Of a stretch of DNA of 33,926 bases, positions 1 through 33,926 are shown one piece after another. The DNA comes from an uncultured Holophagaceae bacterium (GTDB lineage: Bacteria; Acidobacteriota; Holophagae; Holophagales; Holophagaceae), in contig CAIWKE010000005.1 in assembly GCA_903913215.1 (NCBI GenBank), forward strand, positions 1 to 33,926. The letters are read 5' to 3'. The translations under genes were made by a program, and so were the position numbers. The notes under the pieces were generated by a model. It worked only from the letters and a program-made list of their open reading frames with translations. It did no database searches and was not told the DNA's origin. Every line of letters begins with the position of its first letter. Position 1 is the first letter of the stretch.

Positions 1-41
1 CCCTTCCCAAGCCCCCACTCGGGCCATAGACTCCTTAGTCA

Positions 42-105
42 GCAACGGCAGCCTCCTCTCCACTTGTTTCTTCGCAAATCCAAGTGAATCAGAGACTGCC
101 GTTGC
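42..105. repeat. nested inverted repeat (possible structured element)
   Basis: A perfect 10-bp inverted repeat, GCAACGGCAG at 42-51 and CTGCCGTTGC at 96-105, encloses a second pair (CTCT 56-59 with AGAG 91-94) and a third (CACTTG 61-66 with CAAGTG 81-86). The three arms are collinear, so one extended hairpin of about 64 nt can form in either strand. It lies in non-coding DNA upstream of the gene at 243. It has no T-run. The outer arms do not match integron attC core consensus. Function unknown. Confidence 0.45.
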
Positions 106-183
106 CCTGTCTATCTACCCCTCAAATCCCGGAAGAACCTTTTAAAATAGTTTGATTAGGTTGTGACAAAGCCTACCTTTCAA

Positions 184-209
184 CTGCTACCCATCGTGGG
201 GTATAGCAG
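184..209 (+). promoter_or_regulatory. 5'-leader hairpin upstream of the 243 gene
   Basis: CTGCTA (184-189) pairs with TAGCAG (204-209), and CCC (190-192) pairs with the following GGG, leaving a small bulge. The hairpin ends 33 bp before the ATG at 243 and would lie in its leader if transcription begins upstream. A TATAGC -10-like box (202-207) overlaps its right arm, so it could instead be part of the promoter. Which role applies cannot be decided from sequence. Confidence 0.25.
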
Positions 210-242
210 AATTGGCCTCCCATTGAGGCGCAGGAGGAGGAT

Positions 243-830
243 ATGGGCAATTTTATTGGCAGAACCGCACTCGGATTGTTGACGCTTTCCAGCCCAATGT
301 TTGGACAAAAAACCCAGTGTCCCCCCCCACCTCAACCTGTGGTGGTGACCAATGCCCTGCTTCCGGTGTCGATCAGCAACATCCCAACGGTAAATATTGG
401 GAGTGCGGTTCCCTTTGTCGTGGACGTTCGATCCCTGCCGAGTGCCTCCGGAAATACGATCCCCCTTAAGTCAGTCGACCTTGAGTGGACTATCACTGCG
501 GGAACCATCGCATGGCCATTCTGGCTTTCAGGGCCACCAAGCCCGGGGAAGCATTTCGTCCTCAAATCACTAAATATTGGCGTCCCAACGGCACCTGACG
601 GATTTTCTCCTGGTAGCCTGCGTGTTCGATCTATTGACCCTCTGGGGCCACCCTTTATTTTCCCAGCCGTTCAAACAAAGGACGGTTGGCAGATTGTGAA
701 CATTCCGGATATGAACATTTCCTTGCCGAATGGATTAGGCATGCAAATTTATTGGCCAGTTGGGTCGATCCCTTATACCGAAACCACAATCGCCTATATT
801 CACCTCAATTACTACGAAGCTGACAACTAG
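243..830 (+). CDS. secreted hypothetical protein
   Basis: A 195-aa protein I do not recognise. The start is supported by a strong ribosome-binding site (GGAGGAGG) just before the ATG. The first ~21 residues look like a signal peptide ending SPMFGQ, so export is likely. A short Pro-rich stretch (PPPPQP, around residue 27) follows. The rest is rich in small and beta-forming residues (Gly, Pro, Ser, Ile, Val), with no Cys pairs or catalytic motif that I can name, and ends in EADN. It sits alone in an AT-richer region and its base composition differs from the GC-rich genes downstream, so recent acquisition is possible. It could be a secreted surface protein; nothing shows its function. Confidence 0.7.
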   Translation: MGNFIGRTALGLLTLSSPMFGQKTQCPPPPQPVVVTNALLPVSISNIPTVNIGSAVPFVVDVRSLPSASGNTIPLKSVDLEWTITAGTIAWPFWLSGPPSPGKHFVLKSLNIGVPTAPDGFSPGSLRVRSIDPLGPPFIFPAVQTKDGWQIVNIPDMNISLPNGLGMQIYWPVGSIPYTETTIAYIHLNYYEADN

Positions 831-1288
831 TGCAGTGTGAGGTTGCGGTGCCTATCTTTAGACTCCAGGGTAGGCAAGACAGTCTCGCGACCCCGCGGAT
901 CACGGCGGCGCCACTGTCTACGCAGATTGCCAAAAGTGCATTAGGGTCTTCTGGACTAGCCTGATTGCTACATGTGGCCAGGCCCACGAGGACTGGATCT
1001 CACATTGGAAGGGCCATTACCTGGTGCTCATGGTGCCGAGATTGGTCCATCCATTTGTGTGCTTTGGGACAGTTCAGGTTGGACGCTTCGACTCGGTCCA
1101 GGTTGCGAAGAGCGCGGGGAAATTCCTTAAATGGAGTAACGGTAGGTTGGCGTTGGCGGGAGTTCCGGCCCATAATTATATTGTGTGGTTGTCGTTCACT
1201 GGCTGAACGGGGCGTGGTCGGTTAGGACTCGGGACAGCACCACACAAGCCGCTGGTTTGCCGATTTCTCTACCTCTTCGGAGGTGATC
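831..1288. other. 458-bp stretch without a convincing gene
   Basis: Composition is AT-richer than the window average. One plus-strand frame is open from 871 to 1206 and its last part (from about 1024) has a protein-like tail (FLKWSNGRLALAGVP). It has no good start with a ribosome-binding site and resembles nothing I recognise; it may be a gene remnant. A local inverted repeat (GACAGT with ACTGTC, flanked by GGCAA and TTGCC) lies between about 874 and 931. No RNA gene seen. Confidence 0.4.
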
Positions 1289-1669
1289 GTGCGGTCCTTA
1301 TTATTATTATTATTATTAGTCCTTACATCCCCCCTTTCAGCGCAGACATGGACGCGTACGGACACTGTCCTGGAAATAACTTTTCAGTCGCTATTGCTGA
1401 TTGACTGGCGGCAGACTAGCAACTTCCATCAATGTAAAACGCTACAAGATGGTTGTGTTTATCGTATTCATGAACACAATATGTTCATCAGCAACACTGC
1501 CAACCAGTCACAGATCAACACCCTCTTTTTACTCAGCGCGATTGGCCATCTTTGGGTATCACTCAATGTGGAACCACGCGCTCGTCGGGTTTGGCAGGTT
1601 GCAACGATGGCCATCGAAGTGGCGGCCGTCGGGAATAATTTCAAGGTCGGCGTTCGAATCACTTGGTGA
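1289..1669 (+). CDS. small secreted DWxQT-type hypothetical protein
   Basis: A 126-aa protein from GTG at 1289, placed 5 bp after GGAGG (1279-1283); the in-frame GTG at 1283 overlaps that site and is less likely. The N-terminus is a classic signal peptide (RSLLLLLLLVLTSPLSAQ). The mature part carries, in order, DWRQT, HEHN, an IGHLWVS segment, R-x-x-Q (RVWQ), IEVAAVGNN and a final GVRITW. This spacing matches, from memory, a widespread family of small bacterial proteins of unknown function with the pattern D-x-x-Q-T, E-N, G-H, R-x-x-x-Q, E-x-x-x-V-x-x-N. The family usually has a hydrophobic helix in the middle, so it may be membrane-associated. Low GC and isolation suggest accessory DNA. Confidence 0.65.
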   Translation: MRSLLLLLLLVLTSPLSAQTWTRTDTVLEITFQSLLLIDWRQTSNFHQCKTLQDGCVYRIHEHNMFISNTANQSQINTLFLLSAIGHLWVSLNVEPRARRVWQVATMAIEVAAVGNNFKVGVRITW

Positions 1670-1709
1670 TTTAATTTGCAGCCATAAAAGTCCTTTCAGC
1701 GGGGGGACC

Positions 1710-2027
1710 CTGGGGTTTGAAGCCATCGCGGCTGAGGATGCCTTGGCTGGCGTCGCCGCCTTCCAGGAGTACCACCCATGTGTCTGTGCCGTTCTGCTGG
1801 ACTTGAAGATGTCGAAGATGGGGGGCCGGAAGGCCTCCCTAGAATCCCCGAAGCTCATTCCTGGAGTGCCGGTCATTGTGTGCACGGGCTAGGGCGAGAA
1901 CGAGGAAGTCCAGGACCTCCTCACACGGGGAGCGGTAGGCGTGCTGGCCAAGCCTTACCAGGTATCCACGAGGGCCGTTAAGTTGAAGCAGGTAACAGCC
2001 ATCGTCAAGCGCTGCCAAGGGTCATGA
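1710..2027 (+). pseudogene. receiver-domain relic with in-frame TAG
   Basis: One continuous plus-strand frame encodes the middle and end of a response-regulator receiver domain. It runs GFEAIAAEDALAGVAAFQ, then VLLDLKMSKMGG (the usual phosphoacceptor segment DLxMPxMxG), then VPVIVCTG, a TAG stop at 1890-1892, and GENEEVQDLLTRGAVG with LAKPYQ (the conserved Lys-Pro), ending at TGA 2025-2027. The N-terminal acidic pocket (DD) is missing. Receivers of this kind commonly close hybrid histidine kinases and have TGYGE where this has TG-stop-GE, so the stop looks like a Tyr codon mutated to TAG. This is a 5'-truncated, nonsense-mutated remnant. Its GC rises sharply relative to the DNA upstream of about 1700. 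Confidence 0.75.
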
Positions 2028-2342
2028 GTGAACGGTTGCAGGCGGAGGCCAGAGTGCCAAAGGTTCTGACGTGGTTCCGGCCCTCGGCATCGGTGCTCAG
2101 GGCAAGGATGCAGCGTTGCCCTGTCGGCATTTTGTGCGTGATTCATCACAGGTCGATGAGCAGCTCAAAGATTCAGAACCCATCCTTTCCGTGATGGATT
2201 GCACACTACAAATCGACTGCAGGTCTGTTATGTTTCTTGCTAATTCCCGGACAGTTCACATGATTTGCTTCAACCATAAGTCGAACTGCATGGAGTCCGT
2301 GGTCCCTATGTCAGAGCAGTTCATCCACGACACGACCTCATC
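2028..2342. other. 315-bp stretch without a convincing gene
   Basis: Lies between the receiver relic and the hybrid kinase. A 91-codon plus-strand frame (2071-2346) overlaps the kinase start by an ATGA-like junction, and a 56-codon frame starts at 2024 overlapping the relic's stop. Neither has recognisable motifs or a strong ribosome-binding site. It probably contains the promoter of the kinase, but I see no clear -35/-10 pair. Confidence 0.4.
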
Positions 2343-4430
2343 ATGAACGCCAGCGGCATTGATTTACGCAGCCGAGCGGAAGCAATGGCACTGAGCCGAG
2401 CGGAGGGTTCCCCTGAGGCTCAGAATCACGATTCTCTCGCAGCATCTCAGAAGTTACTTCATGAGTTGCAGGTGCACCAGATCGAACTGGAGCTGCAGAA
2501 CGAGGAATTGCGGCGGGTGCAAGGCGAGCTGGAAGGGTTGAAAGAACGCTATTTCGAATTCTACAACCTGGCCCCAGTGGGTTTTTTCACCCTCAGTGAG
2601 AGCGGATTGATCCAAGAGGCCAACTTCACCGCCGTCGCTCTGCTGGGGACAACCGCCCAGGCGCTAGTCCAGCGACCGTTCTCCCGGTTCATTCATGCCC
2701 AGGACACGGGCCTGTTCAACCTTCGAACCATGCATCTCCTGGACACCGGTGAACCCCAGGAATTTGACCTGCGCCTTGTGAAGGCGGACGGAACCACCTT
2801 CTGGGGACATCTGGTCGCCACCTTGGTGCGGGAAGCCGGGATTATTCGCCTCGTGATTTCCGATGTGACTGAGCGGAGGGGTGCCGAGGACGCCCTGAGG
2901 GCATCCAACGAACTACTCTCTCGGTTCATCGAAAACTCGCCCATCTACGCGTTCATCAAGCAGGTGGATTCCGTATCCTGCAGGGTGTTGTACGCCAGCG
3001 AGAATTTTCAGCAGATGATCGGCATTCCAGGTTCAAAAATGGTTGGCAAGAGCATGGAAGAGTTATTCCCCGCTGAGTTGGCAGCGAAAATCGATGCCGA
3101 TGACCGGGCTGTCGTGCTGGCGGGGAAGCTGCTGGAAATCGATGAAGAACTCCATGACCGCCATTACCGGACACTCAAGTTTCCGATCTCGCTGGGCGAG
3201 ACCACCCTGCTGGCTGGCTATACCATCGACGTCACTGAACACCATCTCGCTGAAGCCAGGAAACTCCAACTAGAGGCCAACAGCCAGCAAATCCGAAAAG
3301 CCGAGAGCCTGGGCGTTATGGCCAGCGCCGTGGCCCACATCTTCAACAATAAGCTTCAGTCAGTCATTGGAAATCTCGAAATTATCAATCTTCTCGAAAA
3401 GGACGATGACCCAGGGAAATACACAGCAAGGGCTAAACAATCAGCTGAGCAGGCCGCCGATATTAGCAAGGACCTTTTAATCTACTTGGGCAACACCAGG
3501 CCTGAACTAGAACCTCGACTCCTTGCCATGCTCAGCAACAGGCATGTTCCCCACCTTCAGAAGACCCTGCCAGCCACCATCAATCTGGAAGCAGACTGTC
3601 CATATCCCGGCCCTGTCGTCATCGCCAACAAAGAGCAGATTCATCAAGTGATCACCAATCTGGTGACCAATGCCGCCGAGTCAATGGCCGGTAAAACTGG
3701 GTGTGTACACCTCCGTATCTATACCTGTTCACCTGCAGACATTCGTTTAACCCATCGGTTCCCGCTTGAGTGGCAACCCCATGGCCAGGATTATGCGTGC
3801 CTGGAGGTGACTGACGAGGGCATTGGGATGCCTGATTCAGTTCTCGACAAGCTCTTCGATCCCTTCTACACCACCAAGTTCATTGGCAGAGGCATGGGCC
3901 TGCCGACTGTCCTGGGCATTGTCCAGACCCATGGTGGAGGTTTGACCGTCGAAAGCAGGGAAGGCCAGGGCAGCACGTTCCGAGCCTATTTCCCTGTCTC
4001 GGAGTTAGAACCGCTCCCCAGTGATTTTGAGCTCGATGACGCAGCGCCAACGCTCAAGGTGGGGGGCACCATTCTCCTGATTGACGACGACGAGGCGCTG
4101 CTTCTCTCGACCAAAGCCCTGATCGAGAAGATGGGGTTTACGGCAATCACCGCGAGAAATGGCTTGGAGGGGTTGGAGGTGTTCCAACAGCACCAAGAAG
4201 AAATCCGGTGCGTCATCACTGACCTGACGATGCCGAGAATGGATGGATGGGAGACCATCTATTCCTTGCGCCAAATGAAACCCGACCTTCCCATGATCCT
4301 GACGAGCGGATACGACAAGACGGAGGTCTTGTCTGGCAAGCACTCTGATCGTCCCCAGCTCTTCCTGGGCAAGCCTTATGACTTCGAGCAACTTCGCAAG
4401 ACGGTGGGCCAGGCCCTTCAGGATGGGTGA
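2343..4430 (+). CDS. PAS-PAS hybrid histidine kinase with C-terminal receiver
   Basis: A 695-aa soluble hybrid sensor kinase. An N-terminal coiled coil (about 30-65, LLHELQVHQIELELQNEEL) leads into PAS 1 (about 70-180, with FYNLAPVGFFTL) and PAS 2 (about 195-305). The phosphoacceptor His is H332 in VAHIFNN. The ATPase domain shows NLVTNAAESM (N box), DEGIGMP (G1), FDPFYTT and GRGMGLP (G2). The C-terminal receiver starts near 575 with the acidic LLIDDDE and has phosphoacceptor D627 (TDLTMPRMDG) and a late GKPY lysine. No membrane segment is seen, so it senses a cytoplasmic cue. A phosphorelay partner (HPt) is expected; a stand-alone HPt occurs at 29644-30000, but linkage is speculative. There is no clear ribosome-binding site before the ATG, so the exact start is less certain. 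The ligand is unknown. Confidence 0.93.
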   Translation: MNASGIDLRSRAEAMALSRAEGSPEAQNHDSLAASQKLLHELQVHQIELELQNEELRRVQGELEGLKERYFEFYNLAPVGFFTLSESGLIQEANFTAVALLGTTAQALVQRPFSRFIHAQDTGLFNLRTMHLLDTGEPQEFDLRLVKADGTTFWGHLVATLVREAGIIRLVISDVTERRGAEDALRASNELLSRFIENSPIYAFIKQVDSVSCRVLYASENFQQMIGIPGSKMVGKSMEELFPAELAAKIDADDRAVVLAGKLLEIDEELHDRHYRTLKFPISLGETTLLAGYTIDVTEHHLAEARKLQLEANSQQIRKAESLGVMASAVAHIFNNKLQSVIGNLEIINLLEKDDDPGKYTARAKQSAEQAADISKDLLIYLGNTRPELEPRLLAMLSNRHVPHLQKTLPATINLEADCPYPGPVVIANKEQIHQVITNLVTNAAESMAGKTGCVHLRIYTCSPADIRLTHRFPLEWQPHGQDYACLEVTDEGIGMPDSVLDKLFDPFYTTKFIGRGMGLPTVLGIVQTHGGGLTVESREGQGSTFRAYFPVSELEPLPSDFELDDAAPTLKVGGTILLIDDDEALLLSTKALIEKMGFTAITARNGLEGLEVFQQHQEEIRCVITDLTMPRMDGWETIYSLRQMKPDLPMILTSGYDKTEVLSGKHSDRPQLFLGKPYDFEQLRKTVGQALQDG

Positions 4431-4470
4431 ACTTCAGCCATGTTTCGCAATCTTGATGAAGGCGATCCAT

Positions 4471-4487
4471 GTTCAGGCAGCCTGAAC
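4471..4487 (+). terminator. short perfect hairpin after the hybrid kinase
   Basis: GTTCAGG (4471-4477) and CCTGAAC (4481-4487) form a 7-bp perfect stem with a 3-nt loop, 40 bp after the kinase stop. No T-run follows, so if it ends transcription it is a weak or Rho-assisted signal. Confidence 0.25.
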
Positions 4488-4575
4488 GGCTTCGGGCCTG
4501 TTCCACCCCCTGCCGAGGCAATCCGTTCTACGCTGGGCCTGGAGATCCAGGCAGGGTCTCAACGCGAGGAGCCCC

Positions 4576-4899
4576 ATGGACTACCCCCTGAGCCCCGGCG
4601 TCCGTGTGCGTCTCACCCGCGCGGGGGTGACCTTCTACGGCGGGGCCTGGCCCCACTTCGTGCCCCAGGCCCAGGGCGGCGGCAGTGTTGGCACCCTGCT
4701 GGCCGCTGAGGAGCGCCCTCACAAGCCCGGCGCCGCGCCACGCCCCTACTACGTCCGATGGGACAGCGGCGTGGAGAACAGCTACCGGGAGGAGGACCTT
4801 GAGGCCGCCGCGCCGGCGACCGAATCCTTAGACCCTGCGGCTCGTAAACCTGAGGTGGACGGCCCTTCCAACATCGTGCCCTTCCTGCGGCCAGGCTGA
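4576..4899 (+). CDS. small MIB/HERC2-like domain protein
   Basis: A 107-aa protein with a good ribosome-binding site (GAGGAGCCCC before ATG). It opens with SPGVRVRLTRAG, continues with a Gly-rich GGGSVGTLLAAEE segment and PYYVRWDSGVENSYREEDL (about 54-75), then a low-complexity tail ending NIVPFLRPG. The pattern G-x-x-V...G-T-V/L...V-x-W-D-x-G-x-x-N-x-Y-R...D-L is that of the small beta-barrel seen in MIB/HERC2 domains and in short bacterial proteins of unknown role. No enzyme motif and no signal peptide, so probably a cytoplasmic interaction module. It sits tail-to-tail with the receiver-kinase gene at 4959. A link to the neighbouring kinases is only positional. Confidence 0.75.
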   Translation: MDYPLSPGVRVRLTRAGVTFYGGAWPHFVPQAQGGGSVGTLLAAEERPHKPGAAPRPYYVRWDSGVENSYREEDLEAAAPATESLDPAARKPEVDGPSNIVPFLRPG

Positions 4900-4958
4900 T
4901 CTCGCCTTGCGATGAATACGAAGGAAATGGATCACCACCAAGTCGCCGAAGTCTCCCC

Positions 4959-6125
4959 TTAGGCCTGGTCCGTCTGGGTCGCCAGCGGCAGCTGCAGGTA
5001 GACCGTGGCCCCCTGGCCTGGCGCCGACTCCAGGCGCAGCGTGCCCCCGTGGTTGTGCAGGATTGCTTCGCAGAGGGCCAGCCCCAGCCCGGTTCCCCGC
5101 TGACTGCCGCGCTGCTTGGTGGTGAAGTAGGGCTCGAAGACCATGGGCAGAACCTCGGGTGCAATCCCCCTGCCCGTGTCCTGGAGACTCACGTGGAGGA
5201 AGGGTTCCTGTGGGAGTCCCACTTTATCGTGCAGGGATCCGGGACCAATCCAGGTGGACACCTTGAGTGTCCCGCCTTCCGGCATGGCCTCCAACGCATT
5301 GACCACCAGGTTGCTGAGGGCCTGGCGCAGGGCGACCGCATCGTGCCGCACCGGCAGGTCGTCGCCCTGGAAATCGAATGCCAGGGCAATCGGACTGCCA
5401 GCAAGGGCGGACACCGCCGTGTCCTTGATCAGGGCATGAATGGGGCCCATCTGGTTCTGCCCCTCGTTGACACTCACCAACGACAAGAGCCGCTTGGACA
5501 AGATCTGGGCCTGACTCGAGGCCTTGCGGCTGGTTTGCAGGATGCGATGCACAGAACTACCCGGCTCAGCGTCAGCCAGGGCCAGTTCCTGGCAGGCGAG
5601 GATGACCTGGAGCAGGTTGTTGTAGTCGTGCCCTACGCCGCCCAGCACGGTGCTGAGGGCGGTCTGGTGTCGGGCGCGCAGTAGCTCGGCTTCCAATTCC
5701 TGCTGCTTCAGGACCTGAGCTTCAACGTAAAGCCGGTGGGCACAGACCTGGAGGGCGGCTTCTAGGGCCTCGGCTCTGATGGGCTTCAGGACATAGCGCT
5801 CGATGCCGAGTTCGATGGCACGCAGCAGGTAGTCCGTCTGCTCAAAGGCCGTGGTGACGATGATCAGAGCCTCGGGATCGGTCTTTCGGATCTCCTGCAC
5901 CATGGCCAGACCATCCATGACCGGCATCTGGATATCGGTGATGGTCAGGTGCGGTTTGTCGGCCTGGAAGGCCGCCAGGCCCTCCGCCCCGTCCCGGGCG
6001 GTGATCACCTTGCCAACCCGCCGCCGCAGGAAGAGGCTGCCCACTTCCAGGGCGCCAGGATCGTCCTCCACGTAGAGAACAGTCAGGGTACTGAGGTATT
6101 CGACATCCAGACTGTGGTCGGGCAT
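4959..6125 (-). CDS. receiver-histidine kinase (REC-HK) protein
   Basis: A 388-aa cytoplasmic protein with an N-terminal receiver (about 10-125: LYVEDDP acidic pocket, phosphoacceptor D64 in TITDIQMPVMDG, late LKPI lysine). A coiled-coil linker (about 130-155) follows, then a transmitter with H166 in GVGHDYNNLL. The ATPase region shows NLVVNALEAMPEGG, DTGRGIAPE, FEPYFTT and GTGLGL. The ATG at 6125 overlaps the upstream kinase's TGA (TGATG) and is preceded by AGGAGG; a GTG three bases earlier is possible. Translational coupling implies that the membrane kinase upstream phosphorylates or controls this receiver, which then gates the attached kinase. No output domain is present, so the target lies elsewhere or is a diffusible partner. 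Confidence 0.93.
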   Translation of the reverse strand: MPDHSLDVEYLSTLTVLYVEDDPGALEVGSLFLRRRVGKVITARDGAEGLAAFQADKPHLTITDIQMPVMDGLAMVQEIRKTDPEALIIVTTAFEQTDYLLRAIELGIERYVLKPIRAEALEAALQVCAHRLYVEAQVLKQQELEAELLRARHQTALSTVLGGVGHDYNNLLQVILACQELALADAEPGSSVHRILQTSRKASSQAQILSKRLLSLVSVNEGQNQMGPIHALIKDTAVSALAGSPIALAFDFQGDDLPVRHDAVALRQALSNLVVNALEAMPEGGTLKVSTWIGPGSLHDKVGLPQEPFLHVSLQDTGRGIAPEVLPMVFEPYFTTKQRGSQRGTGLGLALCEAILHNHGGTLRLESAPGQGATVYLQLPLATQTDQA

Positions 6126-8488
6126 CACACCTCCTTCGAGATGGGCACGCGAACCAGGAACTCGGCACCGCCTGTGATGTTCCGGACGGCGAGCTGTCCC
6201 TTCATGCTGTGCTCGATGATCTGCCGTGACATGTAGAGCCCGATGCCTGTGCCCGATGCCTTCGTGGAGAAGTAGGGCTCAAAGACCCGCTCCAGCAGGT
6301 GGTCCGGGATGCCACCACCCGTGTCGCTCACGGTAAGTTGTCCAAAGCCGTCCACTGCGGAAAGGTGGATTCGGATCTGCCCGCCCTTGGTCGAGGCGGC
6401 CTTGATGGCCTGCTTGGCGTTGCTGAGGAGGTTCAGTAGCACGTGGGAGTATTCGTTGGGAAAGCCCCCAAGCAGGACATCTCCCTCAGCCTCAAGCTGA
6501 ATCTCGATCCGGGCGGATCGGAAACTGGTTTCCACCAGCGCCAGGACCGCCCGGACCTGGTGAAGACAGGAGAAGGTGCTCATCTCCTTTTCGGGGCGAA
6601 AGAAATTCATGAAGTCGCTGATGGTCGAGGACATCTTCTGGATCTGCTCCTGGCCGTTCGAGAAATCCTGTTCCAGGCGCTCCCGATCGGGCTCCGCCTG
6701 ACGCCAGCCATCCCGCATGTTGGCCAGCAGCATGCTCAAATGATTGAGGGGCTGCCGCCATTGGTGGGCGATGTTCGCCAGCATCTCCCCCATGGCCGCC
6801 AGGCGGGCCTGATGGGTCATCAACCGCTCGGTCTCGATTCGCCGTCCGGTCTCAAGCTTCAGTTGCTGGATCCGCTCACCCAGGGCTTCCGAAGTGGTCC
6901 GGAAGTGAGCAGTCATCTGCCAGATTTCCTCGAAGTGGGTTTCAGGCCAAGCCAGGGCCTGCCCGCTCTCCACCTGTCGCGGCAGGTCGCTGGAAAAGCC
7001 CGTCAGTCTGGCGAAAGCGCCCAACAGAGCCCTCGACACCAGCCTGGCCAGGAGCAGGGCAAATAGGAAGGCTCCACACAGCCACCCCAGGCTGGAAATG
7101 ATCAGGCTGTAGCCGCGCACCTGCAGGGGCCCTGCCGGTAGGAGGGTCATCAAGGTCCAGGGGGTGCCCCGTACGGCGATCTGGGTGATGTAGTGGGCCT
7201 GCTTCCACACCTCCATGGGCGAGATGTTCTTGCGGGGGGACGGGATGTGCAGGGAGACCTGGGCGGTGATTGGCTGGACCCGGGTGCCGGGAGGGTCAAC
7301 CAGCGGTTCCAGTGTGTGTAGGGTCGGATCCGTGGACAGCACGACGTGGTTGTTGGCGTCCAGCAGGACCAGGAAGGGGGGATCGGCCCCCTGGCCCTGG
7401 GTCAGAATCTTCTCCAGGTCGGCCAGGTTCACCCCTCCGGCCGCATATCCCCGGACCCGCCCCTCCGCCATGACTGGGACGCTAATTGCGAAGATCGGTT
7501 CGAAGGCCGCCCGACGGCCCATGAACACTTCGGAGACCTCGGGCTTCAAAGTGCTTTTCACCCGCTGATACCAAAGATGATCAGCAAATTCGAGCCTGAG
7601 GTTGGAGCCTCCCAGGGAACTAGCCGGAGGATCGAAAAGCACCGACCGACCCTCCACATCGGTCAGGAACAGATTCCGGAAATCCGGCGACAGGTCATGG
7701 ATTTGGCGCAGGTCCTTCTGCAGTTGGGTGGTGGAGCTGGTTCCCAGCCTCGACTCGAGGGCAGCCACGCTCGCCATGGCCAGGTTCTGCCGATCGATCC
7801 AGGAACGTAGCAGCCCTTCCCGGAAGGTGGCCTCAGTGGTGAGTTCCGTCACCACCCTCTGCTCCCCATGCAGGATCTCCCGCCGGCTGGCTGTGATGAT
7901 CAGAGCCACGCTAGGCACCAGCAGGAGCAGCAGGGAGATATCGAAAACAACCGCAGCCAGGGGGTAGCGCTTACGCCCCGAACTGAGGCCGAGCCAGGAT
8001 TCCAGTGGGAGGTACCGGAGGATGGAACCCGCGATCAGTGCGTTGATAAAGCCGTTGATGGCCTGCTTCAGGGCCGTGGCCAGGGTGATCTGGAACCCGA
8101 GGTGCTGGATGCCTCCGTAAAAGAGGAACACCAGGGGCATGCCCAACAGGAGCCAGAAGGGCGTAACGATCAGGAGCAGGTTGCGGTGGCCCCGCCGCAG
8201 GGCGAGGCCCACCCAGAGGGTTTCCGCCCCGAGGATGACGATGGCATAGGGGTGGTTCCAAAGGATGTAGGTATAGAAGGAGGCCACCAGGGTCGAGAGC
8301 AGGCCCCAGCGCCAACCCAGCAGCGCGGTGGCGGCCAGCGTGAAGACGCTGCCAAAAATCAGCGCCAGGTTGAACCCAAAGGGCAAACGGACGAGGTTCC
8401 CGAGATAACCGAGAAGCCCGAAACCAACAGCCAGGACGAGGGCCTTGCCCACCGAGAGGGACGGGAACTCAGGACGGTCATGGGTCAT
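6125..8488 (-). CDS. membrane-bound sensor histidine kinase
   Basis: 787 aa from ATG 8488. The N-terminal ~200 residues hold several hydrophobic helices (ALVLAVGFGLLGYLGNLV, VTPFWLLLGMPLVFLFY) resembling a MASE1/LytS-type integral sensor. Another helix (LLLLLVPSVALIITA) leads into a dCache-like extracytoplasmic region with WYQRV and VSEVFMG, and a final membrane helix (LGWLCGAFLFALLLARL). After a HAMP-like linker the transmitter has H575 in IAHQWRQPLNHL, then NEYSHVLLNLLSNAKQA, DTGGGIPD, FEPYFSTK and GTGIGLYM. The HQWRQPL box marks a kinase subfamily common in environmental sensors. An upstream ATG at 8572 would add 28 residues, but it lies inside a predicted -10 box, so 8488 is preferred. 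First gene of a two-gene operon with the receiver-kinase. Confidence 0.93.
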   Translation of the reverse strand: MTHDRPEFPSLSVGKALVLAVGFGLLGYLGNLVRLPFGFNLALIFGSVFTLAATALLGWRWGLLSTLVASFYTYILWNHPYAIVILGAETLWVGLALRRGHRNLLLIVTPFWLLLGMPLVFLFYGGIQHLGFQITLATALKQAINGFINALIAGSILRYLPLESWLGLSSGRKRYPLAAVVFDISLLLLLVPSVALIITASRREILHGEQRVVTELTTEATFREGLLRSWIDRQNLAMASVAALESRLGTSSTTQLQKDLRQIHDLSPDFRNLFLTDVEGRSVLFDPPASSLGGSNLRLEFADHLWYQRVKSTLKPEVSEVFMGRRAAFEPIFAISVPVMAEGRVRGYAAGGVNLADLEKILTQGQGADPPFLVLLDANNHVVLSTDPTLHTLEPLVDPPGTRVQPITAQVSLHIPSPRKNISPMEVWKQAHYITQIAVRGTPWTLMTLLPAGPLQVRGYSLIISSLGWLCGAFLFALLLARLVSRALLGAFARLTGFSSDLPRQVESGQALAWPETHFEEIWQMTAHFRTTSEALGERIQQLKLETGRRIETERLMTHQARLAAMGEMLANIAHQWRQPLNHLSMLLANMRDGWRQAEPDRERLEQDFSNGQEQIQKMSSTISDFMNFFRPEKEMSTFSCLHQVRAVLALVETSFRSARIEIQLEAEGDVLLGGFPNEYSHVLLNLLSNAKQAIKAASTKGGQIRIHLSAVDGFGQLTVSDTGGGIPDHLLERVFEPYFSTKASGTGIGLYMSRQIIEHSMKGQLAVRNITGGAEFLVRVPISKEV

Positions 8489-8570
8489 CAGAGCCGCGCC
8501 AGGAACATGTTTCACCTTGATGGCCCGCCACCGGGAAGGGTGCTGGCGCAAAATCCAGACTGGTGTGCAC

Positions 8571-8599
8571 ATTAGCTACCCATTGATCGGTTTTGTCTA
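8571..8599 (-). promoter_or_regulatory. candidate sigma-70 promoter for the membrane kinase operon
   Basis: On the minus strand TAGACA (8594-8599; 5 of 6 to TTGACA), a 17-bp spacer and GCTAAT (8571-8576; 4 of 6 to TATAAT). A start near 8564 would give a leader of about 75 nt before ATG 8488 and would exclude the ATG at 8572. Confidence 0.4.
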
Positions 8600-8685
8600 A
8601 TTTTTGCTGCCCATCCATTCCGGCTGATTGCGGGCCTCACTGCCTTGGGCGCGAAAGAAAACCCGGCACGCAAATCCAATAGGCC

Positions 8686-8715
8686 TATATTTTACCAATA
8701 GATCGTCAATAGATC
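8686..8715 (+). promoter_or_regulatory. -10-like box and 9-bp direct repeat before lipoprotein gene
   Basis: TATATT (8686-8691; 5 of 6 to TATAAT) is followed by CAATAGATC twice, at 8696-8704 and 8707-8715, spaced 11 bp apart (about one helical turn), ending just before the GGAGGT ribosome-binding site (8718-8723). No good -35 is visible, as expected for an activator-dependent promoter. The repeat could be an operator. Confidence 0.35.
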
Positions 8716-8728
8716 CTGGAGGTAACCC

Positions 8729-9901
8729 GTGGCAGGCCGCTGGAAGCTCGGTTCAATCCTTATTGCCGGGCTGGTCTCGGTTGGCTGCGGAGGTGGTGGC
8801 GGCGGGTCCAATGGCGGAAACCAGGGGGGTGGCACTGTGGACACCACCCCACCCGTGGTCCTGAACACCAACCCTTCAAACCAGGCCACCGGGGTGCCCA
8901 TCAACGCCACCCTCACAGCCTCCTTCAGCGAAAGCATCACGGCGCCCACCCCGGCCACGGCCTTCACCCTGGCCCAGGGCGGCACCCCAGTGCCGGGCAC
9001 TGTGTCCTTCGCGGGCGGCACCGCCTCCTTCGCTCCCGGTGCCAGGCTCGGCAACAACCTGTCCTACCAGGCCACCGTCACCTCAGGCATCCGGGATCTG
9101 GCCGGCAATCCCCTGGCCACGTCGTTCAGCTGGACCTTCATCACCAGTGACTGCAACGCCATCACCCTGCTCAGACAGTTCACCCCAGCCCTGGGCGCCA
9201 GCGCGGTGTCCGCCGGCTTCAAGGCCCTGGCCACGGATGGCACCTCCATCTACCTGTGGACCCAAACCGATTTTACGGCCACCTTCGGCACGGTGTTCAA
9301 GCTCGACCCCGCCACGGGTGCCGTCCTGAGCAGCACGGCCGTGCCACTCGTGCCCCTGTCCGCCACCACGCCGGTCCATGGCATCCAGTTTGTGGCTGAT
9401 ATTGCCTGGCACAATGGCGCCCTCTGGGCTTCCGGCTCCTACCACGGCGCCAGTGGCTCCCTTCCGCAGGGGGTCTTCCGCATCAACCTCGGCACGGGGC
9501 TTGCCGAAGCGGAGCTGCCCATCGCCCCGGGCCTCACGGGAGAGAACCCCATCCTGCAGGGTCTCGCCAGCGATGGCACGAACCTCTATGTGGCCATCGA
9601 TCGGATCTTCCAGCCGCCTACAGCGACCAGCCACATCGTCGTTAAGCTGAATCCTGCCACCAGCACCCAGGTTCCCCTGAGCCCGGCCTTGCTCATTACC
9701 AGCGGCCAGGCCACCCGACTGGACTATGGCGGCGGCTTCCTCTGGGTCTTCAACAACCCGGGCTTCCAGCAGGTGGATCCCTCCACCGGCGCCGTCCTGG
9801 TCACCTACTGCAAGACCGATGGCGGGCCGAACATCCTCTTCCTCAATGCCAACATCTGGTCGATCAAGGACAGCGTGCTGATGGCCTATGGCCTTCCCTA
9901 G
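8729..9901 (+). CDS. Big_5 Ig-like lipoprotein with propeller-like C-terminus
   Basis: 390 aa from GTG 8729, preceded by GGAGGT. The signal peptide ends in a lipobox-like SVGC followed by a six-Gly tether (CGGGGGG), so it is probably an outer-membrane or periplasmic lipoprotein. Residues about 38-135 form an SbsA/Big_5 Ig-like domain (TTPPVVLNTNPSNQATGVP, LTASFSESI, YQATVTSGIRDLAGNPL, FSWTFIT). The remainder has repeating segments with LATDGTSIYLWTQ, FVADIAWHNGALWASG, LASDGTNLYVAID and LDYGGGFLWVFN, the look of a beta-propeller or SMP-30-like surface domain. No catalytic residues identified. It begins a run of four Gly-tethered lipoproteins. A surface binding or adhesion role is an inference. 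Confidence 0.85.
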   Translation: MAGRWKLGSILIAGLVSVGCGGGGGGSNGGNQGGGTVDTTPPVVLNTNPSNQATGVPINATLTASFSESITAPTPATAFTLAQGGTPVPGTVSFAGGTASFAPGARLGNNLSYQATVTSGIRDLAGNPLATSFSWTFITSDCNAITLLRQFTPALGASAVSAGFKALATDGTSIYLWTQTDFTATFGTVFKLDPATGAVLSSTAVPLVPLSATTPVHGIQFVADIAWHNGALWASGSYHGASGSLPQGVFRINLGTGLAEAELPIAPGLTGENPILQGLASDGTNLYVAIDRIFQPPTATSHIVVKLNPATSTQVPLSPALLITSGQATRLDYGGGFLWVFNNPGFQQVDPSTGAVLVTYCKTDGGPNILFLNANIWSIKDSVLMAYGLP

Positions 9902-9922
9902 GACCGGCGTCCTTCGCGGTCC
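9901..9922 (+). terminator. small hairpin between two lipoprotein genes
   Basis: GGACCG (9901-9906) pairs with CGGTCC (9917-9922), extendable with one bulge. It overlaps the last base of the upstream stop codon. No T-run follows; it may be a processing or attenuation structure rather than a full terminator. Confidence 0.25.
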
Positions 9923-9952
9923 CAGCGTTCCACGAACGGAAAAGGAGACGAC

Positions 9953-10564
9953 ATGAAGCGCCACCTGAACTGGATGCTCCTGGTCGCGTTCCTGCTCTTG
10001 GCCCTGGGCAGCGCCTGCGGCGGGGCCGGCACCACCAGTTCCACCCCCACCCCGACACCGACTCCGACGGCTACCTATGAGCTCTGGAAGGGGGCGCTTC
10101 CCAGCACCTACTACAGCCTGAACATCTACGGAGACCGGGCCCTCAAGGTCACCGGGAAGCCCTGGCTGGTCATCAAGCGCGATCCAGTCACGCTGCTGGT
10201 ACTCGACTGCGAGTTCGGTTTCAGCGAGATCACTCAGGTCCAAATTCCCAACGCCAACAACATGCCCGGCTCCCCCGAGCCCACCCTCGCCGCCACGACC
10301 ATCGACTACTGCACCAAGCTCCAGCTCGACACCACCAAGCCCGTGACCCTCTGTGTGGGCTGGGGGAGCAAACCCAGCCTGATCAACGGCGTCCAGACCT
10401 TCTCCTTCAAGGCTGGCGCCTCCCCTGGTGGCGTTGGCTACAACGAGAACTGGTCCTTCTCCCTGCTCTCCCTGACCCTCTGGGGCGACGTGACCAACCT
10501 CGACAAGACCTACTTCCTGGGCCGCGATTCGGATAGCAAGGCCTTCAGCCTGAGCAAAATGTAG
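9953..10564 (+). CDS. hypothetical lipoprotein with Thr-Pro linker
   Basis: A 203-aa protein with a strong ribosome-binding site (AAAGGAG). The signal peptide ends in the lipobox LGSAC, then Gly-Gly and a Thr-Pro repeat linker (STPTPTPTPTATY, about 31-43), typical of a flexible surface tether. The mature domain (about 45-203) is mostly beta-type with aromatic residues (LWKGALPSTYYSLNIYGD, ALKVTGKPWLVI) and two Cys (in LDCEFGF and DYCTKL) that could pair. I do not recognise the domain. It lies 51 bp after the Big_5 lipoprotein on the same strand and is probably co-transcribed. Confidence 0.8.
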   Translation: MKRHLNWMLLVAFLLLALGSACGGAGTTSSTPTPTPTPTATYELWKGALPSTYYSLNIYGDRALKVTGKPWLVIKRDPVTLLVLDCEFGFSEITQVQIPNANNMPGSPEPTLAATTIDYCTKLQLDTTKPVTLCVGWGSKPSLINGVQTFSFKAGASPGGVGYNENWSFSLLSLTLWGDVTNLDKTYFLGRDSDSKAFSLSKM

Positions 10565-10641
10565 GCTCTGCCGACGATTCACGCGGGCACTTGGAGCTTG
10601 AGCACTGAGCCCCAGCTCTGTCATCCCTGAGCCACGGCTCC

Positions 10642-10656
10642 AAGGCGTAGCGCCTT
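10642..10656. repeat. short hairpin in the convergent gap
   Basis: AAGGCG (10642-10647), TAG loop, CGCCTT (10651-10656). It lies in the 147-bp gap between the convergent lipoprotein and metalloprotease genes, where a bidirectional terminator would be expected, but no T-run is present on either side. Confidence 0.25.
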
Positions 10657-10711
10657 CAAACCTATTGCCCTTCTTGCGATCCAACGAGGCAGCCGATGGC
10701 TCTCGGGTTCC

Positions 10712-12937
10712 CTAGGGGTGTTGAGGCTCAGCCCAGGCGTGGCTCCGGAGACCATCCGAGAAGTGAAGCTCCAGTTCTCCTGCTCCTGGGTTGAATTGGA
10801 AGTCTCCGCCATCGCCCAGGGCCAGGACGGTACCGGTCACCTTATCCCGCACCAAAACCATGGGGTGGGCCGTCGCATCCCACTGAAGGCGGGCGCGGCC
10901 ATTCTGGACCCGCTGGAGCGCGGGTTCCTTGGTGAAGGGCCGCACGGAGCGATCCTGCACCGAAGGTATGCTCTTTTTGGACGTCAGAATCTGACCGGCC
11001 CTGGACCAGCGAACCTCAACCAGATTGGCGACAGCCTGTTCATCGAGGGGAATCGAGAAGCCGAAGTGCTGAGCCTGGTCCTGGGGGAAATCACCCACAG
11101 CCACGAGACCGAAGGAAACAGCGAACAAGACCCGGCCTTGGGCGTCAAAGCCTTCCAGGAGTTGATCACCAGGCTCGGGAGGCTGTGCGTCCACGGCCAT
11201 GTGGAACACCGGCGCCAAGCTGGCGAGGTTCTGCTCCATCCTCCCCCAGAGAAGGAGGCTGCGCGGTCCTGTCGCTCCCTCTCCAGGTGCGGGCAGGATG
11301 ATGGGAGCGCTGCCCGACTGCCTGCGGGTGAGCACCTTCTTATAGTTGTAGTCACTGGCCCAGACCGGCGGGCAGTAGCTCATGATGTCGTGCACCACGG
11401 CTGGATCCTTGAGGGTCAGTCCGGCCAAATCGGTGCCCCACACTCCAATCGATGCGCCTCCGTAGGGGTAGACAGGATCCGGATTGGCTGGACTTCCACA
11501 GGGCGCGTGGCTGAGCCCGAAGTTGTGGCCAGTCTCGTGAGCGAAGATGCCAGGATATTGGAAGAGATCCTCGAAACCAGCGGACTTGTCCCAACCTATG
11601 GCCGTGGGTGTCCCAACCAGGGAGTAGCCTGCGATGCCACCGGCATAAGCGGGATTCACCACCCCGAAATACGAGCGGTCGCTGACTCCATCCGCCACGC
11701 GCTTGGCGTTCAGCTTGCCCAGGACGCTGTTCCAGGTGGTGGCATCGCTCAGGACATCAGTGACCGTGAAGGTTCCCCCATAGAGGCGGTCGACGACATT
11801 GTTGATGGGCCAAAGTTTTTCCAATGTGCTGGTGAAGCTGGCGGCCAGGGCGCTGCTGACCGTTCCTGCCCGGGAATCCCCGGTCTGCACGGACCAGAAT
11901 GTGACTCGGAAGGGAGGCAAGGTCCGAACATCCAAGGGGTATTGGGAGCCATCCGCAGGCCAGGTGTTGTTGGTCTTGTGGGACTCGGGGATGGCACCGG
12001 TGGGATCCACATCCACCAGAATCTTGTAGCCAGGCTGCAGATAAGTGGCGGGGATGGCCACGTTCCATGAATTCAACAGGCTGCTTTCGTCGACCGCGAT
12101 TGGAACCGAGGTCCCGGGAGCATTGATGGCAAAGGTCTGGGCCAGGAGGCCGGTTCCATCGAAGAAGCGCACCCGTACCTGGGGCTTGGCAGAGTTGGCC
12201 TGGTCAGCGACCACGAAGGCACGCAGGAAGCCCGACCGGTCTTTTACGAGGGGAACATCGAAGGCCTGGGTCTGAGTGGACTGGGTGATGTAGACCACGG
12301 GAATCGTGAGGTCGAGCAGAGCCGAGGCCGTCACTTGGAGGGAAGCGGCTGCGCTGGCGACTGTCCCAGCGGAGTTGGAGACGAGCACGTCGTAGGTTCC
12401 AGCATCACTGGCGAAGATCGAGGCGATGCTATAGCTGGGGCCAGTGGCACCGCTGATGCCGGTGCCACCCTTCCGCCACTGGTAGCTCAGGGGCGCCGTT
12501 CCCGAAGCCGTGACTGTGAACGTCGCCGGGCTCCCGGCGCTGAGGACTAGGCTCTGGGGCTGGGCCGTGATGGCTGGCGCGATGGCGACGGCATTCACCT
12601 GCAGGGTGGCCACGGCACTGGTGGCCGTTCCGGCGGCATTGGAGACAATGGCATCGTAGCTGCCGGAGTCGGCGGTGGCGGTCGCCCCAATGGTGAAGCT
12701 TGGGGCAGTGGCGCCGCTGATGCCGGTTCCACCCTTCCGCCACTGGTAGCTTAGGGGCGCCGTTCCCGAAGCCGTGACTGTGAACGTCGCCGGGCTCCCG
12801 GCGCTGAGGATCAGGCTCTGGGGCTGGAGTGTGACCGCGGGTGGTGTCGCGGAATTGCCGCCGATCGTGGTCCCGCCGCCACCGCCCCCGCAACCTGATA
12901 GCACCAGGAACCCGATCATCAAGCAGGCCAGTCGCAT
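10712..12937 (-). CDS. lipoprotein metalloprotease, metzincin/M66-like, with two Ig domains
   Basis: A 741-aa secreted lipoprotein: signal peptide with lipobox LVLSGC and a six-Gly tether. Two Ig-like domains follow (about 32-114 and 120-203), each with QPQSL, LSAGSPATFTVTASGTAPL, SYQWRKGGTGISGAT and Y-D-x-x-VSN. A CARDB-like beta region (about 205-335, with the ESHKTNNTWP motif) precedes the catalytic domain. That domain carries the zinc site HETGHNFGLSH (ligands H467, H471, H477), a nearby HAPCG and Met-turn M519 in DIMSYCPPVW. HExxHxxGxxH plus Met-turn defines metzincins; the HAPCG...YPYGG...DIMSYC...SDYNY context resembles M66 (StcE/TagA-like) proteases of extracellular glycoproteins. The ~220-residue C-terminal part is beta-rich. 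All catalytic residues appear intact. Confidence 0.88.
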   Translation of the reverse strand: MRLACLMIGFLVLSGCGGGGGGTTIGGNSATPPAVTLQPQSLILSAGSPATFTVTASGTAPLSYQWRKGGTGISGATAPSFTIGATATADSGSYDAIVSNAAGTATSAVATLQVNAVAIAPAITAQPQSLVLSAGSPATFTVTASGTAPLSYQWRKGGTGISGATGPSYSIASIFASDAGTYDVLVSNSAGTVASAAASLQVTASALLDLTIPVVYITQSTQTQAFDVPLVKDRSGFLRAFVVADQANSAKPQVRVRFFDGTGLLAQTFAINAPGTSVPIAVDESSLLNSWNVAIPATYLQPGYKILVDVDPTGAIPESHKTNNTWPADGSQYPLDVRTLPPFRVTFWSVQTGDSRAGTVSSALAASFTSTLEKLWPINNVVDRLYGGTFTVTDVLSDATTWNSVLGKLNAKRVADGVSDRSYFGVVNPAYAGGIAGYSLVGTPTAIGWDKSAGFEDLFQYPGIFAHETGHNFGLSHAPCGSPANPDPVYPYGGASIGVWGTDLAGLTLKDPAVVHDIMSYCPPVWASDYNYKKVLTRRQSGSAPIILPAPGEGATGPRSLLLWGRMEQNLASLAPVFHMAVDAQPPEPGDQLLEGFDAQGRVLFAVSFGLVAVGDFPQDQAQHFGFSIPLDEQAVANLVEVRWSRAGQILTSKKSIPSVQDRSVRPFTKEPALQRVQNGRARLQWDATAHPMVLVRDKVTGTVLALGDGGDFQFNPGAGELELHFSDGLRSHAWAEPQHP
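12452..12563. repeat. copy 1 of 112-bp intragenic direct repeat
   Basis: Encodes the core of the second Ig-like domain of the metalloprotease. By eye it differs from copy 2 (12716-12827) at only four positions, with a 264-bp (88-codon) period. That is far closer than typical for paralogous domains, indicating recent duplication or gene conversion. Confidence 0.85.
12716..12827. repeat. copy 2 of 112-bp intragenic direct repeat
   Basis: Encodes the core of the first Ig-like domain of the metalloprotease (gene reads right to left). Partner of 12452-12563; recombination between them would delete or add exactly one 88-residue domain in frame. Confidence 0.85.
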
Positions 12938-12966
12938 ATCAACCCCGAACAGAAGTCACCAGGAAT

Positions 12967-13290
12967 CTAAACGATCGCCGTGCCAGTGATTGGCGTGACC
13001 GTCAGTGTGTAGGTCGTGGACACCGCTGGGTTCACAGCCTTGGCGCCCCCGCTGCTGACGGCGCCCACACCCTGGTCAATCACGCCGGTCCCACCCGAGA
13101 AGGTGAAGGCCAGGTTTGTGCTCCCGCCCACGGTCAGAGTGGCCGGTGCGGCCGTGAATGCCGTGATGGCAGGTGCGGCTGCCGGTGTGGGTGTGGGCGC
13201 CGGGCTGGATCCGCCCCCCCCGCAGCCCGCCAGGACCCAGATCAAACCGAATGCCAAAGCAGAGCTGACCAACGGATGAGCAGATGACAT
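12967..13290 (-). CDS. small Gly-tethered lipoprotein
   Basis: 107 aa from ATG 13290, preceded by TTGGAGCTGCCC. A longer frame reaching 13566 exists, but its extra 92 residues look like antisense of the hydrolase gene. The signal peptide ends in LAGC followed by GGGGSS and a Pro/Thr/Ala linker (PAPTPTPAAAP). The short mature domain (TAFTAAPATLTVGGSTNLAF, STTYTLTVTP) resembles one Ig-like/PKD-type beta sandwich. Lies 29 bp upstream of the metalloprotease gene on the same strand, so the two may be co-transcribed. Function unknown; perhaps a surface partner of the protease. Confidence 0.75.
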   Translation of the reverse strand: MSSAHPLVSSALAFGLIWVLAGCGGGGSSPAPTPTPAAAPAITAFTAAPATLTVGGSTNLAFTFSGGTGVIDQGVGAVSSGGAKAVNPAVSTTYTLTVTPITGTAIV

Positions 13291-13417
13291 GGGCAGCTCC
13301 AATGGAACCCTATCGGCCCGGCGGGTGCCGAGCATGATCGGCACCGGGCCCGCCTGTCCGCGAAGAGGCGCTGACCCCAGGCCCCAGCGGCTAGCATGGA
13401 AGCCGAAAGGAGCCCCC

Positions 13418-14185
13418 ATGCAGCAGCTCACCGTGGCCGGGCTCCAACTCGAATACCGGGACTTCCCCGCTACCCGGCATGGGGGCCCCACCCTGCTCCT
13501 GCTGCACGAGGGCCTGGGCAGCCTGTCCATGTGGGGCGGGTTTCCTGAGCGGCTGGCTGCAGCCACGGGTTGCCGTCTGCTGGTCTGGTCCCGAGCGGGC
13601 CATGGAGGTTCAGCAGCCTATGCAGAGCCCCGCACGCCGCGCTACCTGCACCGCGAGGCAGAGGAGGCTCTGCCGGCCCTGCTGACGGCCTTCGGCATCC
13701 AGCGCCCAGTGCTCATCGGCCACAGCGATGGCGGCAGCATCGCCCTCCTCTTCGCCGCGGCCTTTCCGGAAGTGCCCTTGGGGGTGGCCGTGCTGGCCCC
13801 GCACGAGTTCGTGGAGGAGGTCACGCTGACGGGGGTCCACGCCGCCGGGGAGACCTGGGCCACGACCGCCTGGCCCCAGCGCCTGGCCCGCCACCATGCG
13901 GACGCGCCCCGCGTCTTCCGCGACTGGTACAACATCTGGCTCGCACCCGAGTTCCGCGCCTGGAACATCGAGAGTTGCCTGTCCCTCATCCGCTGTCCGG
14001 TGCTGGCCCTGCAGGGCGAGGACGATGAGTACGGCACGGCCCGCCAGGTGACGGCAATCGGCGAGCGCGTGCCGGGGGCGCGGATACAACTCCTGCCCGC
14101 CTGCGGCCACGCCCCCCACCGGGACCAGGAGGCGGCGGTCCTGGCCGCCCTGGTGGCCTTCATCGATCACCTGACGGCTTCCTGA
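13418..14185 (+). CDS. alpha/beta-fold hydrolase
   Basis: 255 aa from ATG 13418, chosen because GAAAGGAG precedes it; an in-frame upstream ATG at 13289 overlaps the divergent lipoprotein start. No signal peptide, so cytoplasmic. The alpha/beta-hydrolase core is intact: LLLLHEGLGSLSMW (oxyanion-loop region, about 26-39), nucleophile elbow GHSDGGS with S103, acid residue in QGEDDEYGT (D202 or D203) and catalytic His H231 in CGHAPHRDQ. The fold fits small-molecule esterases, C-C hydrolases or proline iminopeptidase-like enzymes; the substrate cannot be told. It stands between oppositely oriented and unrelated genes, so context does not help. Confidence 0.88.
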   Translation: MQQLTVAGLQLEYRDFPATRHGGPTLLLLHEGLGSLSMWGGFPERLAAATGCRLLVWSRAGHGGSAAYAEPRTPRYLHREAEEALPALLTAFGIQRPVLIGHSDGGSIALLFAAAFPEVPLGVAVLAPHEFVEEVTLTGVHAAGETWATTAWPQRLARHHADAPRVFRDWYNIWLAPEFRAWNIESCLSLIRCPVLALQGEDDEYGTARQVTAIGERVPGARIQLLPACGHAPHRDQEAAVLAALVAFIDHLTAS

Positions 14186-14224
14186 AGTCCGCGCCCCGTG
14201 CCCACGATCACGTTCCGGCTGTTG

Positions 14225-14230
14225 TATAAA
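14225..14230 (+). promoter_or_regulatory. -10 box adjacent to the kinase start (possible leaderless mRNA)
   Basis: TATAAA (5 of 6 to TATAAT) ends 7 bp before ATG 14238, so a sigma-70 start would fall at or next to the A of ATG. No Shine-Dalgarno sequence lies in between (TAGGCAA only). No clear -35. Confidence 0.45.
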
Positions 14231-14237
14231 TAGGCAA

Positions 14238-16841
14238 ATGCCCCTGTTACCCGGAACACAGCTAGGCCCCTATGAGGTCTTGACCCAGATTGGGTCGGGG
14301 GGCATGGGCGTGGTCTACCGGGCCCGGGATCCCCGACTCCACCGGGAAGTGGCCATCAAGGTCATCCGCAAGTCCCAGACGCAGGATGGGGAGCGCCTCA
14401 TGCAGCGGCTGGAGCAGGAGGCCCGAGCCATCGCGAAGATCAGCCACCCGAACATCCTCCAGGTCTTCGATGTGGGCCAGCACGAGGGCGCGCCCTTCCT
14501 GGTGATGGAGCTGCTGCTGGGCGAGACGCTGCGGGAGCGCCTGGACCGGGGCCCCCTGCAGACCCGCAAGGCCACGGACCTCCTCATCCAGGTGGCCCAC
14601 GGACTGGCGGCGGCCCACGAGCAGGGCATCTACCACCGGGATCTGAAGCCCGAGAACGTCTTCATCACCCCCGATGAGCGGGTGAAGATCCTGGACTTCG
14701 GCCTGGCAAAGCCCGCGCCCATTGGGGAGGCCCTGGGCGACGAGGCCACCGGGGCCCACCCAGTGGGCCGCACGCGCCTCACGGAGGATGGAGCCGTCAT
14801 GGGCACCGTGGGCTACCTCTCGCCGGAGCAGATCCGCAGCGGCGTGGTGGATGCCCGCTCGGACATCTTCGCCCTGGGGGCGATGTTCTACGAGATGTTG
14901 CTGGGCGCCATGCCCTTCCAGGGCGAGACCTCCGTGGAGACCATGACCGCCATCCTGCGTCAGGAGGTCAGCTTCCCTGTCCGCGACGGCCTGGACCTGC
15001 CCCCGGCCCTGGAGCACCTCATCAGAACCTGCCTGGAGAAGGAGCCCAGCTCGCGCTTCCAGACGGCCTGGGATCTCTCCCTGGCGCTCCAGGCGCTGCG
15101 CGCGCAGAGCTCCAGCACCATGTCCGGCAGCGCACCCATCCTGCCCCCGGAGCCGTGGCTGCCGGCCGCCTGGCGCAAGCTGCTGCTGTCCGCCCTGGTG
15201 GGAGGCGCCCTGGTGCTGGTCTCCCTGGGCCTCTTCCTGCACCGGAACCTGCCCCTGGCGAGCCAGGCCGAGTGGACTTCCCTCACGGCCCGGCCGGGGC
15301 TCACGGCCACGGCCCGCTTCATGCCGGATGGCGGGGGCGTGGTCTACTCCAGCGCCCTGGGCAGCGAGCCCCCCGCCATCCAGTCAATCCGCATCGGCCA
15401 GGTCATCCCCAAGCCCCTGGATATGGTGGGCCAGGTCATGGCCGTGGGTGACGACGGCGCCATCCTCTTCGTCCAGTCGCCGGAGCGGGTCCACCCCGGC
15501 GCTGCGGCCGCGGGCATGTTGTCGGAGTTCCTGGTGGACGGCACCGAGGCCAAGCCTCTGCTGGAGCGGACCGAGAGCGCGGACCGCAGTCCGGACGGTC
15601 GAAAGCTCGCGGTAGTGCGGGTTGATGCAGGCCTCGACGGGCGCCAGAACCACCTGGAGTGCCCGCCTGGCCACAACCTGCACACCACCTCCGGCTGGCT
15701 CTATTCGCCCCGCCTCTCCCCGGACGGAAATCTGCTCTCCGTGCTGGAAAGTCAGGGGCCTGACAGCTGGGTGGCTCGGGTCCGGGTGCTGGACCTCCAG
15801 GGCCAGACCCGCTTCCTGTCGGATGTGCTGGAGATCCAGTCCCAGGCCTGGGCCCCCAGCGGGAAGGAACTGCTGCTCACGCGAACGCCCGGTGTCCTTG
15901 AGGCCCTGGACCTCCGGGGCCACCTCCGCCCCCTCCTGCGTGGCCCCAATCTGCTGCACCTCTATGATGTGGCCGCAGATGGCCGCCTCCTGGTATCCAG
16001 TTACCAGGACCGCACCGAAGTCTTCGTGGCCACGGAGGGCCAGCCCTTGAGCACGGTGCCCCTGAGCGCCTGGGCCGCCCGCCTCCCTGCGGACGGCACC
16101 CAGGTGCTGTTCACGGGGCCCGGCCCGAAGGGCACGGACATGACCTACCTCCTGCGCCGGGACACAGAAGCCCTGCGGCCCATCGCCTCTGGCAAGATCC
16201 TGGGCGCCGCCGAGGATGGCAGCGTGGTCCTGCTCAAGCGCCAGCACCTGCTCTACCGTGTGCCCACGGGCCCCGGCTCCGAGCTCGCGGTGCCCCTGGG
16301 CGACCTGGGCACCGTCTGGAGGGCAGCCCTGTTGCCGGACGGGCGGCGTATCGCCGTGGTGGCCGCCGCGCCCGGCAAGGACTTCCAGCTGCATGTGCTG
16401 GATCCTGCGACAACAAACCGGCTGACTATCCCCGGCTCCGAGGGCATCCGCCAGGTGGTGGCCCTTGGCCCCGAGACCCTGGTGGGCGATGCCCTGGACG
16501 GCCACCTCCGCAGCTTCACCCTGGACGGGAAGCCCGGCGTGAAGCTCAAGGGAGCCTTGCCCGGTGACATCCCCCTGCGCCTCCACCAAGGCAGCGACCA
16601 GCTCTTTGTGCAGGAGGCCTATACCCGACCGGGCTCCCTCCGCATCTGGACCATCGGCCTGCGGGATGGCCAGCGCAGGATCTGGAGGACCCTCAGCTTC
16701 AGCGTGCTCCCGGGCCTGCGCAGCGCCCAGGTGCTGAGCATCACCCCGGACGGGCACTCGGTGGCCTACTTCACCTGGGCCCAGCCCAATGACCTCTTCA
16801 CCGTGGGCGGCCTGCTGGAGGGTCGCAGTGCGGGCCGCTAA
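14238..16841 (+). CDS. PknB-type Ser/Thr protein kinase with extracytoplasmic propeller
   Basis: An 867-aa transmembrane kinase. The kinase domain (about 10-275) is complete: Gly loop GSGGMGVVYRARD, K41 in VAIKVI, catalytic D135 in HRDLKPEN, metal-binding D153 in DFGLAKP, and GTVGYLSPEQI in place of the usual APE segment. One transmembrane helix (about 315-335, LLLSALVGGALVLVSLGLFL) follows. The ~530-residue C-terminus has repeated motifs such as FMPDGGGVVYSS, LSPDGNLLSVLE and ITPDGHSVAYFT, a TolB/WD40-like propeller expected outside the cytoplasmic membrane. This is a receptor-kinase layout common in Acidobacteriota. Ligand and substrates are unknown. The start has no ribosome-binding site but has a close -10 box. 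A small YjfB-like gene follows after 43 bp. Confidence 0.93.
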   Translation: MPLLPGTQLGPYEVLTQIGSGGMGVVYRARDPRLHREVAIKVIRKSQTQDGERLMQRLEQEARAIAKISHPNILQVFDVGQHEGAPFLVMELLLGETLRERLDRGPLQTRKATDLLIQVAHGLAAAHEQGIYHRDLKPENVFITPDERVKILDFGLAKPAPIGEALGDEATGAHPVGRTRLTEDGAVMGTVGYLSPEQIRSGVVDARSDIFALGAMFYEMLLGAMPFQGETSVETMTAILRQEVSFPVRDGLDLPPALEHLIRTCLEKEPSSRFQTAWDLSLALQALRAQSSSTMSGSAPILPPEPWLPAAWRKLLLSALVGGALVLVSLGLFLHRNLPLASQAEWTSLTARPGLTATARFMPDGGGVVYSSALGSEPPAIQSIRIGQVIPKPLDMVGQVMAVGDDGAILFVQSPERVHPGAAAAGMLSEFLVDGTEAKPLLERTESADRSPDGRKLAVVRVDAGLDGRQNHLECPPGHNLHTTSGWLYSPRLSPDGNLLSVLESQGPDSWVARVRVLDLQGQTRFLSDVLEIQSQAWAPSGKELLLTRTPGVLEALDLRGHLRPLLRGPNLLHLYDVAADGRLLVSSYQDRTEVFVATEGQPLSTVPLSAWAARLPADGTQVLFTGPGPKGTDMTYLLRRDTEALRPIASGKILGAAEDGSVVLLKRQHLLYRVPTGPGSELAVPLGDLGTVWRAALLPDGRRIAVVAAAPGKDFQLHVLDPATTNRLTIPGSEGIRQVVALGPETLVGDALDGHLRSFTLDGKPGVKLKGALPGDIPLRLHQGSDQLFVQEAYTRPGSLRIWTIGLRDGQRRIWRTLSFSVLPGLRSAQVLSITPDGHSVAYFTWAQPNDLFTVGGLLEGRSAGR

Positions 16842-16884
16842 GGGAATTCCCGGTTCCGGCCGATAGGAAATCCTGGAGCCTTCC

Positions 16885-17067
16885 ATGGACGTGTCCAGCC
16901 TCAGCCTCGACGGCATCTCAGCCCAGAGCCTCGCCCAGACCCAGCAGAGCATCGGCATGGGCGTCATGCGGAAGGCCCTCGACATCCAGGCCAGTGAAGG
17001 CGCTCAGCTGGTGAAGATGATGGACACGGCCGCAGGCCTCGGCACCACCATCAACACTCAGGCCTGA
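16885..17067 (+). CDS. YjfB-like small protein
   Basis: 60 aa, with GGAG placed 7 bp before ATG. The sequence has an N-terminal SSLSLDGISAQSLAQTQQ helix, the GMGVMRKALDIQ segment and a C-terminal LVKMMDTAAG-LGTTINTQA, matching from memory the YjfB-like (putative motility protein) family: one or two short amphipathic helices ending in a Gly-rich, I-N/D tail. In Bacillus subtilis the relative is under sigma-D motility control; its biochemical role is unknown. No other motility gene is in the window. It ends 20 bp from the convergent DUF218 gene. Confidence 0.75.
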   Translation: MDVSSLSLDGISAQSLAQTQQSIGMGVMRKALDIQASEGAQLVKMMDTAAGLGTTINTQA

Positions 17068-17087
17068 ACGATCCCGATCAGCAAAAA

Positions 17088-17831
17088 CTAGCGGCCCAGA
17101 GCCCGCCCCAGCCACTCCCAGCAGGCGAACTGCGTCTGGCGGAAACCCTCTTCCTGGGGCACCAGGTGCCAGAGCTGCCAGGGCGGAATGCGCCCCTGCT
17201 GGTCTGCGGGCACGGGCACCATGGCCAGGCCTTCGCGCTGGGCCAGGGCCAGGGCCCGTGGCAGGTGCCAGGCGGAGCTGAGCAGCCCCACCCGCTGCCA
17301 GCCTTCTTTCCGTCTGAGTCGGCCATAGGCCCGGATTTCCTGGCGGGTGTTGAGGCAGGGCTCCTCGATCATCGAGATGGCCGTCGCGGGCACGCCGAGT
17401 CCCAGCCAGAGCGCCCGGGTCTCGGCTCCCAGATTACGCGGGTGGGCCCCGCCGCTGCCAGCCCCGCTAGCCACCAGGCGCCGCACGCGGCCCGAGTGCC
17501 AGAGCTGCGCCGCCCGGGCGACTCGATCTCCGGAGGGCCCCAGCAGGGGAGCGCCAGCGGTGTCCAACTCCGTGCCCCCGCCCAGCACGAACAGGGCCTC
17601 CAGGGGGGCATCCCGGTCCGGGAAGGGCGGCACCTGTCGCTCCAGGCGGCCCATGAGGGCGTGTCCCAGTTGGAGATTCCCCGCCAGCGTGAACAACACG
17701 GTGAGTGCCGCGAGGAAGCGGCCCAGCCCGCGCTGCCGCCGCCAGGCCCAGGCTGTGGCTCCCAGCAGGCCCAGCCAGAGGAGGCCCGTGGGCATGGCAA
17801 GCATTCCGAGAAATTTGGCGAGCGCGAACAT
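17088..17831 (-). CDS. YdcF/ElyC-family DUF218 membrane protein
   Basis: 247 aa from ATG 17831 (FALAKFLGMLAMPTGLLWLG follows); an alternative ATG at 17858 would add nine residues. Two N-terminal membrane helices (about 8-30 and 38-60) anchor a DUF218 domain with ALFVLGGGTELD, SGDRVARAAQLWHSG, LVASGAGSGG, NLGAETRALWLGLGVP, EEPCLNTRQE and SSAWHLPRAL. Family members such as E. coli ElyC are linked to cell-envelope and peptidoglycan precursor homeostasis, but the reaction is not firmly known. It is divergent from the VanZ-LpxH fusion, with start codons only about 40 bp apart, so a shared control region is plausible. Confidence 0.85.
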   Translation of the reverse strand: MFALAKFLGMLAMPTGLLWLGLLGATAWAWRRQRGLGRFLAALTVLFTLAGNLQLGHALMGRLERQVPPFPDRDAPLEALFVLGGGTELDTAGAPLLGPSGDRVARAAQLWHSGRVRRLVASGAGSGGAHPRNLGAETRALWLGLGVPATAISMIEEPCLNTRQEIRAYGRLRRKEGWQRVGLLSSAWHLPRALALAQREGLAMVPVPADQQGRIPPWQLWHLVPQEEGFRQTQFACWEWLGRALGR

Positions 17832-17870
17832 GGCACTAGTCTGAGGCCAGGTTCCCATCCCCGTCCCGCC

Positions 17871-18959
17871 ATGGTTGGATGGATCATGCAAAAACGCTGG
17901 CTCTGGTCCCTCCCCCTGGCTGTGGCCCTGGGCATCGTGTGGCTCAGCGCCCAATCTCACTACCCCATGGGGGTCCAGCTGCCGCCGCCCCTGGACAAGC
18001 TGGCCCACGCCTCGGTGTTCGGCGCCCTGGCCTTCGCCCTGGACCTGGCCCTGCGCCTGAACCTGCCGGGCCTGCCGATGTACCGGCGCCACCTGCTGGT
18101 CTTCGCCCTGGTCTCAGGCTTCGGCGCCACGGATGAGTGGCACCAATACTTCGTGCCGGGCCGTTCCTGCGAGCTGCTGGACTGGGTGGCGGACACCGTG
18201 GGCGGCGGCCTGGGCCTCCTGGCTGGCAGCCTGCACCTGCTTTTCTCGCGCCGCCTGGCGTCCCTGTCCTGGCAGCGGGGCGGGACTCAGCGGCCGGAGC
18301 CCACCCGCGACCTGATCCTGGTGGCCGATCCCCACTGGAGCCACTCCCTGGAAGCCCTGGAGCAGGCCACGACCCGCTTCCCAGAAGCCGACTGGCTCTT
18401 CCTGGGCGATGTCTTCGACGTGTGGGTGGGCCTGCCGGGCATGGAAACCGAAGCCCAGCGGGCCTTCCTGACCTGGGCCGATGCCCGCCGCGCCCAGGGC
18501 CGCTGGGTGGGGCTCTGGCTGGGCAACCGGGAATACTTCCTGGACCGCCACGCCACCCGCTTCGACCTCATCGGTGAGGGCGTGGGTGGCGCCCTGCCTG
18601 CGGAGGGTCTGACCTGGGAACATGGCGACCTCATCAACGGTGCCGACCGCCCTTACCGCGTGTGGAACCTCATCTCCCGCTCAGGGCCCCTCTGGCTGTT
18701 CTTCCGCCTCCTGCCCGGCCCCACCGCCCATCGCCTTTCCACCAGCCTGGAGCGGAAGCTGCACACCACCAACGCCACCTACAAGCTGGCCTTCCCCCGC
18801 GCCGCCTTCCGCGCCGCCGCCGAAGCGAAACCCGGCACCACCTTCCTCACCGGCCACTTCCACACCCACGAGGTCGAAGCCAATGGCATCGCCCTGCCCT
18901 GGGCCCACGAGGGGCAGCTGATGGTGTGGAGGGCCCAGAAGGTCGAGGCGCTGGGGTAG
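17871..18959 (+). CDS. VanZ domain fused to LpxH-like metallophosphoesterase
   Basis: 362 aa from ATG 17871 (an ATG at 17886 would give 357). Residues about 5-130 are a VanZ-like membrane domain: AQSHYPMG, LDKLAHASVFGALAFAL, then FGATDEWHQYFVPGR and DWVADTVGGGLGLL. Residues about 145-362 are an LpxH-type phosphoesterase with all seven expected metal ligands: D153 and H155 (VADPHW, normally SDLHL), D180 (GDVFDVW), N219 (GNREYF), H251 (WEHGD) and H329/H331 (GHFHTH). LpxH cleaves UDP-2,3-diacylglucosamine to lipid X in lipid A synthesis. The reading frame runs through the join without a stop, and the VanZ helices would hold the phosphoesterase at the membrane. Whether the substrate is the classical one is unknown. 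Confidence 0.88.
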   Translation: MVGWIMQKRWLWSLPLAVALGIVWLSAQSHYPMGVQLPPPLDKLAHASVFGALAFALDLALRLNLPGLPMYRRHLLVFALVSGFGATDEWHQYFVPGRSCELLDWVADTVGGGLGLLAGSLHLLFSRRLASLSWQRGGTQRPEPTRDLILVADPHWSHSLEALEQATTRFPEADWLFLGDVFDVWVGLPGMETEAQRAFLTWADARRAQGRWVGLWLGNREYFLDRHATRFDLIGEGVGGALPAEGLTWEHGDLINGADRPYRVWNLISRSGPLWLFFRLLPGPTAHRLSTSLERKLHTTNATYKLAFPRAAFRAAAEAKPGTTFLTGHFHTHEVEANGIALPWAHEGQLMVWRAQKVEALG

Positions 18960-18962
18960 GCC

Positions 18963-19418
18963 TTAATACCCGGCCTTGTAGATCCCCTTGTGGCCATCTA
19001 CCGCAACACCTTCCATGCCGCCTTTGGTGTCACCAGGAATGCCGTGCATCTCCAGGACCAGCGCTTCCCCAGCCTCGCTCTTGAGGGTCGTGCGGAAATG
19101 CTTCGGGCTTCCTAGGACTTTGGCGTTGAAAAAGCCAGCCCCAAAGACCTGGTCCCATTCGGGTGCCAGCTCACGGTTCGGTGGCGTGATGTTGGTGGGA
19201 AATGAGCCGGAGAACACGCCGCCGTTGGGTAACGTGGCCGTGATGGTGATCGTCTGCCACCCAAAATGGAGCCGCAATCGACAGGGGATGGGTTCTGAGG
19301 AAGCCGGTGAATTGATCGGATAAAGATGGAAAGGCGCGGAGATGGGGAGGCAGGCACTGCAAAGCAGTAGGGGAAGAACGGCCGTTGTGCGCGCAAGACG
19401 GTTCAGCAACCTAGGCAT
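18963..19418 (-). CDS. hypothetical lipoprotein
   Basis: 151 aa from ATG 19418 (a GGGGGG stretch precedes it); a longer frame to 19544 has no signal and is less likely. The N-terminus is a lipoprotein signal with lipobox LLCSAC. The mature part has LRLHFGWQTITITATLPNG followed by GGVFSG, then KHFRTTLKSEAGEALVLEM and a C-terminal GGMEGVAVDGHKGIYKA. The G-x-x-F-x-G pattern and the terminal V-D-x-x-G-x-x-Y motif recur in small lipoproteins I have seen, but I cannot name the family. It ends 3 bp from the convergent VanZ-LpxH gene. Confidence 0.7.
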   Translation of the reverse strand: MPRLLNRLARTTAVLPLLLCSACLPISAPFHLYPINSPASSEPIPCRLRLHFGWQTITITATLPNGGVFSGSFPTNITPPNRELAPEWDQVFGAGFFNAKVLGSPKHFRTTLKSEAGEALVLEMHGIPGDTKGGMEGVAVDGHKGIYKAGY

Positions 19419-19567
19419 GACGGCCCCCCAAGGCAGATGATGTTCAACTCCCTGCCTTCCAATAGAACGATGGAAGTCGAATGGGTTGAAGCGGGTCGTG
19501 CAGGAATCAGGTGCAGGGCTCGAGGGCGGTGAGGCGTCGACCACGTGGCGCGACCCCCAATCCCTTG

Positions 19568-20155
19568 CTACAGCCCGAGAAGATCTGCCACTTCCCGCCG
19601 CAATTCAGGAATGCCCGTACCCTTGGCGGCACTGACCCAGGCGATGTCGCTGCTCTGGAGGTTCAGATCGGCGGCCACGTCCTTGCGCTGCTTGAGGGCC
19701 TTGCTGGGCTTCACCTGGTCGCACTTGGTGGCCACGATGCGGTGGGGCAGGTTCTCTTCGCGGAGCCAGTCGATCATGCCGTGGTCCAGCTTGGTGGGGC
19801 CCACCTCGGAGTCCACCAGCACGAAGACCATGCGCAGGGTGGTGCGGCCCGTGAGGTAGCCCTCCACCATGGCCTGCCAGGTGGCGCGCTCGGCGGCAGG
19901 GCCTGTGGCGAAGCCGTAGCCGGGCAGATCCACGATCCAGCGGTCCGGGCCCGTGAGGAACACGTTGATGAGTCGCGTGCGGCCGGGGGTCTTGGAGACC
20001 CGCGCCAGCTGCTTCTGGTTGGCCAGGGCATTCAGCAGCGAGGACTTGCCCACGTTGCTGCGCCCCACGAAGGCCACTTCCGCATGGCAGACCCCCAGCT
20101 TCCGGGAATCGGCGGCGGACGTGACGAAGCGGGCATCGGTAAGGGGCTGGGCCAT
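19568..20155 (-). CDS. engB: ribosome-biogenesis GTPase EngB (YihA/YsxC)
   Basis: A 195-aa GTPase of the usual EngB length. G1 is GRSNVGKS (31-38), followed by the TPGRT switch region, G3 DLPGYG (76-81), G4 TKCD (143-146) and a late VSAAKG (G5). The N-terminus (FVTSAADSRKL) and the Phe-rich core around WIVDLPGYGFA are typical. EngB acts in late assembly of the large ribosomal subunit and, in several bacteria, is essential for growth. It lies 68 bp downstream of ftsE on the same strand. Confidence 0.95.
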   Translation of the reverse strand: MAQPLTDARFVTSAADSRKLGVCHAEVAFVGRSNVGKSSLLNALANQKQLARVSKTPGRTRLINVFLTGPDRWIVDLPGYGFATGPAAERATWQAMVEGYLTGRTTLRMVFVLVDSEVGPTKLDHGMIDWLREENLPHRIVATKCDQVKPSKALKQRKDVAADLNLQSSDIAWVSAAKGTGIPELRREVADLLGL

Positions 20156-20223
20156 GGGACCTCGGGGGGCAACGACAAAGGTCGAGGCAGGCTCCAGATT
20201 AGCGCCCTTCGGAAAAAGCAGGG

Positions 20224-20910
20224 CTATACGGTGACGAGGCTCGTGGGCGCGGGCTGGTCGAAGGCCACGCGGCCGTGGTCCAGACCGATGACGCGCTTCT
20301 TCATGCGCTGGATGAGGCTGCGGTCGTGGGTGGCCACGACAACGGTGGTGCCCTGACCGTTGATGCGCTCGAAGAGGGCCATGATCTCCTGGGCCAGATC
20401 GGGGTCCAGGTTGCCCGTGGGCTCGTCCGCCAGCAGGACCAGGGGGTCGTTCACCAGCGCCCGGGCGATGGCCACACGTTGCTGCTCACCGCCCGAGAGC
20501 TGGAGGGGGTAGCTGCTCAGCTTGTGCTGGAGGCCCACCATTTTCAGGGCCCGGAAGGTGCGCTGCTTCTGCTCGGCGGCGCTGACGCCCAGCACCTTGA
20601 GCACGAAGGCCACGTTCTCGAAGATGGTGCGGCTGCGGATCAGCTTGAAATCCTGGAAGACCACGCCCACCTTGCGGCGCAGGAGCGGGATCTCCTTCTC
20701 GGGCATGGTGGCCAGGCGGTGCCCCGCCATCTGGATCTCACCGCTGCTGGGGATCTGCTCCCGGAAGAGCAGCTTCAGCAGCGTGGACTTGCCCGCGCCG
20801 CTGGGCCCCGTGAGAAAGATGAACTCGCCAGCCTCGATGTTGAAGTTCACGTCCGCGAGGGCCGTGTGGATGCGGTCGTATTGCTTGCCGACATGGGTGA
20901 GGGTGATCAT
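20224..20910 (-). CDS. ftsE: cell-division ABC ATPase FtsE
   Basis: A 228-aa ABC ATPase. Walker [10 protein letters not shown] (35-43), Q loop FQDFKL (85-90), signature LSGGEQQR (138-145), Walker [13 protein letters not shown] (158-169) and H loop ATHDR are all intact. The start [13 protein letters not shown] and the [15 protein letters not shown] segment are characteristic of FtsE. The partner permease FtsX normally follows ftsE at once, but engB lies downstream here and no FtsX-like protein is in the window. FtsEX activates peptidoglycan hydrolases at the septum. It follows the thiolase gene with a 19-bp gap. Confidence 0.9.
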
Positions 20911-20929
20911 CGAAAGAGCCTACCCATGT

Positions 20930-22102
20930 TCAAAGCCTTTCGACCAGCATCGCCACACCCTGGCCGCCGCCAACGCAGAGGGCCGCGAGGCCCAGGCGCT
21001 TCTGCTGGTCCTGGAGCAGGTGCAGGAGGGTGACGAGGATACGCGCACCACTGGCGCCGATGGGGTGGCCCAGGGCGATGGCGCCCCCGCGGAGATTCAC
21101 CTTGGCGGGGTCCAGGTCCGGCAGCTCCGCCAGGACGCCCAGGCTCTGGGCCGCAAAGGCCTCGTTCAGCTCGAAGAGGTCGATGTCGGCCAGCTTCACA
21201 CCGGTCTTGGCCAGCAGCTTCTGGATGGCGGGCACGGGGCCCAGGCCCATGGTGGCGGGGTCCACACCGGCCTGGGCGAAGCCGAGGATGCGGGCCAGGG
21301 GCTGGTGGCACCGGGCCGCGGCCTCGGAGGCCAGGACCAGGGCCGCGGCGCCATCGTTGAGGCCGCTGGCGTTCCCCGCGGTGACCGTGCCGCCTTTCTT
21401 GAAAGCCGGGCGGAGCTTGGCCAGGCCCTCGGCGCTGGCGTCGACCTTGATGTACTCGTCCTGGTGGAAGCGCAGCTCGCCGTTCTTCCCCGCCAGGGTG
21501 ACGGTGAAGATCTCCCGATCAAAGGCCCCGGCGGCCTGAGCGGCGGCGGCCCGCCGCTGGCTCTGAAGGGAGAAGGCGTCCTGGGCTTCGCGAGTGATCC
21601 CGTGCCGGGCCGCCACGTTCTCGGCGGTGATTCCCATGTGGGTATCCCCGTGCCCGCACCAGAGGCCGTCCTGGATCATGCTGTCGAGGAGCTGGGTATC
21701 CCCCATGCGGGCGCCCCAGCGGGCGGCGGGCAGCAGGTAGGGGGCGTTGGACATGCTCTCGGTGCCCCCCGCCACCACCAGATCCGCATCCCCCATCTGG
21801 ATGGACTGGGCGCCCAGGGCCACGGCCTTGAGGCCCGACCCGCAGACCTGATTGGTCGTATGGGCCGGGGTGGCAAAGGAAAGGCCCGCCTTCAACGCTG
21901 CCAGACGGGCCACATTCTGCCCGCTGCCCGCCTGCAGCACATTGCCCAGCACCACGTCACCGATGGCGGTGGCCTCGACCCCGGCGCGGGCCAGGGCCTC
22001 GGTGATGGCCAGGGCGCCCAACTGGACCGCGCTGAGGGCCTTGAGGGTGCCGCCGAAGCTGCCCACGGCGCTGCGGGTGGCGGACAGGATGTAGGCGGAC
22101 AT
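20930..22102 (-). CDS. atoB: acetyl-CoA C-acetyltransferase (thiolase)
   Basis: 390 aa from ATG 22102, preceded by GGAGTCCCC. It is a biosynthetic-type thiolase joining two acetyl-CoA to acetoacetyl-CoA, or running in reverse. The acyl-enzyme Cys is C87 in [17 protein letters not shown], the catalytic His in [16 protein letters not shown] and the second Cys in LCVGGGQG are all present. Length and the [14 protein letters not shown] segment are typical of the AtoB/PhaA class. The enzyme fits ketone-body, butanoate, mevalonate or polyhydroxybutyrate pathways; neighbours give no hint. It is divergent from the DUF4097 gene at 22210, and the two leaders share the sequence GGAGTCCCCATG in inverted orientation. 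Confidence 0.92.
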
Positions 22103-22209
22103 GGGGACTCCGGGGCCACCTTCCAGGGTATCGTGACTAAACGCCAGGATCCCCGGCACGTGAACATAACACCAGGCCCGCCCTGGATCTTTCTCCTCTG
22201 GGAGTCCCC

Positions 22210-23112
22210 ATGAACACCGCCAGCCGCTGCCTCCCCATGCTGCTCCTCGGGACCGTCCTCCTGGCCCAGGCTCCGCCGCCCCCGCCTCCTCCCGCCCCGC
22301 CAGCGCCGCCCGCCCCCATGATCGGGGTGGACCTGCCCACGGGCTCCCGAACGGAGCAGCGCAGCGAAAAACTGGCCATGGGCTCCAAGCTCTGGGTGAA
22401 AAACCGTAACGGCGGCATCCACGTGGTGGGCTGGGACAAGGATGAAGTGGCCCTCACGGCCCAGATCAGGGACAGCGGGAAGCGGCGGGTGGAACTGGTC
22501 ATCCAGCACAAGGGGCCGGACCTCGACGTCGAGGCGGTGTTCCAGCAGCCCTCCTGGAGCTTCGGCATCTACGTCAGCCCCCGCTGCGAAATGACCCTGC
22601 AGGTGCCCCGGCGCATCCTGGGCTACTTCCGAACCACCAATGGCAGCGTCTCCGCCGACAACCTGGAGGGCTACGCCCGCTGCGAGGCGACCAACGGCCC
22701 CATCCACGTCAATCGGATCAAGGGTGAGGTCCACGTGGACACCACCAACGGCACCATCGAGGCCCGCAGCCTGGACGCCCGCATCAAGGGCAGCACCACC
22801 AACGGCAACATCACGGTGGAGGACGTGGCGGGCGGCATCCAGTTGGAGACCACCAATGGCCGCATCACTGCCCGCAATCTGGATGGCTGGGGCGAGGGCA
22901 TCCGCCTGGAATCCACCAACGGCAGCATCGAAGTGGAACTGGGCCGGGCCACCGGGGAACTGAAGGCCGAGAACAGCAACGGCTCCATGGACATCCGCCT
23001 GCCCGGCGCCCAGATGGTGGAAATCACCAAGCACAGCGCCCACGTGAAGATCCCGGGCCGCAGCCAGCCCATCCGGCTGGAGACCACCAATGGCAGCATC
23101 CGGGTGAAGTAA
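22210..23112 (+). CDS. secreted DUF4097 beta-helix protein
   Basis: A 300-aa protein with a signal peptide ending LLAQA and then a Pro/Ala-rich stretch (about 21-36). The rest is a DUF4097-type adhesin-like beta-helix. Short turns repeat every ~15-25 residues: [70 protein letters not shown] and a closing [10 protein letters not shown]. The regular T-N-G-x-I pattern places the Asn-Gly turns in register, as in parallel beta-helices. DUF4097 proteins have no firmly known function. It leads a same-strand group with two M16-like genes (28-bp gap). Confidence 0.9.
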
Positions 23113-23140
23113 GAGGGGGTTCCGCATTACTCTGGAACCC

Positions 23141-24802
23141 ATGCGCCTGCTGGTAACCCTCTTCGCGACCGTTCTCGCCCTGCACGCCCAGGTTCCCCGC
23201 CTGGTGGAGGTGCAGGAGCGGCGTCTGGCCAACGGGGCCCGACTTCTGGTGGTGGAGCGCCGGGGGCTGCCTGCCTTCCATGCGGAACTGGTCTTCCGAG
23301 GCGGGCAGGCCGAGGAGCCCACGGCCCTGGCTGGCGCCACGGACCTGCTGGCCCGAACCCTCTTCGGCGCCACCTGGCCCGAGGACCTGCAGCCTGGCAA
23401 GGGCCCGGGGCACCTCGATGGCCTGCTCCGCCAAGAGGAGGGCATCCTGGAGGCCCTCCGCCTGGAGCGCCTCCACCTGCACCGGGATCCCGCGGCCCCC
23501 TCCCAGCTGCCTGGCCTCGAGGCTTCCCTGGCCAGCCTCCAGACCCGCCTGCGGGCCCAGGGCTCCACCAGGGCCCTGGAGGATGTCTACCTCAGCCAAG
23601 GCGGCAGCCAGGGCGCCGAGGCCCGGGCCGATGCGCTCCGAGCCTGGACTGAGCTGCCCACTGCCGCCCTGGACCTCTGGTGCCGCACCGAGGCCCAGCG
23701 CCTGCAGACCCTCCAGCTCAGCCGCTTCTCCTTACAGCGGGACCAGTTGGCCGCGGAACTCCGGGCCCGGGGCCCCCAGGGCCCCGCCCTCCTGCTGGGC
23801 GCCGCCCTGCCCGGCCATCCCTACGGCCGCGACCTACGGGACCATCTCCCGACCCTGGAGGCCCTGCGGTGGTCCGAGCTGCGGAGCTATGCCCGCCGCG
23901 CCCTGAGCCCCGGTCGCCTCACCATCATCATCGTGGGTGGCCAGAGCCTGGACCAGGTGGCCCCTCTGGTGGAACGGAGCCTTGGCGCTTTGCCCCTGCC
24001 GCAGGATGCTGAAGAGCCCCTTCTGCCCGAGATCCCCTCAGACCTGGGCGACCGCCGCGTGCAGGCCACCCAGGGCACTGAGCCCAGACTCCTGGTGGGC
24101 TGGCGCATCCCGCCCCACAGCCACCCAGACCACCTGGCCCTGCGCTTGGCCGCGGCCCTGCTGGACGGTGGCGGCACCGGGCGCCTAGTCACCCACCTGG
24201 TCCGCCAAAAGGGCTTGGCCCGGCAGGTGGACCTGGAGCTTGACGTACCCGGTGGCCGCCTGCCGGGCCTGCTCACGGTGGACCTGCGGCCCGCCACCGG
24301 CCACAGCCTGCCGGAGCTGGAGGGAGCGCTCCACACGGAGATCCTCCGCCTGCAGCAGGAGCCCATCCCCCCCGACGAATGGACCAAGGCCCTGGCCCTG
24401 CTGGGCACCGAGTATGTGCATACCGTGGACGATCCCGCCGCCCTGGCCCGGGCCCTGGGCCTGGCCTGGGCTGAGGGCGGGGACTGGCGGCTCCTGGGGC
24501 TGGAGGCCCAGCGTCTTTCAACCTTGGCCCAGGAGACGGTCCAGGCCGCCACCCGTGCCTGGCTCAACCCCAGCCACCGCACCATGGCCCGCCTGGAGCC
24601 CTCCATCACGGAGGCCCATGACCCCCTGGACCAGGAGCTGGTCAAGGTGCTGGGGGCGCTGGCGGAAGCTCGAATCCCCGACCTTGCCCAACGGGAGCAC
24701 CTGGTGGCCGAGGGCCTCCGGCAGCTGCGGATGCTGAGCCCCGAAGAGCGGCTCCGCACACTGCACCTCATGGAAGCTCAGCTGGCGCCGGTTAAGCGAT
24801 GA
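23141..24802 (+). CDS. M16 peptidase homologue lacking HxxEH (probably inactive)
   Basis: A 553-aa secreted M16-fold protein (signal peptide VLALHA-Q). It begins as usual (VEVQERRLANGARLLVVERRGLPAFHAELVFRGG in outline), but where the family has the zinc motif HxxEH it has GATDLLARTLFGAT. A central HPYGRDL, IIIVGGQSLDQV and the second M16 half (LLVGWRIPPHSHPDHLALRLAAALLDGGGTG in outline) are present, so the fold is complete. Without the His pair and Glu it should not be a peptidase; in M16 pairs an inactive subunit often assists an active one. The next gene overlaps by 4 bp (ATGA), so the two are translationally coupled. Confidence 0.85.
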   Translation: MRLLVTLFATVLALHAQVPRLVEVQERRLANGARLLVVERRGLPAFHAELVFRGGQAEEPTALAGATDLLARTLFGATWPEDLQPGKGPGHLDGLLRQEEGILEALRLERLHLHRDPAAPSQLPGLEASLASLQTRLRAQGSTRALEDVYLSQGGSQGAEARADALRAWTELPTAALDLWCRTEAQRLQTLQLSRFSLQRDQLAAELRARGPQGPALLLGAALPGHPYGRDLRDHLPTLEALRWSELRSYARRALSPGRLTIIIVGGQSLDQVAPLVERSLGALPLPQDAEEPLLPEIPSDLGDRRVQATQGTEPRLLVGWRIPPHSHPDHLALRLAAALLDGGGTGRLVTHLVRQKGLARQVDLELDVPGGRLPGLLTVDLRPATGHSLPELEGALHTEILRLQQEPIPPDEWTKALALLGTEYVHTVDDPAALARALGLAWAEGGDWRLLGLEAQRLSTLAQETVQAATRAWLNPSHRTMARLEPSITEAHDPLDQELVKVLGALAEARIPDLAQREHLVAEGLRQLRMLSPEERLRTLHLMEAQLAPVKR

Positions 24803-26055
24803 GGCGCCTGCTCCTGGCCTGCGTGGCCCCCTTCCTGGTCCAGGTGCCCGCCCAGGCCCAGGCGCTGCCCCAGGCCACGGTCCGGACGTCGGCCCAGACG
24901 TTCACCCTGCCCAATGGTTTGCGAGTGGTGCACCTGGAGAACCACGAACACCCCCTGGTGCGAGTGCTGCTCTGGGTTCCCTTGGAGCCCTCTGATGTTG
25001 CACCGGGCCACCAGGGTCTGCCCGACATCTCCCTCCGGTTGCTGAGCCGCTCCCCGGCGGGAGAGCTGAAGGCCGACACCTTCGAGCGCAGCCTGGCGGC
25101 GGCGGGGATCCAGTTTGAGGCGATCTGCACCCAGGACCACCTGGAATGGCGACTCCTGGCCCGCAGCCGCGACCAGGACCAGGCCCTGGGCCTGCTGGCA
25201 GAGCGACTGGCCCGCACAGCCCTGGACCCCGCCTTGCTTGAGCGCGAGCGTCTAGACTGCTGGCGTGAGCGGGAGGGCCTGGACCTCCCACCCCGGGAGC
25301 GCCTGGCCCGGCTCCTGCGTCTGGATCCCACCCACCGCCCCACGGCCTTCAGCCTGGGAAGCATTTCCTTCGAGGACATCCTGGCTTTCCGGGCCCGGGT
25401 TCTACGGCCCCAGCGGGCCATCCTCATCCTCCACGGCGACCTGGGCCTGGAGCAGGCCAAGCGGCTGCTTCTGCTGAATCTCGGCGCCTGGACCTCCGGG
25501 GCGCTGGAGTCCCGGCCACCGGCGCCCTTCACCGCACCCGCCGTGCCCCCGGATCCCATCCGCATCACCACCGGCGAGGCCGGCCTGCGCCTCCAAGCCT
25601 GGGCCCCCTGCCCCGCCGAGGTGTCACCCGAATCCGCGGCCCTGCTCCGGCTGCTGGTTGTGGCCGAGCCGGTCCCCCACGGGATCCAGCACCGCGTAGA
25701 GGCCTCGGGCCTGGAGTGGACGCTGGAGGCCGGGGTTGCCAGCACTCCGGCCCAGGCCCTGGCGCAACTTCAGGCTGAGGTGGAGGCCCTGCGCCAGCGC
25801 CGATTCAGTAAGGCCGACCTGGAGCAGGCGCGCAGGGTCTACTTGGCCCAGCGCCCCTTGGAGGCCCTCCACCCCGAGGCTCAGCTGGCCACGGCCCTGG
25901 CCAACGCAACCGGCGCAGGGGTCGCCTTGGGGCGCCTGCAGAACCTCCGGATTGAAGACCTCCAGGCCGACCTGGCCCGCTGGCTTCAGCCTGCCAACCT
26001 GCGCATCGGCGCCCTGGGCCCCGTTGAGGCCCTGAAGGCCCTGGATAAACCCTGA
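24799..26055 (+). CDS. second M16 homologue lacking HxxEH
   Basis: A 418-aa secreted protein (signal ending PAQAQA) that follows the previous gene with a 4-bp ATGA overlap. M16 features: FTLPNGLRVVHLENHEHPLVRVLLWV in outline, a GHQGLPDISLRLLSR stretch where HxxEH should sit (no His pair or Glu), GSISFEDILAFRARVLRP and LILHGDLGLEQAK. The region with LRLQAWAPCP then LRLLVVAEPV matches the start of the second M16 half. Both members of this pair therefore lack the catalytic motif. They may act as a non-enzymatic heterodimer, or with an active subunit elsewhere. Confidence 0.82.
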   Translation: MRRLLLACVAPFLVQVPAQAQALPQATVRTSAQTFTLPNGLRVVHLENHEHPLVRVLLWVPLEPSDVAPGHQGLPDISLRLLSRSPAGELKADTFERSLAAAGIQFEAICTQDHLEWRLLARSRDQDQALGLLAERLARTALDPALLERERLDCWREREGLDLPPRERLARLLRLDPTHRPTAFSLGSISFEDILAFRARVLRPQRAILILHGDLGLEQAKRLLLLNLGAWTSGALESRPPAPFTAPAVPPDPIRITTGEAGLRLQAWAPCPAEVSPESAALLRLLVVAEPVPHGIQHRVEASGLEWTLEAGVASTPAQALAQLQAEVEALRQRRFSKADLEQARRVYLAQRPLEALHPEAQLATALANATGAGVALGRLQNLRIEDLQADLARWLQPANLRIGALGPVEALKALDKP

Positions 26056-26067
26056 TTCCGGGTTGGC

Positions 26068-26949
26068 TCAGTTTATCTCTACGCCAAACCGGGCGGCGAG
26101 ATCCAGGTAACGCTCCCGGATGCCTTCGACGATCTCAGGCGGCAGGTGCGGTGCCGGGGGCTGCTTGTCCCAGCTGTCCAAGGTCTCCAGGTAGTCCCGG
26201 AGGAACTGCTTGTCCAGGCTGGGAGGGTTGGCGCCGGGCACCCAGCGGTCCGCCAGCCAGTAGCGGCTGCTATCGGGCGTGAGAGCCTCGTCAATCAGGA
26301 TCAAGTCCCCGTTATCGCTGAGACCGAACTCGAACTTGGTATCAGCCAGCAGAATGCCCCGCTGGGCGGCCAGCTCGGCACCCCGTTGGTAGAGGGCCAG
26401 GCTCAGCTCCCGCAGGCGGCCAGCCAGATCCCCCCCCAGGAGCTCCGCCATGCGCTCGAAGGAGATGTTCTCGTCGTGCCCCTCCTCAGCCTTGGTGGCG
26501 GGGGTGAAGATGGGCTCGGGCAGACGGTCCGCCAGACGCAGGCCCGTCGGGAGCGACACGCCGCAGACAGCCCCGCCGACCTGGTATTCCTTCCAGCCGC
26601 TGCCCGCCAGGTAGCCCCGCACCACGCACTCCACGGGCAGGGGCCGGGTCTTCTCCACCACCACGGCGCGGCCCTCCAGCAGTTCCCGGTGGGCCTCCAA
26701 CCCAGCCGGCCAGGCGCGGTTCCCCCGGAAGTGGTTGGGCACCAGATCGGCGGTGGCCTCGAACCAGTAGGCGGCCACAGCCGTGAGGATGCGACCCTTG
26801 TCAGGGATGCCCTCAGGCATCACGCAGTCGAAGGCGCTGATGCGGTCCGTGGCCACGATGAGGAGCTGGCCACCCAGGTCGTAGACGTCCCGCACCTTGC
26901 CCCGGCGGAAGATGGGATAGGGCAGGTCGGTGCTCTGCAGGACGGACAT
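26068..26949 (-). CDS. purC: SAICAR synthetase PurC
   Basis: 293 aa from ATG 26949, chosen because AGGAG precedes it; an upstream frame to 27081 overlaps the TPR gene. PurC joins aspartate to CAIR (ATP-dependent) in purine synthesis. Visible family segments: FRRGKVRDVYDL at the N-terminus (nucleotide loop), ATDRISAFDCVMPEGIPDKG in outline, VECVVRGYLAGSGWKEY, LADTKFEFGL and DEALTPDSSRYW. The ~290-residue length fits the longer PurC class. It ends 12 bp from the convergent M16 gene and lies 64 bp downstream of the TPR gene. Confidence 0.95.
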   Translation of the reverse strand: MSVLQSTDLPYPIFRRGKVRDVYDLGGQLLIVATDRISAFDCVMPEGIPDKGRILTAVAAYWFEATADLVPNHFRGNRAWPAGLEAHRELLEGRAVVVEKTRPLPVECVVRGYLAGSGWKEYQVGGAVCGVSLPTGLRLADRLPEPIFTPATKAEEGHDENISFERMAELLGGDLAGRLRELSLALYQRGAELAAQRGILLADTKFEFGLSDNGDLILIDEALTPDSSRYWLADRWVPGANPPSLDKQFLRDYLETLDSWDKQPPAPHLPPEIVEGIRERYLDLAARFGVEIN

Positions 26950-27013
26950 GGGGCTCCTGGGCGAAGCTCCATCATCGCAAGAGCGGGCCGGTGCGGCCAG
27001 CCTTGGGCTTTGG

Positions 27014-28069
27014 TCAGGCCAGTTCGGGCAGGCGACGGGGCGTGGGGGCGGACCAGTGCAGGCTGGAAGGCAGGAGGGCATAGCGGTTCATGACGCCCAC
27101 CCAGCGGGCCAGCTCGGATTCCCGCACGGCCCCCTCGGCGCCGCTCGATGGCAGCCCGAGGTACTGGACGTAGTCCTGCACCTCGGCCCCGGAGACGCCC
27201 AGCAGGCCGGGCAGCTCCTCCAGGCTGTACAGCCAGTCCCCCAGGGGGGGGCTCATCAGGTGGTAGTCGAAGGTCTCCCGTAGCACCGAGGCGGTTGCGG
27301 CTGGGTCCAGTTCCTGGGCCGCATCCAGGTGGGGAAAGGGGTTCCCCCCCAGGACGCCCAGGGCCTGGGCCATGCCCAGGTGGGCCAGGAGGTGGACCGG
27401 GAAGACCTTGAGGACGGCCTCGAAGGCCAGGCGGGCCTCCTGGACCCGGCCCAGGCGCAGCAGGGCTTCCCCGTAACGAAGCTGGGTTTCCACGCGGTCG
27501 GGCTCAGCCTTGATCCAGCGCTCAGCCACGGCGGCCATCTCCTCGGCCATGCCCTGGGCCCGGAAGAAGTCCACCAGATAGGCCAGGCTCGTGACGTCCT
27601 TGGGGGAGAGCAGCAGGAGGCGGTCCAGGATCTCGGCGGCCCGCATGGGCTGACCATCCTGGTCCAGACGGCGGGCCCAGTCCCGGAGGATCTCCACCTG
27701 CCGGGGCACTGGATGGTTGGGGGTGGATCGGGCCGGATCCGCTGCGTGCAGGAGCTGGGTCCGCACCCACAGGTAGCGCAGGGCGTTGCGGCCATCGGGG
27801 CCGGCCAGCTCCTCCTCGATGGCGTGGATGATGGTCTTGAGGCCATGCTCCCAGAGGGGGGGGATGGGCATCTGCACATGGGTGCGCAGCTCCCGGATGA
27901 GGGGCTCCAGGGGGTTGCCCGAGCGGCCCAGGTGCAGGCGCAGCCGGATCAGCTCCAGCCCCGGAGGCTCACCGCCCTCCAGACCGGGCTGGAAGGCTAG
28001 GCGCAGGGCCAACTCCCCGGTATCGGGGTCGAAGTCATCCAGGATCAGGAAGTGCAGTTGGGCCCGCAT
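27014..28069 (-). CDS. tetratricopeptide-repeat protein
   Basis: A 351-aa cytoplasmic protein (no signal peptide) starting RAQLHFLILDDFDPDTGEL. Its middle (about 140-275) has TPR-like helices: AAEILDRLLLLSPKDVTSLAYL, AAVAERWIKAEPDRVETQLRYGEALLRLGR and ARLAFEAVLKVFPVHLLAHL in outline, with A-x-x-x-L-P spacing. The N- and C-terminal parts (DYVQYLGLP near the end) match no family I can name. A protein-interaction role is likely. It lies upstream of purC with a 64-bp gap; functional linkage is doubtful. Confidence 0.75.
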   Translation of the reverse strand: MRAQLHFLILDDFDPDTGELALRLAFQPGLEGGEPPGLELIRLRLHLGRSGNPLEPLIRELRTHVQMPIPPLWEHGLKTIIHAIEEELAGPDGRNALRYLWVRTQLLHAADPARSTPNHPVPRQVEILRDWARRLDQDGQPMRAAEILDRLLLLSPKDVTSLAYLVDFFRAQGMAEEMAAVAERWIKAEPDRVETQLRYGEALLRLGRVQEARLAFEAVLKVFPVHLLAHLGMAQALGVLGGNPFPHLDAAQELDPAATASVLRETFDYHLMSPPLGDWLYSLEELPGLLGVSGAEVQDYVQYLGLPSSGAEGAVRESELARWVGVMNRYALLPSSLHWSAPTPRRLPELA

Positions 28070-28139
28070 ACGCCGAGGTTATCAAGGATCAGCTCTGGAA
28101 TTGAGGGGCAGACCCCCCAAATCCTGCCCCAAAGTTAGG

Positions 28140-28168
28140 TTGACCTACCCACAGGTACGGCCGATGAT
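28140..28168 (+). promoter_or_regulatory. candidate sigma-70 promoter for the outer-membrane barrel gene
   Basis: TTGACC (28140-28145; 5 of 6), a 17-bp spacer and GATGAT (28163-28168; 4 of 6). It would give a leader of about 25 nt before ATG 28200, which includes the GGGGGTT ribosome-binding region. Confidence 0.45.
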
Positions 28169-28199
28169 TCAGTAATCGACATTAGGTCTGGGGGTTGTC

Positions 28200-28805
28200 A
28201 TGCGGAAAAAGCTGCTGTTCGTGCCCATGTTGGCGGTGCTCCCGATGTTCGCGGGTGAAGTTGGCCTGCTGCTCGACAAGCAGGTGGGCAAGGCCCAGGT
28301 TGCCAACCTCGGCGCAACCAAGTCGAGCAGCTTTGATTCCATCAGCCCCACGGGCTTTGGCATCCGGGGCGGCTACGACGTCCTCGATCTGAAGGTCGCG
28401 GCGCTGCAGTTGAACGCCACCTGGCACAACAAGACCACGGGCGATATCACCACCGGTGGCATCAAGTATGGCGAGCTGGACAACCAGTACTGGGCCGCGG
28501 GCGCCATGGTGAACTGGAAGCTGCTGGTCAACGTGGGCGCCGGGCTCGAATACCGCTCGGAGAAGCAGACTTGGCGCCATAGTCCCTACGCCTCCACTCT
28601 TACGAATGACAGTACCACCCAGGGTCGCACTTGGGCCCGGGTGAACCTGGGCTTCAGCATTCCCACCCCGGTGGTGAGCCCCTTCTTTGCCCTGGAAGTG
28701 GCCGCGCCTCTCACCAAGAAGGACGCTTCCAACGTGCCCAAGGACTTCGCTGAAGCGCTCGCGCCCCAGTTGCAGATTGGCATCTACGGCGGCATCCGCT
28801 TCTAA
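28200..28805 (+). CDS. outer-membrane beta-barrel protein
   Basis: A 201-aa protein. A short signal (RKKLLFVPMLAVLPMFAG) is followed by alternating hydrophobic/hydrophilic strands (FGIRGGYDVLDLKVAALQLNATW in outline, YWAAGAMVNWKLLVNVGAGLEYR in outline, VNLGFSIPTPVV, FFALEVAAPL) and a C-terminal strand LQIGIYGGIRF ending in Phe, the usual outer-membrane insertion signal. It is therefore an eight-stranded-type barrel of porin or OmpA-like size, with no peptidoglycan-binding domain. Role (porin, adhesin or assembly factor) unknown. It has its own likely promoter upstream and a perfect hairpin terminator downstream, so it is monocistronic. Confidence 0.8.
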   Translation: MRKKLLFVPMLAVLPMFAGEVGLLLDKQVGKAQVANLGATKSSSFDSISPTGFGIRGGYDVLDLKVAALQLNATWHNKTTGDITTGGIKYGELDNQYWAAGAMVNWKLLVNVGAGLEYRSEKQTWRHSPYASTLTNDSTTQGRTWARVNLGFSIPTPVVSPFFALEVAAPLTKKDASNVPKDFAEALAPQLQIGIYGGIRF

Positions 28806-28821
28806 CCGTACCTGTTCCATC

Positions 28822-28849
28822 AAAAGGAGCGCCCCATGGCGCTCCTTTT
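28822..28849 (+). terminator. intrinsic terminator, bidirectional
   Basis: AAAAGGAGCGCC (28822-28833) and GGCGCTCCTTTT (28838-28849) form a perfect 12-bp stem with a 4-nt loop, the right arm ending in TTTT and the left arm beginning AAAA. It lies 17 bp after the barrel gene's stop and should end that transcript; the symmetry would also stop antisense transcription. Confidence 0.9.
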
Positions 28850-28878
28850 CCGTATGATGGAGCAAACTCCGAGGGACA

Positions 28879-29640
28879 ATGGAACTGAGGATCCTGGGCT
28901 GCAGCGGTGGTGAGGCCGATGGGGAGCGCCTCACGGGCCTCCTGGTGAACGGCTGCGTGGCCATCGACGCGGGCTCCATCACGGCCGCCCTCACGGTGGA
29001 GGAGCAGGTCCAGATCCAGCATGTGTTCCTCAGTCACTCCCACCTGGACCACATCTGCACCCTGCCCTTCTTCACCAAGAACATCTTCGGGCACACCCAT
29101 GAGGCCGTGGAGATCCACGCCCTGCCAGAGACTCTGGACGCCCTGCGCCGCCACCTCTTCAACGACGAGTTGTGGCCCGACTTCAGCGTGATCCCCAGCC
29201 CCAACGACCCCACCATCCGCTACACGGAGGTCGAGCCCGAACAGGCCTACGATGTGTGCGGCCTCAGGATCACGCCCATCCGCGTGAACCATCTGGTGCC
29301 CTGCGTGGGCTACAAGGTGGAAGACGGCCGGGACGCCTTCATCTTCACCAGCGACACCGCAGAGACGGACCGCATCTGGGAGGTGGCCAACGCCACCCCG
29401 AACCTCCGTCTGGTCATCGCCGAGGCCAGCTTCCCTAACGAGCAGGCTTGGCTGGCAGAAGCTTCCAGGCACCTGACCCCCGCGAAGCTGGGCGTGGAGT
29501 TGAAGAAGCTGCGGCCCCAGGTGCCCGTGCGCATCTACCACCTGACCCCGGGGGACCGGGACACCATGCTGCCGCAGCTCCAGGCCATCGGCGATCCGCG
29601 CCTGAGCCTGCTGGCCCAGGACGAGCGGCTGAGCTGGTAG
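28879..29640 (+). CDS. MBL-fold, class II cyclic-nucleotide phosphodiesterase-like
   Basis: A 253-aa cytoplasmic metallo-beta-lactamase-fold protein. ELRILGCSGG at the N-terminus and the metal site HSHLDH (53-58) are clear. Later come NHLVPCVGYKVED (a His ligand region), FTSDTAETD (Asp ligand) and a final RIYHLTPGD (His). This set, with the FFTKNIFGHTHE segment, is that of class II cAMP/cGMP phosphodiesterases (CpdP/PDE1 type), which hydrolyse 3',5'-cyclic nucleotides. A general MBL hydrolase is the alternative. It begins 29 bp after the barrel gene's terminator and ends near the convergent HPt gene. Confidence 0.8.
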   Translation: MELRILGCSGGEADGERLTGLLVNGCVAIDAGSITAALTVEEQVQIQHVFLSHSHLDHICTLPFFTKNIFGHTHEAVEIHALPETLDALRRHLFNDELWPDFSVIPSPNDPTIRYTEVEPEQAYDVCGLRITPIRVNHLVPCVGYKVEDGRDAFIFTSDTAETDRIWEVANATPNLRLVIAEASFPNEQAWLAEASRHLTPAKLGVELKKLRPQVPVRIYHLTPGDRDTMLPQLQAIGDPRLSLLAQDERLSW

Positions 29641-29643
29641 CGG

Positions 29644-30000
29644 TCAGCTCGCGGGAAAGGCCTGGGTGAGGGCCGCCAGACCTTCGTCATAGACGCCCTG
29701 AAGGGCCTGGATGAGCGGCTCCGCAGCCTGCAACTGCTGCTGCCGGACCAGGGTCTCGATGCGTCCCGCCAGCTCCGAGAAGCGCATCAGCCCCAGGTTG
29801 CCGGTGGCCCCCTTCAGCTGATGGGCCTCCACCAGGATGCCGGGACCGTCACCGCTGGCGAGGGAAGCGGCCAGGCGGACCAATCGAGGCGGCACATCCT
29901 CCTGGAAGAGGAGGACCAGTTCCTGGACCAGGGAGGCTTCGGCCCCCATGTCGATCAATTCCTGGAGGGGCGCAGAGTCTAAAACAGGTAGGTCACTCAT
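29644..30000 (-). CDS. stand-alone HPt phosphotransfer protein
   Basis: 118 aa from ATG 30000, with GGAGG just before it; a longer frame to 30150 overlaps atpC and is rejected. It is a helical HPt domain with the phosphorylatable His H60 in VEAHQLKGATGNLGL, flanked by FQEDVPPRLVRLAASLASGD and by FSELAGRIETLVRQ. Such proteins carry phosphate between the receiver of a hybrid kinase and another response regulator. It lies 64 bp downstream of atpC in the same direction, a strange place for a signalling gene, so it may be transcribed with the ATP synthase genes. The partner kinase is not shown; the hybrid kinase at 2343 is one candidate. Confidence 0.9.
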   Translation of the reverse strand: MSDLPVLDSAPLQELIDMGAEASLVQELVLLFQEDVPPRLVRLAASLASGDGPGILVEAHQLKGATGNLGLMRFSELAGRIETLVRQQQLQAAEPLIQALQGVYDEGLAALTQAFPAS

Positions 30001-30064
30001 GAAGCCTCCAGCTGCCCGCCGCCATCCACCCGGAGAGGCAGGCAACCGCCCAGGAAAATCAGGG

Positions 30065-30487
30065 TCAGAATCCGTGGCCGCCAGGGTGTCCCGCAGCTTG
30101 CAGGCGAATGAGGCTGGCATCCAGTTTGGCCTGGGCTGCGGCCATGTCATGCTCGGTCTGAGCTTCCTTGAGCAGCTGCAGGGCGCGCTGCTTGGAGGCC
30201 TCGGCCCGCTCCAGATCGATCATGTCCACGGTCTCGCTCTCCCGGGCCAGGATGGTCACGCGATCGGGGCCCACCTCGGCGAAGCCGCCGAAGACGGTCA
30301 GCCAGTGCTTCTGGCCGTCCTGGATGTAGTAGAGCAGGCCATCGCCCACCTCGGACATCAGCGGGGTGTGGCCCGGCAGGATGCCGTAGTAGCCGCGGGA
30401 AGCCGTGGGGAACTGCACCTCGGCCACGTCGGAGGAAAAGACCGGGCGCTCCGGGGTGACCACTTCCAGTTTGATGGTTTGGGACAT
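30065..30487 (-). CDS. atpC: F1-ATPase epsilon subunit
   Basis: A 140-aa epsilon subunit: N-terminal beta-barrel with IKLEVVTPERPVFSSDVAEV, the conserved YYGILPGHTPLMSEV, FGGFAEVGPDRVTILA, and a C-terminal two-helix hairpin (ERAEASKQRALQLLKEAQTE). It links the central stalk to F1 rotation and its C-terminal helices can inhibit hydrolysis. Follows atpD with a 62-bp gap that contains a hairpin (30506-30535). Confidence 0.96.
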   Translation of the reverse strand: MSQTIKLEVVTPERPVFSSDVAEVQFPTASRGYYGILPGHTPLMSEVGDGLLYYIQDGQKHWLTVFGGFAEVGPDRVTILARESETVDMIDLERAEASKQRALQLLKEAQTEHDMAAAQAKLDASLIRLQAAGHPGGHGF

Positions 30488-30505
30488 GACGGGCCTTTGG
30501 GGATG

Positions 30506-30535
30506 ACTCGGAACCCGCTTGCGCGGATTCCGAGT
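30506..30535 (-). promoter_or_regulatory. intercistronic GNRA-type hairpin between atpD and atpC
   Basis: On the minus strand ACTCGGAATCCGC, loop GCAA, then GCGGGTTCCGAGT: a 13-bp stem with one G-U wobble capped by a GCAA (GNRA) tetraloop. No U-run follows on this strand. It could adjust the epsilon-to-beta ratio by processing, mRNA stabilisation or partial attenuation. Confidence 0.55.
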
Positions 30536-30549
30536 TATTTAAAGCAGGA

Positions 30550-32004
<1,455 letters not shown>

Positions 32005-32886
32005 TCAGGCGTTTGCGCCGCTGACAATCTCGATGATCTGGTTGGTGATGCTGGCCTGGCGGAGCTTGTTCATGGTGAGCGTCAGCTTGGCGATCATCTC
32101 GCCGGCGTTGTTGCTCGCCTTGTCCATGGCGGCCATGCGGGCGCCATGCTCGGAGGCGCTGCTCTCCAGGAGGTTGCGCAGCAGTTCCGTCTCCACAAAG
32201 CGGGGCAGCAGAGTCTCCAGTACCGAGTTGGGATCGGGCTCCAGCAAGTGGGAAACCTCGGTGGCCTCGCGACTGGCGTTGCGGGGATCCAGTTCCATGG
32301 GGAAGACTCGGAACACGGTGGGCGTCTGGGCCACGGCACTATTGAAGTAGTTGTAGATCACGTAGAGGGCGTCGATCTCGTCGGCATGGTACTGGGCGTT
32401 AGCCCCCTGGCAGATCTCGGTCACCACGCGCTGGAAGCCAGGCATCGCGATGCCGAGGTACTCCCCGGCCGGATTCAGACCGTGCTTCTTGGCCCACTCG
32501 GCGGCCCGCTTCCCGACCACGTCCAAATGGACGATCTCGGCACCGCGTTCCGCCACGAAGGCACTGGCGGCCTTGAGCACGTTGGCGTTGAAGCCGCCGC
32601 AGAGGCCCTTGTCTGAGGCCACCACGACAAGGCGGATGCGCTTCTCCTCCCGGGGGGAAAGGAAGGCCTGGGCGGCGGGGCCCGGCTGGATCTCAGAATC
32701 ACCCTGGATGCGACCCACGACCCGCTGGACGACTTCCATCATCTTGCTGGCATAGGGCCGCAGGGACACCAGGCGCTCCTGAGACTTCCGCAGCTTGACC
32801 GCGGAAATCATCTTCATGGCCTTGGTGACCTGCTGGGTGTTCTTCACCGACCGGATACGGCGGCGAATATCCTGGAAACCGGCCAT
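32005..32886 (-). CDS. atpG: F1-ATPase gamma subunit
   Basis: A 293-aa central-stalk subunit. The N-terminal IRRRIRSVKNTQQVTKAMKMISAVKLRK (in outline) and the C-terminal MIAKLTLTMNKLRQASITNQIIEI form the coiled-coil shaft; GLCGGFNAN marks the middle. Its rotation couples proton flow in F0 to catalysis in beta. Only 4 bp separate it from atpA's stop; a GGGAG inside the atpA end serves as ribosome-binding site. Confidence 0.97.
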   Translation of the reverse strand: MAGFQDIRRRIRSVKNTQQVTKAMKMISAVKLRKSQERLVSLRPYASKMMEVVQRVVGRIQGDSEIQPGPAAQAFLSPREEKRIRLVVVASDKGLCGGFNANVLKAASAFVAERGAEIVHLDVVGKRAAEWAKKHGLNPAGEYLGIAMPGFQRVVTEICQGANAQYHADEIDALYVIYNYFNSAVAQTPTVFRVFPMELDPRNASREATEVSHLLEPDPNSVLETLLPRFVETELLRNLLESSASEHGARMAAMDKASNNAGEMIAKLTLTMNKLRQASITNQIIEIVSGANA

Positions 32887-32890
32887 CGGA

Positions 32891-33926
32891 CTAGGCTCCC
32901 GCGGGCTGGTTCAGGGAGGCCAGGAAGGTCTCCTTGAAGGCCACGATCTGAGTCTTGAGCTGGGCCTTGGTGTCGTCGCTCAGCACCTTGGTGTCGCGGA
33001 TGCCACGGAGAATCTCGGGGGCATTCACGTCCAGGTAGGCGTTGAACTCAGTCTCGAAGCGGCGGACCTGGGGCACCGGCAGATCGTCGGTGTAGCCGTT
33101 GGTGGCTGCCCAGATGATGATGACCTGCTTCTCCACGGACATGGGCTGGTACTGGCCCTGCTTCAGGATCTCCACCAGGCGCTGGCCACGGTTGAGCTGG
33201 GCCTGGGTGGCCTTGTCCAGATCCGAGCCAAACTGGGCGAAGGCCGCCAGCTCGCGGTACTGGGCGAGGTCAAGCTTGATGGTGCCAGCCACGGACTTCA
33301 TGGCCTTCACCTGGGCGGAACCACCCACACGGCTCACAGAGATGCCGACGTTCACCGCCGGGCGAACGCCGGCGTTGAAGAGGTCACTTTCCAGGAAGAT
33401 CTGGCCATCGGTGATGGAGATGACATTGGTGGGAATGTAGGCGGACACGTCACCGGCCTGGGTCTCGATGACCGGCAGGGCCGTCATGGAACCCGCTCCG
33501 CGGGCGTCGCTCAGCTTGCAGGCGCGTTCCAGGAGGCGGCTGTGCAGGTAGAACACGTCGCCAGGGTAGGCCTCACGTCCGGGAGGACGGCGGACCAGCA
33601 GGGAGATTTCGCGGTAGGCCGCAGCCTGCTTGGAGAGATCGTCATAGATGCAGAGGACGTGGCCGCCAGGGTTGTCCTGGTTGGCGGGCTTGCCGTCCTT
33701 GCCATGCCACATGAAGTACTCACCCAGGGCCGCACCGGTCATGGGGGCCAGGAAGAGCAGCGGGGCGGCTTCGGAAGCGGAAGCGGCCACCACGATGGTG
33801 TGCTTCATGGCGTCGTACTCTTCCAGGGTCTTCACCACCTGGGCGATGGTGGAGCGCTTCTGGCCGATGGCGACGTAGATGCAGATCACGCCGGTCTCGC
33901 GCTGGTTGATGATGGTGTCCAGGGCG
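32891..33926 (-). CDS. atpA: F1-ATPase alpha subunit (5' part outside window)
   Basis: The C-terminal 345 residues of the alpha subunit. The open frame runs past the window edge ([14 protein letters not shown] before [14 protein letters not shown]), so the N-terminal barrel and P-loop are missing from view, not absent. Visible: the ATP synthase signature [62 protein letters not shown] (in outline) and the C-terminal helical domain ending QPAGA. The alpha subunit holds the non-catalytic nucleotide sites and forms the hexamer with beta. Upstream atpH and F0 genes would be expected beyond the window. Confidence 0.97.

Follow-up and report, generated by a model that had tools for sequence, protein, structure and literature searches.

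The DNA analysed here, called the window in the following, is a stretch of 33,926 nucleotides from an uncultured Holophagaceae bacterium. At positions 17871-18959 of its plus strand lies a single open reading frame, 362 codons long before its stop codon, and the translation runs without an internal stop through a VanZ membrane domain and an LpxH-like phosphoesterase. An earlier note, made from the letters of the sequence, had described such a fusion in one frame, and the fusion is confirmed with both domains matched. The features of the gene are the following:

17871..18959, plus strand: whole fusion gene VanZ + LpxH-like phosphoesterase; 362 aa, or 357 aa from the ATG at 17886, the better supported start

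17895..18242, plus strand: four predicted membrane helices forming the VanZ domain (residues 9-26, 41-64, 70-92 and 102-124; AlphaFold2 model)

17994..18194, plus strand: VanZ motif residues D42, H46, D88, E89, Q92, R98, D104 and D108 (DKxxH, DExxQ and DxxxD in helices 2, 3 and 4, respectively; predicted periplasmic side)

18075..18092, plus strand: loop P-x-Y-R-R-H between helices 2 and 3 (residues 69-74; predicted cytosolic; signature of the fused form)

18243..18305, plus strand: Arg-rich linker after helix 4 (residues 125-145; W134, G137 and R141 invariant)

18306..18956, plus strand: LpxH-like phosphoesterase domain with helical insertion (residues 146-362, 217 residues; insertion helices 260-269, 272-280, 283-296 and 310-318)

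18327..18863, plus strand: codons of the metal ligands D153, H155, D180, N219, H251, H329 and H331 and of R220 (from profile alignment and conservation)

The open frame extends upstream of 17871 and comprises 653 codons in total. The ATG at 17886 (Met6) is probably the real start, since proteins from several other genera begin at the place of Met6. Moreover, four near-full-length matches (in genomes G036, G021, G012 and G071) contain one stop each, and the three of them that were read (L023, L025, L026) are open from the Met6 place on, which argues for the same codon. Met6 is preceded by the bases GGTTGGATGGATC. The genome contains one copy of the fusion gene.

A gene for a DUF218 (ElyC-like) protein (17088-17858, minus strand) is oriented divergently, and if it begins with the ATG at 17858, its start lies about 12 bases from that of the fusion gene. 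DUF218 appears as a neighbour of VanZ-1 genes in PMC12419801. Among 56 other loci, the divergent DUF218 gene is found no more than 400 bases from the fusion in two and 3.1-4.5 kb away in five more, with many loci too short to show more; EngB is convergent in 32 of the 56, all of them Geothrix-like. A functional gene cluster was considered and rejected, since the neighbours are not conserved beyond the Geothrix-like loci. The 16 window proteins that were scanned include no Lpx enzyme. Elsewhere in the window (10712-12937, minus strand), a 741-aa protein with Ig-like domains matches Peptidase_M66 with 29.7 bits (cut-off 20.6).

The C-terminal domain matches the NCBIfam LpxH model NF003743 over residues 154-336 with 31 bits (cut-off 134) and TIGR01854 with 18.8 bits (cut-off 190). 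Since these curated equivalog cut-offs are not reached, we file the protein as LpxH-like and not as LpxH. A profile built from ten Holophagales catalytic domains (A2) found nine matches among all PDB sequences with E values of 2e-11 to 5.6e-8, all of them LpxH, the tenth (E 0.33) being unrelated. In addition, the two LpxH models are the only NCBIfam models matched at E ≤ 0.01 by the ten profile members, and all ten match both. The LpxG model NF033458 and LpxI_C (PF06230) are not among the NCBIfam and Pfam matches, respectively, of the fusion protein up to E 1.

The seven metal ligands had all been read correctly from the letters: in the profile alignment D153, H155, D180, N219, H251, H329 and H331 fall on Asp8, His10, Asp41, Asn79, His114, His195 and His197 of P. 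aeruginosa LpxH (5b49), which are listed as ligands of its dinuclear centre in PMC5016852. In an alignment of 61 distinct sequences, the window's own included, six of the seven are invariant and H329 is present in 60; the exception (L113) has a deviating C-terminus and stems from a draft assembly. R220, which aligns with Arg80 of P. aeruginosa LpxH, is found in 61 of 61. PMC5016852 states that LpxH alone has Arg instead of the usual His after the GN motif and that this residue binds the lipid X phosphate.

The AlphaFold2 model of the full-length protein, built with 23 sequences, is of middling confidence (pLDDT 79.5, pTM 0.79), with pLDDT values below 50 at residues 1-5 and 331-334, the latter including a metal ligand. 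All 23 PDB matches of this model in Foldseek at E ≤ 0.001 are LpxH, and VIA-align gave Z scores of 18.1-19.4 for 22 LpxH entries (rmsd 2.5-2.9 over 204-215 residues) and of 14.6 for one mutant, compared to 11.5 for the best phosphoesterase other than LpxH. The domain hence shares with the UDP-2,3-diacylglucosamine diphosphatases LpxH of E. coli, P. aeruginosa and K. pneumoniae the seven ligands, the Arg after the GN motif, the helical insertion and the whole-domain fold (Z about 19). It differs from them in its low identity (15-20% to the LpxH structures) and its scores below the cut-offs, in GNRE instead of GNRD, and in ADPHW instead of SDLHL, a change already seen in the first reading, with W156 invariant in 61 of 61 and P154 variable. 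A further difference is the N-terminal membrane domain, which is absent from the solved LpxH proteins.

This N-terminal half exceeds the cut-offs of Pfam VanZ (PF04892, residues 37-118, 39.1 bits, cut-off 30.1) and of NCBIfam vanZ_1 (54.6 bits, cut-off 20). Modelled alone, it is predicted to form four helices with a pLDDT of 90.2. By fold, the model has no PDB match at E ≤ 0.001, and its best Z score, 8.1 to photosystem I subunit L, says little for a helical bundle; a sequence search of the PDB for a solved VanZ relative gave chance hits only. With the VanZ family, which PMC12419801 places in the Lipocone superfamily, the domain shares the four helices, which are predicted here, and the DKxxH/DExxQ/DxxxD set, the family's His of helix 2, Glu of helix 3 and Asp of helix 4 being present as H46, E89 and D104 plus D108. 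By the motif scheme of that paper, the fused VanZ would be of the VanZ-2 type. It differs from the family in the attached hydrolase, in the Y-R-R-H loop and in that the motif is gone in several genera.

The eight motif residues are kept all or none: 49 of the 61 sequences hold all eight and 12 hold 0-2 of them. The latter belong to the genera g2, g3, g6 and g11 and have kept the hydrophobic helices, apart from helix 1, which is also gone in several. In the 49 motif-bearing sequences the motif residues are invariant, although the columns of their VanZ domain have a median conservation of only 0.78, and for this reason these lineages seem to use the motif for something. Between the two groups the LpxH half is 59% identical, the VanZ half down to 26%. 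In a catalytic-domain tree that includes five outgroup rows, at which the tree program warns of long branches, the fused proteins all group together (98/95). The VanZ state calls for four changes on this tree, but a scenario with just one loss passes the AU test (p 0.343); the motif was probably lost between one and four times.

Additional VanZ genes occur in two of the genera concerned. Two g6 genomes carry a stand-alone VanZ (L146, G058:C176; L147, G055:C158) of about 125 aa, in which the motif is complete and the identity to the window's fused VanZ is about 51%. The fused copy of the first of them (L105) has lost the motif, as have all four g6 fused copies read, that of G055 not being among them. 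VanZ activity may therefore reside on a separate gene in two of the five g6 genomes, the assemblies of which are incomplete. In genus g3, where the fused VanZ is decayed, another VanZ gene with RKxxH-like and DExxQ motifs (L148, G050:C79; L149, G051:C1:360821) is present, and a gene whose frame reads like FtsQ follows directly downstream. The g2 genomes (G001-G003) are only 0.9-1.2 Mb in size at 84-97% completeness. All three have retained LpxK as well as the fused enzyme, the membrane part of which is shortened and decayed.

Both the motif-keeping and the motif-less group have the loop P-x-Y-[RK]-R-H that joins helices 2 and 3 (P69, R73 and H74 in 61 of 61, Y71 in 59), whereas it occurs in none of nine aligned stand-alone VanZ proteins, the two of genus g6 among them. 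Since it is present in both fused groups but in no stand-alone VanZ aligned, it would go with the enzyme and not with VanZ, and we infer that it contacts or docks the catalytic domain. Positive residues precede helix 1, occupy the loop from helix 2 to helix 3 and follow helix 4 (K8, R9, R72, R73, R127, R128, R136, R141 and R146), which is the proposed cytosolic side, and the other side is positive only at the motif residues K43 and R98. From this Arg distribution (positive-inside rule) and the number of helices, the catalytic domain is predicted to be cytosolic, where the substrate of LpxH is, and the VanZ motif would in turn face the periplasm. The active site of membrane lipocones is likewise inferred to face the periplasm in PMC12419801.

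Since the hydrophobic helices outlive the VanZ motif, tethering is the one role open to all members. The suggestion of the earlier note that VanZ localises or regulates the enzyme therefore stands in part: localising can hold for all, whereas regulation or a second activity could apply only to the motif-keeping lineages (49 of 61). Whereas ordinary LpxH is bound to the membrane peripherally, a tethered enzyme of this step has its nearest precedent in LpxG, which makes lipid X in Chlamydia and is likewise a calcineurin-like UDP-diacylglucosamine hydrolase with an N-terminal membrane segment of one predicted helix (PMC4807358). However, LpxG has GNHD where the fusion has GNRE, belongs to another phosphoesterase subfamily and has a single helix and no VanZ.

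Searching for the domain pair across genomes, we found fusion matches in 74 of 77 Holophagales genomes (Geothrix and kin, the own genome included). The catalytic half is matched in 72 of the 77, since the matches in G072 and G076 are confined to the VanZ half. The three genomes without a match consist of 90 to 350 contigs and are 72, 84 and 96% complete. A scan of 84,980 species genomes by pattern, which detects close relatives only, returned 43 loci. The fusion is present in 36 of them, all from Holophagaceae, Geothrix or 'Acidobacteria' records and two of them (L063, L065) partial at contig ends; the remaining seven are VanZ-only loci of Verrucomicrobia and Firmicutes. Within what was searched, the VanZ-LpxH fusion was seen confined to Holophagales.

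Unfused relatives of the catalytic half are more widespread. Outside the class, the A2 profile matched 42 proteins of other Acidobacteriota with 47-117 bits, and the 20 of them that were read all have GNR and lack a hydrophobic N-terminal part. All seven genomes of the sister family f3 contain unfused homologues, in open frames of 240-280 codons, and six that were read (L151-L156) carry GNH in five cases and GNR in one at the place of Arg220. Family f2 shows weak matches only (26-37 bits, seven of nine genomes), with GNW in both sequences read (L157-L158). Since most of the f3 and both of the f2 sequences read carry His or Trp, respectively, and yet these families are also without LpxI, the Arg is not a strict mark of the lipid X job in this class. 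The class thereby offers a natural series at the substrate-binding residue, from Arg over GNH in most of f3 to GNW in f2.

Of the lipid A enzymes, LpxH, LpxI, LpxK and LpxB were looked for. No LpxH above the curated NF003743 cut-off was found in the 77 Holophagales genomes, in a search that gave a signal in 4 of 14 control genomes and exceeded the cut-off in one. Two extra weak hits (G051, G069) were rejected as a second LpxH, being other phosphoesterases with GNHD. LpxI, an unrelated protein for the same expected step, was found in none of the 77 Holophagales and in none of the 93 genomes of the class. LpxK is present in 72 of the 77 Holophagales and LpxB in 20 of 21 relatives, in both cases including the own genome. 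The earlier note had regarded a second, canonical LpxH, together with a lack of activity on the lipid substrate, as a point against its reading and had raised LpxI and LpxG as further candidates: neither a cut-off-scoring LpxH nor LpxI turned up in the 77 genomes, and LpxG is represented in the own genome only by distant relatives. Apart from the fusion, Metallophos matches 14 proteins of the own genome, among them two such LpxG/YaeI relatives with hydrophobic N-terminal parts, which score 89 bits (L089) and 59 bits (L092) with the LpxG model (cut-off 350). LpxJ was dropped as a fourth type of hydrolase, since it is an acyltransferase in PMC6286764.

Among 149 sampled Acidobacteriota genomes, the A2 family is present in 56 (E ≤ 1e-6) and LpxI in 84 (E ≤ 0.001); none has both and nine have neither. 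That both searches covered the same 149 genomes is deduced from shared genome handles. The exclusion has a Fisher p of 7e-32, uncorrected for kinship, and the 22 and 39 families concerned have none in common. As the job of LpxI is known, this strict mutual exclusion, the strongest evidence on the role of the enzyme, argues that the A2 family likely does the same job. The nine genomes with neither (G121, G133, G151, G167, G175, G176, G192, G202 and G212) may use LpxG-like enzymes or be without lipid A.

We propose that the gene product is the fourth enzyme of the lipid A pathway in Holophagales, a membrane-tethered LpxH-like hydrolase which would convert UDP-2,3-diacylglucosamine to lipid X and UMP at the cytosolic face of the inner membrane. 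On the basis of sequence comparison and modelling, we give this reading a probability of roughly 0.77. The enzyme very probably works like LpxH, from which its substrate and product are assigned. The putative membrane-bound UDP-diacylglucosamine hydrolase of the first reading is thereby upheld as the main explanation, with LpxI and a cut-off-scoring LpxH not found in the 77 Holophagales genomes and LpxK and LpxB present.

In the proposed mechanism, UDP-2,3-diacylglucosamine of the inner leaflet would enter the crevice between the catalytic core and the helical insertion, the metal pair would activate water and R220 would hold the beta phosphate, with UMP and lipid X as products. These steps are modelled on the LpxH mechanism proposed in PMC5016852. 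As the four VanZ helices are predicted to end inside the cell, the catalytic domain would hang in the cytosol, and the helices would hold the enzyme at the membrane, where LpxB would take lipid X. A speculative addition, with YejM as precedent, is that in most lineages an outer-leaflet lipid may be bound or processed at the VanZ site across the membrane and signalled to the enzyme.

Compatible with this explanation, and possible although held with clearly less confidence, is a protein with two faces, in which the VanZ domain would do more than anchor: with an active site open to the outer face of the inner membrane, it would bind or cleave the head group of a lipid there (an undecaprenyl-linked sugar or finished lipid A) and might or might not influence the LpxH domain. 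The invariance of all eight motif residues in 49 of 61 sequences points to selection on such a site, PMC12419801 infers an action of VanZ on outer-leaflet head groups, and E. coli YejM senses LPS of the periplasmic leaflet to set LpxC (PMC12444477). However, the 12 sequences without the motif retain the LpxH ligands, so a VanZ activity would be dispensable for the enzyme. The lipid head-group chemistry of VanZ is a prediction in PMC12419801, and the substrate of the site and the coupling between both sites are predictions as well. Rather doubtful is the fullest form of this idea, in which a periplasmic VanZ lipocone would read or process a head group, the cytosolic LpxH domain would make lipid X and the Y-R-R-H loop would couple the two, so that lipid A supply would be set in cis by accumulation outside. 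If true, such a two-sited protein would provide a feedback route unlike the YejM-LapB-FtsH control of LpxC, and VanZ would gain a defined partner enzyme.

It is improbable that the phosphoesterase cleaves another nucleotide- or pyrophosphate-linked lipid, the alternative substrate considered in the earlier note, while an LpxG-like metallophosphoesterase of the genome makes lipid X. The two distant LpxG/YaeI-like proteins of the own genome would be candidates for the latter task, the identity to proven LpxH is low, and PMC12419801 links VanZ families to other envelope polysaccharides. Against this, the mutual exclusion with LpxI in the 149 genomes fits a substitute for LpxI and not an enzyme of another lipid, and the significant matches of the domain are only LpxH models and LpxH structures. 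That two separate genes were joined by chance or by a sequencing error, the refuting case that the earlier note placed at about 18280-18310, is practically ruled out, because many genomes across the order match over the join in one frame, and the join region (18240-18340) is free of homopolymers of five or more equal bases and even in GC3.

The fusion was not found in the open-licence literature searched: no paper names both LpxH and VanZ, and among the papers listed on lipid A and its LpxH or LpxI step none mentions Holophaga and one mentions Acidobacteria, in a figure legend. The main text of PMC12419801 does not contain the term LpxH, and the fusion may be listed in its source-data tables. 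Since VanZ is the only NCBIfam model which the fusion protein passes, we infer that automatic annotation would call it a VanZ family protein and miss the enzyme. If our main reading is true, lipid A synthesis in a whole bacterial order depends on an LpxH anchored in the membrane, which curated models recognise only as VanZ, so that the genomes appear to be without this step. The widespread VanZ domain would then be covalently tied to a single defined enzyme of lipid metabolism, and variants with and without the VanZ motif occur naturally. For the phylum, the either-or of the LpxH-like family and LpxI in the sampled Acidobacteriota would be a useful annotation rule. In place of the usual free-standing enzymes, the Holophagales of soils and sediments appear to depend on a joined one.
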